Assembly (NCBI GenBank): GCA_016217545.1
Contig: JACRHT010000012.1
Location: forward strand, 1,054,001-1,118,000
Reading direction: 5' to 3'
Length of the DNA stretch: 64,000 nt
Source: Opitutia bacterium
Lineage (GTDB): Bacteria > Verrucomicrobiota > Verrucomicrobiia > Opitutales > Opitutaceae
Made by a program: the position numbers and the translations under genes. The notes beneath the pieces are model-generated. The model saw only the letters and a program-made list of their open reading frames with translations. It made no database searches and had not been told where the DNA came from. Positions 1-64,000 of the stretch are shown here, piece by piece (the first letter of the stretch is position 1; the number at the start of each line of letters is the position of its first letter).

Positions 1-1
1 C

Positions 2-2830
2 ACCGGCGAACCGGCTCTGACGACCCCGCTGCATCTCGTGCAGGACGAGCGCGGGCGCCCGGCCTTCCTGCTTTTCCTGCCCGTGTTTTCGTCCGGGGCG
101 CCGGTGGCGACGCCGGAGGCGCGCGCGGCGGCGTTGCGGGCGTGGGTCTACACGCCGTTCGTGCTCGAGGAGTTTCTGATGACCGCGCTCGGCGAGCGGG
201 CGGAGAAGGCGCGGCTGTATTTCTTCGCCGGCGACAAGGCGGACCCGCAGCAACTGCTGTTCGCTTCGGTCCCCGGCGGATTGCCGCCGGAATTCGCGCG
301 CGTGCGTCCGCTGGAGCTGGCCGGCCGGAAGTTCACGGTCGGTTGGGTGCGCGGGCCGGCGTTCATCTCCTCGTCGGTCTCGCCGCTGCTCTGGGCGGCG
401 GGCAGCACGGCTTTTGCCACGCTCGTGCTCGCGGGATGGGCGGCGATGCTGCGGGACAACCAGGAGCGCGCGGAGCAGCTGGTGACCGAGCGCACGCAGC
501 AGTTGCAGGAGAGCGAGCGCCGCTGGCGCTTCGCGCTCGAGAGCAGCGCGCAGGGTTTGTGGGACTGGGATGCGGATCGCGAGGCGATCTATTTTTCGCC
601 GATTTGGAAGCGGCTGTTCGGCTACGAGAACGTGAGCGACCTGACGTTGACCGACTGGCACCCGCGGGTGCATCCGGCGGACCTGCCCGATGTGCTCGAT
701 CGTCTCGCCCGGCACAATGCCGGCGAGTTGCCGGTCTTCGAACACGAGTATCGGGTTAAGCGCGGCGACGGCAGCTACGTGTGGATCCTGGACCGCTCGA
801 TGGTGGTGGCGCGCCGCCCCGACGGCACGCCGCAGCGCATGATCGGCACGCACACCGACATCTCCCCGCGCAAGGCGGCGGAGCTGGCGCTGCGCGAGAG
901 CGAACAGCAGTTGAGCACGATCTACCGCACGATGGCCGACGGACTCGTGGTGCATCGGCGCGACGGCCGGGTTGTTTCCTTCAATCCCGCGGCGGAGCGA
1001 ATCCTCGGCGTCGCCAGCGACCAGATTCTCGGCCGCAGTGCGCTGGATGAACGCTGGCCGCTCGTCCGCCCCGACGGCACGCCGCTGCCGGGCGAAGAGC
1101 ATCCGGCGATGCGAGTGCTGCGACATGGGCGCCCGGAGCGCGATGTGCTGGCGGGCTTGGATATGCCGAATGGCGCGCGACGCTGGATTTCGATCAACGC
1201 CGAGCCCGTGCACGACGCCGCCGGACAGGTGGAGCGCGTGGTGGTGAGTTTCAGCGATGTCACGGCCCGCCAGCGGCTGCAGGAGGAGCTGAAGGCGGCG
1301 CGCGATCAGGCGCTCGAGGCGTCGCGCCTGAAGTCGGAGTTCCTCGCCAACATGAGCCACGAGATCCGCACGCCGATGAACGGCGTCATCGGAATGTCCG
1401 ATCTCCTGCTGGAGACGCCGCTCAATGGCGAACAGCGGCAGATGGCCGATGTGATGCAGAAGAGCGCGGAGAGTCTTCTGACGATCGTGAACGACGTGCT
1501 CGACTTCTCGAAAATGGAGGCGGGGCGGATGCAGGTGGAAGTCCGCGAGTTCGACCTGCATGAGTTGGTTGAAGCGACGGTGGCGTTGCTCGCGCCGCGC
1601 GGGGCGAGCAAGCACTTGAAGGTGTCGGCGACGATCGCGCCGGACGTGCCGCGCGAGGTGCGCGGGGATCCCGTGCGCGTGCGGCAGGTGCTGACGAATT
1701 TGCTGAGCAACGCGGTGAAGTTCACCGATGCGGGCGCGGTGGACGTGCGGCTCGCCACCGCAGCGCGGGGCGACGCGGAAATGCGCGTGCGATGCGAGGT
1801 GCAGGACACGGGTCCGGGCATCGCGCCGGCGCAGCAAGGACGATTGTTCCAGGCCTTCACGCAGGCGGATGGATCGAACACGCGCCGCCACGGTGGCACC
1901 GGGCTCGGGCTCGCGATCTCGCGTCAGCTCGTGCAGTTGATGGGCGGCGACATCGGTTTGATCAGCGAGGCGGGGCAGGGCGCGACGTTCTGGTTTGAAC
2001 TGCCGTTCGAGGTCGGGCGCGGGGCGCCAGCGAAGCCGCGGCAGGTGCCGGCGGCTCAACCGGTCGCCAGCCTGCGCGTGCTGGTGGCCGAGGATAATCC
2101 GGCGAACCAAGCCGTGGCGGAGGCATTGCTGCAGCAACTCGGGCACGTCGCGACGATCGCCGAGGACGGGGCCGTGGCGTTGCGGCTGCTCGCGAGCGAA
2201 CGTTTCGACGTCCTGCTGTTGGATTGCCAGATGCCGCGGGTGGACGGCTACACGGTGGCGCGGGACTTGCGGGCGGGGAAGGTGCCCGGCTGCGAGCGGC
2301 TGCCGATCATTGCTCTCACCGCCTACGCGATGCCCGGCGATCGCGAACGCTGTCTGGCGGCCGGCATGGACTACTATCTCGCGAAGCCTCTTCGTGCGGC
2401 CGCGCTGCGCCAGGCGCTCGAGGCGTGCGGGCTCATCCCGGCCAGCGGTGAGGCGGTCGAGTCTCCGGCCCGGCCCGCGTCCGTGGCGCCGATCGATGCG
2501 ACGCAGATCGCGCAATTACGCGAGATCCCCGGCCGCGTGCGGGAGCGCTTGTTGGACGAACTGATCGAAATTTTCCGGGAGTCCGCGCCGACGCAGCTGC
2601 GCGCGCTCGCGGAAGCCGCCGGCGCGAGGCGATGCGGGCTGATCGAGCAGCTCGCGCACAAGCTCGCGGGCAGTTGCGCGCATTTGGGAGCATTTGCGAT
2701 GCGAGGCACGGCTTTGGAACTCGAGGCAGCGGCGCGCCGGGAGGACTGGTCGACCATCGGGCCGTTGCTGCGCCGGTTGGAAGAGCAGGCGGCCGAAGTG
2801 TTGAGCGCGCTCGACGAATTCGAAACCTGA
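2..2830 (+). CDS. hybrid sensor histidine kinase (CHASE-PAS-PAS-HisKA-HATPase-REC-HPt), 5' end missing
   Basis: The reading frame is open from base 2, so the start lies upstream; the first in-frame GTG (38) is internal to a CHASE-like sensor domain (TGEPALTTPL..., LPVF). Numbering from that GTG: a membrane segment at about 115-136, a coiled linker, two PAS domains (about 160-280 and 290-410), a HisKA motif MSHEIRTPMNG with phospho-His near 441, an HATPase domain with DTGPGIA and GTGLGLAIS boxes, a receiver (VAEDNPANQ, phospho-Asp near 729 in LLLDCQMP, conserved Lys in AKPL) and a C-terminal HPt domain (His near 874 in AHKLAGSC). This is a complete His-Asp-His relay in one membrane protein that would pass phosphate to a separate regulator. 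The receiver gene at 3630 is a possible but unproven partner. The ligand is unknown. Confidence 0.93.
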   Translation, partial: TGEPALTTPLHLVQDERGRPAFLLFLPVFSSGAPVATPEARAAALRAWVYTPFVLEEFLMTALGERAEKARLYFFAGDKADPQQLLFASVPGGLPPEFARVRPLELAGRKFTVGWVRGPAFISSSVSPLLWAAGSTAFATLVLAGWAAMLRDNQERAEQLVTERTQQLQESERRWRFALESSAQGLWDWDADREAIYFSPIWKRLFGYENVSDLTLTDWHPRVHPADLPDVLDRLARHNAGELPVFEHEYRVKRGDGSYVWILDRSMVVARRPDGTPQRMIGTHTDISPRKAAELALRESEQQLSTIYRTMADGLVVHRRDGRVVSFNPAAERILGVASDQILGRSALDERWPLVRPDGTPLPGEEHPAMRVLRHGRPERDVLAGLDMPNGARRWISINAEPVHDAAGQVERVVVSFSDVTARQRLQEELKAARDQALEASRLKSEFLANMSHEIRTPMNGVIGMSDLLLETPLNGEQRQMADVMQKSAESLLTIVNDVLDFSKMEAGRMQVEVREFDLHELVEATVALLAPRGASKHLKVSATIAPDVPREVRGDPVRVRQVLTNLLSNAVKFTDAGAVDVRLATAARGDAEMRVRCEVQDTGPGIAPAQQGRLFQAFTQADGSNTRRHGGTGLGLAISRQLVQLMGGDIGLISEAGQGATFWFELPFEVGRGAPAKPRQVPAAQPVASLRVLVAEDNPANQAVAEALLQQLGHVATIAEDGAVALRLLASERFDVLLLDCQMPRVDGYTVARDLRAGKVPGCERLPIIALTAYAMPGDRERCLAAGMDYYLAKPLRAAALRQALEACGLIPASGEAVESPARPASVAPIDATQIAQLREIPGRVRERLLDELIEIFRESAPTQLRALAEAAGARRCGLIEQLAHKLAGSCAHLGAFAMRGTALELEAAARREDWSTIGPLLRRLEEQAAEVLSALDEFET

Positions 2831-2839
2831 GCGAGGGGG

Positions 2840-3325
2840 TTACTTGTCCTCGGCGACGCGCAGCTGCGGTGCGTCCTCATCCTCGTCGGCGGACGCGGGC
2901 AGGAGATCGCAAATCGAGCGGAGAATGCCGAGCAGCTCGGGGCTGCCCGCCACGCGCGTCAGCAAGCGGATGTCGGTTTCGTGCAGTCCGGCGCGCCGCA
3001 CCGTTTCCTCGAGCTTGGCGGCGGCCCGGCCGGTGGAGCGGCTGTAGGTGGCGATTTTCTGGCGGGTTTGGCCGAGGGCGGACGGCTCCGCGAGATCGAG
3101 TCCGCTGACCGCCTCGAGCCACAGCAGCGCCAGGCTGGCCATCTCCGTGGAATCGGAGGCGTAACCCATCTTGGTCGCGAGCCGGGCCAAGGTTTCGAAT
3201 CGCACTGGCCGGCCGGCTTCGACGTTCACGACCGTGTTCCGGTGGCAACGGGCCAGCCGGGCGAGCGTCTCGTGCGTCATGCCCTTCTGTTCCCGGAGCT
3301 GGCGGAAAAACAGCGTGTAGTGCAT
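2840..3325 (-). CDS. XRE-family helix-turn-helix transcriptional regulator
   Basis: A 161-residue protein. Residues 4-56 form a Cro/CI-type HTH (QLREQKGMTHETLARLARC, then NTVVNVEAG and LARLATKMGY). The roughly 100-residue C-terminal part is helical, with an acidic tail, and I do not recognise it. It ends 10 bp from the stop of the upstream hybrid kinase on the opposite strand, so the two are convergent. The start is the only good ATG before the HTH. The role is DNA binding; target genes are unknown. Confidence 0.8.
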   Translation of the reverse strand: MHYTLFFRQLREQKGMTHETLARLARCHRNTVVNVEAGRPVRFETLARLATKMGYASDSTEMASLALLWLEAVSGLDLAEPSALGQTRQKIATYSRSTGRAAAKLEETVRRAGLHETDIRLLTRVAGSPELLGILRSICDLLPASADEDEDAPQLRVAEDK

Positions 3326-3429
3326 CCGAGGCGTGGATGCCGCCGTGCCTCCGAATTGTCAACGCACACGGCGGGTGTGGATCAGGTGTTGACAAGACGT
3401 GTTTGCCCACAAAACGTGGGCGCATCGGT

Positions 3430-3633
3430 ATGCCGACACACCACCGCCAGGGCCGGACGGGGGCGCGGGCGCGAGGACGAAACGGCCACGCCCGGCGCCT
3501 GCTGCGGACATTTATCCGCGTGTGCCGGACCCTGGAAAAAGTGCAGAGCGGCGAAGCGCGCGCCGCGACGCGCGCGGTGCGGGAGCGGTTGATGCGCTGG
3601 GCGGCGGGGACCGCGGCAGGAGGAGGCCGATGA
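3430..3633 (+). CDS. small hypothetical protein, ATGA-coupled to the next gene
   Basis: A 67-residue basic ORF whose stop overlaps the start of the following response regulator as ATGA. Its last 35 codons are strongly GC at the third position and encode a helical stretch (VCRTLEKVQSGEARAATRAV). No domain is recognised and no clear ribosome binding site precedes the ATG; a start further upstream in the same frame is possible. It may be a real coupled small protein, or simply the leader of the response regulator gene. Confidence 0.35.
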   Translation: MPTHHRQGRTGARARGRNGHARRLLRTFIRVCRTLEKVQSGEARAATRAVRERLMRWAAGTAAGGGR

Positions 3634-4025
3634 TCGCGGCGAGTCCTTCCTTGCTCGCAGGCGCGTCGGTGCTGGTGGTCGACGACGACCCGGCGCTGCG
3701 CGCCTTGGTTTGCGCATTTTTCGAATGCGCGGGTTGCATCGTGGGCTCCGCGCCGGATTGCGCCGCCGCCGAGGTGCGGGCCGGCGCTGCGGCCTGGGAA
3801 CTGGCGGTGCTCGACATCGACTTGCCGGATGGGAATGGGATCGAACTCGCGCGGCGGCTGCGGGCGCTCGCGGCGCGGCCGGATTTGCCCGTGGTGTTCG
3901 TCACCGGGCGGCCCGATGCGGCGCGGCGGTTGAGCATCGCGGGTGTGGGCAGCGCCGTGCTGGTGCCGAAGCCGTTCGCGAGCGCCGAGCTTCTGACCGC
4001 CGCCGCCCTGATGCTGGGCGACTGA
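3630..4025 (+). CDS. single-domain response regulator (CheY-like receiver)
   Basis: A 131-residue stand-alone receiver: acidic pocket VVDDDP at 16-21, probable phospho-Asp 62 in AVLDIDLPDGNG, Thr in VVFVTGRPD and Lys in VPKPF near the end. A strong AGGAGG ribosome binding site (3620-3626) sits just before the ATG, which favours this start over longer in-frame ones. There is no output domain, so it likely acts by protein contact or as a relay intermediate. A histidine kinase with an HPt domain lies upstream, on the same strand but separated by the convergent XRE gene. Confidence 0.85.
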   Translation: MIAASPSLLAGASVLVVDDDPALRALVCAFFECAGCIVGSAPDCAAAEVRAGAAAWELAVLDIDLPDGNGIELARRLRALAARPDLPVVFVTGRPDAARRLSIAGVGSAVLVPKPFASAELLTAAALMLGD

Positions 4026-4036
4026 GCCGCGCGGAC

Positions 4037-5293
4037 TCAGCGCGCGAGCGCCTCGCGGACGAGCCGGTCGTCGCCCTCATTGGGGGCGGGGCGGATGCCG
4101 AGGACGGCGCAGAGCAGGTTGTAGAGGTGGATGTTCTCGACGTCGGCGAATTCGTGGCCGCGGCGGAACGCGGGCCCGTTGGCCAGCAAGAGTGCGCCCA
4201 TGTCCGGCAGCGCCGGGTCCCAGCCGTGCGTGCCCTTGACGTAGGTGACGCGGCGCGCGGGCCAGCCGACCTTGCTCTCGATGTTCCAATGCGGCGCGGC
4301 GAGCAGCACGACGTCGGGGATGCGCGGATTGTTGCGGTAGTGCAGGCGCGCAGGCATTTCCTCGCGGAGGTAAACTTCGAGTTGGGGCGGGGCTTTCGCC
4401 CGGATGCTTGCGGCGAGTTCGGCGGCGGAAACGGTGCCCGGGAGCGGACGCACGCCGCCGTTGGGGCCGGTGGACTCGACGCGGACCTTGGAGACATCCA
4501 TCAGGTCTTCGAGGAAGATGATACGATCCGGCCCGCAGGCGGACATGCCGTGGTCGGCGACGATGACGAGGTTCGTTTGCTCGCGCAGCCCGCGCGCGGC
4601 GAGGCCGGCAAGCAGACGCGCGACGGCGGCGTCGGCTTCGTGCACGGCGGCGGCGCACTCGGCGGACTCGGGCCCGAAGTTGTGGCCGGCGTGGTCGACC
4701 AGGTCGAAATACAGCGTGGCGAACTTCGGGCGCTGCTCGGCGGGCACGTCGAGCCACGCGAGGAGGCCGTCGACGCGCGCGTCCGACTTTTGTTTGCCGT
4801 TGAACTTCTGGAAGCGCGACGGGCGCACGCCCTGGACGTCGGTTTCGGAGCCGGGCCAGAAATAGCAGACGCTGCGCACGCCCTGTTTCTCGGCTGTGAT
4901 CCAGATCGGCTCGCCCTCATCCCACCAGCGCGACTGCGCGTTGCTGTCGGGCTTGCTCATGCCGAAGGTCTCGGCGAACGCCGGGTCCCAAAACCAATTC
5001 GAGACGATACCGTGTTTCTCCGGGCGCAAGCCGGTGACGAGCGTGTAGTGGTTGGGAAAAGTCTTCGACGGGAACGACGGCGTCATGCGCCGGGCGTGCA
5101 CGCCGTCGCGGGCGAGCTGGCGCAGTGTCGGCGCGTCGTAGCGATCAAGGTAGTCCCAGCGGAAGCCGTCGATCGAGAGGAGGATCAGCAGTTCGCCCGG
5201 CGGCCGGGTCGCCGCGGTCTTCGCGGGCGATTGTTGGCACGAGGTCGTGCCGAGCAGCACGACGAGAAACAGCGAGAGCGAAGCGAATCGCAT
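4037..5293 (-). CDS. ectonucleotide pyrophosphatase/phosphodiesterase family protein (alkaline phosphatase superfamily)
   Basis: A 418-residue exported enzyme. Residues 3-18 are a hydrophobic signal and Cys19 could be a lipoprotein cysteine, although GTTSC is a weak lipobox. The core shows NPP-family metal and catalytic residues: Asp42 in LLSIDGFRWDYL, nucleophile Thr78 in SFPSKTFPNHYTLVTG, the metal-ligand sets DLVDHAGHNFGP and VIVADHGMSACG, and a final His in KGTHGWDP. These bind two zinc ions that hydrolyse phosphodiester or pyrophosphate bonds, here outside the cytoplasm. The start was taken at the Met that leaves a compact signal peptide; a Met 12 codons upstream is also in frame. It is transcribed divergently from the SlyX-like gene. 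Confidence 0.9.
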   Translation of the reverse strand: MRFASLSLFLVVLLGTTSCQQSPAKTAATRPPGELLILLSIDGFRWDYLDRYDAPTLRQLARDGVHARRMTPSFPSKTFPNHYTLVTGLRPEKHGIVSNWFWDPAFAETFGMSKPDSNAQSRWWDEGEPIWITAEKQGVRSVCYFWPGSETDVQGVRPSRFQKFNGKQKSDARVDGLLAWLDVPAEQRPKFATLYFDLVDHAGHNFGPESAECAAAVHEADAAVARLLAGLAARGLREQTNLVIVADHGMSACGPDRIIFLEDLMDVSKVRVESTGPNGGVRPLPGTVSAAELAASIRAKAPPQLEVYLREEMPARLHYRNNPRIPDVVLLAAPHWNIESKVGWPARRVTYVKGTHGWDPALPDMGALLLANGPAFRRGHEFADVENIHLYNLLCAVLGIRPAPNEGDDRLVREALAR

Positions 5294-5346
5294 CCGTCGA
5301 GACTCTGGGATTGGCGTGCGGCGGCGCAATGCGCATTCTGCGGGCG

Positions 5347-5556
5347 ATGAACGAAGCCGAGAGACTCACTCGCCTTGAGGAGCGCTACGTCCACTTGCAG
5401 CGCCACGTGGCGGAGCAGGACAAGGCGATGCTGGAACTCGCCGAGGAGTTCGCGCGCTTGAAGGCGGATATCGCCGCGCTCCGCGCGCAGGGCGCCGGCG
5501 GCAGCTCGCCGGTGGGTGAGGCCGAGGCGGCGGACGAGCGGCCGCCGCATTACTGA
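5347..5556 (+). CDS. slyX: SlyX-like coiled-coil protein
   Basis: A 69-residue protein dominated by a heptad coiled coil (LEERYVHLQRHVAEQDKAML, ELAEEFARLKADIAALR) and ending in RPPHY, the classic C-terminus of the SlyX family. The family's cellular role is not established. The start chosen is the second of two close ATGs (5329 and 5347), giving the usual family length of about 70 residues. Confidence 0.8.
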   Translation: MNEAERLTRLEERYVHLQRHVAEQDKAMLELAEEFARLKADIAALRAQGAGGSSPVGEAEAADERPPHY

Positions 5557-5565
5557 GGAGCGAAG

Positions 5566-5586
5566 TAGAGCCGGTCTTCGACCGGC
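5566..5586 (+). repeat. REP hairpin, class 1 (GTAG foot), left flank of RAYT
   Basis: GTAGA followed by a perfect 7-bp stem GCCGGTC-TTC-GACCGGC. The GTAG tetranucleotide at the foot is the mark recognised by REP-associated tyrosine transposases in E. coli. It points toward the transposase gene that starts 6 bp further on. Confidence 0.8.
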
Positions 5587-5591
5587 CTTGG

Positions 5592-6182
5592 TCACTTGGT
5601 CCAAGGATGGGACGGCCAATCGTCGACCAAACCGGCGCGCACCGGGTTGCTGCGGATGTAGTCGACGACCCGCGCACGTTCCTGCGGATTTCGCAGCCAA
5701 CGGTCGAACCACTCGCGCTGCCAAACTGGGCCGCGGCCGCCGATGGTTTGGCGGATGCGGCGGGCACTGCGGCCTTTCCGTCGTTTCATGATTTGCGAAA
5801 GCGAGTGCCGGGCGTTTTCGCCCGGTGAGATCAGCGCGTGCCAGTGGTTGGGCATGAGGGTGAAGTGGCTGACCGCAATGTCCCAGTCGGCCAGAGCCGC
5901 GAGCTCCTCTTTCAAAATGCTCGCGCACGCGGCGTCCCGAAGCGGACATGCGCCGTGTCCGGCATCCAAATACTTTTCCAACGTGCGAAACAGCTGGCGT
6001 TGCAGAGCGGAAAATTCGGCCGAGCGCGGTGGGATGCGTGCGACGTGACGCTGCAACTCGGCGATGCGTTCGATCGCTCCGACGGGTAGACTGTCGGCGC
6101 ACCGCACGGTCACGAAATACTCCGCCGCCTCCACTTCCCAGTGCGGCAGGTGGCGACGGGTGAAGCGGATCGTGCGCTGCAT
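5592..6182 (-). CDS. REP-associated tyrosine transposase (RAYT, IS200/IS605-like Y1 superfamily)
   Basis: A 196-residue protein with the HUH signature in FTLMPNHWHALI and a probable catalytic tyrosine in VVDYIRSNPVRAGL, followed by the RAYT-typical tail. RAYTs are domesticated single-strand transposases that bind and cleave REP hairpins. Here REP hairpins with a GTAG foot lie on both sides in inverted orientation (5566-5586 and 6204-6226), a classic REPtron arrangement. The frame is intact and the active-site residues are present, so the protein may still be active. It is not part of an operon with its neighbours. Confidence 0.9.
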   Translation of the reverse strand: MQRTIRFTRRHLPHWEVEAAEYFVTVRCADSLPVGAIERIAELQRHVARIPPRSAEFSALQRQLFRTLEKYLDAGHGACPLRDAACASILKEELAALADWDIAVSHFTLMPNHWHALISPGENARHSLSQIMKRRKGRSARRIRQTIGGRGPVWQREWFDRWLRNPQERARVVDYIRSNPVRAGLVDDWPSHPWTK

Positions 6183-6203
6183 GGGCAGGCGCCAGTTTCG
6201 AGC

Positions 6204-6226
6204 GGCCGGTCGGAGACCGGCCCTAC
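6204..6226 (-). repeat. REP hairpin, class 1, right flank of RAYT (inverted)
   Basis: GGCCGGTC-GGA-GACCGGCC followed by CTAC, the reverse complement of a GTAG foot. It is the inverted partner of the copy at 5566-5586. It ends four bases before the stop codon of the downstream minus-strand gene. Confidence 0.8.
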
Positions 6227-6229
6227 TGA

Positions 6230-7681
6230 TCAGAACAGCGCCGTGACTTCGGTGTGGCGGCCGGCTTCGAGGACGATTTCACCGGTGAGCGCGGCGGTCT
6301 CGTCGTTCTTATAGAGCTTGCAGCGGATCGGGCCGGCGGCGTCGTGCGTCGACCAACCCCATTTGCCGATGGAGACGAATTGCATCGGCACGCCGTGATC
6401 CCACGAGAGGCCGGGGCCATCGCCGCGGATGAAGAGCTTGTTGCCGATGCCGATGTAGGCCGTCGCGAGGAGGCGCGTGGCACCGTCGGACGACGTCGAT
6501 GACTCGACTTCCGCCGCGCTGGCGACGGGTTCGCTGGCGGGCTCGTCGCTCTCCGGCGCGGGGGCCGGAGCGAGCACCGGAGCAGCTTCCGGTTCAACGG
6601 GCGTCGGCAAAGACTCGACCGGAGCGGCCACGGGCTCAGCGGGTTTCTCGCTGGCGGCCGGTTCCGGTGTGGGCGCGGGCGCGGGCTCGGGCTCGAGCGA
6701 CAGGGCGGACGGCGTTTCCTCGGGCTTCGGCTTGCGCGGCGCGCGAGGCTTTTTCGGCTTGGGCGGTTCGACCGACGTCGCGGAAGTTTCCGCGGCGGGA
6801 GATTCGGGTGCGGGTGCGACTGCTTCCGGCGTCGGTGCCGCCTCGACGGCGGCGACCGGCTCGGCGGGAGGCGCGAGCGGCGCGGGTGTCGGTGCGGGCT
6901 CGGGCTCCGGAGCGGGCGCGGGCGTTTCGTCGAACGCGTGTTTCGCGGCGACGGCGGCGATCGGTGCTGCGGCCGCGGCGACAGTGATCGTGGTCGGCAC
7001 GCTGGCGGCCGCGTGCTTCAGCTCGGCGATCCTGGCGTCGAGTTCCTTCAAGGCGCCGCTGACTTTCGCCTGGAATTCCGTGGCGGCTTCGCCGGAACCC
7101 GATTGCAGCTTGGCGAGCGCGGCTTCGGCGGAGGTGAGTTGCTTGCGCGTCGCGACTTCGAGCGCGGACCAGTCGGCGGCGGCCTTCGAGATTTTTTCAG
7201 CGGTGGCTTTGAGCTGGTCGCTGTTGGCGGCGCGCAGTTCCTCGAGTTCGGTTTCCAGCGCCTCGCGGTCGCTTTCCTCCTTGGCGGCGAGCGACTCGTT
7301 GAACTCCGCGAGCTTCTCCTGCATGCGATACGGCAGCGTTTCGGCGTCGCGGGCGGATTTGTGGACGGCTTCTTCGACGGCTTTGATCTGGGCGGCGGCG
7401 CGGGCGAGGCTCTCGGTGGCGGCGTGGAGGCGGGCGACTTGGTCGTTTACGCGCACACGCTCGCGCTCGACGGCCTCCGCGGTGTCGGCCGCATAGTCGA
7501 CGAGGAACGGCACGAGGCCGATCACGGCGGCGAGCGCCGCGCAGAGGACCGCGCTGACGAACGGCAGCGGCGCGTAGGGGTCCTTGGCAAAATAGACGAT
7601 GACGAACGCGATGAGCAGCAGGCCGGCATCGATCGCGAGGAAGATCCACTTCGGGAGTCGGGGAGCGGGTTCGAGATTCAT
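6230..7681 (-). CDS. membrane-anchored coiled-coil protein with Pro/Ala/Glu-rich linker and C-terminal beta domain
   Basis: A 483-residue protein of unknown function. Two membrane helices lie near the N-terminus (about 10-30 and 38-62), then a long coiled coil (about 65-230; AEAVERERVRVNDQVARL, EALETELEELRAAN), then about 140 residues of Pro-Ala-Glu and Lys-Pro low complexity. The C-terminal 85 residues are globular and Gly/Trp-rich (YIGIGNKLFIRGDGPGLSW, then FVSIGKWGWSTHDAAGPI), which looks like a carbohydrate-binding-module-like beta sandwich. The start is a clean ATG. Its stop abuts the RAYT-flanking REP. The globular end could bind glycan or a partner protein; this is inference. Confidence 0.75.
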   Translation of the reverse strand: MNLEPAPRLPKWIFLAIDAGLLLIAFVIVYFAKDPYAPLPFVSAVLCAALAAVIGLVPFLVDYAADTAEAVERERVRVNDQVARLHAATESLARAAAQIKAVEEAVHKSARDAETLPYRMQEKLAEFNESLAAKEESDREALETELEELRAANSDQLKATAEKISKAAADWSALEVATRKQLTSAEAALAKLQSGSGEAATEFQAKVSGALKELDARIAELKHAAASVPTTITVAAAAAPIAAVAAKHAFDETPAPAPEPEPAPTPAPLAPPAEPVAAVEAAPTPEAVAPAPESPAAETSATSVEPPKPKKPRAPRKPKPEETPSALSLEPEPAPAPTPEPAASEKPAEPVAAPVESLPTPVEPEAAPVLAPAPAPESDEPASEPVASAAEVESSTSSDGATRLLATAYIGIGNKLFIRGDGPGLSWDHGVPMQFVSIGKWGWSTHDAAGPIRCKLYKNDETAALTGEIVLEAGRHTEVTALF

Positions 7682-7809
7682 GGGGCGATTCGCGCGCTGG
7701 GCTCGTTTTCCCTCGGGAAACGCCGCTTCACAAGGCTAAACCGGCCGCGCGCCAGAGTGAAATCCGCCCTTGTGCCGCGCGACGTTCGGCGCATGGTCGC
7801 GCCGTTCCC

Positions 7810-8082
7810 ATGAGTTTCCCGCATTTCGTGCGCATCGATCGGGACGGAAACGCCGCTGACGGGCGCCACTTCGTGGTGCACACGCACAACCCGCAGTTCA
7901 CCGTCGAGCTGACGCCGGACGGCGACGCGCCGGACAAGGTCGGCAGCGGCGTGATCAAGCGCGTGTGCGTCCCGAATTCGTGGGCGGGCGACTACGGCAA
8001 ATACGCGAAGCTGCTCTCGCAGGCGCAGGAGTTTTTCGTCGCCTCGGGCGGCGGGCCCGCGCCGAAACGGCTGCAAGGTTAG
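7810..8082 (+). CDS. conserved hypothetical small protein
   Basis: A 90-residue protein beginning MSFPHFVRIDRDGN. It contains the segments RHFVVHTHNPQFTVELTPD and SGVIKRVCVPNSWAGDYGKY and ends in a Gly/Pro-rich tail. There is no signal peptide or membrane segment. Third-position GC is high, which supports coding. I do not recognise a family. It stands alone, divergent from the coiled-coil membrane protein. Confidence 0.6.
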   Translation: MSFPHFVRIDRDGNAADGRHFVVHTHNPQFTVELTPDGDAPDKVGSGVIKRVCVPNSWAGDYGKYAKLLSQAQEFFVASGGGPAPKRLQG

Positions 8083-8100
8083 CTCTGCCGCGGCGCCCGC

Positions 8101-8475
8101 TCAACGCGCCAGCGCCCGCCAGGTCGTGATCGCGAGCGATAGCAGCATGCCGATGCGGATCGAGCCCTCGAAGGTCAGGATCACGAGCGTCCATTTGAGG
8201 TTCGTGACAGCACGCAGCCCGTAGCCGATCCAACTGGTCGCGATCAGCACGAAACCCTGCGCGCGGCCGACCGGGTGGAGCAGCAGCGTCGCCATCCACG
8301 CGAAATACACGATCAGCCCGCCGGCCCACGTGATGGCCATCGCGTTCGACATCGGCAGCTCGCGCGGGTCCGCGTTGGCGCGGATGCGGCGGATGCCGAG
8401 GTAGCGTTCGCCGACGAACAATTGCCAGAGCTCGAACGCGAAGAAGAGCGGCGCGAGCAGGGCGAGCGGATTCAC
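8101..8475 (-). CDS. small integral membrane protein
   Basis: About 124 residues from a GTG start (MNPLALLAP...). Four probable membrane helices: LALLAPLFFAFELWQLF, AITWAGGLIVYFAWMATLLL, GFVLIATSWIGYGLRA and SIRIGMLLSLAITTW. An upstream ATG at 8571 would add 32 basic, low-complexity residues and overlap the sigma factor gene, so the shorter form is preferred. It has some resemblance to small DUF-type membrane proteins; function unknown. Confidence 0.65.
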   Translation of the reverse strand: MNPLALLAPLFFAFELWQLFVGERYLGIRRIRANADPRELPMSNAMAITWAGGLIVYFAWMATLLLHPVGRAQGFVLIATSWIGYGLRAVTNLKWTLVILTFEGSIRIGMLLSLAITTWRALAR

Positions 8476-8546
8476 GCGCGCAGCATCGGCGCGCGGCGGC
8501 CGGGCGCCAGATTTTTTCGGCGGTGTGTCACCGGAGGAATTGCGCC

Positions 8547-9158
8547 TTGTGCCCGACCGGGTCGGACCCATCCTCGCCCGCCGTGGGCGAAATCACCGTG
8601 ATCCTCGGGCGCGTGCATGCGGGCGATGCCGCGGCGGCGAACGAGCTCATGAATCTGGTCTACGACGAACTGCGTCGCCTCGCGGCGGCCAAACTCGCGC
8701 GCGAACGCGCCGGCCAGACCCTGCAGCCCACGGCACTCGTGCACGAGGCGTGGCTGCGGCTCGGCGGCGACGAGCAACCGCCGTGGGAAAACCGCCGGCA
8801 TTTCCTGGCTGCGGCCGCAGAGGCGATGCGCCGCATCCTGATCGATCGCGCGCGCCAGCGGCAGGCGGCGCGCCGCGGCGCCGGCGCGGAATGCGTTTCG
8901 CTCGACGAACTCGATTTGCCGGCCGCCATGCCCGACGATCGTCTGGTGGCGCTGAGCGAGGCGCTGGACCGGCTGGCGGAGGCGGCCCCGGAAAAGGCGG
9001 AGCTGGTGAAGCTCCGCTATTTCACCGGGCTCACGCTGGAGCAGGTCGCCGAGGCGCAGGGCGTCTCGCTCGCGACGGCGAAGCGATCGTGGACCTTCGC
9101 GCGGGTGTGGCTGTTGCGCGAGATGCAGGCGATTGCGCCGACGGGCGGAAATTCGTGA
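8547..9158 (+). CDS. ECF-type RNA polymerase sigma factor (sigma-70, planctomycete/verrucomicrobial SigX6-like group)
   Basis: About 203 residues. Region 2 reads LVYDELRRLAAAKLARERAG with LQPTALVHEAWLRL and FLAAAAEAMRRILIDRARQR; region 4 reads LVKLRYFTGLTLEQVAEAQGVS with LATAKRSWTFARVWL. This is the pattern of the ECF group usually found beside Ser/Thr kinases in Planctomycetes and Verrucomicrobia. A GGAGGA site at 8533-8538 lies eight bases before a TTG, which I take as the start; a GTG at 8523 is the in-frame alternative. The Ser/Thr kinase gene begins 41 bp after the stop. No anti-sigma factor is seen, consistent with control by phosphorylation, which is inference. Confidence 0.88.
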   Translation: MCPTGSDPSSPAVGEITVILGRVHAGDAAAANELMNLVYDELRRLAAAKLARERAGQTLQPTALVHEAWLRLGGDEQPPWENRRHFLAAAAEAMRRILIDRARQRQAARRGAGAECVSLDELDLPAAMPDDRLVALSEALDRLAEAAPEKAELVKLRYFTGLTLEQVAEAQGVSLATAKRSWTFARVWLLREMQAIAPTGGNS

Positions 9159-9199
9159 GCCGTTCGGCCGGAAAAATCCGCCTGAGACGATGATTCCCC

Positions 9200-12097
9200 A
9201 TGTCGACCTCCCTTGAACGAGAGGAAGCCCTGTTCATCGCCGCGCTCGGCCAGCCGCCGGGCACGCGGAGCGAGTTTTTGCGCACGCAGGCGGGCGGCGA
9301 CCGCGCGCTCGTGGAGCGCGTGGAAATGCTGCTGGCCCTGCACCCGCAGACGCAGGGCTTTTTGGAGAACACGGCGGGCGAGGCGGTGGCGGCGGCTTTG
9401 GGTCGCGCGCCGGAGTCGCACGCGCTGGCGGCCGAGGATCTCGTCGGGCAGCAAGTCGGGGCTTTCGCCGTGGTGGCGCGATTGGGCGAAGGCGGCGTGG
9501 GCGTCGTGTATCGCGCGGAGCAGGCGCAGCCGTTGCGGCGCGCGGTCGCGCTGAAAGTGATCAAGCCCGGCATGGACACGCGCGAGGTGCTCGCGCGTTT
9601 CGACGCGGAGCGGCAGGCGCTGGCGATGATGGATCATCCCGGTATCGCGCGGGTGTTCGAGGCGGGCGCGACGGCGCGCGGACGGCCGTATTTCGCGATG
9701 GAGCTGGTGGACGGCGTGCCGCTCACGCGCTATTGCGACGAGCAGTCGCTGTCGATCGCGGCGCGGTTGGAGTTGTTCCTCGAAGTCTGCCATGCGGTGC
9801 AGCATGCGCACCAGAAGGGCATCATCCATCGCGACCTGAAGCCGTCCAATATCCTCGTCACGACCGGTGATGGTGTGGCGCGGCCGAAGATCATCGATTT
9901 CGGCATCGCGAAAGCCACCGCTGCCGGCAGCCGGGCGATGACCGAAGTGGCGCAATTCATCGGCACGCCCGGCTACATGAGCCCCGAGCAAGTCGCGGGC
10001 GACACCGACCTCGATACGCGCAGCGACATCTACAGCCTCGGCGTCGTGCTGCACGAGTTGCTCACCGGCCGCACGCCGCACGAGAACGGCAAGCTCGGCG
10101 TCGAGGAGTTGCGCCGCCGCATCCGCGAGGACGATCCGAGCCGGCCGTCGACCGTGGTGAACAAGCTCAGCGCGGAGGACCGCGGGACCGTCGCCCTCAC
10201 GCGCGCCGTGGCGCCGGGGCGGCTCGCCGCCCAACTGCGCGGCGATCTCGACTGGATCGTGCTGCGCTGCCTGGAGAAGGATCGCGCGCGCCGTTACGCC
10301 ACGGCGAATGCGCTGGCCAGCGACCTCGTGCGCCACCAGCGGCATGAACCCGTAAACGCCGCGGCGCCGAGCCAGCTCTACCGGCTCGGGAAATCCATCC
10401 AGCGCAACCGTGTCGCCTACGCGGCCGGCGTGCTGGTGTTCGCGGCGCTGATTGCGGCGACCGTGGTCAGCCGCACGCAGGCCGTGCGGGCCCAGCGCGC
10501 CGAGCTGCTGGCAGCGCAGCGGGCCGCCGCGGAGGCCGCCGCGCGCGCGCGGGCGCAGGACGCGGAGCGCGTCGCGGCGCGCGAGGCGGCGGCGAGTCGC
10601 GCGCTGTCGGACTTTTTGCGGCAGGACTTGCTCGCGCAGGCCTCGCCCGACAACCAGCGCGACCGCGACCTGAAGCTCCGCACCGTCCTCGACCGTGCGG
10701 CGGCGCGCCTCGAAGGGCGGTTCACGGACCAGCCGCAGGTCGAGTCGTCGATTCGCGAGACGCTGGCCACGACCTACGTCGCGCTCGGAGAGTTCGCTGC
10801 GGCGGAGCAGCAACTCGTGGCGGCGCGCGCCGTGCAGCGTCGCGACGGCGGCGACGAGAGCGAGGGAGCGCTGCGTGTCGCGGGGCAACTGGTGCACGTG
10901 CTGCGCCTGCAAAGCCGAATCCCCGAGGCGGCGGCGCTCGCGACGGAGACGCTGGCCCGGCTCGAGCGGCGTTTCGGCGCGGAGCACGCGCTCACGGTGC
11001 AGGTGCGCAACGCGCTGCAGGCCGTGTTGCTCAGCCAAGGCAAGTTCGGCGAGGCGGAGCCGCTGTTGCGGGAGTCCATTGAAGTCAGCCGCCGCACGCT
11101 CGGTCCGGAGGCGCCTGGCACGTTGATGGTGATGTCGAATCTCGCGCTGGCGCTGACGGAGCTCGGACGGCTCAAGGAGGCGATCGCGCTGAGCGAGGAA
11201 ACGATCGCGATCAAGAACCGCGTGCTCGGCCCGGAGCACCCGCAGACGCTGCCGACGATGATCAACCTCGCTGCAATCTACTGTCAGGCCGGCCGGATGA
11301 ACGAAGCGATCGCTCTCGGCCAAAAAGTGGTCGCGGTGCGCGAACGGGTGCTCGGCGCGGAGCATCCGCAGACGCTCGGAGCGTCGGACATTCTGGCCAA
11401 CATCTACGTGCGCGCCGACCGGCAGGATGAGGCGGCTGCGCTGTTCGACCGCACGTTGCCGATCGAGGCGCGCGTGTTGGGCGCGGAGCACGCGGTGACG
11501 CTTGCCGCCGCGGTGGAACGGGCGGCAATCCATCTCGACCGCGAAGAGCTGGAGCCGGCCGCTGCGCTGGCATCGTCGACGCTCGAGCGTTTGCGGAAGC
11601 GCTTCGGCGCGGAACATGTGCAGACGTTCGATGCGGTGATGTTGCTCGCCCGCGTGCGCGCGGAGCAGCGGCGTTGGGCCGAGGCCGACGAACTGTTTGC
11701 GACGGCGAAGGGCATCGCGGATCGCACCATGACACCGGCGACCCCGCGAGCGGTGAGCCTGATTTTCCACCGCGGCCAGCGGCTGCTCGACGAGGGGCGC
11801 GCCGCGGAAGCCCTGCCGTTGTTTGCGTCGGTCGCGGAGCAACGCGGTCGCTCGGTGGGAGCGGAACATGTCGACACCCTCGCCGCGCGGCTGCGGCAGG
11901 CGGAGGCGCAGCTGCGACTCGGAGACACGGGCGCGGAAGCGAACCTGCTGGCCTGCGAGGCCGCGCTGGCGCGGGTTGCCGGTGCGACGCCCGAAAATAC
12001 GATCCTGGCTCGCTCGCGGGCGAAGGCGCGGGGTCTGCTGGCGGAGTTTTATCGCGGCGCGGGCCGGACGGAAGAGGCGGCGCGTTGGGGCCGTTGA
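9200..12097 (+). CDS. membrane Ser/Thr protein kinase with C-terminal TPR repeats
   Basis: A 965-residue protein. The cytoplasmic kinase domain (about 88-375) is complete: glycine loop LGEGGVGVVYRAEQ, Lys119 in ALKVIKPG, catalytic Asp212 in IIHRDLKPSNILV, metal Asp233 in IDFGIAKA, and GYMSPEQ for substrate binding. One membrane helix follows at about 403-424 (AYAAGVLVFAALIAATVV), then a coiled coil and, from about 520 to 930, at least eight TPR-like repeats of roughly 42 residues with the recurring phrase LGAEHPQTL or similar (kinesin-light-chain type). It likely forms a signalling unit with the ECF sigma factor just upstream. The substrate is unknown. Confidence 0.93.
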   Translation: MSTSLEREEALFIAALGQPPGTRSEFLRTQAGGDRALVERVEMLLALHPQTQGFLENTAGEAVAAALGRAPESHALAAEDLVGQQVGAFAVVARLGEGGVGVVYRAEQAQPLRRAVALKVIKPGMDTREVLARFDAERQALAMMDHPGIARVFEAGATARGRPYFAMELVDGVPLTRYCDEQSLSIAARLELFLEVCHAVQHAHQKGIIHRDLKPSNILVTTGDGVARPKIIDFGIAKATAAGSRAMTEVAQFIGTPGYMSPEQVAGDTDLDTRSDIYSLGVVLHELLTGRTPHENGKLGVEELRRRIREDDPSRPSTVVNKLSAEDRGTVALTRAVAPGRLAAQLRGDLDWIVLRCLEKDRARRYATANALASDLVRHQRHEPVNAAAPSQLYRLGKSIQRNRVAYAAGVLVFAALIAATVVSRTQAVRAQRAELLAAQRAAAEAAARARAQDAERVAAREAAASRALSDFLRQDLLAQASPDNQRDRDLKLRTVLDRAAARLEGRFTDQPQVESSIRETLATTYVALGEFAAAEQQLVAARAVQRRDGGDESEGALRVAGQLVHVLRLQSRIPEAAALATETLARLERRFGAEHALTVQVRNALQAVLLSQGKFGEAEPLLRESIEVSRRTLGPEAPGTLMVMSNLALALTELGRLKEAIALSEETIAIKNRVLGPEHPQTLPTMINLAAIYCQAGRMNEAIALGQKVVAVRERVLGAEHPQTLGASDILANIYVRADRQDEAAALFDRTLPIEARVLGAEHAVTLAAAVERAAIHLDREELEPAAALASSTLERLRKRFGAEHVQTFDAVMLLARVRAEQRRWAEADELFATAKGIADRTMTPATPRAVSLIFHRGQRLLDEGRAAEALPLFASVAEQRGRSVGAEHVDTLAARLRQAEAQLRLGDTGAEANLLACEAALARVAGATPENTILARSRAKARGLLAEFYRGAGRTEEAARWGR

Positions 12098-12476
12098 GAG
12101 GATTTTTTCAAGAAGCGTGAGCCGTTCGGCGTGTTTCCTGCGCATGTGCGAGGGAATAGCCATGCTCCTCGTCCGGTCTCCCGCCGTCGCAACGCCGCTG
12201 CCTCCAGATCACGGTGTCGAAGGCGGAAGGAACCGGACGGGAGGGCATGGGTTCCGGCGGTAACCTCCCGCCGTAGTCCAACTCCTTAAGGTCAACACCG
12301 AGGTAATCGCGGGTGAGGCGGCTACGCGCCTCACCCGCTTTATTTTCCAGGCGAAACGCGGGTGCACCGCGCGAGGGAAAAACGAGGAGCGGCCACGCTC
12401 CGGTTTCAACGGCGGTGGATTTTGCTGCGACTTGGGGACGCGGGGCGGGGTTGTGCCTGCAACACCCACGATCCCC
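12098..12476 (+). other. intergenic region with two GC-rich hairpins
   Basis: 379 bp between the kinase gene and the permease gene, both on the plus strand. I see no convincing gene. It holds a perfect 12-bp stem GCGGGTGAGGCG/CGCCTCACCCGC (12309-12338) followed by TTATTTTCC, and a second hairpin GGAGCG-GCCA-CGCTCC (12386-12401). The first could end transcription from the kinase operon. Both also resemble the REP-type hairpins scattered through the window. Confidence 0.5.
12309..12338 (+). terminator. possible rho-independent terminator or REP hairpin
   Basis: Twelve-base perfect stem with a six-base loop GCTACG, followed by a short T-rich stretch TTATTTT. It lies 212 bp after the kinase stop, which is far for a terminator, so a REP-like element is the alternative. 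Confidence 0.4.
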
Positions 12477-14897
12477 ATGTTGTCCGACCTCCGTCTTTCC
12501 GCGCGGACTCTCGCGAAGAGTCCGCTGTTCTGTGTTGTGGCCATCGTCACGCTCGGCCTCGGCATCGGGGTTAACACCGCGATGTTCTCCATCATCAACG
12601 GCATCCTGTGGCGCGGGCTGCCGTTTCCGGAGCAGGGACGCATCGTCGCCGCGGTGGGACGCAACGAAGCGCAGCCGCGCGATCGCTTCGGGATGTCGTG
12701 GGCCGAGTTCGAGGATTTCCGGCGCGTGCAACGGTCGTTCGTCGATCTCGCGGCCTACGAGGATCGAACCACGACGCTCAGCGGTCCGGGCGGCGATCCG
12801 GAGCGGATCTCGGGCACGGCGATGTCGGCGGCCGGCATGGCGATGCTACCGGGGCCGCTCGCGCTCGGGCGCTGGTTCACGGCGGAGGACGACAAACCCG
12901 GCGCGCCCGCCACGATCGTGTTGAGCCACGCGCTGTGGACGAATCGCTTCAAGGCCGACCCGGCGATCGTCGGGCAATCGATCAAGGTGAACAGCGAGTG
13001 GACGACGGTGGTGGGCGTCGCGGCGGAGCGATTCCGGTTTCCGGAGGATGGAGGGGCGTTCGTGCCGATGCGCGACTTGCGCTTGAAGGACAAACGCGAC
13101 GAGCGCGCGCTGACGGTGTTCGGCCGGCTGAAGCCCGGCGTGACGCTCGCGCAGGCAAGCGCGGAGATCGCGGCGTTCGGGGCGCAACTGGCCAAGGACC
13201 ACGCGGACACGAACCGCGGCATCACCTTCGGGGCGCAGACTTTGTTTGAGCGTTTCTCCGGCGACGAGGACCGGCAGCTTTTCGCGGTCATGCTCGGCGC
13301 CGTGCTGCTCGTGATGCTCATCGCGTGCGCGAATGTCGGCAACCTGCTCCTCGCGCGCTCGTCCGTGCGGGAGAAGGAACTCGCGGTGCGCGCCGCGCTC
13401 GGCGCGGGCCGGGCGCGCGTGGTGCGGCTGCTGCTCACGGAGGCGATGCTGCTCTCGCTCGCGGGAGCGGCGCTCGGTTGCGGCATCGCGGCGGGGAGCC
13501 TCGCGCTTTTCCGCCGCGCCGTGGTCGATGCGCATCCGCCCTACTGGATGCATTTCGACCTCGATGGCGCGGCGCTGCTCTACGCGATCGGCCTCGCGGG
13601 CGCGGCGTGTTTGCTGGCCGGACTCTACCCGGCGTGGCGGAACTCGCGGCCGGATTTGAACTCCGTGTTGAAGGACGCCGGCCGCGGGTCGACCAGCGCG
13701 GGCGTGGGGCGCTTCGCGCGGATGATGATCGTCGGCGAGGTGGCGCTCTCGTGCCTGCTGCTCGTGTTGTCCGGCCTGACGATTCGCAGCGTGATCCAGA
13801 CGCAATCGCTGCCGACCGGCTTCACCTCGGCGGGCGTCTACTCGGGTCGCGTGGCGCTGCTCGATCGCGAATTCGACGACGTGGCGAAGCAGAAACAGTT
13901 TTTCGCCCGCCTGATCGAGCGGCTGCGCGAGCGGTCGGAGATCGCGGATTTCACGCTCAGCGACATGCAGCCGACGTGGGACAACAGCCAGGCGATCCTC
14001 ATCGAGGGCCGCGCACCCGAGCCGGCGGGCAAGCCGCCGCTCGCCTCCAGCGTGAAGTCAGTGGCGCCGCATTTCTTTTCCACGCTCGGCATCGGTCTGC
14101 TGCAGGGCCGCGATTTCACCGACGCGGACGCGCCGGAGTCGACGCGCGTGGCGATCGTCAGCACCGCTTTCGGGCAGAAATACTGGCCCAACCAAAGCCT
14201 GATCGGGCGGCGTTTCCGTCTCGGCGCGGGCAAGCCGGGCGAGGATGAGCATTGGCTGACGGTCGTCGGCGTGGTGACGCCGATCATGGAAGGCCGTTTC
14301 AACTCGCAGCCGGGGCCGCAGGCCTATGTGCCGTTCACGCAGGCGACCGACGTGCGGCGCATGACGGTGATGGCGAAGGCGCGCGGCGGCGACGCGGCGG
14401 CACTCGCGCCGGTGTTGCGGCAGACGGTGCGCAGCCTGAACGACGATTTGCCCATCTACTTCGCGCAGACGCTCGATCAGATGTTGGAGGAGGCGCGTTT
14501 CTCGAAACGACTCATTGCTTGGATTTTCGGCGTGTTCGGCGCGGTGGCGCTCGTGCTCGCGGGCGTGGGGCTCTACGGCGTGATGAGCTACTCGGTGGCG
14601 CAACGGACGTCGGAGATCGGCGTGCGCGTGGCGCTCGGGGCGACGCCGCGGGATGTGCTCGGGCTCGTGTTGCGGCAGAGCGGCTGGCAAGTGGGACTCG
14701 GCCTCGCGCTCGGAATCGGGGTGTCGTTTTTCGCCGGGCAGCTGATGGCGGGTTTTCTCTACGCGGTCAGTCCGCGCGATCCGGGCACGTTCATCGCGAC
14801 GGTGCTCGCGCTTGGGACGGCGGGCGCGTTCGCGACGCTGGTGCCGGCGTTGCGGGCGTTGCGCGTGAATCCCGTCGTGGCGCTGCGGAACGAGTAG
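12477..14897 (+). CDS. ABC-transporter-type permease, MacB/FtsX family (orphan, ADOP-like)
   Basis: An 806-residue membrane protein with the two-FtsX layout of the acidobacterial/verrucomicrobial duplicated orphan permease group. The first helix is at about 20-42 (SPLFCVVAIVTLGLGIGVNT) and a periplasmic MacB core follows. FtsX block one is near 275-390 (LFAVMLGAVLLVMLIACANV, then EKELAVRAALGAGRARVVRL) and block two is near 690-800 (FGAVALVLAGVGLYGVMSY, then RTSEIGVRVALGATPRDVL). No ATPase subunit gene is adjacent, which fits the orphan class. The start was taken at MLSDLRLSARTL, where the family usually begins; an in-frame GTG/ATG extension upstream looks non-coding. The transported substrate or mechanical role is unknown. 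Confidence 0.9.
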   Translation: MLSDLRLSARTLAKSPLFCVVAIVTLGLGIGVNTAMFSIINGILWRGLPFPEQGRIVAAVGRNEAQPRDRFGMSWAEFEDFRRVQRSFVDLAAYEDRTTTLSGPGGDPERISGTAMSAAGMAMLPGPLALGRWFTAEDDKPGAPATIVLSHALWTNRFKADPAIVGQSIKVNSEWTTVVGVAAERFRFPEDGGAFVPMRDLRLKDKRDERALTVFGRLKPGVTLAQASAEIAAFGAQLAKDHADTNRGITFGAQTLFERFSGDEDRQLFAVMLGAVLLVMLIACANVGNLLLARSSVREKELAVRAALGAGRARVVRLLLTEAMLLSLAGAALGCGIAAGSLALFRRAVVDAHPPYWMHFDLDGAALLYAIGLAGAACLLAGLYPAWRNSRPDLNSVLKDAGRGSTSAGVGRFARMMIVGEVALSCLLLVLSGLTIRSVIQTQSLPTGFTSAGVYSGRVALLDREFDDVAKQKQFFARLIERLRERSEIADFTLSDMQPTWDNSQAILIEGRAPEPAGKPPLASSVKSVAPHFFSTLGIGLLQGRDFTDADAPESTRVAIVSTAFGQKYWPNQSLIGRRFRLGAGKPGEDEHWLTVVGVVTPIMEGRFNSQPGPQAYVPFTQATDVRRMTVMAKARGGDAAALAPVLRQTVRSLNDDLPIYFAQTLDQMLEEARFSKRLIAWIFGVFGAVALVLAGVGLYGVMSYSVAQRTSEIGVRVALGATPRDVLGLVLRQSGWQVGLGLALGIGVSFFAGQLMAGFLYAVSPRDPGTFIATVLALGTAGAFATLVPALRALRVNPVVALRNE

Positions 14898-14934
14898 GCG
14901 GCGAGCGCGACCCGGGGCTTGGGCTCGAAGGTAA

Positions 14935-14991
14935 AGGTGGTCGCCGCCGTCCCGGCGGCGACAGGCGTCGTCGGGACGACGACGCCCACCT
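14935..14991. repeat. double-hairpin palindromic element (class 3)
   Basis: 57 bp with outer arms AGGTGG/CCACCT enclosing two perfect 9-bp hairpins: GTCGCCGCC with loop GTCCC, and GGCGTCGTC with loop GGGAC. The two loops are reverse complements of each other. It lies between two convergent genes and ends 15 bp from the stop of the minus-strand hydrolase gene. The same architecture recurs inside the FadJ-like gene at 63174-63230. Confidence 0.75.
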
Positions 14992-15006
14992 ATTGCACGA
15001 TCCCGT

Positions 15007-16425
15007 TCAGTTCTTTTCGCCGGCGCGGAACTCGACCCACGGCTGGCTCGGGCGGCTCTTCAGCAGGCCGGTCATCCAGTCGTATTGCGGGTGAGCTTCG
15101 AGGAATTTGTCGGCGTCGAACGCGAGGCCGTCGGCCGAACCCCAGCGCGCGGCGAAGCGCATCTCCTTCACCATCGCGGCGTCGACGACCTTGGCGTCGC
15201 AGGTGCCGGCGGGTTTGAAGGGCTCGCGGTGCGGGTTGACGAATTGCGCGCCGAGATCGCCGCGGGCGTTGAGGCCGAGCGCGGCGGGGCGGTCGGCGGT
15301 GTTGAAGCAGGCGTCGACGCAGTCGGCTTCGAACTCCTTGGCCTTCGCGAGGTCGATCTGGCCGACGTTGGCTTTCATGAGCTGCTTCCAGCGCACGCGG
15401 CGCGCGACGGGCGAGAGGCGGATGTCGGTGTCGTGCATCTCGGTTTCGAGGCGGAGGATTTTCAGGTTCTCGGCGATGTTGGAGCCGACGAAGTAGCCGT
15501 CTTTCGTGCGCTCGAAGCCGATGTATTTGAGGCCGAGTTCGAGGCGGATGATCTCGTTGGTGTTGATGTCGCCGACGAGCCAGGAGTTGGCGTAGCCGCC
15601 GTTGTTGCCGCGCTTCATGATCTCGCACCATTCGTCGAGCGAGCCGGCGTCCTGCACGGCGCGGCGGAAGCGGATGAACTCCGGCACGCCTTTTTCGGTG
15701 AAGCCCTTGAAGCCGCCGATGGTGGTCTCGCAGCCGACGAGGCCGGCGTCGGTGACGAAGAAGTCCGTGCCGCTGTGAATCCAGCCGGCCTGCGTCTGCA
15801 TGAGGATGCGGTGGCCCTTCGCGGGAACGACGTCGAGGACGACGTTGTAGAGCGCGAGCGTGAAGTCGGACATGGTGTTGTGGCCGAGGACGATTTTGCC
15901 GTCCTTCGTCATCTTGCCGGTCGCGATGAAGGCGGAGCACATCTCCTTCGGCGCGGTGACGACCGTGGCGCTGCCGGAGAACTTGCTCGCGACTTCGGGC
16001 CACCAGTAGCCGGTGGTTTCGATCGAGGCGTTGTAGGCGAGGATGTCGTCGTAGGTGGTGGGCACGCCGGCGGCGTTCATGCCTTCGGCGATGCCTTCCA
16101 GCTCGGCGCGATTTTCGGCGTCGACGCCGGCGCCGATGAAGCCGTTGGTCTGCTCCTTGAGCCACGCCCAGTCGAAGCTGCTGTCGTGCTCCCATTGCGC
16201 GGCGGTGACGCGCATGGTTTCGGCGATCTCGCGCGCGAGCAGGTAGCCGTGCTGGAAGCCGCGAGCGCGCGGCTCGCCCTCGATGTGGAGGTAGATCCAC
16301 CCGGCCTTTTCGTGGCGTTGGGCGGAGGCGAGCCAGGTTTTTTGCTGCGCGGAAAGTTCGGTGGCGCGGGGAGCCGGCAAAGCCAGCGCGAGGGCCGCGA
16401 GCGTGGCGAGGAGGCGGGGTAACAT
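15007..16425 (-). CDS. phospholipase B-like / C45-type Ntn hydrolase, exported
   Basis: A 472-residue protein with a signal peptide (MLPRLLATLAALALALPAPRA, cleavage near 21). The sequence follows the phospholipase-B-domain (PLBD/lama ancestor) fold: an N-terminal part with EPRARGFQHGYLLA, then the probable autoprocessing site at the Cys of EMCSAFIATG, followed by KIVLGHNTMSDF and later TNSW-type and NPHREPF segments. These enzymes self-cleave to expose an N-terminal Cys nucleophile that attacks amide or ester bonds of lipids or peptides. Identification rests on the Cys context and overall motif order. The substrate is unknown. Confidence 0.82.
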   Translation of the reverse strand: MLPRLLATLAALALALPAPRATELSAQQKTWLASAQRHEKAGWIYLHIEGEPRARGFQHGYLLAREIAETMRVTAAQWEHDSSFDWAWLKEQTNGFIGAGVDAENRAELEGIAEGMNAAGVPTTYDDILAYNASIETTGYWWPEVASKFSGSATVVTAPKEMCSAFIATGKMTKDGKIVLGHNTMSDFTLALYNVVLDVVPAKGHRILMQTQAGWIHSGTDFFVTDAGLVGCETTIGGFKGFTEKGVPEFIRFRRAVQDAGSLDEWCEIMKRGNNGGYANSWLVGDINTNEIIRLELGLKYIGFERTKDGYFVGSNIAENLKILRLETEMHDTDIRLSPVARRVRWKQLMKANVGQIDLAKAKEFEADCVDACFNTADRPAALGLNARGDLGAQFVNPHREPFKPAGTCDAKVVDAAMVKEMRFAARWGSADGLAFDADKFLEAHPQYDWMTGLLKSRPSQPWVEFRAGEKN

Positions 16426-16644
16426 GGGGCGGAAGCTACGGATGCGCCTGCCCCATGGGCGAACAGAAAGCGGTCACCGATGCGACCGGCCGCCGCAGTC
16501 GTTAGGTGCTTATAAGACGCCAAACGATGAATAGTGGCCCGGGCAATTTTCCCCTATGATGCGGGAAGTTGGCGGGAGAAATCGGGCCATGTGCGGGAAA
16601 ACGTCCCGTGCACGATCTGCTCCTGCAGAGCCCCTCTTCCCCTC

Positions 16645-17007
16645 ATGGCTTGTATCGGACTTGTCGAAAGCGATCACGATTGCCGTCGTGCTTGCGCGGT
16701 CGTGCTCGAACACCTCGGGCACGAGGTGCACGCATTCGGATTGCTCGACGATGCGGTGCAGAGTCCGGTGGGACCATTCGAAGTTGTCGTGATCGCCCCG
16801 GGGTGGGAGGCCGCTCGCTGCGAAACGGAAATCTCGCGGATCCACCGTCGACTGGGTGAGACGGCGTTGGTCGTGCTTTCGGAATCGCACTATTTGGTCG
16901 ATCAGCCCAGTCGGTCGCCGCAGGTGCGGATCCTGCCGAAGCCGTTCAAGGTGCAGGCGCTGCGGGAAGCGTTGACCTCGCTGACGCAGTCAGCGTGCGC
17001 GAACTGA
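16645..17007 (+). CDS. degenerate single-domain receiver (pseudo response regulator)
   Basis: A 120-residue CheY-like protein. It has an N-terminal IGLVESDHDCRRACAVVLEH strand-helix and a C-terminal LPKPF with the conserved Lys. Where the phospho-acceptor Asp should be (FEVVVIAPGW), residue 51 is Ala, and the usual DD pair is E8-S9-D10. It is therefore unlikely to be phosphorylated in the normal way. The start follows an upstream CCTCTTCCCCTC stretch with no clear ribosome binding site; longer in-frame starts from 16534 exist but add Cys-rich, unlikely sequence. Its 3' end overlaps the bufC 3' end by 18 bp, tail to tail. Confidence 0.7.
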   Translation: MACIGLVESDHDCRRACAVVLEHLGHEVHAFGLLDDAVQSPVGPFEVVVIAPGWEAARCETEISRIHRRLGETALVVLSESHYLVDQPSRSPQVRILPKPFKVQALREALTSLTQSACAN

Positions 17008-18063
17008 CGGTTCGCCCCGGCAAAACCAACCGAGCTCCATCCAGCTGCGGAACCAGCTCTGCACCGTGGCGGCCCAATCTTCGCGCGGGCGCCGCGATTT
17101 CGGGATGCCGGCGGCGAGCGCGCGTTCAAGCGGCTGGCCGGCGCGGATGGCGGCGAGAATCTTGAAGGCGGCGGGCTCGAGGCGCTTGAAGTAGATTTTC
17201 CCGTGGTGACGGTGCACGGCGACGCGGCACGGTGCGCGGCGTGGGCGCTGGGCCTTGCTATCGGCGTGCACGCGTAGCGCGGTCGGCGCGTTCGAGGCGT
17301 CGCCGCGGAGGAGCGCCTCGCGCTTGCGGATGGCGATGAGGTAGTCGTCGACCGGATAGCGCAGCTCGAGCAGTTGCAGATAGGGCTGGAGCGAGAGGCG
17401 GAGTTTCGCGGGATCGGAGTCGAGCAGGTCGTCGACGGTGAACACGGGACGCGCGGCGCCGTCGTAGACTTCGACCTGCGCCCACTCGAAGCGCGCGATG
17501 TCTTCGCACAGCGCGGTGTGCGGCGCGGTCAGACGCGGCGTGCGGCGGATGAAGTCGGCGAGGCGCTGAGGCAGGTCGCGGAGCGTCCAGTATTTCGACG
17601 GGTGCTTCTGGAGGAACGCCTCGGCGAGGCGCATGAATTTCCGTTCGCCCAGCGCGGCGCGCAGGCCGGGGCAGTCCTCGTGCAGGCTGTCGAGCACGCG
17701 GAACCAATACATGCGGTTGTAGATTTCGAGACGCTCGAAGGCGGTGAGGCGGTCGTTCGGCTTGGCGATGGCGGCGACGGCGGACTTCGTGGCGCGGCCG
17801 TCGCGCAGGCGCGGCGCGGTGCGGTTGGCGCGTGTGAGCGGGTTCATCACGACGGCGAGCGTGGCGCGCTGGAGCGCGCGCAGCTCGGCGCGCGAGCGGG
17901 CGGAGAGGGTGGGACCGGTCTCCGACCGGCCTGCCTTGGTCGGCGGGCTCGCGGCGGGCTTTGAGCGGTCTGGCGCGGATGCGGCGAGAGGCGCGTGGCC
18001 GGCGAGATGCGGGGGTTTTTTCGGCCGGTCGGAGACCGGCCCTACTTTGGGCGCACGGGGCAT
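16990..18063 (-). CDS. bufC: BufC/HvfC-type partner protein (DUF2063 N-terminal domain)
   Basis: A 357-residue protein. From about residue 58 it reads as a BufC/HvfC family member (DUF2063): LRALQRATLAVVMNPL, RLTAFERLEIYNRMYWFRVLDSLHEDCPGL, then a second domain with FEWAQVEVYDGAARPVF and a C-terminal EPAAFKILAAIRAGQPLERAL winged-helix-like part. BufC-type proteins bind the MNIO enzyme and the precursor peptide and are needed for cysteine modification. The first about 55 residues are not conserved family sequence: they are encoded by two inverted REP hairpins (VGPVSDRP and GRSETGPT). The ATG lies 3 bp after the bufB stop, so the two are co-transcribed. An alternative Met at codon 73 would cut into the domain. 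Confidence 0.85.
   Translation of the reverse strand: MPRAPKVGPVSDRPKKPPHLAGHAPLAASAPDRSKPAASPPTKAGRSETGPTLSARSRAELRALQRATLAVVMNPLTRANRTAPRLRDGRATKSAVAAIAKPNDRLTAFERLEIYNRMYWFRVLDSLHEDCPGLRAALGERKFMRLAEAFLQKHPSKYWTLRDLPQRLADFIRRTPRLTAPHTALCEDIARFEWAQVEVYDGAARPVFTVDDLLDSDPAKLRLSLQPYLQLLELRYPVDDYLIAIRKREALLRGDASNAPTALRVHADSKAQRPRRAPCRVAVHRHHGKIYFKRLEPAAFKILAAIRAGQPLERALAAGIPKSRRPREDWAATVQSWFRSWMELGWFCRGEPSVRAR
17908..17930 (+). repeat. REP hairpin, class 1, inside the 5' part of bufC
   Basis: GGTGGGA followed by CCGGTC-TCC-GACCGG. It matches the class 1 REPs flanking the RAYT except that the foot is GTGG rather than GTAG. Read on the minus strand it encodes GRSETGPT of BufC. It pairs with the inverted copy at 18023-18045. 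Confidence 0.75.
18023..18045 (-). repeat. REP hairpin, class 1, at the start of bufC (inverted)
   Basis: GGCCGGTC-GGA-GACCGGCC followed by CTAC, identical in its core to the right-flank RAYT REP at 6204-6226. It encodes VGPVSDRP near the N-terminus of BufC. Confidence 0.8.
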
Positions 18064-18066
18064 GAG

Positions 18067-18951
18067 TTACTTTCGCGGCGCGCCCAGCGGTCGCGCCCTA
18101 CCTCTGCTTTGCGCGGCGCGGGCTTCGGCGATGTAGGCGTTGGCCTTCAGGGCTTCGTCGTGCACTTCCTGGAAGGAGGGAATCTTGTCGTCCCACTCGA
18201 GCAGCGTGGCGGTGACGCCGCAGAGTTTGGTGGCGTGCGCATACATTTTCCACACCGGGTCGAGCACGGGATGGTCGTGGGTATCGAGGATGTATTTCTC
18301 GAACTTCGTGTGACCGGCGACGTGCATCTGCGCGACGCGGTGGTGCGGGATGTTGTTCAGGTAATCGTAGGGGTCGAAGCTGTGGTTCTTCGACGAGACG
18401 TAGATGTTGTTTACGTCGAGCAGGATTCCGCAATCGGCGCGCTCGACGACCTCGGTGAGGAATTCCCACTCGGTCATCTCGGAGGCGTGGAACTCGGTGT
18501 AGGAGCTGACGTTTTCGACGGCGACGGGCAGTTCGAGGTAGTCGCGCGTGTAGCGGATGTTGGCGGCGACGTGCTTGGCGGCGGCGATGGTGTAGGGCAT
18601 CGGCAGCAGATCGTGCGAGACGGTGCCGTCGACGCTGCCCCAGCAGAGGTGATCGGAAATCCAGGGCGTCTTCGTGCGCTTGGTGAGCGCCTTGAGTTTC
18701 TTCAGGTGGTCGCGATTCGGGAAGTCGGTCGAGCCGAGGTAGAGCGACACGCCGTGCTGGACGACTTTGTATTGGGCGAGGATGCGATCGAGGACCTCGA
18801 GCGGGCGGCCGCCGTCGACCATGAACGTCTCGGAGATGATCTCGAACCAGTCGACGGTCGGTTTCTCCGAGAGGATGTGGTCGTAGTGCGGGACGCGCAG
18901 GCCGATGCCGATGCCGTAGTCGGTGTAGCCGTTGAATGGGTTGGCGGGCAT
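18067..18951 (-). CDS. bufB: BufB/HvfB-type multinuclear non-heme iron oxygenase (MNIO, DUF692)
   Basis: A 294-residue DUF692 TIM-barrel enzyme. The start at MPANPFNGYTDYG is where the family begins; a longer in-frame GTG form would translate hairpin sequence. Metal-ligand and family motifs are all present: GIGLRVPHYDHIL, FEIISETFM, HGVSLYLGSTD, ISDHLCWG, VENVSSY, ILLDVNNIYVSS, MHVAGH and DTHDHPV. In characterised relatives (MbnB, TglH, HvfB, BufB) two or three iron ions oxidise peptide cysteines to oxazolone/thioamide or thiooxazole groups that bind metal, mostly copper. It lies between the Cys-rich precursor and bufC. The last residues (GRARPLGAPRK) are encoded by a REP hairpin and look like a recent extension. 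Confidence 0.92.
   Translation of the reverse strand: MPANPFNGYTDYGIGIGLRVPHYDHILSEKPTVDWFEIISETFMVDGGRPLEVLDRILAQYKVVQHGVSLYLGSTDFPNRDHLKKLKALTKRTKTPWISDHLCWGSVDGTVSHDLLPMPYTIAAAKHVAANIRYTRDYLELPVAVENVSSYTEFHASEMTEWEFLTEVVERADCGILLDVNNIYVSSKNHSFDPYDYLNNIPHHRVAQMHVAGHTKFEKYILDTHDHPVLDPVWKMYAHATKLCGVTATLLEWDDKIPSFQEVHDEALKANAYIAEARAAQSRGRARPLGAPRK
18077..18102 (-). repeat. REP hairpin, class 2, in the 3' end of bufB
   Basis: GGCGCG, loop CCCAGCGGT, CGCGCC, then CTACC, so the reverse strand starts GGTAG. The same layout, with stem GGCGGG/CCCGCC and the same nine-base loop, occurs at 45559-45584. Confidence 0.75.
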
Positions 18952-19026
18952 GGAGAGCGGGCTTGGCGCTGCGCCCGGAGCGTGGCGCGGGGGCAGGGCG
19001 AAGCAAACCTTCCGAAGAAACAGAGA

Positions 19027-19044
19027 CCGACGCGTGGGCGTCGG
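19027..19044 (-). other. hairpin in the bufA-bufB spacer
   Basis: Seven-base stem CCGACGC/GCGTCGG with loop GTGG, followed on the minus strand by TCTCTGTTTCTT. It could attenuate read-through into bufB or protect a processed mRNA end. It is secondary to the better terminator at 19065-19091. Confidence 0.35.
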
Positions 19045-19064
19045 CCTCCGTGAACACACACACT

Positions 19065-19091
19065 AAAAAAGCCGGATCAGATCCACCCGGC
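19065..19091 (-). terminator. rho-independent terminator between bufferin precursor and bufB
   Basis: On the minus strand, 10 bp after the precursor stop codon, GCCGG...CCGGC forms a bulged stem closed by a GGAT/ATCC inner part, directly followed by TTTTTT. The arrangement implies that most transcripts carry only the precursor and fewer read through to bufB and bufC. Confidence 0.7.
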
Positions 19092-19101
19092 GCGGCGCGG
19101 C

Positions 19102-19404
19102 TTACTTGGCCGGCTCGGACTTCTTGTCGTCCTTCTTATCGTCCTTGGCCTTGCAGCCATCCTTACCCTTGCAGCCGTCCTTACCTTTGCAGCCGTCCTT
19201 GCCTTTGCAGGACTCCTTGCCCTTGCAGCCGTCTTTACCCTTACAGCCGTCCTTGCCCTTGCAGGAGTCTTTGCCCTTTTCGTCGCCGACGATCTGGGTG
19301 CCGGCGTTGACGTTGGTGGAAGCGGAGGCCTTCAGGGCGAGGGCTCCGGCGTAGAGGCCGGCGATGGCGGCGGCGGCGATGATGGTGCGGGTGGATTTGT
19401 TCAT
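19102..19404 (-). CDS. bufferin-type Cys-rich RiPP metallophore precursor (seven CKGKDG-like hexapeptides)
   Basis: A 100-residue secreted peptide. Residues 7-29 are a hydrophobic signal (IIAAAAIAGLYAGALAL, likely cut after ASA). After a short linker, residues 46-87 are seven perfect hexads of the form (D/E)(G/S)CKGK, with cysteines at 48, 54, 60, 66, 72, 78 and 84, each exactly six residues apart. The tail is Lys/Asp-rich. The next genes are an MNIO enzyme and a BufC partner, which in characterised clusters convert such cysteines into metal-binding heterocycles; products are exported to the periplasm and buffer copper. The CKG pattern resembles the low-complexity BufA2-like bufferins more than the four-Cys DUF2282 type. 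Reading frames that begin further upstream (to 19758) are not credible. Confidence 0.85.
   Translation of the reverse strand: MNKSTRTIIAAAAIAGLYAGALALKASASTNVNAGTQIVGDEKGKDSCKGKDGCKGKDGCKGKESCKGKDGCKGKDGCKGKDGCKAKDDKKDDKKSEPAK
19150..19275 (-). repeat. 18-bp tandem repeat coding for the hexapeptides
   Basis: Seven 18-bp units encode the (D/E)(G/S)CKGK hexads. Units differ mainly at third positions (for example TTACCCTTGCAGCCGTCC versus TTGCCTTTGCAGGACTCC on the plus strand), so the protein repeat is kept although the DNA has diverged. It is too short and in-frame to be a CRISPR array. Confidence 0.85.
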
Positions 19405-19437
19405 GTCAGTGATACGGGGGTTGATTTCAGGAGCGTC

Positions 19438-19452
19438 GCGGCACTGTGCCGC
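19438..19452. promoter_or_regulatory. perfect palindrome upstream of the bufferin precursor (candidate operator)
   Basis: GCGGCAC-T-GTGCCGC, 15 bp, centred about 41 bp upstream of the precursor start codon. It is a perfect dyad in the only spacer of the operon and might bind a metal-responsive regulator. No such regulator gene is adjacent. Confidence 0.4.
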
Positions 19453-19645
19453 AGCGTTCGGGAAAGACGTGGAGTATGGCGGGTGGGAGCTGGGAGGTCG
19501 GAAGATATTCCCGAAAATTACGGCGGGGGTCCGGGAATGGACGCATCGAGGCCCCGCGCGGGGCGCAGGCCGAGGGCTTTGCGACCAAGCGCTGGATTGG
19601 GGCGAGGAGCTTCGCGGGTGTGGCGACGTGGCCGGTGGGGCCGGG

Positions 19646-21325
19646 TCAACGGCTGGCGCTCTGTGCCACGAAAGGCGGTGCGGGGGCGGGCCCGATGAGC
19701 GGGAGCACGACGATGAACCGTGTGCCTTCGCCAAGCTGGCTTTCGCAGCGGACTTCACCTCCGAGCGCGGCGGTCACCTGTTTCACGATCCACAGACCGA
19801 TGCCGATGCTCTTTTCGCCGCCGGTGGGGCGGGCGGGGCCGCGGGCGAATTTCCGGAAGAGCAGCTCGATATCGCGCGGCGCGAGGCCGGGGCCTTGGTC
19901 GGCGACCGCGATCGTCGCCTTGCCGGCTTCGGCCTGAAGGGTGAGGTGGATGATGCGGCCGGGCGGCGAGTATTTGACGGCGTTGGAAAGGAGGTTGTCG
20001 ACGACCTGCCGGAGCGCGCCTTCGTCGGTCACGACGAAGACGGGCTGTGAGGGCGGAAGGTAGCGAAGCTGGAGTGCCTTGGCGCCCGCCGTTTCGAGGA
20101 AGGCGTCGCGGGCCTGCGCGAGGGTGCGGGTGAGATCGATCGAGGTGAAGCGCAGGCGTCGGTGGCCGGACTCGATGACGTCGGCGTCCATGAGGTCGTC
20201 GATGAGGCGGGTCATGTTGGCGGCGTTGAAGCGCAGGCCGTCGACCACGGAGGCTTGTTCGCGCGAGAGGCCGCCGACGTGCAGGAGGTTCGCGCCCATG
20301 ACGAAGGAGGCGAGCGGATTGCGGAGATCGTGCGCGAGCATGCGCATGAGTTCCGATTTCTCCTCGCTGGCGGCGGCGAGGCGGTCGCGCACCTCTTCGA
20401 GTTGTTGCTGAATGCGGCGGCGTTCCGCGAGTTCGCGGGCGAGGCGGCGGCGCTGGAGGAAGAACAGCAGGGCCAGGGCGGTGAGGAACGCGGCCCACGC
20501 GAAGGCCGCGCGGAAGGCCATGAGCCACCAGCGGTCCTGGGCGTAGTCGACGGAGAGCCAGCGGTCGCGGATGCGGCGGTGCTCTGCGGGCGTGATCGAG
20601 GCGAGGGCCTTGTCGATGATCGAGGAGAGCAGGGGGTGGCGTCGGGTGGTGGCGAGGTAGACGTCGGCGTTTTCGTCGTAGATGACGCCGATGTTCACGT
20701 TGGAAAGTCCGTCCGCCTTGATGGCGTGCATGGCGACGAGGGCATCGACCATGGCGGCGTCGACCTGTCCGCGGGCCACGGCGCGGATGGCATCGCGCAT
20801 GTTGTCGAAGCCGACGATCTGCGCTCCGGGGGCGCGGGCGATCGGCGGGCTGGAGCGCGACATGCCGACGCGCAAGCCGTCGAGCTGGCGCATGTCGACG
20901 AGCACGGGCGAGTGCACGCGGGTGACGATGACGTCGGGGGAAAAGAGGAACGGCTGGCCGAAGAGCAGGCTGCGCTCGCGCGCGGACGTGCGGCCGATCC
21001 CCGCCACGATGTCGAGACGACCGTCCTCGGCGCGGGTGAAGATATCGGACCACACGCGATCGGCGGTGTGCTCGAAGCGCAGCCCGGTGCGCTCGGCGAT
21101 GAGCGCGAGGTAGTCGACGTTCAAGCCGGAGGCTTCGCCGCGGCTGTCGCGGACAAAATACGGCGCGGCGCCGTCAAGATGGCCGACGCGGACGACGGGG
21201 TATTGGGCGATCCACGCCTGCTCGGCGGGGGAGAGGAGGATGCCGGCGGATGGCGCGGCCAAGCACGGCGTCGAAGCGATGAGACAGAACAGGAGTGCGC
21301 ACAGGCGCTCGAACGGAGTTTTCAC
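19646..21325 (-). CDS. sensor histidine kinase with periplasmic solute-binding (SBP_bac_3) domain
   Basis: About 559 residues from a GTG start (MKTPFERLCALLFCLIASTP signal peptide). A periplasmic amino-acid-binding-protein-like domain follows (VRVGHLDGAAPYFVRD, LDIVAGIGRTSARERSLLF, then ATTRRHPLLSSIIDKALASI). Then come one membrane helix (FRAAFAWAAFLTALALLFFL), a coiled coil, a HisKA motif LAHDLRNPLASF and an HATPase domain (ADQGPGLAP, SIGIGLWIVKQV). It ends without a receiver and no response regulator gene is next to it. It is the gene directly upstream of the bufferin precursor on the same strand, 241 bp away. The sensed ligand is unknown. Confidence 0.9.
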   Translation of the reverse strand: MKTPFERLCALLFCLIASTPCLAAPSAGILLSPAEQAWIAQYPVVRVGHLDGAAPYFVRDSRGEASGLNVDYLALIAERTGLRFEHTADRVWSDIFTRAEDGRLDIVAGIGRTSARERSLLFGQPFLFSPDVIVTRVHSPVLVDMRQLDGLRVGMSRSSPPIARAPGAQIVGFDNMRDAIRAVARGQVDAAMVDALVAMHAIKADGLSNVNIGVIYDENADVYLATTRRHPLLSSIIDKALASITPAEHRRIRDRWLSVDYAQDRWWLMAFRAAFAWAAFLTALALLFFLQRRRLARELAERRRIQQQLEEVRDRLAAASEEKSELMRMLAHDLRNPLASFVMGANLLHVGGLSREQASVVDGLRFNAANMTRLIDDLMDADVIESGHRRLRFTSIDLTRTLAQARDAFLETAGAKALQLRYLPPSQPVFVVTDEGALRQVVDNLLSNAVKYSPPGRIIHLTLQAEAGKATIAVADQGPGLAPRDIELLFRKFARGPARPTGGEKSIGIGLWIVKQVTAALGGEVRCESQLGEGTRFIVVLPLIGPAPAPPFVAQSASR

Positions 21326-21518
21326 CGGTCGGGAAGGGGGAGGAGAGGGTGACCGAGGGGGCGAAAGAAGGCGACTGGTTCTCCGCGGTGACGCGTGCAG
21401 CGTCGACTTGGGCGGAAGGAGACCCACTGGGCCGCGGACAAGAGCGTGCCTTCTCAGTAGAGGATACGCTTTTCGGCGGTCAGGAGTGACAGGAAAAACG
21501 CGGCTGGGCCCGCCGCGG

Positions 21519-21555
21519 AAAAGAAAACGGCCCTGTCCGTCGAGGGCAGGGCCGT
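21519..21555 (-). terminator. rho-independent terminator of the TonB-dependent receptor gene
   Basis: On the minus strand ACGGCCCTG...CAGGGCCGT forms a perfect 9-bp stem followed by TTTTCTTTT, beginning 28 bp after the receptor stop codon. Confidence 0.85.
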
Positions 21556-21582
21556 GAGAGGATTCAGGTTTTCACCCGAAGA

Positions 21583-24531
21583 TTAGAATTCCTTGCGCAG
21601 CTGGACGTAGACGAAGCGGCCGACGTTGTTGTGGACGCGCGTGTCGTAGCTGTCGTTGAACGCACCTGCGGCGAACGGAGCGAGCTTGTCGAAGAGGTTC
21701 GTCGCACCGACGGTGACATCGAGCCCCTTGAGGAACAGATTGTCGCTCTTGAAACTGTAGGTGGTTTGGAGATCGAACGACTTCCAGGCGGCGATGCGGC
21801 GGTAGCCTCCGACCTTGGGCTCGACCGAGGCCGGGGCCGCGAGGAAGGCGGCGTAGGCGGGATCGGTGAGCGGGGTCTTGGCATCGAAGAACGCCTTCAT
21901 CTTCGGGGAGAGGACGAAGAGCGGGTCATCCTGATAGGAGTGGATGTAGTTGAACGTCAGGTTGGTCGTCCAGTTCTGCCACTGCCAGTTGACGCCGAAG
22001 TTGCCCTTCCAGCGCGGGATCGAGCCGGGGGAGATCGGGTCGCCGGAGGTGCTCACGAATTTGCCGAGATAGCTTTCCTTCGGCAGGCCCGGGGCGGACG
22101 TCTGGTCGAAGGTCAGCATTTGGTTGGCCGCGGCGGTGAACTTGAAGCGGCCCCAGTCCTGCGTGGTGTGCACGTAGGTGGCGGTGTATTCGAGGCCCTC
22201 GACCTTGCGGGACGCGATGTTGAGGTAGTCGGAGAGCACCGCGCCGCGACCGTCGGCGCCGAAGTTGCCGTTGCTGTTGAGGCGGCCGTTGGCGGAGCGG
22301 CGGATGAGGTTCGCGTAGGGAGCGTTCGGGTTGATGGTCGACGCGTCGCCCGGCTTGAAGCCGGGGCCTTGGCCGGCCGCGTTGGCGGCGAGGATGGCCT
22401 TGGCGTTGTTGGCGATGATGCCGGAGACTTCGATGGCGTAGAAGTCGACCGAGAAGTTGAAGCCCTTCAGGAGATTGCGGGGCGTGCCGACGATGCCGAA
22501 GGAGTGAGCTTCGGAGGTGGCGGGCTTCAGGTCCGGGTTGGTCTTGATGACGATCGTGGTCTGCGCCGTGTAAGGGAAGCCGAGCGGGTCGACGATGCTC
22601 GGATTGCTGGTGCCCGGGGTGCCGAAGATGAGGCCGGCGGCCGGCGCGAGGAAGCCCTTGCTCCAGCTGGTGCGGACGAGCCAGTCGTTCGTCGGGGCCC
22701 AGTGGAGATTCACGCTGGGGTTGACCTTGGAGAACTCGGGGCGGCGCTCGCGAGGATTGTCGCTGCTGACCTCCTGGGTCTCATGACGCGCGAGGGCGCC
22801 GAGCGTGAGGCTGTGGATGAAGGGGCGGCGGTTGTTGGCGCCGACGATGGGCACTTTGACTTCCGCGAAGTAGGACTTGCTGTCGGCCTTGGAGAAGGAG
22901 TCCGAGAACGAGTTCAGGCCGAGCACGCTGCCGGAGGCGTAGAGGTCATCCGGATCGAATTTGATCTTGGTGCTGTAGGTTTCGTAGCCGGCCGCGACGC
23001 CGACGTCGCCGCCGGGCAGCTCGAATAGGGAGCCGGTGACGCGGAAATCGTAGAAGCGATTGCGGGTGTAGGTGGTCTGACGGGCGTGGATCTCGGAATC
23101 CTTGAGCGCTTGCGCGTTGTCCCACGTGTAGGTTTGGCCGCCGATGGTGGCGGTGCCCTTGGAGAAGGCCGGGGCGAACGGATTGAAGCGACCCGCGGCG
23201 ACTTCCTCGTCGAGGAGCGGGAGCGAGGGGACGCCGGCGTCGATTTGCTCGAAGTCTTCGCGCTCGGTGGTCATCGCAGCTTCCCAGTTCCACTTGTCGT
23301 TAATCTGGCCGCGGAGGCCGACCTGCCAACGGTAGTCCGTGTAGGTCTGCTCGTTGGTGCGGTTGCCCAGCTCGACGGAGCGATAGCGGAAGAAATCGCC
23401 GTTCGCGGGGTTGAGGATGCCCTGATTGTAGGGGCCGAAGGACGTGAGGCTGCCGACGGAGGGGCCGGCGGGATCCTCGTCGAGGGCGAACGGCGCGGGA
23501 GCGAGGCCGTTGAGCGTCAGGAGGCGCGAATACAGCATGCTACCGAAGAGCTTCAGCTTGTCGCCCGCGATGTCGTGGTCGATCTGGACCATGAAGGAAT
23601 TGCGGTCCTGGCCAGGGGCGGACGGCGAGTAGTTGCGGAAGTTGAACAGCTGGTTGGAGCTGAAGCCGTTCGTGTCCATCGAGATGTAGTCAGCCGGCGT
23701 GGGGGTGGCATTCGTCGGGAAGTCCGGACGCAGAATCTTCGGCGCGCCGCCGAGCGAGATGACGCCCGGGAAGGTGGGCGAACCGCCGTTGGTGCCGCCG
23801 CGCGGACGGTTGTCCGACTGGGCGCTGTTCGGGCGCTCGTTCGCGTAGATGGTGCTGTTGTGGAACATCGAGCCGGTGACGATGATGCTCGTCTTGTCGT
23901 TGGCCACGCCGGTGGCGAACGAGACCTGGTAGGTCTCGCGACCGCCCGGGGTGCGCGTGGCGGCGCCGGCGGAGATATCGAGCACGGAGCCGTTGTAGTT
24001 CTTCTTGAGGATGATGTTCACCGCGCCGCCGATGGCCGCGGAGCCGTAGATGACGCCCGCGCCGTCGCGGAGCACTTCGACGCGCTCGATGGCTTCGATG
24101 GGGAGCAGCTGGATGTTGGAGAACTGGAGCGTCACGCGCCCATCGACCAACACGAGCGTCTGACCGGCGCCGAGGCCGCGGAGGCTGACGGCGGTCGCGC
24201 CGCTGCCGCCGTTGGAGTCGTTTTCAGTCGCGCCCGGATTGCCGATGAACGACGGGAGGCTGCGCAGCGCCTGGATGGGCGTGAACGCGCCGGTCGCGCG
24301 AATGTCGGCTTCGGTGAAAACGGCCACCGGCCCGATGGGTTCGGAGCTGGCCTGCGGGATGAACGAGCCGGTGACGACGAACTTATCGAGCTTCAACGGC
24401 TCGTCCTGTTTGGTGGCGTTGCCGGTGGAGGTTCCCGTCTGGCCGAAGGCCAGGGCGGGGAGCGCCAGCAGTGCGGACAGGCGCAGGCCGAGAAGGCGCG
24501 CGCGGGCCGCATGCGATTTGCATGGTTTCAT
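21583..24531 (-). CDS. TonB-dependent outer-membrane receptor
   Basis: A 982-residue outer-membrane transporter. Signal peptide (LLGLRLSALLALPALAFGQ), then a TonB-box-like LKLDKFVVTGS, a plug domain (PIQALRSLPSFIGN, AVSLRGLGAGQTLVLVDG, IERVEVLRDGAGVIYGSAAI, GGAVNIILKKNYNG) and a long beta barrel ending in FVYVQLRKEF with the terminal aromatic residue needed for insertion. It takes up a large or scarce ligand using TonB energy; specificity cannot be told from sequence. The start was taken at the second Met, three codons inside the first. A LytS/LytTR pair sits just upstream on the same strand and may control it. It has its own terminator downstream. Confidence 0.93.
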   Translation of the reverse strand: MKPCKSHAARARLLGLRLSALLALPALAFGQTGTSTGNATKQDEPLKLDKFVVTGSFIPQASSEPIGPVAVFTEADIRATGAFTPIQALRSLPSFIGNPGATENDSNGGSGATAVSLRGLGAGQTLVLVDGRVTLQFSNIQLLPIEAIERVEVLRDGAGVIYGSAAIGGAVNIILKKNYNGSVLDISAGAATRTPGGRETYQVSFATGVANDKTSIIVTGSMFHNSTIYANERPNSAQSDNRPRGGTNGGSPTFPGVISLGGAPKILRPDFPTNATPTPADYISMDTNGFSSNQLFNFRNYSPSAPGQDRNSFMVQIDHDIAGDKLKLFGSMLYSRLLTLNGLAPAPFALDEDPAGPSVGSLTSFGPYNQGILNPANGDFFRYRSVELGNRTNEQTYTDYRWQVGLRGQINDKWNWEAAMTTEREDFEQIDAGVPSLPLLDEEVAAGRFNPFAPAFSKGTATIGGQTYTWDNAQALKDSEIHARQTTYTRNRFYDFRVTGSLFELPGGDVGVAAGYETYSTKIKFDPDDLYASGSVLGLNSFSDSFSKADSKSYFAEVKVPIVGANNRRPFIHSLTLGALARHETQEVSSDNPRERRPEFSKVNPSVNLHWAPTNDWLVRTSWSKGFLAPAAGLIFGTPGTSNPSIVDPLGFPYTAQTTIVIKTNPDLKPATSEAHSFGIVGTPRNLLKGFNFSVDFYAIEVSGIIANNAKAILAANAAGQGPGFKPGDASTINPNAPYANLIRRSANGRLNSNGNFGADGRGAVLSDYLNIASRKVEGLEYTATYVHTTQDWGRFKFTAAANQMLTFDQTSAPGLPKESYLGKFVSTSGDPISPGSIPRWKGNFGVNWQWQNWTTNLTFNYIHSYQDDPLFVLSPKMKAFFDAKTPLTDPAYAAFLAAPASVEPKVGGYRRIAAWKSFDLQTTYSFKSDNLFLKGLDVTVGATNLFDKLAPFAAGAFNDSYDTRVHNNVGRFVYVQLRKEF

Positions 24532-24694
24532 TTGGATCATGGGTTTGATCGGGTGTTAGTGTGTCGCGGCGCCCCCGACTGACGGAGGCCCGCAGGGTGG
24601 TCCCTTTGCTGGAGCGAAGGGAAATTCGCTCAATGGCACGGCGATACGGCGCGGGTTGACGGGACAACCTGCGCGGCCGCACGACGAAAGGGAC

Positions 24695-25492
24695 TCAGCG
24701 GGCGAGGGCGGCCTTGAGGCCGCTGAAGAAGTTCCGGCTGACGCGCACGGGGGTGCCGTCGTGGAGCTCGAGGCGGTAGTCGCCGGAGTTCAGGGGCACG
24801 AGCCGGCGGACGTAGCGGAGGTTCACGATCGCGGATTTGTGCACGCGCTGGAAAACGCCGGGGGTGGAGCGTGCGAGGAAACCCTTCATCGTCTCGCGCA
24901 CGAGGGCATTGCCGAGCGTGCTGTGGATTTTCAGGTAGTCGCCCTGGGCCTCGATCCACTTGATCTGGTCGGGCTTGAAGACGTGGATGTCGTTGCCCGA
25001 CTTCGCCATGAATTGAGCTTCGGGCGGAGGCGCGATGAAGGGGGAATTGGACAATCCTGACGGCTGGCCATCGAGGCGGCGGACAAGGCCGTGCAGCTGC
25101 GTGGCGATCGTCTCGATGGCGGGTTGGCGCAGCTCGCGGCGCACGCGGTCGAGGGCGCGGTGGAAGCGCTCGTCGGTATACGGTTTGAGCAGGTAATCGA
25201 GGGCGCGGATCTCGAAGGCCTCGGCCGCGAACTCGCGGTGGCCGGTGGTGAAGACGATGGCGGGGCGGCGGGCCGCGGGCAACCGAGCGAGCAGGCCGAA
25301 GCCGGTCATGTCGGGCAATTCCACGTCCACGAAAGCGAGTTCGAGCGTGGCGGTGGCGAGGAGCGAGAGGGCCGAGGCGCCGTCGCCGGCTTCGCCCACG
25401 ACGCACACGTCGCGTTCACTAGCGAGCAGGCGGGAGAGGTTGGCGCGGGCGAGGGGATCGTCGTCGATGAGGAGGACGTTGAGCGGACTCAT
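24695..25492 (-). CDS. LytTR-family response regulator
   Basis: A 265-residue protein: receiver domain (VLLIDDDPLARANLSRLL, phospho-Asp in AFVDVELPDMTG, Thr in IVFTTGH, Lys in YLLKPY) and a C-terminal LytTR DNA-binding domain (IKWIEAQGDYLKIH, FQRVHKSAIVNLRYVRRLVP, VRVSRNFFSGLKA). The start ATG overlaps the stop of the histidine kinase gene as ATGA, so the pair is translationally coupled. It probably activates nearby genes; the TonB receptor immediately downstream is a good candidate. Confidence 0.92.
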   Translation of the reverse strand: MSPLNVLLIDDDPLARANLSRLLASERDVCVVGEAGDGASALSLLATATLELAFVDVELPDMTGFGLLARLPAARRPAIVFTTGHREFAAEAFEIRALDYLLKPYTDERFHRALDRVRRELRQPAIETIATQLHGLVRRLDGQPSGLSNSPFIAPPPEAQFMAKSGNDIHVFKPDQIKWIEAQGDYLKIHSTLGNALVRETMKGFLARSTPGVFQRVHKSAIVNLRYVRRLVPLNSGDYRLELHDGTPVRVSRNFFSGLKAALAR

Positions 25493-26151
25493 TCGGGGAG
25501 CCGCAATGTGGCGACGATGCCGTGCGGTGGGTGTGCGGTGAAAGTGAAGGAGGCGCGCTCGCCGTAGAGCGCGGCGAGGCGTTCGCGCGTGGCGCGCTGG
25601 CCGTAGCAGAGCCCGGTGGCATCCTTGTCGCGGAGCGGCGGGTCGTTGCGCACCTCGAGGCAGAGGGCGCCGTCGCGACGCCCGGCGAAAATCTCGACCC
25701 GGCCCTGGCCGGCGCGGCGGGCGATGCCGTGTTTCACGGCGTTCTCGACCAGCGGGAGCAGGATCAGGTTGGGCACGCGCACGTCGCGCACGTCGGGCGC
25801 GCACTCGACGAGCACGCGCAGGCTGTCGCCGAAGCGGATGCGCTCGAAGCCGAGGTAGATTTCGATGAGATCGAGCTCCTGCGACAGCGGCACGAAGGAG
25901 CGATCGTCGTTTTCGACGAGATGGCGTTCGAGTTCGGCGAGGTGGAAGATGGCGCGTGCGGCCTCGTCGTTGCGTTGGAGGCGGACGAGTGTGCCGATGG
26001 CGTGCAGCGCGTTGAAAAGGAAGTGCGCATGCAGGCGCGCGACCGGTCGCGTGGCGGCGGCGGTGCTGGCGGCTACGGGGGCGGTCCCTGGCGCGCTGAA
26101 CGTGAAACCGTCCAAGACGGCCGGCGGGAGCAGGGCGGGAGCGGGGGGCAT
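25489..26151 (-). CDS. LytS-type histidine kinase lacking a membrane domain
   Basis: A 220-residue His_kinase protein: LHAHFLFNALHAIGTLVRLQ (phospho-His box of the LytS/YehU group), LIEIYLGFERIRFG, LILLPLVENAVKHGIARRAG (N box) and a short G-box region (GLCYGQRATRERLAALYG). The usual five-helix or other N-terminal sensor is absent; only about 45 Pro/Ala-rich residues precede the His box. The start was set at MPPAPALLPP; frames upstream add only Arg/Pro-rich sequence. It is coupled by ATGA to the LytTR regulator and must sense something in the cytoplasm or through a partner. Confidence 0.87.
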   Translation of the reverse strand: MPPAPALLPPAVLDGFTFSAPGTAPVAASTAAATRPVARLHAHFLFNALHAIGTLVRLQRNDEAARAIFHLAELERHLVENDDRSFVPLSQELDLIEIYLGFERIRFGDSLRVLVECAPDVRDVRVPNLILLPLVENAVKHGIARRAGQGRVEIFAGRRDGALCLEVRNDPPLRDKDATGLCYGQRATRERLAALYGERASFTFTAHPPHGIVATLRLPE

Positions 26152-26350
26152 AGGGCGCGGAAAATCGGGTGATGGTTGGACCGAAGAGGTGAGCCGTGGC
26201 GGTGCGCGGCCTGCGCTGCCGTTGGGCCGGCTTCTCCGGGAAACCAGCCGAGCCAAAACCAAGAAAAGGGGGCGAGCGCCGAGCGGGCGGCATCGCCCCC
26301 GATGCGTTATGGTTATGGTGGCCTACTTGTTATACGGATTTTGGGGTCAT

Positions 26351-26381
26351 GAAGGGCCGGGAGATCGGCTCCCGGCCCTTC
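26351..26381 (-). terminator. strong hairpin after the giant lyase gene
   Basis: Perfect 13-bp stem GAAGGGCCGGGAG/CTCCCGGCCCTTC with loop ATCGG, starting 11 bp after the stop of the lyase gene on the minus strand. There is no T-tract, so it may be a processing barrier rather than a classic terminator. Confidence 0.6.
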
Positions 26382-26391
26382 ACCCCCGAAT

Positions 26392-29300
26392 TCACGGAGC
26401 GGCCGGCGAGACGTCGAAGGCGAGCGTGCCTTCGGCGGAGGCGGTGCGGCTGCCGCCCGCGGTGACGCGGATGGAGAGCTGACCGTCCACGAGCGTCGTC
26501 GCGACTTCGTAGCTGGCGCCGGGCGTGAGGTCGTTGAGGACGACGTAGGTCGCGGCGTTGGGCACGCGGAACTCGATCGCGCCGGCGACGGGCAGGCCCG
26601 TGCGGCTGAAGAGCACCGCGGCGTTCGTGCTGCCGGAGGCAGCGGCGATGTGCGCGCCCTCGACCTCGCCCGCGGTCACGTTGCCGGCGGAGGCGACGAG
26701 TGCGGTGGCGTTACCGGCCGTCAGCTCGGAGCCGGCGGCGTCGAACACGGTGACCCACGTGGTGTCGGTCGCGGGCGTGCCGGGACGGATTTCCATGCGG
26801 TGAACTTTGTTGCGGTTGAACATGTTCACCGGCGTGACGACGCGGCCGACGGGCAGCAGCGCGGTCATGCGGCCGCGGTAGAGGTTGCCACCGTAGGCGG
26901 CGCGGCGGTCGACGACGTTGAAGACCGTGGCGGCGGGCGTGTTCGAGACGAGCTCGGGGCCGTTGGCGATGGTCCACGACATCCAGTTGTCGACGCTGGC
27001 GCTGGACATCTTGGTGCGGTCATAGACCACGAAGACCTGCGGGCGCACGTAGACGACGGAGCGCTCCCACTTCACGATGGGCTCGGGGTCCCAGTAGAGG
27101 TCCTCGAGCTTGGTGGCGCGCATCATGACGTGGCGGCCGCCTTCTTCGAACTTCGAGAGCGTGGTGTGCGCGGCCTCGGGGCCGACGCCGATCTCGCTGA
27201 AGAAGCCGACGAGTTCGCCGCGGATGGTGCGGTGCGAGTAGAACGTGTTGAAGAGGCGGCGCGCCTGGCGGTAGCCCTCGGGAACGGAGTCGCCGTAGAG
27301 CTCGGTGTAGAGCTGGTTGAACGGACGCTCGGTGGTGACGGGGTCGCGGTCCTCGCCGTCGTTGGTGCCGGGCGTGTGACGGAGCATTTCGCCCCAGGCG
27401 TTGACGACGAAGCGGACGTTGCCGCGCTGGATGGTGAGGCCGCCCTGGTCGTAGAACATTTCCGAGGAGTCGGGCGAACCGGTGTAGGGGCCGGCTTGGA
27501 AGGCGGCCAACACGGTGTCGGCGTTCCACGATTGGCGCATCGAGACCTGACCGTCGCCGCCGGTGCGGTAGCTGAGGGCGGTGCGGTAGTTTTGCGCGGG
27601 AGCGGCCGCGTCGAAGAACAGGAACTCGGCCCACGGCTCGCCGCGGTCGCGGTTGGGGAGCGCGCGGAGGTCGAGCGCGTATTGCTGCGCGATGGGCGCG
27701 TCGGCGCCGTTGGCCCTGCGGAGCAGGCCGGCGTATTGCGTGGCCCAGGCGGCGGAGGCCGGTGTGGGATTCGAGCCGGCGTAGAGGAAGCCGCGATCCA
27801 TGACCGACGTGAGGTCGGGCCAGGTGAAGTGCGTCATCCAGCGCGCGTGGCCGTTCGGATAGACGAACGGGTGCTGCGGGTGGTTGATCAGATCGAGGCC
27901 TTTGGCGGTGAGGGCGGCGACGAGCGGACGCACCATGTTGAGCGTCTCGTTCGGACCGTAGTTCCAGCCGTCGGTGGCGCTGCCGCCGGTGAGCCAGGCC
28001 TGGTGATATGGCACGACCATGCTGAAGTGCAGGCGGTTGAGCCAGTCGTTCCACATGGCCTCGGCCTTCGGGTTGTCGCCTTCGGTGGCGAGAGCGCCGA
28101 GACCCTTGGCGGCGTAGTAGCCGGCGAAGTAATTGCCGACGGGGAAGGTGCGGCTGAAGCCGCTCTCGTCATACCACTCGACCCAACGGTTGATCTCGGA
28201 GAACACCTGCGCGCGATCCGAGTTGGTGAGGATCGGGTAGAGCCAGTCGTAGCCGAGCGCGAGCGCGGGCACGTAGGCGCGGATGCTCCAGCCGGAGTCG
28301 GTGGACGGGCGGCCGTGGCGCACGGGGTCGGACATCTTCAAGAGCAGTTCGCGGCCCTTGGCGCCGTAGGCGGCGGCGCGGGTGGGATCGATCTGCGCGG
28401 CGACTTGGAAGCCGAGCGCGAGGTCGGCCATCGGGCGGTAGTAGTCGTAGTATTGGTAACCGCCGTTGATCGTGCCGGTGGCGGACGACTCGTCGGGCCA
28501 GCGCACGGGCATCGTGGCCCATTGATCGCAGGCGTTGCGCAGCGCGATCCACGCCGGATCATTGGCGCGGGCACGGGCGGCGAGCTGCTCGACGAGTGCG
28601 GGCGTGAGCCACACGCGCGGGTGAGCGACGCTGCCGTCGCCGGGCGTGTAGAGGATGACGGTGGTCGTCATCGTGGTGGTGCCGACGCCGTTCTGCGCAC
28701 TGAGCGTGTAAACGGTGGTCTGCGTCGGCGTGACGCTGAGGCTCGTGCCGGTGACGACGCCGGGGCTCGCGCCTTGATCGGCGGCGATGCTGATCGTGTC
28801 GGCGCCGGAGACGTTCCAGGAGAGCGTGGCGCTCGCGCCGGAGCCGTTCTCCAAATACGCGGGCGACGCGGTGAACGAGGCGATCACGGGCGCGGTCGGG
28901 CCGGTGACGACGACCGGATAGGTGCGCGTTACTTGGCCGTATTGGTTGCGCGCGGTGAGCGTGTAGATGGTGTCCTCAGCCGGCGTGACGGTGACGCTGT
29001 TGCCGGTGACGACGCCCGGGCTCGCGCCGACGTCGGCGGCGATGCTGACTTCGGTGGCGCCGGTGATGTTCCAGTTGAGTGTCGTGCTGCCGCCGAGCGG
29101 GATCGTGCCCGGGTTGGCGGTGAACGAGTTGATCGTCGGCGGCGCGGGCTGCGTGACGTTGAGCGTGACGCTGCGCGTGGCGGGGCCGTATTGGTTCTGC
29201 GCGGTGAGCGTGTAGGTGGTCGTCTGCGTCGGGTTCACCGTGACGCTGTTGCCGGTGACGGCGCCGATGCCGGGCGAGATCGAGAGCGTGTCGGCCGCGG

Positions 29301-32300
29301 TGACGGACCAGTTCAACGTCGCGGAATCGCCGCGATTGATGGTGGACGGGTTGGCGGCGAACGCCTCGATCACCGGCACGGGCGGCGGCGGGGCGGCGTT
29401 GACGGTGACCTGCGTGACGGAGCGTGTGACGGCGCCGCCGGGGCTCGTCGCGACCATCGTGTAGAGCGTGGAGACGACAGGCGTGACGGTGACGTTGCCT
29501 TGGGCGCCGGTGACGGTGCCGGGGCTCGCGCCGCGCTCGGCGGTGATGACGAGCGTCGCGGCGCCGCGGACGTCCCAGTAGAGTTTCGTGGACTGGCCGT
29601 ATTCGATGGTGTTGGGCCACGAGACAAAGGAGCCGATGAACGGCGGCAGATCGGAGACCGTCACGGTGACGGTGCGCGTGACCGAGCTGCCGTCATTGGT
29701 GGCGGTCAGGGTGTAGGTCGTGGTCTGCGTCGGCGAGACGGAGAGGCTGGTGCCGGTGACGTTGCCGGGCGAGGTGCCGACGTCGGCCAGGATGGTGACG
29801 TGCGTGGCGCCGGTGACGGACCAATTCAGCGTGGAGCTGGTGCCGGGGCTGATGCTCGCCGGTGTCGCGGTGAAGGAATTGATCACGGGCACGGGCGCCG
29901 TGACGACGACATCGACGCTGCGAATGGTGACGTCGCCGTTCTGATTGGCGGCGGCGAGCGTGTAGGTCGTGTTCACCGTCGGGCTGACAACGAGGGAGTT
30001 GCCGGTGACGTTGCCCGGGCTGGCGCCGTGGCTGGCCGTGATGGCGATGGAAGCGGCGCCGGTGACATCCCACGCGAGCGTGGTGGAGGCGCCGAGCGTG
30101 ATGGAGGTCGGCGTGGCGGTGAAGGCGTTGATCGTCGGCGCGGGCTCGGGGAGGTTGACCGTGAGCGTGACCGAGCGCGTGACGCTGCCGCCGTCATTCT
30201 CGGCGGTGAGCGTGTAGGTGGTGGTCTGGCTCGGCGAGACGGTCGCGCTGTTGCCGGAGACTTCGCCGAGGCCGGGGGCGACGGTGACGCGCGTGGCGCG
30301 ATCGACCGCCCAAGTCAGTTCCGCGCTTTCGCCCTGGGTGATCGTCGTCGGCGAGACTTGGAACGCCTGGATGAACGGCGGCGGGACGTTGACCGTAACC
30401 TGCGTCGTGGAGGACACGCTGCCAGACTCGTTGCTGACGGTGAGCGTGTAGCTCGTGGTGCTCGCGGGCGAGACGGCGACGCTCGTGCCGCTGACGACGC
30501 CGAGGCCTGCGATGGAGATCACTTCGCCGTTTTCGACCGACCAGCTGAGCGTGGTCGAGGCGCCGCGTTCGATGATCGCGGGCGTGGCGTTGAAGGAGTG
30601 GATGACCGGGGCGGGCGCGCGCACGACGAGCGAGACGGTGCGCGAGACGGAGCCGCCGGCGTTGGTGGCGGTGAGCGTGTAGCTGGTGCTCTCCGTGGGC
30701 GAGACGCTGACGGAGTTGCCGGTCACGTCGCCGAGACCGGAGATGCTGACGCGGTCAGCGCCAGTGACGTTCCACGCGAGCGTGGCGGACTGGCCGCGCG
30801 TGAGCGGGGAGGGCGTGACCGTGAACGACTCGATCGTCGGCGCGGGCACGGTGACCGTGACGGTGGTCGAGGCGGAGGCGCTGCCCGACTCGTTGCTGGC
30901 GGTGAGCGTGTAGGTCGTCGTCTGCGTCGGCGAAACGGTGACGCTGTTGCCGGTGACATCGCCGAGTCCGGAGATGGTGACGCGAGCGGCGTCACTGACG
31001 GACCAGCTCAGCGTGGTCGAACCGCCGATGAGGATGTCCGCCGGGTTGGCGTTGAAGCTGGCGATGACCGGGGCCGGAGCGGCGACGGTCACGGTCTGGG
31101 AAGCGGTGACCGAGCCGGACTCATTGGTCGCGGTGAGGACGTAGGTCGTCGTCTGCGTGGGCGAGACGGAGATGGAGTTGCCGGTGACATCGCCGAGGCC
31201 GGAGATGGTGACGCGAGCGGCGTCGCTGACGGACCAGCTCAGCGTGGTGCTGTCGCCGCGGATGATGGCGGCGGGGGTCGCGGTGAAGTTGGCGATGACG
31301 GGGGCCGGGGCGCTGACCGTGACGGTGGCCGCCGCGGTGGCGGTGCCGGTCTCGTTGGTGGCGGTGAGCGTATAGGTCGTCGTCTGCGTCGGGGAAACAG
31401 TGACGCTGTTGCCGGTGACGTCGCCGAGGCCGGAGATGGTGACGCGAGCGGCGTCACTGACGGACCAGCTCAACGTGGCGCTGCCGCCGCGAATGATGGA
31501 GGAGGGGGTCGCGTTGAATTGGCCGATCGTCGGCGCGGGGGCGGCGACGGTGACGGCGACGGAGCGGGTGACCGAGCCGGTGCCGTTGGTGGCGGTGAGG
31601 ATGTAGGTCGTGTCGGCAAGCGGCGAGACGGTGACGCTGTTGCCGGTCACTTCGCCGAGGCCGGAAATGCTGACGCGCTCGGCGCCGGTGGCGGCCCAGG
31701 CGAGCGTGGTGGATTGGCCGCGAACGATCGCCGCGGGCGAAGCCGTGAACGACGAGATCTCGGGGAGCGGCAGCGGACGCGGCGTGACGGTGACGTTGAC
31801 AGTGCGCGTGGTGGTGCCGTTCGCGTTGGTGGCGGAGAGCGTGTAGGTGCGGCTCGAGGCGGGCGTCACGGAGACGCTGTTGCCGGTGACCGCGCCGACA
31901 TCGGGCGAGATGGCGAGCGAGGTGGCGCCGGACACCGCCCACGCCAGCGTCGTGACATCACCCTGAGTCACGGACGCGGGCGTGGCGGTGAAGGAGGAAA
32001 TGACCGGCTTCGCGCCGACCGTGCCGACGGGCAGCGTGAGCGTGCGCGTGGTGGAGCCGGCGGGATTGTAGGCGGTGAGCGTGTAGGTCGTCGTGGCGCG
32101 CGGGCGCACGGTGGTGCTCGTGGTGAAGAAGCGGCCGGGATCGCTGCCGTTGTCGGCGGAGATGTAGTAATACGTCGCGCCGGGGGCGGACCAGGCGAGG
32201 CGCGCCGATTGTCCGGGCGCGATGCTCTGCGGCGTGGCGGTGAAGGACGTGATCGCGGGCGGCACGATCACGGTGATCTTGCGGCTCTTCGTGACGGCGC

Positions 32301-32604
32301 CGGCGGCGTTGCGCGCGGTGAGCACGTAGGTCGTGGTCGCCTCGGGTTTGACCGTGATCCACGTGGTGCCGGTGACGTTGCCGATGCCCGGCGAGAGCGT
32401 GAGCGTCTCGGTGTTGTTGCTGACGGACCAGTTGAGGTCGACGGATTCGCCGGCGTTGATGGTGCCGGAGCCGGACATGTTGAACGCCCAGATGGTGGGC
32501 GGCTTCGTGTTGTCCACGGCGCGTGCGAAGGGCAGCGCGAGGACCAGCGCGGTCCAGCACAGGAGTGCGGCGCGCAGGAGCGGGTTGAGCAGTTTGGATT
32601 TCAT
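26392..32604 (-). CDS. giant secreted protein: about 16 Ig-like modules plus heparinase II/III-like polysaccharide lyase domain
   Basis: A 2070-residue exported protein. Signal peptide at 1-29 (LLCWTALVLALPFARA). Residues about 33-1310 are about sixteen Ig-like modules of 75-80 residues, each with the pattern ITSFTATP..I..G.S.TL.W.V.GA..V.I and ending TTTYTLTATN..G. The last 750 residues begin HPRVWLTPALVEQLAARA and hold an alpha/alpha-toroid region (FPVGNYFAGYYAAKGLGAL, TDGWNYGPNETLNMV) and a beta-sheet region (YFxxGGLTIQRGN-like, RFVVNAWGEMLRH, VKWERSVVYVRPQVFVVYDRT). This fits heparinase II/III and related alginate or uronate lyases. The modules probably extend the enzyme from the surface or bind glycans. 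There is no sorting signal; LysR genes lie upstream. Confidence 0.85.
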   Translation of the reverse strand: MKSKLLNPLLRAALLCWTALVLALPFARAVDNTKPPTIWAFNMSGSGTINAGESVDLNWSVSNNTETLTLSPGIGNVTGTTWITVKPEATTTYVLTARNAAGAVTKSRKITVIVPPAITSFTATPQSIAPGQSARLAWSAPGATYYYISADNGSDPGRFFTTSTTVRPRATTTYTLTAYNPAGSTTRTLTLPVGTVGAKPVISSFTATPASVTQGDVTTLAWAVSGATSLAISPDVGAVTGNSVSVTPASSRTYTLSATNANGTTTRTVNVTVTPRPLPLPEISSFTASPAAIVRGQSTTLAWAATGAERVSISGLGEVTGNSVTVSPLADTTYILTATNGTGSVTRSVAVTVAAPAPTIGQFNATPSSIIRGGSATLSWSVSDAARVTISGLGDVTGNSVTVSPTQTTTYTLTATNETGTATAAATVTVSAPAPVIANFTATPAAIIRGDSTTLSWSVSDAARVTISGLGDVTGNSISVSPTQTTTYVLTATNESGSVTASQTVTVAAPAPVIASFNANPADILIGGSTTLSWSVSDAARVTISGLGDVTGNSVTVSPTQTTTYTLTASNESGSASASTTVTVTVPAPTIESFTVTPSPLTRGQSATLAWNVTGADRVSISGLGDVTGNSVSVSPTESTSYTLTATNAGGSVSRTVSLVVRAPAPVIHSFNATPAIIERGASTTLSWSVENGEVISIAGLGVVSGTSVAVSPASTTSYTLTVSNESGSVSSTTQVTVNVPPPFIQAFQVSPTTITQGESAELTWAVDRATRVTVAPGLGEVSGNSATVSPSQTTTYTLTAENDGGSVTRSVTLTVNLPEPAPTINAFTATPTSITLGASTTLAWDVTGAASIAITASHGASPGNVTGNSLVVSPTVNTTYTLAAANQNGDVTIRSVDVVVTAPVPVINSFTATPASISPGTSSTLNWSVTGATHVTILADVGTSPGNVTGTSLSVSPTQTTTYTLTATNDGSSVTRTVTVTVSDLPPFIGSFVSWPNTIEYGQSTKLYWDVRGAATLVITAERGASPGTVTGAQGNVTVTPVVSTLYTMVATSPGGAVTRSVTQVTVNAAPPPPVPVIEAFAANPSTINRGDSATLNWSVTAADTLSISPGIGAVTGNSVTVNPTQTTTYTLTAQNQYGPATRSVTLNVTQPAPPTINSFTANPGTIPLGGSTTLNWNITGATEVSIAADVGASPGVVTGNSVTVTPAEDTIYTLTARNQYGQVTRTYPVVVTGPTAPVIASFTASPAYLENGSGASATLSWNVSGADTISIAADQGASPGVVTGTSLSVTPTQTTVYTLSAQNGVGTTTMTTTVILYTPGDGSVAHPRVWLTPALVEQLAARARANDPAWIALRNACDQWATMPVRWPDESSATGTINGGYQYYDYYRPMADLALGFQVAAQIDPTRAAAYGAKGRELLLKMSDPVRHGRPSTDSGWSIRAYVPALALGYDWLYPILTNSDRAQVFSEINRWVEWYDESGFSRTFPVGNYFAGYYAAKGLGALATEGDNPKAEAMWNDWLNRLHFSMVVPYHQAWLTGGSATDGWNYGPNETLNMVRPLVAALTAKGLDLINHPQHPFVYPNGHARWMTHFTWPDLTSVMDRGFLYAGSNPTPASAAWATQYAGLLRRANGADAPIAQQYALDLRALPNRDRGEPWAEFLFFDAAAPAQNYRTALSYRTGGDGQVSMRQSWNADTVLAAFQAGPYTGSPDSSEMFYDQGGLTIQRGNVRFVVNAWGEMLRHTPGTNDGEDRDPVTTERPFNQLYTELYGDSVPEGYRQARRLFNTFYSHRTIRGELVGFFSEIGVGPEAAHTTLSKFEEGGRHVMMRATKLEDLYWDPEPIVKWERSVVYVRPQVFVVYDRTKMSSASVDNWMSWTIANGPELVSNTPAATVFNVVDRRAAYGGNLYRGRMTALLPVGRVVTPVNMFNRNKVHRMEIRPGTPATDTTWVTVFDAAGSELTAGNATALVASAGNVTAGEVEGAHIAAASGSTNAAVLFSRTGLPVAGAIEFRVPNAATYVVLNDLTPGASYEVATTLVDGQLSIRVTAGGSRTASAEGTLAFDVSPAAP
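28660..32500 (-). repeat. tandem Ig-module repeats, period near 231 bp
   Basis: DNA repeats coding for the Ig-like modules. The central copies are nearly identical: the block beginning GCCGAG(T/G)CCGGAGATGGTG recurs at about 30961, 31192 and 31423, exactly 231 bp (77 codons) apart. Outer copies are more diverged and vary in length. Confidence 0.85.
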
Positions 32605-32960
32605 CTTGGTTCTTGGGTAAAAGAGGCGAACCGGTCGCGGCGCGGTGCAGCGCCACGATGCGCGACAGTAGACACGTGGGCCGTAGTCCTCTGTCGCGCC
32701 CGGTTCGTGCAGGAGATTAGCAACAACGCCGCGCGGTGGCTAATGCCGTGTCCTTAGATCCCCTATGCGCGGATAGCATCGGTCGCCGGTGCGCTGCGTT
32801 GGCGCGCGCCTCGCCGCGGAAAATCGCGGGTCGTCGCTCGGGAGTTTGAAAATGCGGCGACGACGCCAAGCTCCGTGCAAATATGGCTCCGTTGTCCCGC
32901 GCGGAGTCGTCGCGGACTCATCGTCACGCGGCGAACGCGCGGAGCGTGAGCATGTCCGGA
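32605..32960. other. 356-bp spacer between the lyase gene and the LysR array
   Basis: No gene is seen. It should hold the promoter of the lyase gene, transcribed leftwards. It contains the motif at 32739-32768 that is shared with the spacer upstream of the third LysR gene, and A/T-richer stretches (AGGAGATTAGCAACAAC) compared with the coding DNA. Confidence 0.5.
32739..32768 (-). promoter_or_regulatory. conserved 30-bp motif upstream of the lyase gene
   Basis: Plus-strand GCTAATGCCGTGTCCTTAG followed by ATCCCCTATGC. Twenty of 30 bases match the motif at 35839-35868, including GCTAAT, TGTC, TT and ATGC at the same spacing. It lies 135 bp upstream of the lyase start codon. Candidate LysR operator or promoter. 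Confidence 0.45.
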
Positions 32961-33881
32961 TTATTCGCGCGGAGCCGTCGCGGCCCGACGTGCCTCGGTG
33001 CCGATGGTCTCGGCGAGCAATCGCGCGGACTCCATGTGCGCCACGTGCGCGACGTGGAGCGGGAGCAGGACGCCGGGCGGCTTCAGCGGTATGCAAGCCA
33101 GGCCGGGGAAAAGGTTGCTGCGGATGCCGGCGCCGAACGTGCCGGCGAGGCCGACCGCGCCGCGCTGGGCGCCCAGCAGAAGAGCTTCCTGAAACGTGGC
33201 GCCGGCGGAAAAAATCCGCGGGGTGAAATCCGCCGCGCGACACGCCGCGATCAGCGCGCGATCGCGACCGGGCGCGCTCTCGGGCGAGAGGCTGATGATT
33301 TCCTGGTCGCGCAGCTCATCGAGCGAGAGCTGGCGTTTCTTGGCCAGCGGATGGTCGAGGGCCACGAGCACGGAGACGGGAAACTCGCAGGCCGTCTCGA
33401 TGGTCACGCCGGGCGCGTTCGGCAGGTCGCCGGGGCCGAGCACCGCCACGTCGAGCGCGCCGTCGCGCAGCGCGACGATCATCTGCGCGTTGGTCAATTC
33501 CTGCACGGCGTAGGTGGTTTCCGGCTGGCGCCGCGTGCGTTTCTCCAGCGCGGGGGCGAGCACGCGGCTCCAGATCACCATCGTGCCGTAGTAGCCGACG
33601 CGCAGCACGGCGGGTTCCCGCACCGCCTCGCCTTGGGCGAAGCTGAGCGCGGCCTCCATCTTCGCGAGCGCGGGCGCGCCGCGCTCGCGCAGGGCCCGGC
33701 CGGTCGCGGTGAGGCGGAGTCCGGCGGGATGGCGCACGAAGAGCGAATGGCCCACCTCGCGCTCGAGTTCGCGGATTTGGCGGCTGAGCGCTGGCTGCGT
33801 GACGTTCAGGCGGCGCGCGGCGGCGGAGATGCTCAACGTCTCGGCGGCGACGAGGAAGGTGCGGAGGTGTCGTAGTTCCAC
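32961..33881 (-). CDS. LysR-family transcriptional regulator (array gene 1)
   Basis: 306 residues from a GTG start (MELRHLRTFLVAAETLSISA). Winged HTH at 1-60 (ARRLNVTQPALSRQIRELER, VGHSLFVRHPAGLRLT), then a periplasmic-binding-protein-like effector domain with FPVSVLVALDHPLAKK and VFSAG-type segments. It is the last gene of a run of three LysR genes read leftwards, separated from gene 2 by 9 bp. It is similar throughout to its three neighbours. The effector is unknown. Confidence 0.9.
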   Translation of the reverse strand: MELRHLRTFLVAAETLSISAAARRLNVTQPALSRQIRELEREVGHSLFVRHPAGLRLTATGRALRERGAPALAKMEAALSFAQGEAVREPAVLRVGYYGTMVIWSRVLAPALEKRTRRQPETTYAVQELTNAQMIVALRDGALDVAVLGPGDLPNAPGVTIETACEFPVSVLVALDHPLAKKRQLSLDELRDQEIISLSPESAPGRDRALIAACRAADFTPRIFSAGATFQEALLLGAQRGAVGLAGTFGAGIRSNLFPGLACIPLKPPGVLLPLHVAHVAHMESARLLAETIGTEARRAATAPRE

Positions 33882-33890
33882 GTGAAAGAT

Positions 33891-34796
33891 TCAGAGCCGC
33901 TCGATGACGCGGCACGCCTCGGCGGCGATGAGTTCGGCGAGCGGCTGGGCATGCGGGACCGTCTCGGCGTGCGCGACGTGCAGTTCGAGCCGGACGCCCG
34001 GAGGCTTGAGCTTGATGAAGACGACGCCGGGGTGCGGCGCGGTCATCGCGAAATTGCCGGCGATGCCCAGCGCCTGTCGTTGGATGCCGGCGGTGATCGC
34101 CTCGGGGATGTTGCGGCCGATGGGCAGGAGCTTCGGCACGAAACCGGCGGCGCGGCACGCGTCGACGAATGCGCGGTCGCGTCCCGGCGCCGAGTCCTCG
34201 GTGAGCGTCACGATCTCCTCGTCGCGCAACTCCTCGAGGGCGAGCTGCCGTTTTTTCGCGAGGCGGTGGTTGATCGGTGCGAGCACGGCGGCGGGGAAGC
34301 TGCTGGCGACGCTGATCGCGATGCCGGAAAGGCGCGGATACTCGCCCGGCCCGAGCAGGGCGACGTCGATCCGGCCCTCGCGCAAATCGCCGAGCAGTTC
34401 GCCGCAGCTGCGGTCGGTGACGGCGTAGCTCAACCCTGGCACGCGGCGCGCCAGCTTGTCCATGGCGGGAGCGAGGATCTTGGCCCACGTGTCCATCGTC
34501 GCGTAGTAGCCGACGCGCAGCAGCGGCGGGCCGCTTTTCTCATCGCCGCGGACGGCGCGCAGCGTCTCGTCGAGCGCCACGACGATCTTCGCGCCGCGCG
34601 CGCGCAATTCCTCGCCGGCCGCGGTGAGGCGCAGGCCCTTGGGATGGCGCACGAAGAGCGGCTGGCCGATCTCGGCCTCGAGATCCTGGATCTGGCGGCT
34701 GAGCGCCGGTTGCGTCACGCGCAGCTGTCGCGAGGCGGCGGAGATGCTCAGGGTCTCGGCGGCAGCGAGGAAAGTTTTGAGGTGACGCAGCTCCAT
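33891..34796 (-). CDS. LysR-family transcriptional regulator (array gene 2)
   Basis: 301 residues from ATG (MELRHLKTFLAAAETLSISA). The HTH segment through FVRHP is identical to that of gene 3 except for one Ile/Val change, while the effector domains differ much more. The effector domain contains AVLAPINHRLAKKRQLALEE and FIKLKPPGVRLELHVAHAET. A start nine codons upstream would overlap gene 3 and is less likely. Genes 2 and 3 are 10 bp apart, so they share a transcript. Confidence 0.9.
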   Translation of the reverse strand: MELRHLKTFLAAAETLSISAASRQLRVTQPALSRQIQDLEAEIGQPLFVRHPKGLRLTAAGEELRARGAKIVVALDETLRAVRGDEKSGPPLLRVGYYATMDTWAKILAPAMDKLARRVPGLSYAVTDRSCGELLGDLREGRIDVALLGPGEYPRLSGIAISVASSFPAAVLAPINHRLAKKRQLALEELRDEEIVTLTEDSAPGRDRAFVDACRAAGFVPKLLPIGRNIPEAITAGIQRQALGIAGNFAMTAPHPGVVFIKLKPPGVRLELHVAHAETVPHAQPLAELIAAEACRVIERL

Positions 34797-34806
34797 GGGA
34801 CGGACT

Positions 34807-35709
34807 TCAGGGGGCTCTTGCAACCCGCGCCGCCTCGGCGACGATCTGCTCGCGCAGTTTGCCGGCCGCCGCGATCGCGTCGGTCGAAGCGACGAACAAC
34901 GGGAATGTGACGCTGGGGGGCCGGATCGGCACGAACACCACTCCGGGGATGAAGCTCTTCAAGCCCAGGCTGGCCGCGATGCCCAAAGCGCCGCGCTGGC
35001 GGCCAATGACGAGAGCGTCGAGGAGGCTGTCGCCGACGCGATGGATGCGCGGCTCGAAGCCGGCCTCGCGACAGCGCTGTCGAAAGGACAGGTCTCGCCC
35101 TGGAAACGACTCCTCGGAGAAGCCGATCACTTCTTGATCGCGAAAGTCCTCGATCTCGAGTTGCCGTCTTTTCGCCAGCGGATGGTCCACCGCCACGACG
35201 GCGGAGACCGGGAGATGAACCGCCAGTTCGCAAGTGACGCCGACGATGTTCGGGTGGGTGCCGGCCACGAACATCCCGACGTCGATGTCGCCGGCGCGCA
35301 ATCCGGCGATGATCTTGCCGGGGACGAGTTCCTGCACGGTCGAGGTGAGTCCGGTCTCGCGCGCCTGTAGTCGAGTGACGGCGGGCGCCATGAAGCGGGT
35401 CCACATGTGGAGCGTGGGCGAGTAGGCCAGCCGCAGGTGCGCGGCGGCTGGCGGGTCGGCGCGCACGGCGCGCAACGCGTCGTCGTGGGCGGCGATGACC
35501 CGGGCACCGCGATCCCGCAGCTCGACGCCGGCGGGTGTGAGCTTGAGTCCACCGGGATGGCGCACGAAGAGCGGCTGGCCGACCTCGGCCTCGAGATCCT
35601 GGATCTGGCGGCTGAGCGCCGGTTGGGTCACGCGCAGCTGTCGCGAAGCGGCTGAGATGCTCAGGGTCTCGGCGGCGGCGAGGAAAGTTTTGAGGTGACG
35701 CAGCTCCAC
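34807..35709 (-). CDS. LysR-family transcriptional regulator (array gene 3)
   Basis: 300 residues from a GTG start (MELRHLKTFLAAAETLSISA). It is near-identical to gene 2 in the DNA-binding domain and diverges in the effector domain (SAVVAVDHPLAKRRQLEIED, FVPIRPPSVTFPLFVA). It is the first gene of the three-gene run; the 214-bp spacer upstream carries the motif at 35839-35868. An in-frame upstream extension is Arg/Pro-rich and not credible. Confidence 0.9.
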   Translation of the reverse strand: MELRHLKTFLAAAETLSISAASRQLRVTQPALSRQIQDLEAEVGQPLFVRHPGGLKLTPAGVELRDRGARVIAAHDDALRAVRADPPAAAHLRLAYSPTLHMWTRFMAPAVTRLQARETGLTSTVQELVPGKIIAGLRAGDIDVGMFVAGTHPNIVGVTCELAVHLPVSAVVAVDHPLAKRRQLEIEDFRDQEVIGFSEESFPGRDLSFRQRCREAGFEPRIHRVGDSLLDALVIGRQRGALGIAASLGLKSFIPGVVFVPIRPPSVTFPLFVASTDAIAAAGKLREQIVAEAARVARAP

Positions 35710-35838
35710 GGCGCGACGAAGCGGTCGTTCAGAGGTGCGGTGCGATTGCCGGGGACGATGAGGAGGGCGGGGGCGGTTGGACGGACGGAGCAATCATGGG
35801 GGCGATGGGCCCCACGTTACCAAAGGGGGGCGGCGGGC

Positions 35839-35868
35839 GCTAATACCATGTCGTTGGGGAGTCCATGC
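35839..35868 (-). promoter_or_regulatory. conserved 30-bp motif upstream of the three-gene LysR run
   Basis: Plus-strand GCTAATACCATGTCGTTGGG followed by GAGTCCATGC, matching the motif at 32739-32768 at 20 of 30 bases. It lies 130 bp upstream of the start codon of LysR gene 3, nearly the same distance as at the lyase gene. Confidence 0.45.
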
Positions 35869-35923
35869 CGGTTCGTTATCGCCCGCGCGTCTAGGGCATG
35901 GCTCGGCCTTCGCGCCGGCCGAC

Positions 35924-36841
35924 TTACTTCGCGCGGAACGTGTCGCGCGCGGCCTGTTGGGCGTGGCCGGCGAGGATGCGCACGAGATCGCGCGCCGCCG
36001 CCGAGGCGCGCGCCGCGTGCGCCGTGTAGAGGGACACCGGCACACCGGGCGGCTTCAAGGGCAGGAAGACGACGCCGGGATGCGATACGGCGCGCACGAA
36101 CGCGCTGAGGATCGCCACGCCACGCCGCTTGCGCACCGCGACGCACAGCTCCGGGAAGATCGACGCGACGTGCGACACGCGCGGCGTGATGCCCTCCGCG
36201 CGGCACGCCTCGAGGAAGGGCCGGTATTTACCCGGCGCATCCTGATGCTTGAAGCCGATGATCTCCTCGTCGCGCAAATCGGCGAGCGAGACTGCGCGCC
36301 GGCTCGCGAGCGGATGCTCCGGCGCGACGACGGCGAGGGAGGGAATGGTGCACGCGATTTCCGTGACCACGCCGGGCAGGGCGCGGTAGTCGCCTTCGCC
36401 GAGGAGCGCCACGTCGAGTTGTCCGGCCTGCAAATCCGCCGCGAGGTGCACGGAGGATTCCTCCACCATGTTCAAGGTCACCGCCGGATGGAGCCGGCCA
36501 AACTCCTCGATCGCCGGGGCGAGGATGTTTTCCCACACGCTGATGCCGTAGTAGCCGAAGCGCACGACGGTGCCCTCCTTCGAGCCGGCGCCTCGCGCGT
36601 GTTGGAGCGCGGTTTCGGCGGCGTCGACGGCTTTCAGCCCGTAGTCGCGCAACGTCATGCCGGTGGCTGTGAGTCGCAGGCCGGAGCGATGGCGCACGAA
36701 CAGCGGGTGACCGACCTGATGCTCCAGCAGATGGATGTGCCGGCTCAGCGCGGGCTGGCTCACATGGAGACGCCGCGCGGCGGCGGAGATGTTGAGGGTC
36801 TCCGCGACGACGAGGAAGGTCTTGAGGTGGCGCAATTCCAT
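35924..36841 (-). CDS. LysR-family transcriptional regulator (array gene 4)
   Basis: 305 residues from ATG (MELRHLKTFLVVAETLNISA). The HTH (ARRLHVSQPALSRHIHLLEH, VGHPLFVRHRSGLRLT) is the most diverged of the four. The effector domain has PSLAVVAPEHPLASRR and VVFLPLKPPGVPVSLY. It is separated from gene 3 by a 214-bp spacer and so is probably an independent unit or the oldest copy. Effector unknown. Confidence 0.9.
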   Translation of the reverse strand: MELRHLKTFLVVAETLNISAAARRLHVSQPALSRHIHLLEHQVGHPLFVRHRSGLRLTATGMTLRDYGLKAVDAAETALQHARGAGSKEGTVVRFGYYGISVWENILAPAIEEFGRLHPAVTLNMVEESSVHLAADLQAGQLDVALLGEGDYRALPGVVTEIACTIPSLAVVAPEHPLASRRAVSLADLRDEEIIGFKHQDAPGKYRPFLEACRAEGITPRVSHVASIFPELCVAVRKRRGVAILSAFVRAVSHPGVVFLPLKPPGVPVSLYTAHAARASAAARDLVRILAGHAQQAARDTFRAK

Positions 36842-37010
36842 CGGTGACGAGGGAGCCGGAGCGCACGGGGCGGGCGCGCGGCATGGCGGAGAAACGCTCT
36901 CCGCAGGCGATTGACAAGCAAATCGTCGGGCGAGAGGGCCAGCGATTTTCTTCGCCTTTCGGCCACCCTGGCCGTTTCGGCGTCGGCGCGGGCGGCGCCG
37001 CGCGGCCGTC

Positions 37011-37988
37011 TCAGAGGATGCGATCCAGCAGCGGCAGGCCGCTGACGAAGCGCTGAAGGTTGCCCGTGAAATGCCGCACGAGGCTCTCGTCCTGCTCGCG
37101 ATGTCCGCCGGCGAGGTGCGGCGTGATGTGGCAGTTCGGCTCCGCCCAGAGCGCGTGCTCCGGCGGCAGCGGCTCGGGATCGAGCGCGTCGAGGAACGCC
37201 CCGCGCAGCTGGCCGCTGCGCAGCGCGGATTGCAGCGCGACTTGATCGACGGTGCAGCCGCGACCGACGTTGTAGAAATAGGCGCCGCGTCGGACTTGGG
37301 CGAAAAACACGGCGTCGCAGAAGCGTCGCGTGCCGGGCGTGTCGGGCAGGCAGTTCACGACGTGGTCGGCGAGGCCGAGCACGGTGCCCACTTCGGATTC
37401 GCGGACCATTTCGATGCCCTCGTCACCGCGTGGCTGGCGGCGGACGCCGATGACGCGGCAACGGAACGGCGTGAGCAGGTCGTGGAGGCGCTGGCCGATG
37501 GTGCCGTAGCCGAGGATGACGACGGTTTTGCCCTGTAGCGTCTCGATGGAGTAGCGGCCCTCGGTGTAGTTCCATTCGCGCGCGGCGTGCTTGTTCGCGA
37601 TGTAGCGCGGCAGTTCGCGGGTGAAGGTCATCATCATCGCCAGCGCGTGCTCGGCGCAGGGATTGGCGAACACGCTGGAGGCGTTCGTGACGATCGTGCC
37701 GCGGGTGCGCATGGCGGTGCGGAAATCGTCGCGATCGTAGCGTGTGTAACCCGCGGTGGAGAGCGCGACCCAGCGCAATTTCGGCGCGCGCAGGATGTCG
37801 TCCGGCGACGGCTGTCCGTAGGCGACGTCGGCGTCGAGGAGCGTCGGATCGGGCTCGCCGGGAGTGAGGACCGATCGGGACGATTTTTCCGATTGGATGA
37901 CGCGACAGCCCAGCCGGGCGAGGCTGTCGTAGAAAAGTTCACGTGCACCAGGACGGAGCTCGTGGTTGGCCCAAACCGTGAGACTCAT
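37011..37988 (-). CDS. D-2-hydroxyacid dehydrogenase family protein
   Basis: 325 residues from MSLTVWANHELRPGA. NAD-binding Rossmann motif VVILGYGTIGQRLHDLL in the middle; catalytic Arg in YNVGRGCTVDQ, Glu in the ALDPEPLPPEHALW segment and catalytic His in CHITPHLAGGH. It fits the phosphoglycerate/glyoxylate-reductase-like group that interconverts 2-oxo and D-2-hydroxy acids. The start leaves a normal length; a Met 18 codons upstream is in frame. It stands alone downstream of LysR gene 4. Confidence 0.9.
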   Translation of the reverse strand: MSLTVWANHELRPGARELFYDSLARLGCRVIQSEKSSRSVLTPGEPDPTLLDADVAYGQPSPDDILRAPKLRWVALSTAGYTRYDRDDFRTAMRTRGTIVTNASSVFANPCAEHALAMMMTFTRELPRYIANKHAAREWNYTEGRYSIETLQGKTVVILGYGTIGQRLHDLLTPFRCRVIGVRRQPRGDEGIEMVRESEVGTVLGLADHVVNCLPDTPGTRRFCDAVFFAQVRRGAYFYNVGRGCTVDQVALQSALRSGQLRGAFLDALDPEPLPPEHALWAEPNCHITPHLAGGHREQDESLVRHFTGNLQRFVSGLPLLDRIL

Positions 37989-38174
37989 GAAAAACGGAGA
38001 AAGATAACGCGGCATTGCGGCGATGCGACGCACGAGCGGCAAGCGCGAAGCGTGCGTCTAGGTAATCCAGCCCATGTGGGGTTTTGGTCGCGAATTTCGC
38101 GGCCTTCGTCCCGCGATTCGCAGGTGCCGCCTTTGCGTTTTCGCGCCGTCCATCCGCTGCGGACGCAGGGTGTG

Positions 38175-38366
38175 TCAGTGATGGCCGCCGCAATCGCAAT
38201 GACCGCAGTCGTGGCTCCCGGCGTCGTGTGATGAATGATGGCTGCACGAGTCCGATTGGGAGTGATGATGCCCGCTGTCGCCGCCGGTGTCGGGTGGCTG
38301 GCTTGGGCGCGACGTCCGAATCGGGTCGTCTCGATCGAATACGAGATCACAGCAAGACGGCCGCAC
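38175..38366 (-). CDS. putative small His/Cys-rich metal-binding protein or remnant
   Basis: A 63-residue frame from a GTG. The last 38 residues hold about ten His and four Cys (SGHHHSQSDSCSHHSSHD, then SHDCGHCDCGGHH to the stop), the composition of a metal-binding tail. No ribosome binding site precedes the GTG and an in-frame stop lies just upstream, so it may be the surviving 3' end of a decayed gene. It has no partner genes beside it. Confidence 0.35.
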   Translation of the reverse strand: MRPSCCDLVFDRDDPIRTSRPSQPPDTGGDSGHHHSQSDSCSHHSSHDAGSHDCGHCDCGGHH

Positions 38367-38445
38367 AGATGAGAAGGGTCAGGGGATGAACAGAGAGAGG
38401 GCGGCCCGCACTTTCTGGTTAGCGGCGGCGGCAAGTTGTCGGCCA

Positions 38446-38478
38446 GAAAGAAAAAGCCCGCGACCGGTGTCGCGGGCT
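38446..38478 (-). terminator. rho-independent terminator of the M13 peptidase gene
   Basis: Perfect 10-bp stem AGCCCGCGAC/GTCGCGGGCT with loop CGGT (plus-strand reading), followed on the minus strand by TTTTTCTTTC. It begins 33 bp after the peptidase stop codon. Confidence 0.9.
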
Positions 38479-38510
38479 CGGAAAGGAACGAACTTTGGAG
38501 ACGGGTGCGC

Positions 38511-40541
38511 TTACCAGATCTTGGTGCGCAGCTCGGGCTTCATCCACATCGGGTCGCCCTCCTTGATGCCGAAGGTGTCGTAGAATTCCTGGAGGTTCAC
38601 GAGCGGGCCGTAGGAGCGGAATTCGCCGGGCGAGTGCGGGTCGGCTTGCAGGTAGAACTTCATGCGGTCGTCGCGGGTCTTCGTCTTCCAGACCTGCGCC
38701 CACGAGAGGAAGAAGCGCTGCTCGGGCGTGAGGCCGTCGATCAGTTTGCGCTCCTTGCCGACGAGCGAGCGCTCGAGCGCCTCGTAGGCGATGGAGACGC
38801 CGGCGAGGTCGGCGATGTTTTCGCCGAGGGTGAGCTGGCCGTTGACCTTCAGGCCGGGGAGCGCCTCGTAGGCGCCGAATTGGTTCACGAGCTTGTCGGA
38901 GCGGGCCTTGAATTCGGCGGCGTCCTTCTCGGTCCACCAATCCTTCAGATTGCCCGAGGCGTCGTAGAGGCGGCCCTGGTCGTCGAAGCCGTGCGTGATC
39001 TCGTGGCCGATGACGGCGCAGATCGCACCGAAGTTGACGGCGTCGTCCATCTCCGCGTCGAAATACGGCGGCTGGAGAATGCCGGCGAGGAACACGAGTT
39101 GGTTGGCGGAGGGCTGGTTGTAGGCGTTGACCTGGTGCGGCGAGGCGAGGAATTCGTCGCGGTCGAACGGCTGGCCGAACTTCGCGAGCTGGCGCTTCAC
39201 TTCAAAGAAGGACGCGGCGCGGATGTTGCCGTAGAAGTCGTCGCGCGCGATCGAGAGGCCGGAGTAGTCGCGCCACTTGGGCGGCGCTCCGACCATGACG
39301 CGATACGAGGCGAGTTTCTCGAGCGCCTTCGTCTTGGTGGCATCGGCCATCCAATCGAGCTTCTGGATGCGGTCGCGGAGGACGTCCTTCATGATCGCGA
39401 TCATGCCGTCGAGGCGGGCCTTCACGGCGGGCGGGAAATATTTCGCGACGTAGAGTTCGGAGATGGCGTAGCCGACCTGGGCGTCCATGCGCTTGGCGAC
39501 GCGCTGCCAGCGCGGTTCCTGTTGCGGCGTGCCGTTGAGCGTCTTGCCGAAGAAGCGGAAGCTCTCGTCCTCGAATGCCGAGGAGAGGAACGGCGCGGAA
39601 TCCTTCAGGGCGTGGTAGCGCAGGTAGACCTTCCAGTCCGCGAGGCGCGGCTCGAGCATCGTGCCGAGCGTCGCGAAGAACTTCGGCTGCATGACGATGA
39701 TCTGCTGCTCGCTGGCGGGGATCATCGCGAGAGACATGTAGCGTTCGAGCGGGAAGCCCGGCATGGCGGCCGCGGCTTCGACGCGGGTCATCATGTTGTA
39801 GTTCGCGAGCGGATCGCGCAGCTCGGTTTGCGATTTGGAAACTTCGGCGAGCGCCTTCTCGAGGGCGAAGACGGTGGCGGCGTCGGCCTTGGCGGCTTCG
39901 GGCGTGGCGCCGGCGAGTTCGAACATCTTCGCGATGTGCACGACGAATTCGTCGCGGAACTTCGCATACTTCTCGTCGAAATAGTAGTCGCGCGTCGGCA
40001 GGCTGAGGCCGCCCTGCGCGAGGTAGAACCGGATCTTCGAGTTGTCCTTGAAGTCGGCGTAGATGAACGCGCCGAAGAGCGGTCCGCCGATGTGGTTCTG
40101 CGCGTCGGCCACGGCGACGATGAGGTCGTCGACGGACTTGATCGCAGCGATCTGGTCGAGCGTGGGCTGGAGCGGCTTGATTCCGGCGGCGTTGATCGCG
40201 TCGGTGTTCATGGCCGAGGCGTAGAAGTCGCCGACCTTTTGCTGAATCGAGCCCGGAGCGCCGGACTTTTCCGCGGCCTCCTCGAGGATGCTGCGGACGC
40301 GGGCCCAGTTGTTTTCGCCGAGCATGTCGCCGGAGCCCCAGCGGGCCTTGTCGGCGGGGATGGCGGTGCGGGTGCCCCAACCGCCCCAGGCGTATTTGGC
40401 GAAGTCGACGCCGGGCGACACGGAGCGGTCCATGTGTTCGACGGAGAACTTGAGATCTTGGGCCGGCACGACGGCGGCGGATGCGGCGGCGGCGCTCAGC
40501 GTCGCGGCCAGGGCGACGAGGATGAGACGGGGTGATTTCAT
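38511..40541 (-). CDS. M13-family zinc metallopeptidase (neprilysin/PepO-like), exported
   Basis: 676 residues with a signal peptide (MKSPRLILVALAATLSAAAASA). The zinc site is complete: H513-E-I-T-H517 in VIGHEITHGFDDQG and the third ligand Glu in LGENIADLAGV, about 60 residues later. The substrate-contact motif NAYNQPSANQLVFLAGILQP and the C-terminal IW ending are typical of the family, which cuts short peptides. It is an oligopeptidase of the periplasm or cell surface. The frame continues upstream for over 600 codons antisense to the kinase gene; the Met before the signal peptide is the true start. It is divergent from the propeller hybrid kinase. Confidence 0.95.
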   Translation of the reverse strand: MKSPRLILVALAATLSAAAASAAVVPAQDLKFSVEHMDRSVSPGVDFAKYAWGGWGTRTAIPADKARWGSGDMLGENNWARVRSILEEAAEKSGAPGSIQQKVGDFYASAMNTDAINAAGIKPLQPTLDQIAAIKSVDDLIVAVADAQNHIGGPLFGAFIYADFKDNSKIRFYLAQGGLSLPTRDYYFDEKYAKFRDEFVVHIAKMFELAGATPEAAKADAATVFALEKALAEVSKSQTELRDPLANYNMMTRVEAAAAMPGFPLERYMSLAMIPASEQQIIVMQPKFFATLGTMLEPRLADWKVYLRYHALKDSAPFLSSAFEDESFRFFGKTLNGTPQQEPRWQRVAKRMDAQVGYAISELYVAKYFPPAVKARLDGMIAIMKDVLRDRIQKLDWMADATKTKALEKLASYRVMVGAPPKWRDYSGLSIARDDFYGNIRAASFFEVKRQLAKFGQPFDRDEFLASPHQVNAYNQPSANQLVFLAGILQPPYFDAEMDDAVNFGAICAVIGHEITHGFDDQGRLYDASGNLKDWWTEKDAAEFKARSDKLVNQFGAYEALPGLKVNGQLTLGENIADLAGVSIAYEALERSLVGKERKLIDGLTPEQRFFLSWAQVWKTKTRDDRMKFYLQADPHSPGEFRSYGPLVNLQEFYDTFGIKEGDPMWMKPELRTKIW

Positions 40542-40653
40542 GAAGCTCGGACGTTGAGGGTCCGCCGGATGTCCGGCAATGCCACACTGACCAGTGGGGA
40601 ATACCGCGCGACGAACGCGTATTTTCGCAGGGCGGGTGGCGGGGCGGTGGGCC

Positions 40654-40672
40654 TGCGTAGTTATGCGTAGTT
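40654..40672. promoter_or_regulatory. TGCGTAGTT direct repeat upstream of the propeller kinase
   Basis: TGCGTAGTT-A-TGCGTAGTT, two identical 9-mers with a 10-bp period, so on the same face of the helix, 53-71 bp before the kinase start. Candidate binding site for a response regulator, perhaps the LuxR-type one coded two genes on. Confidence 0.45.
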
Positions 40673-40690
40673 GTCTGCGCGTCGGTGCGT

Positions 40691-40707
40691 TGACCGCTTC
40701 GCGGTCA
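40691..40707. promoter_or_regulatory. palindrome in the kinase leader
   Basis: TGACCGC-TTC-GCGGTCA, a perfect 7-bp inverted repeat 18 bp before the kinase ATG. It may form an mRNA hairpin near the start or be a short REP relative. Confidence 0.3.
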
Positions 40708-40724
40708 CCGACCACTCTGCGGGC

Positions 40725-43700
40725 ATGGTGTCCCCAACCCGTGCGATTCGCTTTCCTTTCACCCGGCGGGGTGCGGCGACATTGGTCGCCGGGTGGGCGT
40801 TGGGTTGCGCGGCCTTTCTGACCACAGCGGCGCGTGCCGAGGCTACGGATCCGGGATTCTTTCATTCCGAGGCGGGCCGGTTGTTCGTGCGCCGGTTTTC
40901 CGCCGACGAATACGGGACCAACCCGCAGGTTTGGACGATGATCCAGCGCTCCGACGGCGTTCGGTATTTCGGGTGCTACGGCGGCATCGCGGAATTCGAC
41001 GGATCCACTTGGCAGGCGCTGCCCTCGGCGCTCGGTTCGTTTCGCGGCTTTGCGCAAACCCCGGATGAGCGGGTCTATTTCACGGCCACGAGCGACGTCG
41101 GGTGGATCGATCACGCGCCCGATGGCTCGCTGCGCCTGCAATCGATCCTCGCCGCGCTTCCGCCCGAGGCCCTGCCGGCCGGGCCGTTTGCCGAGCTGGC
41201 GGTTTACGAGGGTAAGCTCCACCTCTCGACCACGAAGGGAGTGGTCCGCTGGAATGGCCAGACGGTCGATCGTTTCTGGCCGCTGCCTGGCACGCGCACG
41301 GCCCGGATCAGTCTGAGCGGAGGACGGCTTTTTTTCCGGCGCATGGGCACCACGGAAATCCTCGAGCTCCGCGGCGACGAATGGATCAAGGTGGTCGACG
41401 AGCCCGAACTCAAAGGCAAGAGCGTGCAATTCATCGTCCCGGCTGCCGATGGCGCTCCGGTCATCGGCGTCGAGCCGGGCGGGCTGTTCCGCGCCAATCC
41501 TGCGGGCCGACTTGTGGGTTGGTCGACGCCAGCCGATGCGATTCTGAACGGGGCGCAACTCTACTCGGCGGCGGCACTGCGGGACGGCACGGTGGCGGTT
41601 GGCACGTTCAGCGACGGTCTCGTGCTGGTTTCTCCCGACGGCCGCCAAGCTCGGCAAGTCACTCTGCGCGACGGTCTGCCGAGCAATGTCATCCAAGGCA
41701 TTGGCACGGATCGCGACGGGCGGGTGTGGCTCGGCACCTACAACGGCATCGCCACGTTCGAGTGGCCGCCGGTCTTCACGGTTTTCGATCAGCGGGATGG
41801 CGTCGATGCCGCGATGATCCGCTCGATGTGCCGCTATGATGGGCGCATTTTCATCGGCGGCCTCGGTGGCGTGGCGCTGATCGAACCGCGCGCGACGGAG
41901 CAACTCGACGCGGCGCACGTCGTTCGTTCGGCGGCCTTGGAGTCCGTGAACTCCGCTCCGGTGGAACACGCCAGTGGCACGGTCCATGGCGGCCCCGGGG
42001 GATTGAAGACGCTGCGCGACGGAAAACCCGAGGTGCTGCTCCCGCTCGAGGACAACCTCATCTTTCTCGAGCCCACGCCGGAGAATCCCGACCGTCTGCT
42101 TTTTGCCGGGCAAAAGGGCGTCGGCAGTATGCTCTACCGAAACGGTCACTGGCAGCTCGAAGGCTACGCGGCCGGCTACGGCCAGGTCTCGATCATCGTC
42201 CGGCAGGCCACCGACGGATCCGTCTGGGCGCGCACCGCGGCTGGCGACGGCTACCGGATCAAGGTCCCCCGGCTCGCCACCGGCGCCCCCGATTGGTCGC
42301 GTGCGGAGGTCACGCCTTTTTCGGCGATCCCTGGCTGGCTGACGGAAAAGAGCGTCGAATGGACATTGGTGAACACCCCGGCCGGTCTCGCTGCGATGAC
42401 TCAGACCGGCATTCTGGTCTACGATCCGCGCGTGGGACGCTTCGAGCCCGACCAACGTTTCGATCGAAGCGGGCGTCCTGCGGGCGCGTTGTTCACGCTG
42501 CTCGACGAACCAAAGGCGATCTGGGGTGTTGTCTTCCCGAACGGACGCCGGCCCGGAGGGCGAAACGCAATGGGGCGTTTCGTATTCGAGGCCGATGGCG
42601 CGGCGCGCTGGATTCCGCTGCGCGAGGACATCGGACTAACGCTCGGGGCGCTGGCGGCGCACGACGTGAATGCCGATGCCACGGCGCCGGGCATTTACTG
42701 GCTTCGCGGCCTCAACAGCGTCATGCGGCTCGACCTCGCGCGGCTCGCCGCGCCGCCACCGCCGCACGCACCGCTGTTGCGCAGCATTCGGCGCGACGAC
42801 CAGCCGCTGCCGTTGCCGGATCGGTCCGCCGCATTGCGCCTGCCTTGGGCACGCAGCGCCTTGACGTTCCAAGTCGCCGCACCGCTGTCCGGTCTCGGCG
42901 ATGTGCGTTGCGAAAGCCGGCTCGCCGGCTGGAACGAGGAGTGGAGCACGCCGACTGCGCGGCTGACCACCACCTACACTGGTCTGGTCCCCGGGGAATA
43001 CGTTTTTGAAGTCCGGGAGCGCGACGCCCAGGGCAGGGTGGGACCGATCACGCGTGTGGCATTCACGCTCCTGCCCCCATGGTGGCGGACACCGCTGGCC
43101 TATGCGCTCTACTTCGTCGCGCTCGTCGCCGGCATCGCGGCTTTCGTGCGCTGGCGACTCGCCGCGTCGCGGCGCGAACAGGCGCGGCTCGAGCGCATCG
43201 TGCAGGAACGCACGCGCGAACTCGCCGCCGCGCGCGACGAGGCCGAGGCCGCCAGCCGCGCCAAGAGCACGTTCCTCGCGCACATGAGCCACGAGCTGCG
43301 CACTCCTCTCAACGGCATCATCGGCTACGCGCAGGTGCTGCTCAAAGACGGCACCGTCGCCGGGCGCCAGCGCGAACGCGTGAACATCGTCCACGCGAGC
43401 GGCCTGCACCTGCTCCGCATGATCAACGAGGTGCTCGATTTCTCGAAGATCGAGGCGGGCAAGATCGAGCGGCACGACGCGCCGTTCCACTTCGGCCAGC
43501 TCCTGCGCGAACTCGCCGTCGCCCACGAAGCCGCCGCGCAGGGGCGCGGCCTTGTCTTCGCGCTCGAGACGCCGTCCGACCTGCCAAGCCACGTGAGTGG
43601 CGACGCGCAGAAGCTCCGCCAGATTCTCGACAACCTGCTCTCCAACGCCGTGAAGTTCACGCCGCAGGGCCGCGTCACGCTCCGCGTCGCGCGCGACGGT

Positions 43701-44600
43701 GCGGATCGCTGGCGGTTCGCGGTGAGCGACACCGGCGTCGGCCTCGGCCCGGCGGATCGCGCCCGGCTGTTTCAACCGTTCGAACAGGCGCGCAGCGGCC
43801 GTCCCGCCGAGCCCGGCACCGGCCTCGGCCTCGCCATCACGCTGCGCCTCGTGCAGCTGCTCGGCGGTGAACTCCAGCTCGACAGCGAGCCGGGTCGCGG
43901 CAGCCAGTTTTTCTTCACGCTCGCGCTGCCCGGCGTCGCGACACCGGAGACCGCCGCGCGCCCGGCGCAACCGCTGACCGGCTACGCGGGACCGCGCCGC
44001 CGCATCCTCGTGGTCGACGACAATGCCGTGAACCGCTCGCTGCTCACCGACCTGCTCACGCCGCTCGGGTTCAGCGTGGCCGAGTTCGCCAGCGCCGAGG
44101 AAATGCTCGCGGCGGGACCCGGCGAGCTGCGCGGCGATCTCGCGTTTCTCGACGTGAAGTTGCCCGGGCTCGACGGGCTCGAACTCGCGCGCCGCCTGCG
44201 CGCGCGCGGCGATTCGCGCGCGATGCCGATCGTGTTCACCTCCGCGTCGGTGCTCACCTTCGATCGCGTCGCAGCGGAGGCGATCGGTTGCCCGGATTTT
44301 CTGCCCAAGCCCTTCGCCGAGCCGCAGCTGAACGAGCTGCTGCTGCGCCTGCTGCCGCTCGACTGGCAGCACGGCGCTGCGCCCGAGGTCGCGGTTGCGG
44401 CGGCCACGGCATTGCCGCGCGCGTTGCTCGAACAACTGCTCGCACTCGCCGACAGCGGCGACATCGCCGCGTTGCGTGCTGCGCTCGCCGAAGCCCGCCG
44501 CTCGCACGCGAACGATGTGACGCTCGGGCAGGTTGAAACCGCCGCGGCCTCCTACCAGCTTGAGCAGGTCCGCTCGCTGCTCCGCACCGCGCTCGCATGA
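40725..44600 (+). CDS. propeller-type hybrid histidine kinase (two-component regulator propeller, Y_Y_Y, HisKA, HATPase, REC)
   Basis: A 1291-residue membrane kinase. Signal peptide/anchor at about 15-38, then a periplasmic beta-propeller sensor ([40 protein letters not shown] and similar blades), a Y_Y_Y domain ([30 protein letters not shown]), one membrane helix ([16 protein letters not shown]), HisKA with phospho-His near 856 ([17 protein letters not shown]), HATPase ([17 protein letters not shown]) and a C-terminal receiver with Asp near 1143 ([12 protein letters not shown]). This architecture is known from Bacteroidetes and Verrucomicrobia sugar sensors. Its stop overlaps the next gene's start by ATGA, coupling it to the LuxR-type regulator. 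The ligand is unknown. Confidence 0.93.
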
Positions 44601-45517
44601 AAAGCCCCACCGTCCTCGTCGTCGACGACACGCCCGCCAACGTCGGCGTCGTGCTCGAATCCCTCGGCAGCGCCGGCTTGCGCGTGCTCATGGCCGAGAG
44701 CGGCGAACGCGCGCTCGAATTGCTCGGGAAGCAAGCGGTCGACCTCGTGTTGCTCGATGTGATCATGCCCGGACGCGACGGCTTCGCGACCTTCGCGGAA
44801 ATCCGCCGCCGCGCGGAATGGGCGGACATCCCGGTGCTCTTCATGACCGCCGTCGACGAACCGGCGCAAAAGGTCCGCGCGCTCGACGCCGGTGCGGTCG
44901 ACTACATTTCCAAGCCCGTGCATCCGCCCGAAGTGCTCGCCCGCGTGCGCACGCACCTCGAACTCCGCGCCGCGCGCCGCGAACTCGAGCGGCAGAACGC
45001 GAAGCTCGAAGCCGAGATGGCCGTGCGTCTCGACGCCGAGGCGCAGCTGGCGCATTCGCTCGATCGCGCCGTGATCATCGCCGATGCCGACGGCCGTGTT
45101 GTTTTTCAAACGCTCGCCGCGACGCACCTGTTGCACAAGCACGTGCCGCAGCCGCCGGCGGGCCGCTTGCCGGCCGAGTTGCGCGCGAGCGATCGCATCG
45201 TCGGGCCGGCGGGCACGTTGCTCGTGCAGCGTTTCAGCGGTGGCAACGGCGGCGAGCCGCTGCAGGTCGTGCATCTCGCGGAGGAATTCGCGCCGCCCGG
45301 GCCGGCGGCGCTCGTCGCGCTCGGCCTGACGCCGCGCCAGGCGGAGGTGCTTTACTGGATCGCGCAGGGCAAGACGAACGGCGAGACGGCCGTCATCCTC
45401 GGCACGAGCCCTCGCACGGTCGACAAGCACGTCGAGCAGCTGCTCGAGCGCCTCGGCGTGGAAAATCGCCTCGCCGCCGCCGCGCGCGCGAACGACGTGC
45501 TGCGTCCGGCGCGTTGA
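44597..45517 (+). CDS. LuxR/NarL-type response regulator with extra central domain
   Basis: 306 residues: receiver (VLVVDDTPANVGVVLESLG, Asp54 in LLDVIMPGRDG, Lys in YISKPVHPPE), coiled helix, a PAS-like central stretch (DRAVIIADADGRVVFQT), then a LuxR HTH (LGLTPRQAEVLYWIAQGKTN, ILGTSPRTVDKHVEQLLERL). The central insert makes it longer than the common 210-residue NarL type. It is translated by ATGA coupling with the propeller kinase and is its likely output partner. Confidence 0.9.
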   Translation: MKSPTVLVVDDTPANVGVVLESLGSAGLRVLMAESGERALELLGKQAVDLVLLDVIMPGRDGFATFAEIRRRAEWADIPVLFMTAVDEPAQKVRALDAGAVDYISKPVHPPEVLARVRTHLELRAARRELERQNAKLEAEMAVRLDAEAQLAHSLDRAVIIADADGRVVFQTLAATHLLHKHVPQPPAGRLPAELRASDRIVGPAGTLLVQRFSGGNGGEPLQVVHLAEEFAPPGPAALVALGLTPRQAEVLYWIAQGKTNGETAVILGTSPRTVDKHVEQLLERLGVENRLAAAARANDVLRPAR

Positions 45518-45558
45518 GCGGCCGCTCGATCGTCGGGCGCGCGGGCGACGTCAAGTGC

Positions 45559-45584
45559 GGCGGGCCCAGCGGTCCCGCCCTACC
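45559..45584 (-). repeat. REP hairpin, class 2
   Basis: GGCGGG, loop CCCAGCGGT, CCCGCC, then CTACC. It has the same nine-base loop and foot as the copy in bufB at 18077-18102. It lies in the spacer between the regulator and the aldo/keto reductase gene. Confidence 0.75.
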
Positions 45585-45604
45585 GCTCGTAACGAAGGCA
45601 CTTC

Positions 45605-45634
45605 TGTAGCGGCGGTCCTGTGACCGCCGCTACA
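45605..45634. repeat. perfect 13-bp inverted repeat (REP-like)
   Basis: TGTAGCGGCGGTC-CTGT-GACCGCCGCTACA, with GTAG near the foot on both strands. It lies 12 bp after the stop of the minus-strand aldo/keto reductase gene and may also slow transcription there. Confidence 0.75.
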
Positions 45635-45645
45635 GCACAGGAACA

Positions 45646-46641
45646 TCACCCGAGAATCGATTCGATCTTCGCCAGCTCGTCCGCGCCGAGCGGCGGCTGG
45701 GCGAGCGCGCCGTGCAGGTCGTCGAGTTGCGCGACTTTGCTGGCGCCGATGAGCACCGTGGTGATTTCGGGGCGACGGAAGAGCCAGAGCACCGCGAGCT
45801 GCGCGAGCGTCGCGCCGCGAGCGACGGCGACGTCGTTGAGCGCGCGGATTTTCGCGAGCACTTCCGGCGTGATGCGCTCGGTCGGCAGGAACGGCGACAC
45901 GCCGCGTCCGGCGCGCGAGTCGGCCGGGATGCCGTTGAGGTAGCGGTTGGTGAGCAGGCCTTGCGCGAGCGGCGAGAACGGGATGCAGCCCGCGCCGACG
46001 TCGCTGAGCGTCGGGAGCAGCTCCGGCTCCACCCAGCGGTTGAACATGTTGTAGACCGGCTGGTGGATGAGCAGCGGGACGCCGAGGGACTTGAGGATCG
46101 CGGCGGCTTCGCGCGTGCGCTTGGCGTCGTAGTTGGAAATGCCGGCGTAGAGCGCGCGGCCGCTGCGCACGGCGTCGGCGAGCGCGGTCATCGTTTCCTC
46201 GAGCGGCGTGTCGGGATCGGGCCGGTGTGAGTAAAAAATGTCGACGTAGTCGAGGCCCATGCGGCGCAGGCTCTGGTCGAGTGAGGCGAGGAGGTATTTG
46301 CGCGAGCCCCATTCGCCGTAGGGGCCGGGCCACATCAGGTAGCCGGCCTTGGTGGAGATGATCATCTCGTCGCGGTGCGCGGCGAAGTCGTCGCGGAGCA
46401 ATTTGCCGAAGTTCTCCTCTGCGCTGCCGGGCGGCGGGCCGTAGTTGTTGGCGAGGTCGAAATGCGTGCAGCCGAGATCGAAGGCGCGCCGCAGCAGCGC
46501 GCGCTGGTTCTCAAGCGCGTCGACGTGGCCGAAGTTGTGCCAGAGGCCGAGCGAGAGACGCGGGAGCTTCAGGCCGGAGCGGCCGCAACGCGCGTAGCGG
46601 CCGATTTCGTAGCGATTCGGGGCAGGGGTGTAGGACGACAT
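45646..46641 (-). CDS. aldo/keto reductase (YghZ / glyceraldehyde-3-phosphate reductase-like)
   Basis: 331 residues. Motifs of the YghZ-type group: HFDLANNYGPPPGSAEENFG near the N-terminus (Asp and catalytic Tyr), Lys in ISTKAGYLMW, His in YSHRPDPDTPLEETM, then LIHQPVYNMFNRWVE and C-terminal cofactor segment VLIGASKVAQL. These NADPH-linked enzymes reduce small aldehydes such as glyceraldehyde or methylglyoxal. Single gene, convergent with the LuxR-type regulator. Confidence 0.92.
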   Translation of the reverse strand: MSSYTPAPNRYEIGRYARCGRSGLKLPRLSLGLWHNFGHVDALENQRALLRRAFDLGCTHFDLANNYGPPPGSAEENFGKLLRDDFAAHRDEMIISTKAGYLMWPGPYGEWGSRKYLLASLDQSLRRMGLDYVDIFYSHRPDPDTPLEETMTALADAVRSGRALYAGISNYDAKRTREAAAILKSLGVPLLIHQPVYNMFNRWVEPELLPTLSDVGAGCIPFSPLAQGLLTNRYLNGIPADSRAGRGVSPFLPTERITPEVLAKIRALNDVAVARGATLAQLAVLWLFRRPEITTVLIGASKVAQLDDLHGALAQPPLGADELAKIESILG

Positions 46642-46777
46642 CGACGCGAAACGTGCGCGAAGCCGGCGCGCGGCTCAACGGGGATTTCGCACGATGACAT
46701 GCGGACGGTGCGAAGCGGCGCGAGGGAAGGCCGAGAAAACGACTCGCGCGGGCGCGGCGGGATTTCAAAGTCGCGGC

Positions 46778-47320
46778 ATGAATCCGCTCCTGCCGCCCGC
46801 GTTCACGCTGCGCCAATGGCGTGACGACGATCTCGATGCGTTCGCCGAGATGAACGCGGACCCGGAGTTGATGCGGCACATGCCGGCGGCGCTGACGCGC
46901 GAGGAGTCCGCGGCGACGCTGGCGCGCGTGCGCGATGGCATCGCGGCGCGCGGCTGGGGCTTGTGGGCGGTGGAGGTCGACGGCGAGCTGGCCGGTTGGA
47001 CGGGGTTGAACCCGCCAGCGTGGACGGCGCACTTCACGCCCTGCGTGGAAGTGGGCTGGCGCTTGCGGCGCAAATTCTGGGGGCGCGGCCTCGCGACCGC
47101 CGCGGCGCGCGAGGCGGTGCGCTACGGTTTCGAGACGTTGCAGCTCGGCGAGATCGTGTCGTTCACCGTGCTCGCGAACGAGCGTTCGTGGCGCGTGATG
47201 GAGCGGCTCGGTTTCACGCGCGACCTCGCGGGCGACTTCGATCATCCGCGCTTGCCGGAGGGGCATCCGTTGCGCCGGCACATCCTTTATCGGAAGAAAA
47301 ACCCGGCGCGCCGGGAATAA
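46778..47320 (+). CDS. GNAT-family N-acetyltransferase (RimJ/RimL-like)
   Basis: 180 residues: N-terminal LRQWRDDDLDAFAEMNADPE, the acetyl-CoA-binding loop GRGLATAAAREAVRYGFE and the C-terminal NERSWRVMERLGFTRD. It belongs to the RimJ/RimL branch, which acetylates protein N-termini or small amines; the substrate is unknown. The start is taken at MNPLLPPAFTLRQW. It is followed after 27 bp by the DoxX gene. Confidence 0.88.
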   Translation: MNPLLPPAFTLRQWRDDDLDAFAEMNADPELMRHMPAALTREESAATLARVRDGIAARGWGLWAVEVDGELAGWTGLNPPAWTAHFTPCVEVGWRLRRKFWGRGLATAAAREAVRYGFETLQLGEIVSFTVLANERSWRVMERLGFTRDLAGDFDHPRLPEGHPLRRHILYRKKNPARRE

Positions 47321-47347
47321 GGCGGCGCGGTCCGGCTCCCATGAGCC

Positions 47348-47806
47348 ATGAATCCGCGCACGCTCCTCGACGCTTTCGACCGCTTTGCTTCCCACTTGCA
47401 GGCCCCGCTGCTGTTCTTGCTCCGCGCTTACTGGGGCGTGTCGTTCGCGCAGACGGGCTGGGGCAAGCTGATGCACCTCGAGCGCACGACCGAATTTTTC
47501 GCTTCGCTCAACCTCCCTGCGCCGAAGCTCAACGCGATCGCGGCCGGGTCGACGGAGATGCTCGGTGGCGTGTTGCTGGCGCTGGGGTTGTTTGCGCGGC
47601 CGGCGGCGGTGCCGCTGGCGTTCACGATGATCGTGGCGTATCTGACGGCTGATCGCGAGGCGGTGCAGGCGATCTTCAGCGACACCGACAAGTTCACGGG
47701 CGCGGCGCCGTTCCTCTTTTTGCTCGTCTCGCTGCTCGTGCTCGCGTTCGGGCCGGGCAAGTGGTCGCTGGATCATGTTCGCGCTCGCAAGGGTGGGGCG
47801 AGGTGA
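47348..47806 (+). CDS. DoxX-family membrane protein
   Basis: 152 residues with four probable membrane helices and the family marks LLRAYWGVSFAQTGWGKLMH and TEMLGGVLLALGLFARPAAV. DoxX proteins are found in oxidative-stress and quinone-related membrane contexts; the exact role is open. It follows the GNAT gene closely on the same strand. Confidence 0.88.
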   Translation: MNPRTLLDAFDRFASHLQAPLLFLLRAYWGVSFAQTGWGKLMHLERTTEFFASLNLPAPKLNAIAAGSTEMLGGVLLALGLFARPAAVPLAFTMIVAYLTADREAVQAIFSDTDKFTGAAPFLFLLVSLLVLAFGPGKWSLDHVRARKGGAR

Positions 47807-47810
47807 GGCC

Positions 47811-47839
47811 AAGAAAAACGGCGCCCGCAGGGGCGCCGT
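47811..47839 (-). terminator. rho-independent terminator of the GYF-domain membrane protein gene
   Basis: ACGGCGCC/GGCGCCGT stem, followed on the minus strand by TTTTTCTT. It lies between the convergent DoxX and GYF-domain genes. Confidence 0.85.
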
Positions 47840-47863
47840 GAAAGTCCGGGCGTTGCGCGAGGC

Positions 47864-48721
47864 TTACTTGGGCGCGCCGACGAGCTGCTCGTAGGCGGAG
47901 GCGAGCACCGCGTAGAAGAACGGCGCGGTGAGCACGACGCCGATCAGCAGGATGACGGTGCCGAGCGACGAAGCGATCGCGGCGACGAGCACGAGGAAGA
48001 AGAACATGAACCAGTTCGCCGAAATGATCCGGCGGCTGACTTCCATGGCGGGCCAGAAGTCGAGCTTGTGGTCGAGGATCAGGAGGTAGGTGAACTTGTA
48101 GGCGATGTAGAGGTAGAGGCCGGGCAGGATGAGGCAGACGAGGCCGACCAGCGTCAGCACGATGCTCACGAGGCTGCCGAGGAGCAGGGCGCCGGTCATC
48201 GTGTTGAAGCCCATGAAGCAATCGCCGAACTCCGGACGTTCGCCGCGGAGCTTGCGGACGAAGTAATACTCGAGGCCGCCGACCAGCGGGCCGTAGAGCA
48301 ACAGGCCGGCAATCGGGATGAAGTCGACGGCGGCGATGACGATCGTCATCACCAGCGTCACGCCGACGAAGGTCCAGTAGTCGGTCTTGAGCAGGTCGAG
48401 GCCGCGGCTGAAGGCGGCGCCGAAATCGAGTTTCGCGCCGCGCGCGAGGATGGCGTCGGCGTAGGTCTTGGGATCGGGGTTCAGCGCGGGGCTGGCGGGC
48501 TTGGGCATCTGGCCCCACGCGTCGCGTTGCGGAGGTGGCGGCGGGGTCGCCCCGAAGGCGCCGGCAAACTCGGGCAGGGAGCCGAGCGTGCTCCACGCGG
48601 CTTCGCCGTCGCGGCGGCACTGCGTCTGGGCGTTTGCGCGTCCGCTGGCGATCCACTCGCGCAGCTTGTCGGCCGAGACCGGCCCGTATTCCTTACCGTC
48701 GGCGCCAATAATGGTGAACAT
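47864..48721 (-). CDS. GYF_2/DUF4339-domain integral membrane protein
   Basis: 285 residues. The N-terminal about 50 residues form a GYF-like domain (FTIIGADGKEYGPVSADKLR, EWIASGRANAQTQC). A Pro-rich linker follows, then about five membrane helices (FVGVTLVMTIVIAAVDFIPI, LGSLVSIVLTLVGLVCLILP, FMFFFLVLVAAIASSLGTVI). Such proteins are common in Planctomycetes and Verrucomicrobia; the GYF domain likely binds a proline-rich partner. Function unknown. Confidence 0.82.
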   Translation of the reverse strand: MFTIIGADGKEYGPVSADKLREWIASGRANAQTQCRRDGEAAWSTLGSLPEFAGAFGATPPPPPQRDAWGQMPKPASPALNPDPKTYADAILARGAKLDFGAAFSRGLDLLKTDYWTFVGVTLVMTIVIAAVDFIPIAGLLLYGPLVGGLEYYFVRKLRGERPEFGDCFMGFNTMTGALLLGSLVSIVLTLVGLVCLILPGLYLYIAYKFTYLLILDHKLDFWPAMEVSRRIISANWFMFFFLVLVAAIASSLGTVILLIGVVLTAPFFYAVLASAYEQLVGAPK

Positions 48722-48826
48722 GGTGGGCGGAGGCTAGAGGGTGGCGCGGGGGCGTCAACGGTGCGACGGTGAGCGGTTTACCCGGGGGACGAACGGGGGC
48801 GGCGCCGCGCGGACGGCGTGCGCGGG

Positions 48827-49906
48827 TTAGTCCTCGCCGCGTTTTTCCTGCACGCGCTGGCGGAGCTGCTTCGTGACCTTTTTCCACTCCGTCTTGTGCT
48901 TCTGCGAGGCGCGGCGGTCGACGCGACGGACTTCGAAGGCGGTCTCGCGCTGGAGGCGCTGGTAGCTTTGCCAGCGGGAGAGTTCGAGCGAGCCGTCGGC
49001 GAGTGCGGCGCAGATGGCGCAGCCGGGTTCGGTGGTGTGCGAGCAGTCGGTGAATTTGCAGCGGAGCGTGAGCTCGCGGATGTCGGCGAAGACGTCCCCG
49101 ACCGCCTCGTCGGCCTGCCAGGGCTGGAGTTCGCGCATGCCGGGCGTGTCGATGATGAGCACGCCGTCGGGCGAGACGACGAGTTCGCGCAGGGTGGTGG
49201 TGTGCCGACCCTTGCCGTCGATGTCGCGGGTTTCCTGCGTGGCGAGGAGTTCCTCGCCGACGAGCTCGTTGATGAGCGTGGATTTGCCGACGCCGGAGGA
49301 GCCGAGGAAGGCCACGGTGGTGCGCGGGCGGAGCCACTCGCGCAGCGGCTTGGTGCCGCCGCGTTTGAGGGCGCTGGTGACGACGATCGGCGTGTCGCGG
49401 GCAATGGCGGCGACTTCGGCGCGGCGGTCGGCGGCTTCGCGCGTGAGGTCGGATTTGTTGAGGACGATGACCGGCTGCGCGCCACTGCTGCGGGCGGCGG
49501 CGAGATAGCGCTCGATGCGGCGGAGGTTGAAATTGGCGTCGAGCGAGCTGACGAGGAAGACGGTGTCGATGTTGGCGGCGACGACCTGCTCGATCACCTG
49601 CAAGCCGGCGGCTTTGCGGGAGAACTTGGTGCGGCGCGGCAGCACGGCGTGGATCAGCGCGCGGGTGTCGTCGCCCGGGAGCATCTCGATGGCGACCCAA
49701 TCGCCGACGGCGGGCATGTCGGAGATCGCGCCGGTCTCGGCGAGGAACTTGCCGGTGCACTGCGCGAGGCGCGCGGTGTCGGGCGTGGTGACTTCCCAGA
49801 AGCCTTTCAGCTGGAGCGTGACGCGCGCGGCCTGCAGCCCGGCCGCGGCGTGCGGCGCGAAGGCGGTGGCAAGGGCATCGGTCCAGCCGAGGTCGGCGAG
49901 CGTCAT
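48827..49906 (-). CDS. rsgA: ribosome small-subunit-dependent GTPase RsgA
   Basis: 359 residues from MTLADLGWTDAL. Circularly permuted GTPase order: N-terminal OB-like domain, then G4 (VIVLNKSDL), G5-like SALK, P-loop GSSGVGKSTLIN, G3 DTPGM, and a C-terminal zinc knuckle with CKFTDCSH and PGCAI. RsgA checks late assembly of the 30S subunit and releases RbfA. A start 15 codons upstream is in frame but adds no family sequence. Confidence 0.95.
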   Translation of the reverse strand: MTLADLGWTDALATAFAPHAAAGLQAARVTLQLKGFWEVTTPDTARLAQCTGKFLAETGAISDMPAVGDWVAIEMLPGDDTRALIHAVLPRRTKFSRKAAGLQVIEQVVAANIDTVFLVSSLDANFNLRRIERYLAAARSSGAQPVIVLNKSDLTREAADRRAEVAAIARDTPIVVTSALKRGGTKPLREWLRPRTTVAFLGSSGVGKSTLINELVGEELLATQETRDIDGKGRHTTTLRELVVSPDGVLIIDTPGMRELQPWQADEAVGDVFADIRELTLRCKFTDCSHTTEPGCAICAALADGSLELSRWQSYQRLQRETAFEVRRVDRRASQKHKTEWKKVTKQLRQRVQEKRGED

Positions 49907-50121
49907 GGATTTGGGAAATTGCGCCGCGCGCGCGCCGGTGCAACGCCGCACTTCGGGCGTGAGGGTGCCGGGTTGGCCGAAGGAGTTAGGCTATTTGGCG
50001 TAACGGGGGCCTTCAAGGCATGCGCACCCTTGGGCAAGCGATGCAGGGGCTGAAAACGCGGTTGGCCGTATCATGGGGCATGCTCGACACAATCCACGCT
50101 CTATCCCCGGCGACGGATGCA

Positions 50122-50877
50122 ATGAAACCCACTACCGCTCGGCGCCTCCCCGCTTCCGTGCTGGCCAGCCCGCGCTATGCAGCGGGTTCCTGGCGCTACT
50201 ACGGATGCTCCAATCCCCGCGGCACACTGATCCTCGCGATCTTCGTGTCCGTCGGCATGCACGTGATGTTCCTTTACGGGTTCAATCACAAAGCCAAGGT
50301 CGTCAAGACTGCGGCTCCGGTGGAGGAGATCGTCCAGATCGCCATGCCGGACTTGAAAGAAGAGGAGCCCGACAAGGTCGAGGAGCTCGGCGACTCGTCC
50401 GACGACCAGACTCCGGTGATCGCGGTGCCGCAACTAGCTGATGTGCCGTCCTCGGTCTCGGTCAACCAGTTCGTGCAGCCGCTGCAGGTTCAGCCGCAGA
50501 TCGCGGAGAACCTCAATGCCGCCAAGGTCGCCAAGATTCCGCTGAGCGCCACCCGCGCCCAGAAGATCGCCAACCTCGGCAAGGTGTTCGAAATTTCCCA
50601 GCTCGACCGCGCTCCGACGCCTATCGCGCAACCGCCGCCGGCGTTCCCGTATTCGCTGCGCCAGCAGGTCTCCGAGGCAAAGGTGACGCTCGAGTTCATC
50701 GTCGATGCCAACGGCGAAGTCGTCGCCCCGATGGTGACCGACTCCTCGCACCACGGCTTCGACGAAGCGGCGATGGTCGGTGTCTCCAAGTGGAAGTTCC
50801 GCCCCGGCATGAAGGCCGGCCGCAAGGTCAACACCCGCGTGCGCCAGGTGATCAACTTCACCATCGGCGACGAGTGA
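50122..50877 (+). CDS. TonB-like energy transducer protein (paralogue 1)
   Basis: 251 residues. Short N-terminal cytoplasmic stretch, one helix (LILAIFVSVGMHVMFLYGF), an acidic periplasmic segment (MPDLKEEEPDKVEELGDSSD), the shared VAVPQL-type phrase AVPQLADVPSSVSVNQFVQP, and a TonB_C domain (VTLEFIVDANGEVV, WKFRPGMKAGRKVNTRV). The start was chosen to match the MK-starts of its two paralogues. TonB-type proteins carry proton-motive-force energy to outer-membrane receptors; no ExbB/ExbD is present here. Confidence 0.88.
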   Translation: MKPTTARRLPASVLASPRYAAGSWRYYGCSNPRGTLILAIFVSVGMHVMFLYGFNHKAKVVKTAAPVEEIVQIAMPDLKEEEPDKVEELGDSSDDQTPVIAVPQLADVPSSVSVNQFVQPLQVQPQIAENLNAAKVAKIPLSATRAQKIANLGKVFEISQLDRAPTPIAQPPPAFPYSLRQQVSEAKVTLEFIVDANGEVVAPMVTDSSHHGFDEAAMVGVSKWKFRPGMKAGRKVNTRVRQVINFTIGDE

Positions 50878-50896
50878 GGTTCTAGATTTGACGGGT

Positions 50897-50918
50897 GAGC
50901 GGGAGATATTTGCCCGCC
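50897..50918 (+). repeat. 22-bp hairpin repeat, copy 1
   Basis: GAGCGGGAGATATTTGCCCG followed by CC, a GCGGG/CCCGC stem with an A/T-rich loop, 20 bp after the TonB paralogue 1 stop. Nineteen of 22 bases match the copy at 52878-52899. Confidence 0.55.
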
Positions 50919-50989
50919 GCCCGGTCGAGCATCCGGGCCGGTCCCGCGCGTGATTTCTCCGCGGGGCCGTGCCACGGGTTCTTCCCGCC

Positions 50990-51005
50990 TACGCAGCTCT
51001 GCGTA
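50990..51005. promoter_or_regulatory. palindrome upstream of the propeller protein gene (candidate operator)
   Basis: TACGCAG-CT-CTGCGTA, a perfect 7-bp inverted repeat 50-65 bp before the start codon. Its TGCGTA core is the same as in the direct repeats upstream of the propeller kinase at 40654-40672. Confidence 0.4.
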
Positions 51006-51054
51006 TGGGCCGGGGGATGAACCGCTGTTAGGTTGGGAGCGCAGATTGCGCTCC

Positions 51055-52818
51055 ATGAAAAAACTTACCCCGCTCCTCGCGCTGTGGCTTGCGTTGGCCG
51101 CACCGCTCTCCGCCGGCACCGCCGCTAAATCCCTCTGGACCCAGGCGCTCGGCGCCGACGCCAAGTGGTATCAGCTCACCTCCGCTGGCACACTGCTGGT
51201 CGGCACCGCGGACGCGTTGCTCTCCGTGAGTCCCGAGGACGGCAAGGTGCTCTGGAAGCGCGCCGACATCGCGAAATCCACGCGCAACAACGCCGTCGAG
51301 ATTGCGGGCACCCCGTGGATCGTCGCCAACAACTTCGCCGGCATTGGCAATTCCAAGGTCACGATGCAGGCGCTCGACCTCCTCAGCGGCGAGACCGCTT
51401 GGAAAACGCCGCAGATGAACGGCCAATACCTCGACACCATCGCCGCGCCGCACAAGGGCCTCGTGATTTTCGTCCTCCAAACCTGGGGCGAGAAGGACGA
51501 CGGCATCTACCTGCGCGCCCACGACCTCGCGACCGGCGCGGCGAAGTGGTCGGTGAAGTTCTGCAAATCCCAAGGCATCCCGCTGCACCTCGCCGATGGC
51601 AGCGGAAAATTCATGCCGACGATGGATCTCTCCGGTTACCACGATCCCGTGTTCGATGGTGACGAGATGTATCTCGGCTACCTCGGTATTCACTGCGTCG
51701 ATCTCAACACCGGCGCCATCAAGTGGGGCGTGGATTTCCCGCCCGGTGCCAAGGGCCTGAAAAAGACCTACGCGCCGCTCCGCCTCGAGGGCGATTTGAT
51801 CTACGGCGCCGGCGGCGGCAGCGTGGTCGCCATCAATCGCCGCACCGGCCAGCAGGTTTGGAAGAGCGAACGCATCTCGGAATTCGCCGGCCTGTTCAAG
51901 GCGCGCGACAACGCCATCGTGTCCCAACTCGAGGTGGTCGATGGGAAGATCTTTGCGCGCTTCGGCGGTAATTTCTCCGATGGCAACCAAGTCGTCCTGC
52001 GCGAGCCGCTCGGCGTGGTCGTGCTCGACGGCGCGACCGGCAACCCCATCTACAAGGACCAGAAAATCGAGGGCGGCCTGACCAACCTCATGGTGCTGCC
52101 CGAGGCGCACGCGGTGATGTTTGCCGACGGCAAGGAGCTCGTCGGCCTCTCCACGCAGGGCGCCACTGTTACCGAGACCTTCCGCGTGCCGATCGAGTTC
52201 AAACGCAAGATGGGCGGCAGCGACGTCGCCAAGATCGGCCTCGGCCTCACCGGCGGACTCATGGGCACAGTCAAGGCGGTCGCGTCCTCCAGCAAGGCGC
52301 GCCTCGACGTGCCGGTCGCGATCACGCGGCAGAACGGCCACGTCGTCGTGCAAGGCAAGCAGCACCTCCTCGGCTTCGACCCGCTCGTGAAACAGCAGAA
52401 GTGGTCGCTCTACTACGCCGCGCCGAGCGACGCGTTCGCGACGATCGCGATGTTCGCCGTCACCGCGCTCGCATCCGCGCAGGGCAACATGCAGGTCGCG
52501 CAAAACGGCGGCATCCTGAACAGCGGCGGCCAACAAGGAATGAACAACATCCAGTCCGCGCTCGATCGCTACAACCGTTACACCGAGAAACGCGCCGCCC
52601 TCGCCGGCGGATCGAAGGCGACCGAGAGTTACACCTACATCGTCACCAAGCTCCCGAAATCCGGCCTCGGTCTTTACGGCGTGAATCTCGCCAGCGGTGA
52701 GACGGATCGCGAGATCGCGCTGGGCGCGAAGGACCCCGACTATCTCGCCGACGAGCGGACCGGACGGGTCTACTATTTCAAGGACCACGACACGATCGTC
52801 GCTTATGCCTTCAACTGA
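51055..52818 (+). CDS. exported PQQ-type beta-propeller repeat protein
   Basis: 587 residues with a signal peptide (MKKLTPLLALWLALAAPLSA). Repeated blades of PQQ/BamB type: VSPEDGKVLWKRADI, LDLLSGETAWKTPQM, VDLNTGAIKWGVDF, AINRRTGQQVWKSERI. A helical insert (NIQSALDRYNRYTEKRAAL) precedes the last blade. No PQQ-enzyme active-site residues were identified, so a structural or binding role is as likely as an enzymatic one. It lies between TonB paralogues 1 and 2. Confidence 0.85.
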   Translation: MKKLTPLLALWLALAAPLSAGTAAKSLWTQALGADAKWYQLTSAGTLLVGTADALLSVSPEDGKVLWKRADIAKSTRNNAVEIAGTPWIVANNFAGIGNSKVTMQALDLLSGETAWKTPQMNGQYLDTIAAPHKGLVIFVLQTWGEKDDGIYLRAHDLATGAAKWSVKFCKSQGIPLHLADGSGKFMPTMDLSGYHDPVFDGDEMYLGYLGIHCVDLNTGAIKWGVDFPPGAKGLKKTYAPLRLEGDLIYGAGGGSVVAINRRTGQQVWKSERISEFAGLFKARDNAIVSQLEVVDGKIFARFGGNFSDGNQVVLREPLGVVVLDGATGNPIYKDQKIEGGLTNLMVLPEAHAVMFADGKELVGLSTQGATVTETFRVPIEFKRKMGGSDVAKIGLGLTGGLMGTVKAVASSSKARLDVPVAITRQNGHVVVQGKQHLLGFDPLVKQQKWSLYYAAPSDAFATIAMFAVTALASAQGNMQVAQNGGILNSGGQQGMNNIQSALDRYNRYTEKRAALAGGSKATESYTYIVTKLPKSGLGLYGVNLASGETDREIALGAKDPDYLADERTGRVYYFKDHDTIVAYAFN

Positions 52819-52877
52819 ACGCGGAACCTTTCCCGCGCGTCTGCGTCGAACGCGTCCGAACCCATTGTCCTGAACGC

Positions 52878-52899
52878 GAGCGGGAGACATACGCCCGCC
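52878..52899 (+). repeat. 22-bp hairpin repeat, copy 2
   Basis: GAGCGGGAGACATACGCCCG followed by CC, 60 bp after the propeller gene stop. See the copy at 50897-50918. Confidence 0.55.
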
Positions 52900-52918
52900 A
52901 GCTCAGATCCACAATATT

Positions 52919-52955
52919 GCGGCCTCGCACTCCGAATTCGCGGAGGCGAGGCCGC
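52919..52955 (-). terminator. long hairpin after the YhbY gene
   Basis: GCGGCCTCG...CGAGGCCGC with an inner CTCCG/CGGAG extension, 17 bp past the YhbY stop on the minus strand. The following bases AATATTG are A/T-rich but not a T-tract. It may serve both convergent genes. Confidence 0.55.
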
Positions 52956-52972
52956 GCTGCGTGCGGCGCCGG

Positions 52973-53281
52973 TTACGGCAGCACGAGTAGCTTCGAGCCC
53001 CCGGGACCGGGCCGCCAGAGGAGCGCCGTGTGACCCACGGCGCCGACGCACAGGCACGCCGCGTCGCGCTCGATCACTTCGCACAGCGCGGCGCGTTCGT
53101 GGCGATCCTGCCCGCCGGTGAAGCGCAGCTTCACCAGCTCGCGCGCGTCGAGCTGGCGGAGCAGCTCGGCGAGGAACTCCGTCGTCACGCCGTCGCGCCC
53201 GAGCCACGCGTGATCGGGCAGCGTCTGGCCGCGACCGCGGAGCTGGGTCTTTTGTGCGCCGGTGAGAACAGGGAGGGACAT
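52973..53281 (-). CDS. YhbY-family RNA-binding protein (CRM domain)
   Basis: 102 residues covering a single CRM/YhbY domain: LTGAQKTQLRGRGQTLPDHA, LGRDGVTTEFLAELLRQLDA, ELVKLRF, then an odd, shortened C-terminal part with Cys. The family binds the large ribosomal subunit precursor. The start is the Met directly before the domain; an upstream frame extension is not credible. Convergent with the propeller gene. Confidence 0.85.
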   Translation of the reverse strand: MSLPVLTGAQKTQLRGRGQTLPDHAWLGRDGVTTEFLAELLRQLDARELVKLRFTGGQDRHERAALCEVIERDAACLCVGAVGHTALLWRPGPGGSKLLVLP

Positions 53282-53585
53282 GCGCGCAACAGAGGCGAAA
53301 CAGTCGCGCATGAAAAGCCCCGAATGACTGTGCCGGTTGGCGCGTGGCGATTTTCCCACGCGCGGGACGGACCGTTCCCGTGCGCGCGGATTCCGGCGGG
53401 TGGCCGAAAGGCGAACGGGAAATTTAACTCGTTGAGCGCGCGGGCGCTTCCGGTCGCCGCGGCGCGTTGGCATGGCCGTTGCAAAAGGGAACGCATCACC
53501 TGCACGCGTCGCGAAGCTCAGTTTCTGAAACTTCCGCGCCACTTGCAGGGTAAGAACAGCAACACAACTTCCGCACCTCTTTCCC

Positions 53586-54377
53586 ATGAAGACCACGAAC
53601 ACACTCCGCCAATCCCGCCCGGCCCGCCCGCATTTTCCGCGCGGCGCCTCCACGGCGCTGCCGATGACGCCCGCGCCCGCCGGCAGCTGGCGCTATCCGT
53701 CCGCGCCGAAGACGCACTGGAGTTTCGCCGTCGCGATCGTCGCCGCGCTCAGCCTGCACGCGGCGATGTTCTACGGTTTCAATTCGAAGCCCGCGCGCCG
53801 CAGCGCCGCGGCTCCGCAAGCCGTCGGGCAGGTCATCCAACTTGAGATGCCGCCCGTCGTGCCCGAGGAGACCGAGGACAAGCCCACCGAGCTCGCCGAG
53901 GAGTCTTCACCGACCGTCGCCGTGCCGCAGCTGGCCGAAGTGCCCACCAGCGTCTCGCTGACGGATTTCACGCAAACGATCGATCTGCGCCCGAAGACCG
54001 AAGTCGACGCCAACGCGCTCCGCTCGATGACGATTCCCGTCAACCATGGCCGTGGTGGCAGCGGCCTCGGCACCGGCGGCGACATTTTCAAGCTGGCTGA
54101 TCTCGACCGCGTTCCGCAGGTCGTCGCGCAGCCGGCGCCGCAGTTCCCGCAGAACCAAGGCCTCGAGGGCGGCGTCGTGCGCCTGAGCTTCATCGTCGAT
54201 GCTGACGGCAACGTCCGCGACCCGAAGATCGTCGACGCGACGGACCACGCGTTCGAGACCCCGGCGATCAACGGCGTGAAGAAATGGAAATTCCGTCCCG
54301 GCATGAAGGGCGGCCGCAAGGTCGCGACGCTGATGGAAGTGCCGATCCGCTTCGAGCTGACCGATCCGCAGGGCTGA
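53586..54377 (+). CDS. TonB-like energy transducer protein (paralogue 2)
   Basis: 263 residues: cytoplasmic lead with SWRYPSAPKTHWSF, helix (VAIVAALSLHAAMFYGF), acidic segment, AVPQLAEVPTSVSLTDFTQT, a Gly-rich patch (GRGGSGLGTGG) and TonB_C (VRLSFIVDADGNVRDPKIVD, WKFRPGMKGGRKVATLMEV). It aligns along its whole length with paralogues 1 and 3. It has its own strong terminator, so it is a single-gene unit. Confidence 0.9.
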   Translation: MKTTNTLRQSRPARPHFPRGASTALPMTPAPAGSWRYPSAPKTHWSFAVAIVAALSLHAAMFYGFNSKPARRSAAAPQAVGQVIQLEMPPVVPEETEDKPTELAEESSPTVAVPQLAEVPTSVSLTDFTQTIDLRPKTEVDANALRSMTIPVNHGRGGSGLGTGGDIFKLADLDRVPQVVAQPAPQFPQNQGLEGGVVRLSFIVDADGNVRDPKIVDATDHAFETPAINGVKKWKFRPGMKGGRKVATLMEVPIRFELTDPQG

Positions 54378-54401
54378 GTTTCCAAACCTGACCAATTCCC
54401 A

Positions 54402-54433
54402 CGCGCGCTGGAAAACCAGCGCGCGTTTTTTTT
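54402..54433 (+). terminator. rho-independent terminator of TonB paralogue 2
   Basis: Perfect 10-bp stem CGCGCGCTGG/CCAGCGCGCG with loop AAAA, followed by eight T residues, 24 bp after the stop codon. Confidence 0.95.
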
Positions 54434-54621
54434 GGCCGACGGTTCCGCCTGACACGCAGGCGTCGCGAAAATGTCACATTGCGCGCCGTCCAGACCGGCG
54501 CGGTCCGGGAAATCGCGAACCGATTTGCGAAGATTCGGTGACGGCCGGGGAGGCCACTTGAGTTTCGTTCCGATCGTCCCTCTGTGTGCGCTGCCGGAAA
54601 CCCGGTGCATCCCGAATGCCT

Positions 54622-55416
54622 ATGAAAACTCACGATCTTCCTCGTTCCGCGCGTCACGTGCGCGCCCACTTCCCGCTCGCGCTCGACGCGCGGGCTCCGC
54701 TCTCCTCCGCTCGCGGCGATTGGCGCTATCCCAAGGCGCCGAAGACCGGTGGCACCCTCGCGATCGGCGCGCTGGCTGCCCTCGGCCTGCACGCGGCGAT
54801 GTTCTACGGCGTGCCCGAACATCGGCCGCGCGCGGTCCGCCCCGCCGTGTCGGCGGTCGCGCCGACGATCGAAATCGCGCTGCCGCCGCTCCCACCGGAG
54901 GAAACCGAGGAGGCTCCGCGCGAACTCGTCGAGCAACCGGCGTCCGCGATCGCGGTGCCCCAGCTGGCCGAGCTCCCCTCCAGCGTCGCCCTCAGCGATT
55001 TCACGCAGGCGGTCGATTTGCGGCCGCGCGTCGACGCCGACGTCGGCGCCTTCAAGTCCATGACGATTCCGGTTCTCCGCGGCCGGGGCGGCGCGGGCCT
55101 CGGCGGGTTGAACAGCATTTTCAATCTCGCGCAGCTCGACCGCGTGCCCGAGCCGATCGCGCAACCGATGCCGGCGTTTCCGAAGAACGTGCATCTCGTC
55201 GGCATCGAACAGGTGGTCGTCGAAGTGGAATTCATCGTCGACGCGGAAGGACGAGTGATCGATCCGCGCGTGACCGGCTCCAACGCCGTGGAGTTCAACG
55301 CCGCCGCTCTCTCCGGCGTCGCGCGGTGGAAATTCCGCCCGGGCATTCTGTCGGGTCGCAAGGTGGCGACGCGGATGTCCGTGCCGCTGAAGTTCGACCT
55401 CGGCGCGCGCGAATAG
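54622..55416 (+). CDS. TonB-like energy transducer protein (paralogue 3)
   Basis: 264 residues: lead with DWRYPKAPKTGGTL, helix (AIGALAALGLHAAMFYGV), Pro/Glu-rich segment, AVPQLAELPSSVALSDFTQA, GRGGAGLGG and TonB_C (VVVEVEFIVDAEGRVIDPRV, WKFRPGILSGRKVATRMSV). The second of two close ATGs (54616, 54622) gives the MKTH start matching paralogue 2. The closest relative in the window is paralogue 2. Confidence 0.9.
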   Translation: MKTHDLPRSARHVRAHFPLALDARAPLSSARGDWRYPKAPKTGGTLAIGALAALGLHAAMFYGVPEHRPRAVRPAVSAVAPTIEIALPPLPPEETEEAPRELVEQPASAIAVPQLAELPSSVALSDFTQAVDLRPRVDADVGAFKSMTIPVLRGRGGAGLGGLNSIFNLAQLDRVPEPIAQPMPAFPKNVHLVGIEQVVVEVEFIVDAEGRVIDPRVTGSNAVEFNAAALSGVARWKFRPGILSGRKVATRMSVPLKFDLGARE

Positions 55417-55434
55417 CCGCGCGCGTCGCGGAGC

Positions 55435-56130
55435 TCACGCGAACGTGTTCAACGGCAGCTCGCGCCATGTGCCCGGCGCGAGCTCGCCGATTTCGAGGTG
55501 GCCGAAGCGCACGCGGTGCAGCGTGAGCACTTCGCAGCCTTGGCTCGCGAACATGCGGCGCACTTGGTGATAGCGGCCTTCGGTGAGCGTCAGTTCGGCC
55601 TCGCGCGGGCCGAGCACGCGCAGCTCGGCGGGCGCGCACGGCGCGGTTTCGCCGCGGAGCATGAGCGTGCCGCTCGCGAAGAGTTCCGCGAGGCCCGGCG
55701 GCAAATCGGCGTCGACCGTGGCGCGGTAGATTTTTGGGGCCTTGTGCTTGGGCGACGTGAGCCGGTGGACGAGGTCGCTTTGGTCGGTGAGCAGGAGCAG
55801 TCCGCTCGTGTCCTTGTCGAGACGGCCGATGGTGGTGACCTGCGGGTTGCGCCGCTGCCAACGGGCGGGCAACAGGCTGTAGACGCTCGGGCCTTCGCGG
55901 ATGTCGTGCGAGCAGACGAGCCCGACGGGCTTGTGCATGAGCAGGAGCAAACCGTCCGGATGGTCGAGCGGCTCGCCGTCGACCTGCACGAGCGCGGCGG
56001 AGGTTTTCTCGCCCGGATCGTCGGCCGTTTGGCCCGCGATGGTCACGCGTCCGTCGTCGATCCAGTCGCGCGCCTCGCGGCGCGAGCAGTAGCCGAGGTT
56101 GGCAAGGAGTTGGTCGAGGCGGCGGAGCAT
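55435..56130 (-). CDS. rsuA: pseudouridine synthase, RsuA/RluB family
   Basis: 231 residues from MLRRLDQLLANLGYCS. N-terminal S4 RNA-binding domain, then catalytic Asp in TIGRLDKDTSGLLLLT, followed by KIYRATVD and the family motif TEGRYHQVRRMFASQG. It converts a uridine in rRNA (16S U516 in the RsuA type) to pseudouridine. RsuA versus RluB/RluE cannot be settled by eye. The start sits at the S4 domain; an upstream 36-codon extension looks non-coding. Convergent with TonB paralogue 3. Confidence 0.9.
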   Translation of the reverse strand: MLRRLDQLLANLGYCSRREARDWIDDGRVTIAGQTADDPGEKTSAALVQVDGEPLDHPDGLLLLMHKPVGLVCSHDIREGPSVYSLLPARWQRRNPQVTTIGRLDKDTSGLLLLTDQSDLVHRLTSPKHKAPKIYRATVDADLPPGLAELFASGTLMLRGETAPCAPAELRVLGPREAELTLTEGRYHQVRRMFASQGCEVLTLHRVRFGHLEIGELAPGTWRELPLNTFA

Positions 56131-56243
56131 CGGAGGCGAAAGATGGAGGACTGGGAACCGAGGACAGAGGACAGGAGACGGCGCGCGCGGGGCGAGGCTG
56201 AAATAATGTCGTCCGTCCGCCGGCTTCCCGCGTAACAAGGGGC

Positions 56244-57398
56244 ATGTTTCAGATGTTGCTCGCGGCGCTGATCGTCGCCGGCGCCTACGCGGCGTCGTTC
56301 ACGCTCTATCACGCGCCGCAGTGGTCGTGGATTTGGAAGGTCGCGCTCGCGGTCGGCGAATACGGGATTTGGTTCCTGCCGTTGGCGATCGGGTTTGGCG
56401 CGATCGCGTGGGTCACCACCGGCGGAGCGCTGCGCGTGGCGTTGGCCGTGTTGTGCGGATTTACGACGCTCGCGTTGTTGCGACCGATCGTGAGTGCGGC
56501 GTGGATCGCGCGCGATTTGCCGCGACGGCTGACGGAGGCGTTTGGGGCTGCGCGCGATGAGTCCCCCGCTTTTTCCGTGGCACGACTCGTCGTTCACCAA
56601 GCGCCGCCCGAAGTGGCGGTGGAAACGCACGTCTTCGCGCGCCACGCCGGCGAGGAACTGAAACTGGATTTCTACCGCGCGGCGCGCGCGGGCGCGGAGG
56701 GTGTGCCGTGCATCGTGGTCGTCCACGGTGGCGGCTGGGATGGCGGGGATCGGCACCAGATTCCCGAGTGGAATCATCGCTGGGCGGCGCGCGGCTACGC
56801 GGTGGCGGCGATTTCGTATCGGCTGGCGCCGAGATTCATCTGGCCGGCGCAGCGCGATGATGTGCTCGCGGCGATCGCGTGGTTGAAGGCGCACGCGCGC
56901 GAACTCGGCGTCGACGCGACGCGGTTCGTCCTGCTCGGTCGCTCGGCGGGCGGGCAAATCGCGACCGCGGTCGCCTACGGGGCGCACGATCCGGCGATCC
57001 GCGGCGTGGTTTCGTTCTATGCGCCGCAAGACATGGAGTTTGCCTGGGGCGTGTCGCGCGAGGACGACGCGCTGAACTCCGTGAACCTCATGCGCCAGTA
57101 TCTCGGTGGTCCGCCCGATACGCCGCAGCGCAAGGCGCTCTACGTCACCGCCAGCGCGCAGGCGATGATCGGCCCCGCGACGCCGCCCACGCTGTTGCTG
57201 CACGGCGCGCCCGACACGCTGGTCTGGCATCGGCACAGCGAGCGGCTGACCGCCGCGTTGCAGGCGGCGGGCGTGCGGCACCATTTTCTCTCGCTGCCGT
57301 GGGCGACGCACGCCTTCGACTTCAATCCCGACGGGCCGGGCGGACAGCTGGCGGATCACGCGATCGGATTTTTCCTGCGCGCGGTGCTGCGCGGCTGA
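56244..57398 (+). CDS. membrane-anchored alpha/beta hydrolase (esterase/lipase, BD-FAE-like)
   Basis: 384 residues. Three N-terminal membrane helices (about 2-20, 28-52 and 58-80), then a hydrolase domain: oxyanion HGGGWDGG, nucleophile Ser in LLGRSAGGQIAT, Asp in LLLHGAPDTLVW and His in WATHAFDF. It fits the carboxylesterase group related to feruloyl/acetyl esterases. Membrane topology puts the enzyme at the envelope. Divergent from the rsuA-like gene, 113 bp apart. Confidence 0.88.
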   Translation: MFQMLLAALIVAGAYAASFTLYHAPQWSWIWKVALAVGEYGIWFLPLAIGFGAIAWVTTGGALRVALAVLCGFTTLALLRPIVSAAWIARDLPRRLTEAFGAARDESPAFSVARLVVHQAPPEVAVETHVFARHAGEELKLDFYRAARAGAEGVPCIVVVHGGGWDGGDRHQIPEWNHRWAARGYAVAAISYRLAPRFIWPAQRDDVLAAIAWLKAHARELGVDATRFVLLGRSAGGQIATAVAYGAHDPAIRGVVSFYAPQDMEFAWGVSREDDALNSVNLMRQYLGGPPDTPQRKALYVTASAQAMIGPATPPTLLLHGAPDTLVWHRHSERLTAALQAAGVRHHFLSLPWATHAFDFNPDGPGGQLADHAIGFFLRAVLRG

Positions 57399-57458
57399 GG
57401 GGCGCCGCCGAGTTTAGGCTGGCCACCGTGCGGCGGTTCCGGGTTGATGGCCGCTCAC

Positions 57459-59162
57459 ATGTCCAACTGGGAATACAAAGTCATCACCAGCGGCAAGGGC
57501 GGCTTCGCGTCGCCGGCATTGCTGGAAAAATTTCTCAACGACCTCGGTCAGGAGGGGTGGGAAATCATCAACTTTCACACGCAACCCGACAACCTGCTGG
57601 CGTTCACCGGCCTCGTGCGTCGCACGACGCAACGGGACTGGACGCTCGAGGATGCCGCGGCCGCGGCGGCGCGCGCGGAGGCCGACAAGTTGCGCGCGGA
57701 ATTCGAAGCGAAGTTCAAGGCGGCGAGCGGCAGTTCTTCCGGCCAGACGGCCGAGGAAGCTGCCGAGACCTTTCTCGCCGAGGAAAAAGTCGGCACGGAC
57801 GACGGTCTGCGCCGCTTGCGCGATACGTCCCGCGACGACGACCGCGATGCGCCGGAAGACGACGGCATCGAGCGTGAGGATGATTGGGACAAGCTCGCCG
57901 AAGAGGACGAGTTGCCGACGTTCTTCGACGCGATGCGTCCGCACATGCGCAAGAACCAGCGCGGCCCGGGCATGAGCGTGGGCGTAGATTACCTCGCGAA
58001 GAAGTGGAAGATGGAGGAGGCAGACATCAAGGGCGCGCTCGTCGAGTGCGGCCTGCAGATTCCCGCCGACGAGAACGCCAAGCCCGTCTACGTCGAGTTC
58101 GAGGGCGACATCTATTGGGTGAACATCAATCGCCGCGGCGAAATCTGGATCAACACCCGCGAGAAGCCCGAGCCGGTGTTCCGCATCGCCGCTGGCAAGC
58201 GCCTCAGCGACGAGGAAGCTCCCGCCGACAACGCGCCTGCGCAACGCGACGACCGCCGCCAGCAAGAGACGCGCGCCGAGCGCCAGTCCGAGGCCGCTGC
58301 CCAGCCGCGCGAGTCGCAGCCGAGCGCCGCGCCGCAAGCCGCCGCGCCCCAGCAGCCGGCCGGTCCGAAAACCTTCCTCGACAAAGTCCGCGGCCTCATG
58401 CGCCGCAATCGCCGCGGCCACGGTTGGTCGGGCAGTTTCGGTTTCCTGACGAAGGCGCTGCGCACCGACGAAGCGGGCTTGCTCGCCCAACTCGCCGAGC
58501 AGGGCCTCAAGATGAAGGAGGACAGCGCGGAGAAACCGCTTTTCCACGAGGAGGGCGACTTCCTCTACTGGATGGACAAGAACCAGCGCGGAGAAATCTG
58601 GATCAACGCGCGGAAAAATCGCGGCGGCCAGAGGCCCGACGGCGCTGACGCAGGTGGTGACGAAGGCCCCGAGTCCGGCGCACCCGAGTCTGCTGAAGCG
58701 GCCGCTCCGGCCGAGCCGACCGCCGAACCGACAGTCGCTCCCGAGGCCGCGCCGCAACCGGCGGCGGTCGAGTCTGCCGCTCCGTCCGCCGAGCCGGCTC
58801 CGGCGCCCGCTTCCGCTTCCGACCGCGTTCGCGCCGACACGCTCGATGCGCTTCGCCTGCTCTTGCAGCCGAAGAAACGCGGCGACGGCGTCACCGCGAA
58901 GGTCGACGATCTTTCCGCCCAGATCGGCCGCCCGGCCATCGAGATTCTCGAAGCGCTGGTCGCCGCCGGCCTCAATATCCCCGACGACGCGAAGACGAAG
59001 CCCACCTTCGGCGAGCGCAACGGCGAGATCTTCTGGCTGAATCGCAACGCCAAGGGCGATCTCTGGCTCAACGCCAAGGATTCGAAGGCGAAGCGCGCGC
59101 GCTCGAAGAAGAAGGACGAAGGTGACGAGTCTTCCGACGACGAGAGCGGCGGCGAAGACTGA
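57459..59162 (+). CDS. modular protein: DUF4177-like N-terminus plus three repeated winged-helix-like modules
   Basis: About 567 residues. It begins NWEYKVITSGKGGFASPALL with GWEIINFHTQ, the DUF4177 pattern, then an acidic linker. Three similar modules of about 80-90 residues follow, near 150-230, 310-390 and 470-550. Each has a helical part (RPHMRKNQRGPG..., RGLMRRNRRGHGWSGSFGFL, DALRLLLQPKKRGDGVTAKV), then GL...KP.F...GDIYW.N.N.RGEIWIN. Ala/Pro/Glu-rich linkers separate them and the tail is Lys/Glu/Asp-rich. I know no assigned function; the modules resemble small DNA- or protein-binding winged helices. ATG at 57447 is an alternative start. Confidence 0.78.
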   Translation: MSNWEYKVITSGKGGFASPALLEKFLNDLGQEGWEIINFHTQPDNLLAFTGLVRRTTQRDWTLEDAAAAAARAEADKLRAEFEAKFKAASGSSSGQTAEEAAETFLAEEKVGTDDGLRRLRDTSRDDDRDAPEDDGIEREDDWDKLAEEDELPTFFDAMRPHMRKNQRGPGMSVGVDYLAKKWKMEEADIKGALVECGLQIPADENAKPVYVEFEGDIYWVNINRRGEIWINTREKPEPVFRIAAGKRLSDEEAPADNAPAQRDDRRQQETRAERQSEAAAQPRESQPSAAPQAAAPQQPAGPKTFLDKVRGLMRRNRRGHGWSGSFGFLTKALRTDEAGLLAQLAEQGLKMKEDSAEKPLFHEEGDFLYWMDKNQRGEIWINARKNRGGQRPDGADAGGDEGPESGAPESAEAAAPAEPTAEPTVAPEAAPQPAAVESAAPSAEPAPAPASASDRVRADTLDALRLLLQPKKRGDGVTAKVDDLSAQIGRPAIEILEALVAAGLNIPDDAKTKPTFGERNGEIFWLNRNAKGDLWLNAKDSKAKRARSKKKDEGDESSDDESGGED

Positions 59163-59188
59163 GCCCGCAGCGATCGTTCCCCCCTTCC

Positions 59189-59215
59189 AGCGGAGCCCAG
59201 GTGGCTCCGCTTTTT
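59189..59215 (+). terminator. rho-independent terminator of the three-module protein gene
   Basis: AGCGGAGCC/GGCTCCGCT perfect 9-bp stem with a five-base loop, followed by TTTTT, 27 bp after the stop codon. Confidence 0.92.
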
Positions 59216-59367
59216 GTCGCCGCGCATTTGTTGGTTACAAACGCCCCGGGCCGCCCGGCAATAAACGCGGAGCCGTTCGCGCTGCGGTGTGGGAAAATCC
59301 TGGCGCACGCACGCCTTAGGGGTCGGGGTCCGCGGTGTGCGCAAGTTTCAAGGACCCCAGGGAAACG

Positions 59368-59397
59368 CCGGGCGACGGATTCATCTCCGCCGCCCGG
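59368..59397 (-). terminator. hairpin after the GH3-like gene
   Basis: CCGGGCGACGG/CCGCCGCCCGG stem with one mismatch, 40 bp past the GH3-like stop on the minus strand. T-tract is weak (GTTTCCC). Confidence 0.45.
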
Positions 59398-59436
59398 AAA
59401 GCTTTGGGCCGCCCGACGTGCGCCGCGCTTGGGCGC

Positions 59437-61020
59437 TCAGTTCTGCCGGGAAGACGGCTGCGTGTGAAAGCGCGCGATGCCGGCGAGTTGGTCGGCGACG
59501 AGACGGTCGCTGCGGCAGCGGGCGAATTTGCCCGCGCCTTCGCGCAGGCCGTGCAGGCGCGTCCACTCGTTGAACGTGCCCGGCATGACGAGCCGCACGA
59601 GCGGCGCCTCGAGCGCGCCGTTCGCGCGTCGGCCGGTGTAGTCGAGCTGATGCCGGCTGAGTTCGAGATCGATTTCCGCCGCGAGCAGCGGCCCGGTGGG
59701 CGTGCGCACGGTGCCGGGGCGCAGTTCGATCCACCATTCGTGACAACCCTGCGGACGCGGCACCATGCGGGTGAAATACGGCGCGACGTGGAAATTCACC
59801 GGCGTCCACTCGTTGCGCGTGCACACGGCGAGCAGCGCCGCCGTGACTTCGCGCTCGCTCACCCGTTCACTGAAGGAGTTCAACTGGAGTTCGGTGCGGC
59901 CGGTGAACACGAGCCGCGCGGGCTTGGCGGAGACGAACATCACCGTGTCGCCGATCAGGCAGCGGCAAAGGCCGGCGGGCGTCGAGACGATGACGGCGTA
60001 TTCGATGTTCGGCTGGACGTCGGCCAGCGCCACGCAGCGGCTGCCGAGCGTCGGGAGCTCCGCGTCGGCGAGTTCGCGTGCCGGGAGAAACTCGTAGAAG
60101 ATTCCGTGATCCGCGAGGAGCCGCAAACCGGCGCCGGGCTCGCCGTCCTGGGCGGCGTAGATGCCCTCGGCACCGGCGTAGAGTTCGTGCAACGCGACGT
60201 CGGGGCCGAGGTTCGCGCGCAGGTCGTCGGCAAAAATGCCGAGGATCGATCCCGTGTGCAGGCAGCACATGAGATTCGGCCAGACGGCGCGAAGGTGCTG
60301 CACGCGGCGCTTGCCGGTGCTGTGGTGCGCGCGCGCCGCCTCGGCGAGCGCGGCGAGCGACGAGGGCGTTCCCGCGACGAGGCGCACGTCCCAGTCGGCG
60401 CATTTCTCGGCGACGGCGCGCATCTTTTCCTCGCCCTCCGGCAGACGGGCGACGGCGCGCGGCGGTGCGTAGAGATTTTTTTCGGACCATTCGCTGAGTG
60501 CCAGCGGGACCATCGCGTCGAGGTAGCCGGCGTAGGCGCCGCCGGCCTCGTTCAGTGCCGTGCTGGCACCGACGTGCAGGTGGCGTCCGGCGAAAAGTTC
60601 CGGCTGCCCCGTTTGCGCGGCGTGCAGCAGCAATGCGTCGCCCAGCGCGGCGCGGTAGTGCGCGAGCATGGCGGGCGTCGCGGGCAGCGGCTTGGGTGTG
60701 CCGTCGACGGTGCCGGCGGTGTAGACGAAGAAGCGGCAGCGCCCCGGCCAGAGCACGTCCGCGGCGCCGGCGGCCATGCGCTCGACCCAGCCCTTGAATT
60801 CTCCCGGCGTGCGCAGCGGCACTTGCGTGCGGTATTCGGCGTAGGTGGTGCGCGGGCCGAGCCCGTGCTGGCGGCCGAACTCCGTGTGCGCGTGCGCGGC
60901 CATGAGCGTCGTGAAGGCGCGCTGCTGCCCGGCGGCGTCGCGGCCGCGCAGGCGGCGCTGCAACTGCCGCATGCGATAGCTCGCGATGAGTTTCACGAGG
61001 AAGCGCGGCGCGAGCGTCAT
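59437..61020 (-). CDS. GH3 auxin-responsive promoter family protein (acyl-adenylate amido synthetase-like)
   Basis: 527 residues. It covers the GH3 fold: RTTYAEYRTQVPLRTP near the N-terminus, an adenylate-forming-type motif FVYTAGTVDGTPKPLPATPA, VRLVAGTPSSL, LHELYAGAEGIYAAQ, then FTGRTELQLNSFSERVSERE and the C-terminal RRANGALEAPLVRLVMPGTF. In plants GH3 enzymes link carboxylic acids to amino acids through an acyl-AMP; bacterial homologues are known but their substrates are mostly untested. The frame is intact and full length. Divergent from the RluA-type gene. Confidence 0.85.
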   Translation of the reverse strand: MTLAPRFLVKLIASYRMRQLQRRLRGRDAAGQQRAFTTLMAAHAHTEFGRQHGLGPRTTYAEYRTQVPLRTPGEFKGWVERMAAGAADVLWPGRCRFFVYTAGTVDGTPKPLPATPAMLAHYRAALGDALLLHAAQTGQPELFAGRHLHVGASTALNEAGGAYAGYLDAMVPLALSEWSEKNLYAPPRAVARLPEGEEKMRAVAEKCADWDVRLVAGTPSSLAALAEAARAHHSTGKRRVQHLRAVWPNLMCCLHTGSILGIFADDLRANLGPDVALHELYAGAEGIYAAQDGEPGAGLRLLADHGIFYEFLPARELADAELPTLGSRCVALADVQPNIEYAVIVSTPAGLCRCLIGDTVMFVSAKPARLVFTGRTELQLNSFSERVSEREVTAALLAVCTRNEWTPVNFHVAPYFTRMVPRPQGCHEWWIELRPGTVRTPTGPLLAAEIDLELSRHQLDYTGRRANGALEAPLVRLVMPGTFNEWTRLHGLREGAGKFARCRSDRLVADQLAGIARFHTQPSSRQN

Positions 61021-61156
61021 GGCGGCAAGTGAAGGGATTACGCGGCGCGAAGCCAGAAAGGAGCGGGGATGGTCGGCGAAATTCTTTTAAAAGCGCTGGC
61101 CCGTTCCGCGGATAAACGTTGCCGCGCCCCCGGCGTTGCCGTTCAACACGCGCCGC

Positions 61157-61954
61157 ATGCCGTCGTTGCCGCCGGTCATCTTCGAGGACGAGGCGCTCAT
61201 CGCCTTCGACAAGCCCAGCGGGCTGCTCATCGCACCCGACCGCTGGGACAAGTCGCGCGCAAACCTGATGGATCAGGTTCACGCCGCGCTCGGGCACGGC
61301 GTGGCCAACGTCCACCGCATCGACGCCGATACGAGCGGCGTGGTGCTGTGCACGAAGACGAAGCCCGCCCTGGATTTCGTGAGCGGCCAATTTCAGTCGA
61401 AGACCGTCGAAAAGCTCTATCTCGCGTTCGTCGTGAGTGCGGGGCCGTGCGCGGCGCCGTGGGCCGGAGGCACCACGCCGATCGCCGACGCGGCGGGCGC
61501 ATTGCCGGACGCGTTCACCGTCGAACTCGTGTTGAAGGAAGACGACGCCCTGCCGGGCCGCATGTGCGTCGTGCGCAAGCACGGCAAGGCCGCGGTGACG
61601 GACTTCAAGGTGAGCGAGCGGTTCGGCGCGTTCACGCTGCTCGAGTGCCGGCCGCAGACCGGACGCACGCACCAGATCCGCGTGCACCTCGCGGCGAGCG
61701 GCTGGCCGATCCTCAACGATCCCTTCTACGGCAACGACACGCAGCTGCTCCTCTCCGGCCTGAAACGCGGCTACAAGGGCCGCGACGACGAGAAGCCGTT
61801 GCTCGCGCGCCTCGCGCTGCACGCGAGCGCATTGACGTTCACGCATCCGCTCTCGCGCGAGCGCGTCACGGTCTCCGCGCCGCTGCCGCGCGACTTCGAG
61901 GTTGCGTTGAAATATCTCCGAAAATTCAGCGGACTGAACGCGCGGCGCCGCTGA
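61157..61954 (+). CDS. RluA-family pseudouridine synthase
   Basis: 265 residues from MPSLPPVIFEDEAL. Catalytic Asp in NVHRIDADTSGVVLCTKT, EKLYLAFV, and the RNA-contact motif ECRPQTGRTHQIRVHLAASG. There is no S4 domain, so it resembles short RluA/RluE-like or TruC-like members. It adds pseudouridine to rRNA or tRNA; the position is unknown. A TTG start 21 bp upstream is also in frame. Confidence 0.92.
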   Translation: MPSLPPVIFEDEALIAFDKPSGLLIAPDRWDKSRANLMDQVHAALGHGVANVHRIDADTSGVVLCTKTKPALDFVSGQFQSKTVEKLYLAFVVSAGPCAAPWAGGTTPIADAAGALPDAFTVELVLKEDDALPGRMCVVRKHGKAAVTDFKVSERFGAFTLLECRPQTGRTHQIRVHLAASGWPILNDPFYGNDTQLLLSGLKRGYKGRDDEKPLLARLALHASALTFTHPLSRERVTVSAPLPRDFEVALKYLRKFSGLNARRR

Positions 61955-62052
61955 AGCCGGTGCGCGTGCGCCGGCAGTTCCCCCACCGGGCGCTCGTCGA
62001 GGAGGCCCGCGGAAAACTCACCGCTCGTCACGGCGCAGGGCGCGCGCGTTAG

Positions 62053-62196
62053 GGCGCGTCTTCAAATGGTCATGGCGAGGAGTCCCGCCGCGCGGGACGA
62101 CGAAGCGACCGAGCGAGGCGACAGCATGACATCCAGCTGGATCGCCGCGGCCCGCTCTGCGGGCCGCGCGATGACGCGGCATTTTGAAGATGCGCC
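62053..62196. repeat. 144-bp palindromic element with inverted ends (MITE-like)
   Basis: Ends GGCGCGTCTTCAAATG and CATTTTGAAGATGCGCC are near-perfect inverted repeats. Inside are GTCATGGCGAGGAGTCCCGC with a GTCCCGC/GCGGGAC hairpin, and CGCGGCCCGC/GCGGGCCGCG. The TCATGGCGAGGAG...GACGAAGCGA text is like a palindromic element seen in many bacteria. No protein is coded. Confidence 0.65.
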
Positions 62197-62335
62197 TTAG
62201 TAGTCCATTAAGAACTTTCGTTTTGGGCAGGTGCCGTTTTTAGAGGAGGAATCTCACTGGTATTGTTCGTTAATGGAAACGAATGACGAGGAGGGCGGGG
62301 CCGCCGCTGGGAAAACCGGGTGGATTTTCAGCTTG

Positions 62336-62414
62336 TTGCGGGAGCATGCTTGCAGGCGACCGCAAGATGTTCGTGGCGGAAGGGAAACGGTCGTCTGCAA
62401 GCAGGCCCCTGCAA
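62336..62414. repeat. 79-bp imperfect inverted repeat
   Basis: Two 27-bp arms (left TTGCGGGAGCATGCTTGCAG..., right ending GCAAGCAGGCCCCTGCAA) match at 23 of 27 positions when one is reverse-complemented; the loop is 25 bp. The GCTTGCAG.CGACCG core suggests another dispersed REP class. Confidence 0.65.
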
Positions 62415-62536
62415 TTGTGGTTCCGGTCGGCGGCGGACTTACATTTGTCATACAGTGGCTAATAGTTGGCGCGCGCACGGGGCTTGGCGTTGCGAGGGGC
62501 GGTGGGGCGGAGTTCCTTGGCGCCACTCTTTCCCCC

Positions 62537-64000
62537 ATGAGCAACCCCGCCACGGTTTCCCACTCCGTCGATGCCGACGGCATCGGCTGGATCGTTTTCG
62601 ACGACCCCGCGAGTCGCGCCAACGTCTTCAATCCCCCGACCCAGGCCGCGCTGCGCGCCGCGGTCGAAGCGCTCGCGGCGCAGCCGGTGAAGGCGGTCGT
62701 GGTCACGAGCGGAAAGGAAAAAATCTTCATCGCCGGCGCGGACCTGAAATGGCTCGGCAAGATCGCAACGCCCGCAGAGGGCAAGGACGCCTCGCGCGCC
62801 GGTCACGCGCTCTTCGGCCTGTTGGACAACTTCAAGGTGCCGGTCGTGTGCGCAATTCACGGCGCGTGTGCCGGCGGCGGCTACGAACTCGCGCTCGCGT
62901 GCCACTGGCGGCTCGCGAGCGACGCGAAGGAAACCGTGATCGGGCTGCCTGAAGTCGGCATCGGTTTGATTCCCGGTTGGGGTGGTTGCGCGCGCTTGCC
63001 GCGGTTGATCGGCGCGAAGGCCGCGGTCGACCACATCTTGAAGGCGCAGCTGCTGCCGGCCGCCGAGGCGCACAAGGCCGGACTCGTCGATGAACTCGTC
63101 CCGGCGGCGGAGCTGAAGGCGCGCGCGAAAGCCGCCGCGCTGAAGCTCGCGGCCGAGGGCGGCGAGCCGGCGAGGTGGAGCGGATTGACCTCAATCCGCT
63201 CCGAACGCGTTGAGGTCAACGCGTTCCACCGTGGTCAGCCTGCGGACGCGACGTTCTTCGCCGAGCAGCGCAAGGTTGCCGCTTCGCGTATGCGCGGCCA
63301 GCCGGCACCGGCCGCCGTGCTCGATGCCGTCGAAAAGGGCGCGGGGCTCTCCCTCGAAGCCGCGCTCGATCTCGAAGCGTCGCTCTTCGGCGAAATCGCG
63401 GCGGGCGATGTCGCGCACAACATGGTGCACGTGTTCTTCCTCAAGGACGCGGTGAAGAAGCTCACGGTCGACGCGTGGTTCCCGAAGCCGGCGGAGGCCG
63501 TCGCGCCTGCGCCGTTCAAGAAGATCGGCGTGATCGGCGCCGGCGTGATGGGCTCGGGCATCGCGCAGTGGTGCGCGGCGCGCGGCTACAGCGTCGTGAT
63601 GCGCGATGTGAAACCGGAGTTCGTCGAGCACGGACTCGCGGTGATCAAAGGACTTTTCGATGAAGCGGCGAAGCGCGGCAAGATGTCCGCCGACGCGGCG
63701 GCGCAGGGCACGGCGCGCGTGCAAGGCACGACGGAGCTGGCGGCGTTCGCGGATTGCGACCTCGTGGTCGAGGCGATCGTCGAGAACGTCGCGGCGAAGC
63801 AGGCGCTGTTCGCCGAGCTGTCGCGGGTCGTGCGGGCGGATTGCGTGCTCGCCTCGAACACCTCGGCGCTGCCGATCGAAGAACTCGCCGCGACGGCGAC
63901 GCATCCCGGCCGCACGATCGGCATCCACTTCTTCAATCCGGTCAGCCGCATGCCGCTGATCGAGATGGTGCTCTCGCCGCACACAACGCGCGAGACCGCG
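62537..64000 (+). CDS. FadJ/FadB-like bifunctional enoyl-CoA hydratase / 3-hydroxyacyl-CoA dehydrogenase, 3' end missing
   Basis: 488 codons are open from ATG 62537 (MSNPATVSHSVDADGIGW) to the window end. The N-terminal hydratase domain has IFIAGADLKWLG and IHGACAGGGYELALACHWRL (oxyanion hole) and GLPEVGIGLIPGWGGCARLP (catalytic Glu). The dehydrogenase starts near residue 330 with the NAD motif KIGVIGAGVMGSGIAQW, then LVVEAIVENVAAKQALF, LASNTSALPIEELA and IGIHFFNPVSRMPLIEM. Together they carry out two successive steps of fatty-acid beta-oxidation. A 57-bp double-hairpin repeat lies in frame in the linker between the domains. Confidence 0.93.
   Translation, partial: MSNPATVSHSVDADGIGWIVFDDPASRANVFNPPTQAALRAAVEALAAQPVKAVVVTSGKEKIFIAGADLKWLGKIATPAEGKDASRAGHALFGLLDNFKVPVVCAIHGACAGGGYELALACHWRLASDAKETVIGLPEVGIGLIPGWGGCARLPRLIGAKAAVDHILKAQLLPAAEAHKAGLVDELVPAAELKARAKAAALKLAAEGGEPARWSGLTSIRSERVEVNAFHRGQPADATFFAEQRKVAASRMRGQPAPAAVLDAVEKGAGLSLEAALDLEASLFGEIAAGDVAHNMVHVFFLKDAVKKLTVDAWFPKPAEAVAPAPFKKIGVIGAGVMGSGIAQWCAARGYSVVMRDVKPEFVEHGLAVIKGLFDEAAKRGKMSADAAAQGTARVQGTTELAAFADCDLVVEAIVENVAAKQALFAELSRVVRADCVLASNTSALPIEELAATATHPGRTIGIHFFNPVSRMPLIEMVLSPHTTRETA
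63174..63230. repeat. 57-bp double-hairpin palindromic element in frame inside the FadJ-like gene
   Basis: Outer arms GGTGGA/TCCACC enclose two perfect hairpins, GGAGCGGATTGA-CC-TCAATCCGCTCC and GAACGCGTTGA-GG-TCAACGCGTTC, with complementary loops. 57 bp equals 19 codons, so the frame is kept; the coded stretch includes WSGLTSIRSERVEVNAFHR. It has the same architecture as 14935-14991. Confidence 0.85.

Follow-up and report, generated by a model that had tools for sequence, protein, structure and literature searches.

A probable bufferin operon with a tandem-repeat precursor and a proposed ECF sigma regulon in the Opitutaceae

Known bufferin systems and the class of the cluster

The Buf2 (Buf_6/12Cys) bufferins, such as Caulobacter BufA2B2C2, have precursors with 6 or 12 conserved Cys (PMC12452194) and belong to the Cys-Lys kind, whose enzymes place an Asp directly behind the catalytic one and lack a second Arg (PMC13097082). 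Published captophorins fall into three groups, one of them with Cys-Lys precursors (PMC13097082), and the G-C-K order that the original prediction had set apart from the K-C-G of HvfA is thus already on record. The locus described here resembles the Buf2 bufferins in its bufABC order, its signal peptide as read by eye, its Cys-Lys motifs, an MNIO with an Asp after the catalytic Asp, and a DUF2063-RRE partner, but it has no six-Cys core, carries a pure hexad array of variable length, and fails the BufA2 model. With the EGKCG captophorins (fontiphorin, oxazolin, and gonophorin) it shares a repeat-built precursor, an MNIO with a DUF2063 partner, and a presumed 5-thiooxazole copper ligand, and fontiphorin has seven sites as well. 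However, the repeat of that group is a KCG pentad rather than a CKGK hexad, and its MNIOs have Arg-Arg plus Phe, whereas the BufB studied here has Arg-Val plus Asp; the array looks Buf2-derived. As for the phylum, the suggestion that it is little studied is probably right, as our literature search found no paper pairing MNIO with Verrucomicrobi*; PMC8692599 names both DUF692 and the phylum, and the DUF692 clusters described in its available text come from gammaproteobacterial contigs. The peptide class is already known, and it is the repeat-built design and the regulator that look like new variants. The cluster (16990-19404) is arranged in the order bufA-bufB-bufC, all on the minus strand and with intergenic gaps of 150 and 3 nt, within a 64-kb stretch of DNA, hereafter the window. 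The relevant features are as follows:

19102..19404, minus strand: bufA-like precursor of 100 aa, with a Sec-type signal peptide by eye, seven C-x5-C spaced hexads, and a Lys/Asp-rich tail
19140..19278, minus strand: hexad array at the DNA level, period 18 (Tandem Repeats Finder)
18067..18951, minus strand: bufB, the MNIO (PF05114, NF050167, iron-ligand pattern, Asp255)
16990..18063, minus strand: bufC, the DUF2063/RRE partner (PF09836 score, fold matches)
19071..19091, minus strand: intrinsic-terminator-like hairpin and T run, between bufA and bufB
19484..19511, minus strand: two-box ECF-type promoter of bufA
47314..47341, plus strand: second match to the bufA promoter pattern
47348..47806, plus strand: doxX (PF07681)

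Profile scores and fold matches agree with the class given in the original prediction, a RiPP cluster of the bufferin/captophorin type with genes for an MNIO and its DUF2063 partner. BufB scores 338.9 bits against the bufferin maturase model NF050167 (cut-off 310) and 350.2 bits against PF05114, and its structure model matches 3BWW (E 8.4e-21) and MbnB. Ten of its residues (H66, H101, E146, D179, N182, H210, D223, H225, E252, and D254) are invariant in 48/48 aligned rows and match the arrangement of iron ligands and base in MbnB, as given in the available portion of PMC8888699. BufC passed PF09836 (58.2 bits, cut-off 27.2) and failed the HvfC equivalog NF050145 (56.5 bits, cut-off 142); its model matches TglI (8hci, E 1.9e-06) and NGO1945 (3dee, E 6.7e-06) by fold alone, as no solved relatives were found by sequence at E up to 1. 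The true start of bufC is unsure, because its first ~56 codons precede the stretch common to most relatives and hold two REP-like palindromes (compared with shuffles that preserved dinucleotides). A search of the window's genome returned one match each for MNIO and DUF2063, both in the window, and a search with NF050166 at E up to 1 returned the window's precursor gene alone. The bufferin system is patchy, since BufB is absent from 3 of 10 sampled same-genus genomes and represented by a broken match in one more. An upstream 2-hydroxyacid-dehydrogenase-like gene was rejected as an operon member, because by eye it does not adjoin the cluster. On this sequence evidence, the gene set very probably makes and chemically modifies an exported metal-binding peptide built as a chain of near-identical Cys units.

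We infer the chemistry and the metal, whereas the cluster class can be read from the sequence. The window's BufB has the features of the Cys-Lys group (PMC13097082), namely EWDD with D254/D255 and R19-V20; the EGKCG pentads of the HvfA/Lys-Cys group, with their Arg-Arg plus Phe MNIO, were not found in the window. Across 72 MNIOs, an Asp follows the catalytic Asp in 64 and a second Arg occurs in none. This specificity Asp is no strict rule, because it is replaced by Ala in two loci (L065 and L086) that nonetheless make CK motifs. Nor can activity upon the hexads be assumed from FonB, since FonBC, a Lys-Cys enzyme, left the CK-type motifs tried with it unprocessed (PMC13097082). In the reading that we prefer, the RRE of BufC would present the precursor to BufB. 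A four-electron oxidation by BufB would turn every Cys into a 5-thiooxazole, at a mass change of -4 Da per Cys (up to -28 Da), and Asp255 would hold the Lys that follows each Cys. It is unlikely, although a serious contender, that the same operon has another chemistry or ligand, with modification at only some Cys, a product other than 5-thiooxazole, or a different soft metal, such as gold, silver, or mercury, in place of copper as the physiological ligand. The structures assigned in the literature consulted are those of Lys-Cys products (Fon, Hvf, and Ngo) and of the DUF2282-type bufferin 1, gold-induced bufferin operons and MerC fusions have been reported, and Caulobacter SigF also responds to chromate and cadmium according to the available text of PMC3511200. 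However, 5-thiooxazole was found in all characterized MNIO-PME1 cases, and the products generally bind Cu (PMC13097082).

The bufA promoter and its candidate regulator

The bufA promoter reads GGAATA-N16-CTCCCA, with its -35 box 107 nt before the ATG, and in degenerate form the promoter is GGGAATAA / CTCYYA; a sigma-70 promoter scan of the cluster region gave 0 sites. The two-box promoter lies upstream of bufA in 45 of 53 family loci, compared with 0.18% in shuffles. These 53 loci are the 58 BufB places of the family minus three with no precursor found by script (L033, L051, and L059) and two that are not comparable (L056 and L058), and the shuffles for the bufA promoter, hairpin, sigma, and msrB motif counts preserved base composition only. 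A terminator-like hairpin between bufA and bufB is present in 43/53 family loci including the window, and the same script found none in the closest relative, L003. The only other match to the bufA promoter pattern in the 64-kb window (scanned against shuffles preserving dinucleotides) precedes doxX, which scores 80.1 bits against PF07681 (cut-off 23.6) and 64.8 bits against the HvfX family model NF050144, under its cut-off of 80. A same-strand doxX is no more than 3 kb away at 45 of the 58 family BufB places; in the window it is ~28 kb away and appears relocated. Elsewhere in the window's genome, the bufA-type promoter also precedes an ECF sigma/anti-sigma pair (P0005/P0006) and a secreted MsrB. 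The original prediction had named neither the promoter and the hairpin nor the displaced doxX and the sigma/anti-sigma pair. As the promoter model R1 was trained upon sites that included the window genome's own, we used as evidence only R2, which was trained solely on 29 bufA promoters from other genera and scored 150 of 786 first-look candidates. The best four of its five matches in the 5.09-Mb genome were doxX, sigma, the msrB site, and bufA, all with weak E-values of 0.12 to 1.0. Two other loci, L214 and L215, are weak R1/R2 matches.

Among the 30 best sigma loci (115 genomes with a match), 29 have the motif before the sigma gene; the doxX and msrB counts covered the 30 best loci each, of 56 and 155 genomes with a match; start positions in all three counts were extrapolated from the query. 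The anti-sigma P0006 (244 aa) shows a single hydrophobic stretch on inspection by eye. Its profile matches, to DUF3379 and to generic anti-sigma models, are weak and all under their cut-offs, and its C168, C182, and H191 are kept in 34/34 rows. Of 144 genomes that lack BufB, 65 have a sigma homologue, and 6 of 56 BufB genomes gave none; for these counts only part of the candidates was scored in many genomes. A histidine kinase gene upstream of the cluster (19646-21427) was set aside as the regulator, since the promoter evidence favors the ECF pair. It appears that the cluster's own regulator activates it along with two stress-repair genes. It is rather improbable that another sigma reads the motif and that the P0005 pair is a parallel system. 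The window's genome does have 56 region-4 matches, and the motif precedes bufA in 2 of 5 loci of genomes without the sigma; G130 and G196 carry it at bufA, and the search gave no P0005 homologue for either. Nevertheless, of the 50 of these region-4 loci that were scanned, only that of P0005 carries the motif immediately upstream of its start, the motif precedes msrB in 14/18 loci of sigma-bearing genomes versus 2/12 of sigma-less ones (Fisher 0.002; kinship was left uncorrected in this and all Fisher tests), and six genomes place homologues of both the sigma and the anti-sigma next to the buf genes, after doxX and in its orientation.

The hexad array and its origin

As originally predicted, BufA is a 100-residue peptide with 7 Cys and all six Cys spacings of exactly 6, and its signal peptide can be read by eye (a basic start, a hydrophobic stretch, and AxA). 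Six of the predicted (D/E)(G/S)CKGK hexads hold; the last is DGCKAK, a small deviation. The array has period 18 and 7.7 copies (score 173, Tandem Repeats Finder). The regularity exceeds chance: hexads differ mainly at synonymous sites (pS 0.557 versus pN 0.104 within the array, in pairwise comparisons that are not independent), so the repeat is maintained at the protein level. The precursor failed the BufA2 model NF050166 (19 bits, cut-off 60), and the six-Cys core C.G.N.C.G.G.C...C.G.N.C.G.G.C is absent from it. This core, a pattern drawn from the family's own precursors and slightly widened between the first and later counts, occurs in 38 of 53 family precursors, accompanied by additional Cys in 18 of those 38, and has Cys spacings of 6,6,7,6,6 in the members that keep it. 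The classes, window included and with Cys in the first 27 residues uncounted, are core only (20), core plus extra Cys (18), pure array (5), and other core-less forms (10). Pure arrays of the family hold 5-9 Cys, and close relatives with such arrays have 5 or 9, so seven is not a fixed number. We also placed the window in a quick MNIO tree of 72 rows with SH-aLRT support only, which left out two fragments (L057 and L059), two distant MNIOs (L058 and L099), and three duplicates of family loci (L060, L063, and L067), and in which core labels for 13 out-of-family rows were assigned by eye. The window falls within a starred set of 15 rows, 5 core plus hexad and 10 core-less. Because its clade mixes these forms, the array most likely grew as hexads first and lost the core later. 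Although under the BufA2 cut-off, the window's precursor looks to be derived from a BufA2 precursor.

Four successive CK[G/A]K[D/E]x hexads, searched as an exact DNA pattern in the GTDB species collection (from which the window's own genome records were possibly left out), gave 9 matching stretches. It is very unlikely that the hexad peptide stays unmodified as a periplasmic metallothionein-like sink of Cys thiolates, with BufBC as ancestral baggage. Arrays recur in distant lineages, and a 4.4-kb contig of L064 encodes a hexad peptide but no MNIO. Loss of the MNIO gene from homologous loci would have spoken against the original prediction, and this contig is the one partial example. However, BufB adjoins the array in 7 of the 9 stretches, in another (L066) the contig ends directly after the array, and the 48-row BufB alignment averages 75% identity per column and keeps the ligand pattern without exception. 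That the Gly-X-Y periodicity marks a collagen-like fiber or adhesin with homologous collagen matches was rejected from relatives as exceedingly improbable: the window has 12 Gly in one triplet register over residues 41-90 (15 in L003 and L005) and 25.1 bits for Pfam Collagen, just below the cut-off of 27.2, but the register is lost in relatives (2 in L007, 8 in L043), Pro is absent from residues 41-90 in the seven peptides tested, the conserved feature beside the MNIO is Cys spacing and not Gly, and the matches look compositional.

Proposed response and comparison with known regulons

On the joint evidence, we think it quite likely that the locus is a bufferin (captophorin) operon in which a precursor of the Buf2 type has become a tandem array, with the regulon and mechanism proposed here. 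Periplasmic soft-metal stress, most likely copper, would be sensed by the membrane anti-sigma via Cys168, Cys182, and His191, and the freed sigma would transcribe bufABC, doxX, msrB, and itself. The hairpin after bufA would keep the precursor in excess over the enzymes, and Sec would export the peptide. If each hexad is a near-independent metal ligand, as we propose, capacity would scale with hexad number. DoxX and the secreted MsrB, which the promoter evidence ties to the bufferin response, may limit or repair oxidative damage. The natural series of core, core plus hexads, and hexads only (5 to 9 Cys in pure arrays) offers precursor swaps with which to test metal stoichiometry, the processivity of the MNIO, and whether a fold is needed, and the regulator and promoter are specific, testable candidates for bufferins in Verrucomicrobiota.

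Buf1 BGCs carry sigma/anti-sigma genes and Buf2 BGCs do not (PMC12452194), whereas here an ECF pair is linked. It resembles Caulobacter SigF-NrsF, for which the available text of PMC8224329 and PMC3511200 likewise describes an ECF sigma paired with an anti-sigma that sits in the membrane and has conserved Cys on the periplasmic side. That sigma controls bufferin genes of the DUF692/DUF2063 type, DoxX, and a methionine-sulfoxide reductase system in the periplasm. However, NrsF (DUF1109) has six TM segments, whereas P0006 has a single hydrophobic stretch with C/C/H and does not match NrsF, and the promoter differs from the window's. The Msr is also different, being a secreted MsrB here and MsrPQ in Caulobacter, where msrA homologues were unchanged in the part of the study available (PMC3511200). 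The Sinorhizobium RpoE7-EcfR7 target set also includes ECF-controlled DUF692/DUF2063 genes, but with a promoter sequence unlike the window's (PMC6180224, available text). A wider joint reading, to which we give roughly even chances, is that the family, Opitutaceae by its named members, independently assembled a copper-buffering regulon whose parts (bufferin, DoxX, and periplasmic methionine-sulfoxide repair) nearly coincide with those of Caulobacter SigF, with a different ECF pair sensing metal at Cys-Cys-His, that the window's lineage turned Buf2 into an open-ended array with 18-bp slippage as a dial of metal capacity, and that the array design arose again beside BufBC in at least one Deltaproteobacterium. 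The comparison suggests that the Opitutaceae-type and Caulobacter regulons converge on one stress-response parts list.

Cluster layout, enzymes and class

Three genes occupy 16990-19404 on the minus strand.

Features of the buf cluster
19102-19404, minus strand: bufA precursor, consisting of MNKSTRTIIAAAAIAGLYAGALALKASAST, a short linker, seven hexads and a Lys/Asp tail
19091-19071, minus strand: terminator-like hairpin between bufA and bufB
18067-18951, minus strand: bufB, with NCBIfam bufferin maturase and PF05114 profile matches
16990-18063, minus strand: bufC, with a DUF2063 profile match

The sequence agrees with the original prediction of seven cysteines exactly six residues apart, followed by an MNIO and a DUF2063 partner. 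The proposed consensus (D/E)(G/S)CKGK describes six of the seven hexads, and the final one reads DGCKAK rather than ending in CKGK. Differences among the hexads are mainly synonymous (pS 0.557, pN 0.104). Immediately upstream of bufA lies a histidine kinase gene with a family-3 solute-binding sensor domain (19646-21427, minus strand), and a phospholipase-B-like protein is encoded downstream of bufC (15007-16425, minus strand; PF04916, 55.7 bits). The window also contains four copies of a REP-like palindrome, GGTCGGAGACCGGCCCTAC, at ≤3 mismatches (5565-5583, 6208-6226, 17909-17927 and 18027-18045; 0.04 expected), two of which fall within the N-terminal extension of the bufC ORF and may be either protein-coding or a sign that the bufC start is wrong.

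BufB scored 338.9 bits against the NCBIfam bufferin maturase (cut-off 310) and 350.2 bits against PF05114, while BufC scored 58.2 bits against DUF2063 (cut-off 27.2) and fell below the HvfC equivalog cut-off in the profile search. AlphaFold models, built with alignments of relatives, resemble 3BWW (8.4e-21), TglH and MbnB for BufB, and TglI (8hci, E 1.9e-06) and NGO1945 (3dee, 6.7e-06) for BufC. Among the 37 invariant columns of a 48-row BufB alignment are H66, H101, E146, D179, N182, H210, D223, H225, E252 and D254, unchanged in 48/48 rows, and these ten follow the pattern of the VcMbnB iron ligands and general base named in PMC8888699; the pairwise alignment with MbnB begins at residue 93, so H66 was assigned by pattern. 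Cys-Lys MNIOs have Asp at the FonB Phe250 position and have lost the second Arg (PMC13097082), and the window's BufB has EWDD and R19-V20. Of 72 MNIOs, 64 have Asp at the specificity position, four Ala, three Gly and one Asn, and none has the second Arg. Cys-Pro precursors accompany the three Gly rows (L096-L098), and two loci, L065 and L086, combine Ala with CK motifs in their precursors; thus, the Asp/Cys-Lys rule is loose. The Gly loci, from the same class, pair BufBC with an adjoining Lys/Glu/Asp-rich chain of repeated DDCP[GD]K-type units. In four other same-class loci from small genomes of 2.2-2.5 Mb (L085, L090, L092 and L095), BufBC adjoins a minimal precursor with MSCKGKQSCKGKKK.

Conserved Cys number 6 or 12 in the Buf2 precursors of PMC12452194, which also leaves hundreds of small precursors, carrying between 1 and 18 Cys, unclassified. 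Given these Buf2 precursors and the published Cys-Lys enzymes, the cluster belongs to an already known class; the bufferin-type assignment originally made therefore stands, but the G-C-K order, presented there as unlike HvfA, is already published as Cys-Lys. Modification, metal, export and regulation are predicted from homology and sequence, and copper is the likeliest metal by analogy only.

Origin and distribution of the hexad array

BufB was found in 56/200 sampled genomes of the family, taken as Opitutaceae from its named members, at 58 places, and the window's genome has one MNIO only. Seven of the ten same-genus genomes sampled had a BufB match, one of them a broken gene. L059, a same-genus locus in genome G189, has a decayed-looking bufAB with an internal stop in a partial BufB and no readable precursor. 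Many family members (loci between L006 and L057; by eye) have a 2-hydroxyacid-dehydrogenase-like gene upstream of bufA, which the window's cluster lacks as a neighbour.

Comparable precursors were present at 53 places, window included: 20 have the six-Cys Buf2 core only, 18 the core plus extra Cys, 5 a pure C-x5-C array and 10 are otherwise core-less. The hexad count, which the original prediction proposed to survey, is not fixed, and pure arrays vary from 5 to 9 Cys: the window has 7, three same-genus loci (L003, L004 and L005) and one from another genus (L043) have 9 each, and 5 were counted by eye in L062, which came from a separate scan. In same-genus L007 and L010 the hexads are broken up, with no pure array. 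The Buf2 core is spaced 6,6,7,6,6, and therefore the hexad retains the ancestral period; the BufA2 profile matched 46/57 aligned precursors at E ≤0.01. On the BufB tree, the starred set that includes the window has 15 rows, of which 5 are core-plus-hexad and 10 core-less, and the core/no-core label requires six changes against a shuffle mean of 22.5, a count that is approximate because the tree is quick, with many weak forks and four long end branches (L056, L065, L068 and L091). The core also occurs in 4/13 out-of-family loci of the tree (same class; labels by eye), and it is on this wide occurrence that the direction from core to hexad rests. The parsimonious reading is that hexads grew N-terminally on a Buf2 precursor and that the core was lost afterwards.

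An exact pattern of four successive hexads matched nine stretches in the GTDB species collection, three of them (L060, L063 and L067) on contigs that, judging by their length, belong to the family set already. BufB accompanies 7/9 stretches, the L066 contig stops directly after the array, and L064, with an array and no MNIO on its 4.4 kb, is one partial example of the homologous loci lacking the MNIO that the original prediction had taken to speak against it. At L064 a signal-peptide-like protein with CKGKD hexads (2933-3280, plus strand) lies next to a pseudouridine-synthase-like ORF (by eye). Two of the nine stretches are distant: the Deltaproteobacterium locus L068 has the order doxX-bufA-bufB-bufC and a precursor whose seven Cys are all spaced by six, and L065 has 19 Cys with 13/18 spacings of six. 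Their BufB proteins are 52% and 49% identical to the window's, respectively, which makes a recent transfer of the cluster as a whole unlikely and convergence of the arrays likely.

Promoter motif and predicted regulon

A terminator-like hairpin and T run separates bufA from bufB at 43/53 places (1.4% in shuffles), but not at L003, the window's closest relative; read-through would leave precursor in excess over the enzymes. A two-box motif, GGGAATAA plus CTCYYA, GGAATAn and CTC being 15 or 16 nt apart, occurs upstream of bufA at 45/53 places (median 101 nt before the start; shuffles 0.18%), and the -35 box alone at 49/53. The whole window has two sites against 0.02 expected, before bufA and directly before doxX at 47348. 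DoxX (64.8 bits against the HvfX family, under the cut-off of 80) and BufB each occur in 56/200 genomes, 52 common to both, and a co-oriented doxX is present no more than 3 kb from BufB at 45/58 places; the window and the two relatives nearest to it (G040 and G096) have doxX elsewhere, with the motif in front.

The genome has 56 sigma region-4 matches. Fifty loci, plus four DoxX loci, were scanned for the motif, and the ECF sigma P0005 was the one sigma with it, 34 nt before the start. The overlapping, following gene encodes P0006, a putative membrane anti-sigma with weak anti-sigma/DUF3379 matches only, all below cut-offs; its transmembrane stretch, like the precursor's signal peptide, was assigned by eye. 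Beyond the hydrophobic stretch P0006 is variable, but C168, C182 and H191 are present in 34/34 rows. P0005 homologues (E ≤1e-25) were found in 115/200 genomes, 50/56 with BufB and 65/144 without, in a search whose scoring covered only some candidates in many genomes, so that absence calls are uncertain. Six genomes (G004, G024, G034, G049, G058 and G066) carry homologues of both the sigma and the anti-sigma immediately after doxX, in the same orientation and next to buf. In the best 30 loci of each search, the motif lies upstream of sigma in 29 and of doxX in 17.

A promoter model whose only input was 29 bufA promoters from outside the window's genus was run on the 5.09-Mb genome, and with 150/786 candidates scored it gave five matches at weak E-values (0.12 and up): doxX (15.5 bits), sigma (15.0), a secreted MsrB (TIGR00357, 194.9 bits; promoter site 87 nt upstream, 13.7), bufA (12.6) and a fifth (11.6). 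Subject to the uncertain sigma absences, the motif was present at 14/18 msrB loci in genomes with the sigma vs 2/12 without (Fisher 0.002), and missing at bufA at 3/5 loci without the sigma vs 5/48 with it (0.02).

Comparison with known regulons

In PMC12452194, sigma/anti-sigma genes are a reported feature of Buf1 clusters and not of Buf2 clusters, and the linkage of an ECF pair to a Buf2-type cluster thus appears to be new, as far as we are aware. Accessible literature on MNIO/DUF692 and Verrucomicrobi*, on ECF sigma, DUF692 and copper, on Verrucomicrobi* ECF promoters, and on DUF692, methionine sulfoxide reductase and sigma factor yielded no description of such a system, most subscription papers lying outside the search. 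According to PMC8224329 and PMC3511200, Caulobacter SigF and the six-TM NrsF, with two conserved periplasmic Cys, control two DUF692 clusters, DoxX and a periplasmic methionine-sulfoxide reductase system; the sigF mutant is copper-sensitive, and msrA homologues are unchanged. The predicted system of the window's genome has a similar parts list; its anti-sigma and promoter are different ones, and its Msr is a secreted MsrB.
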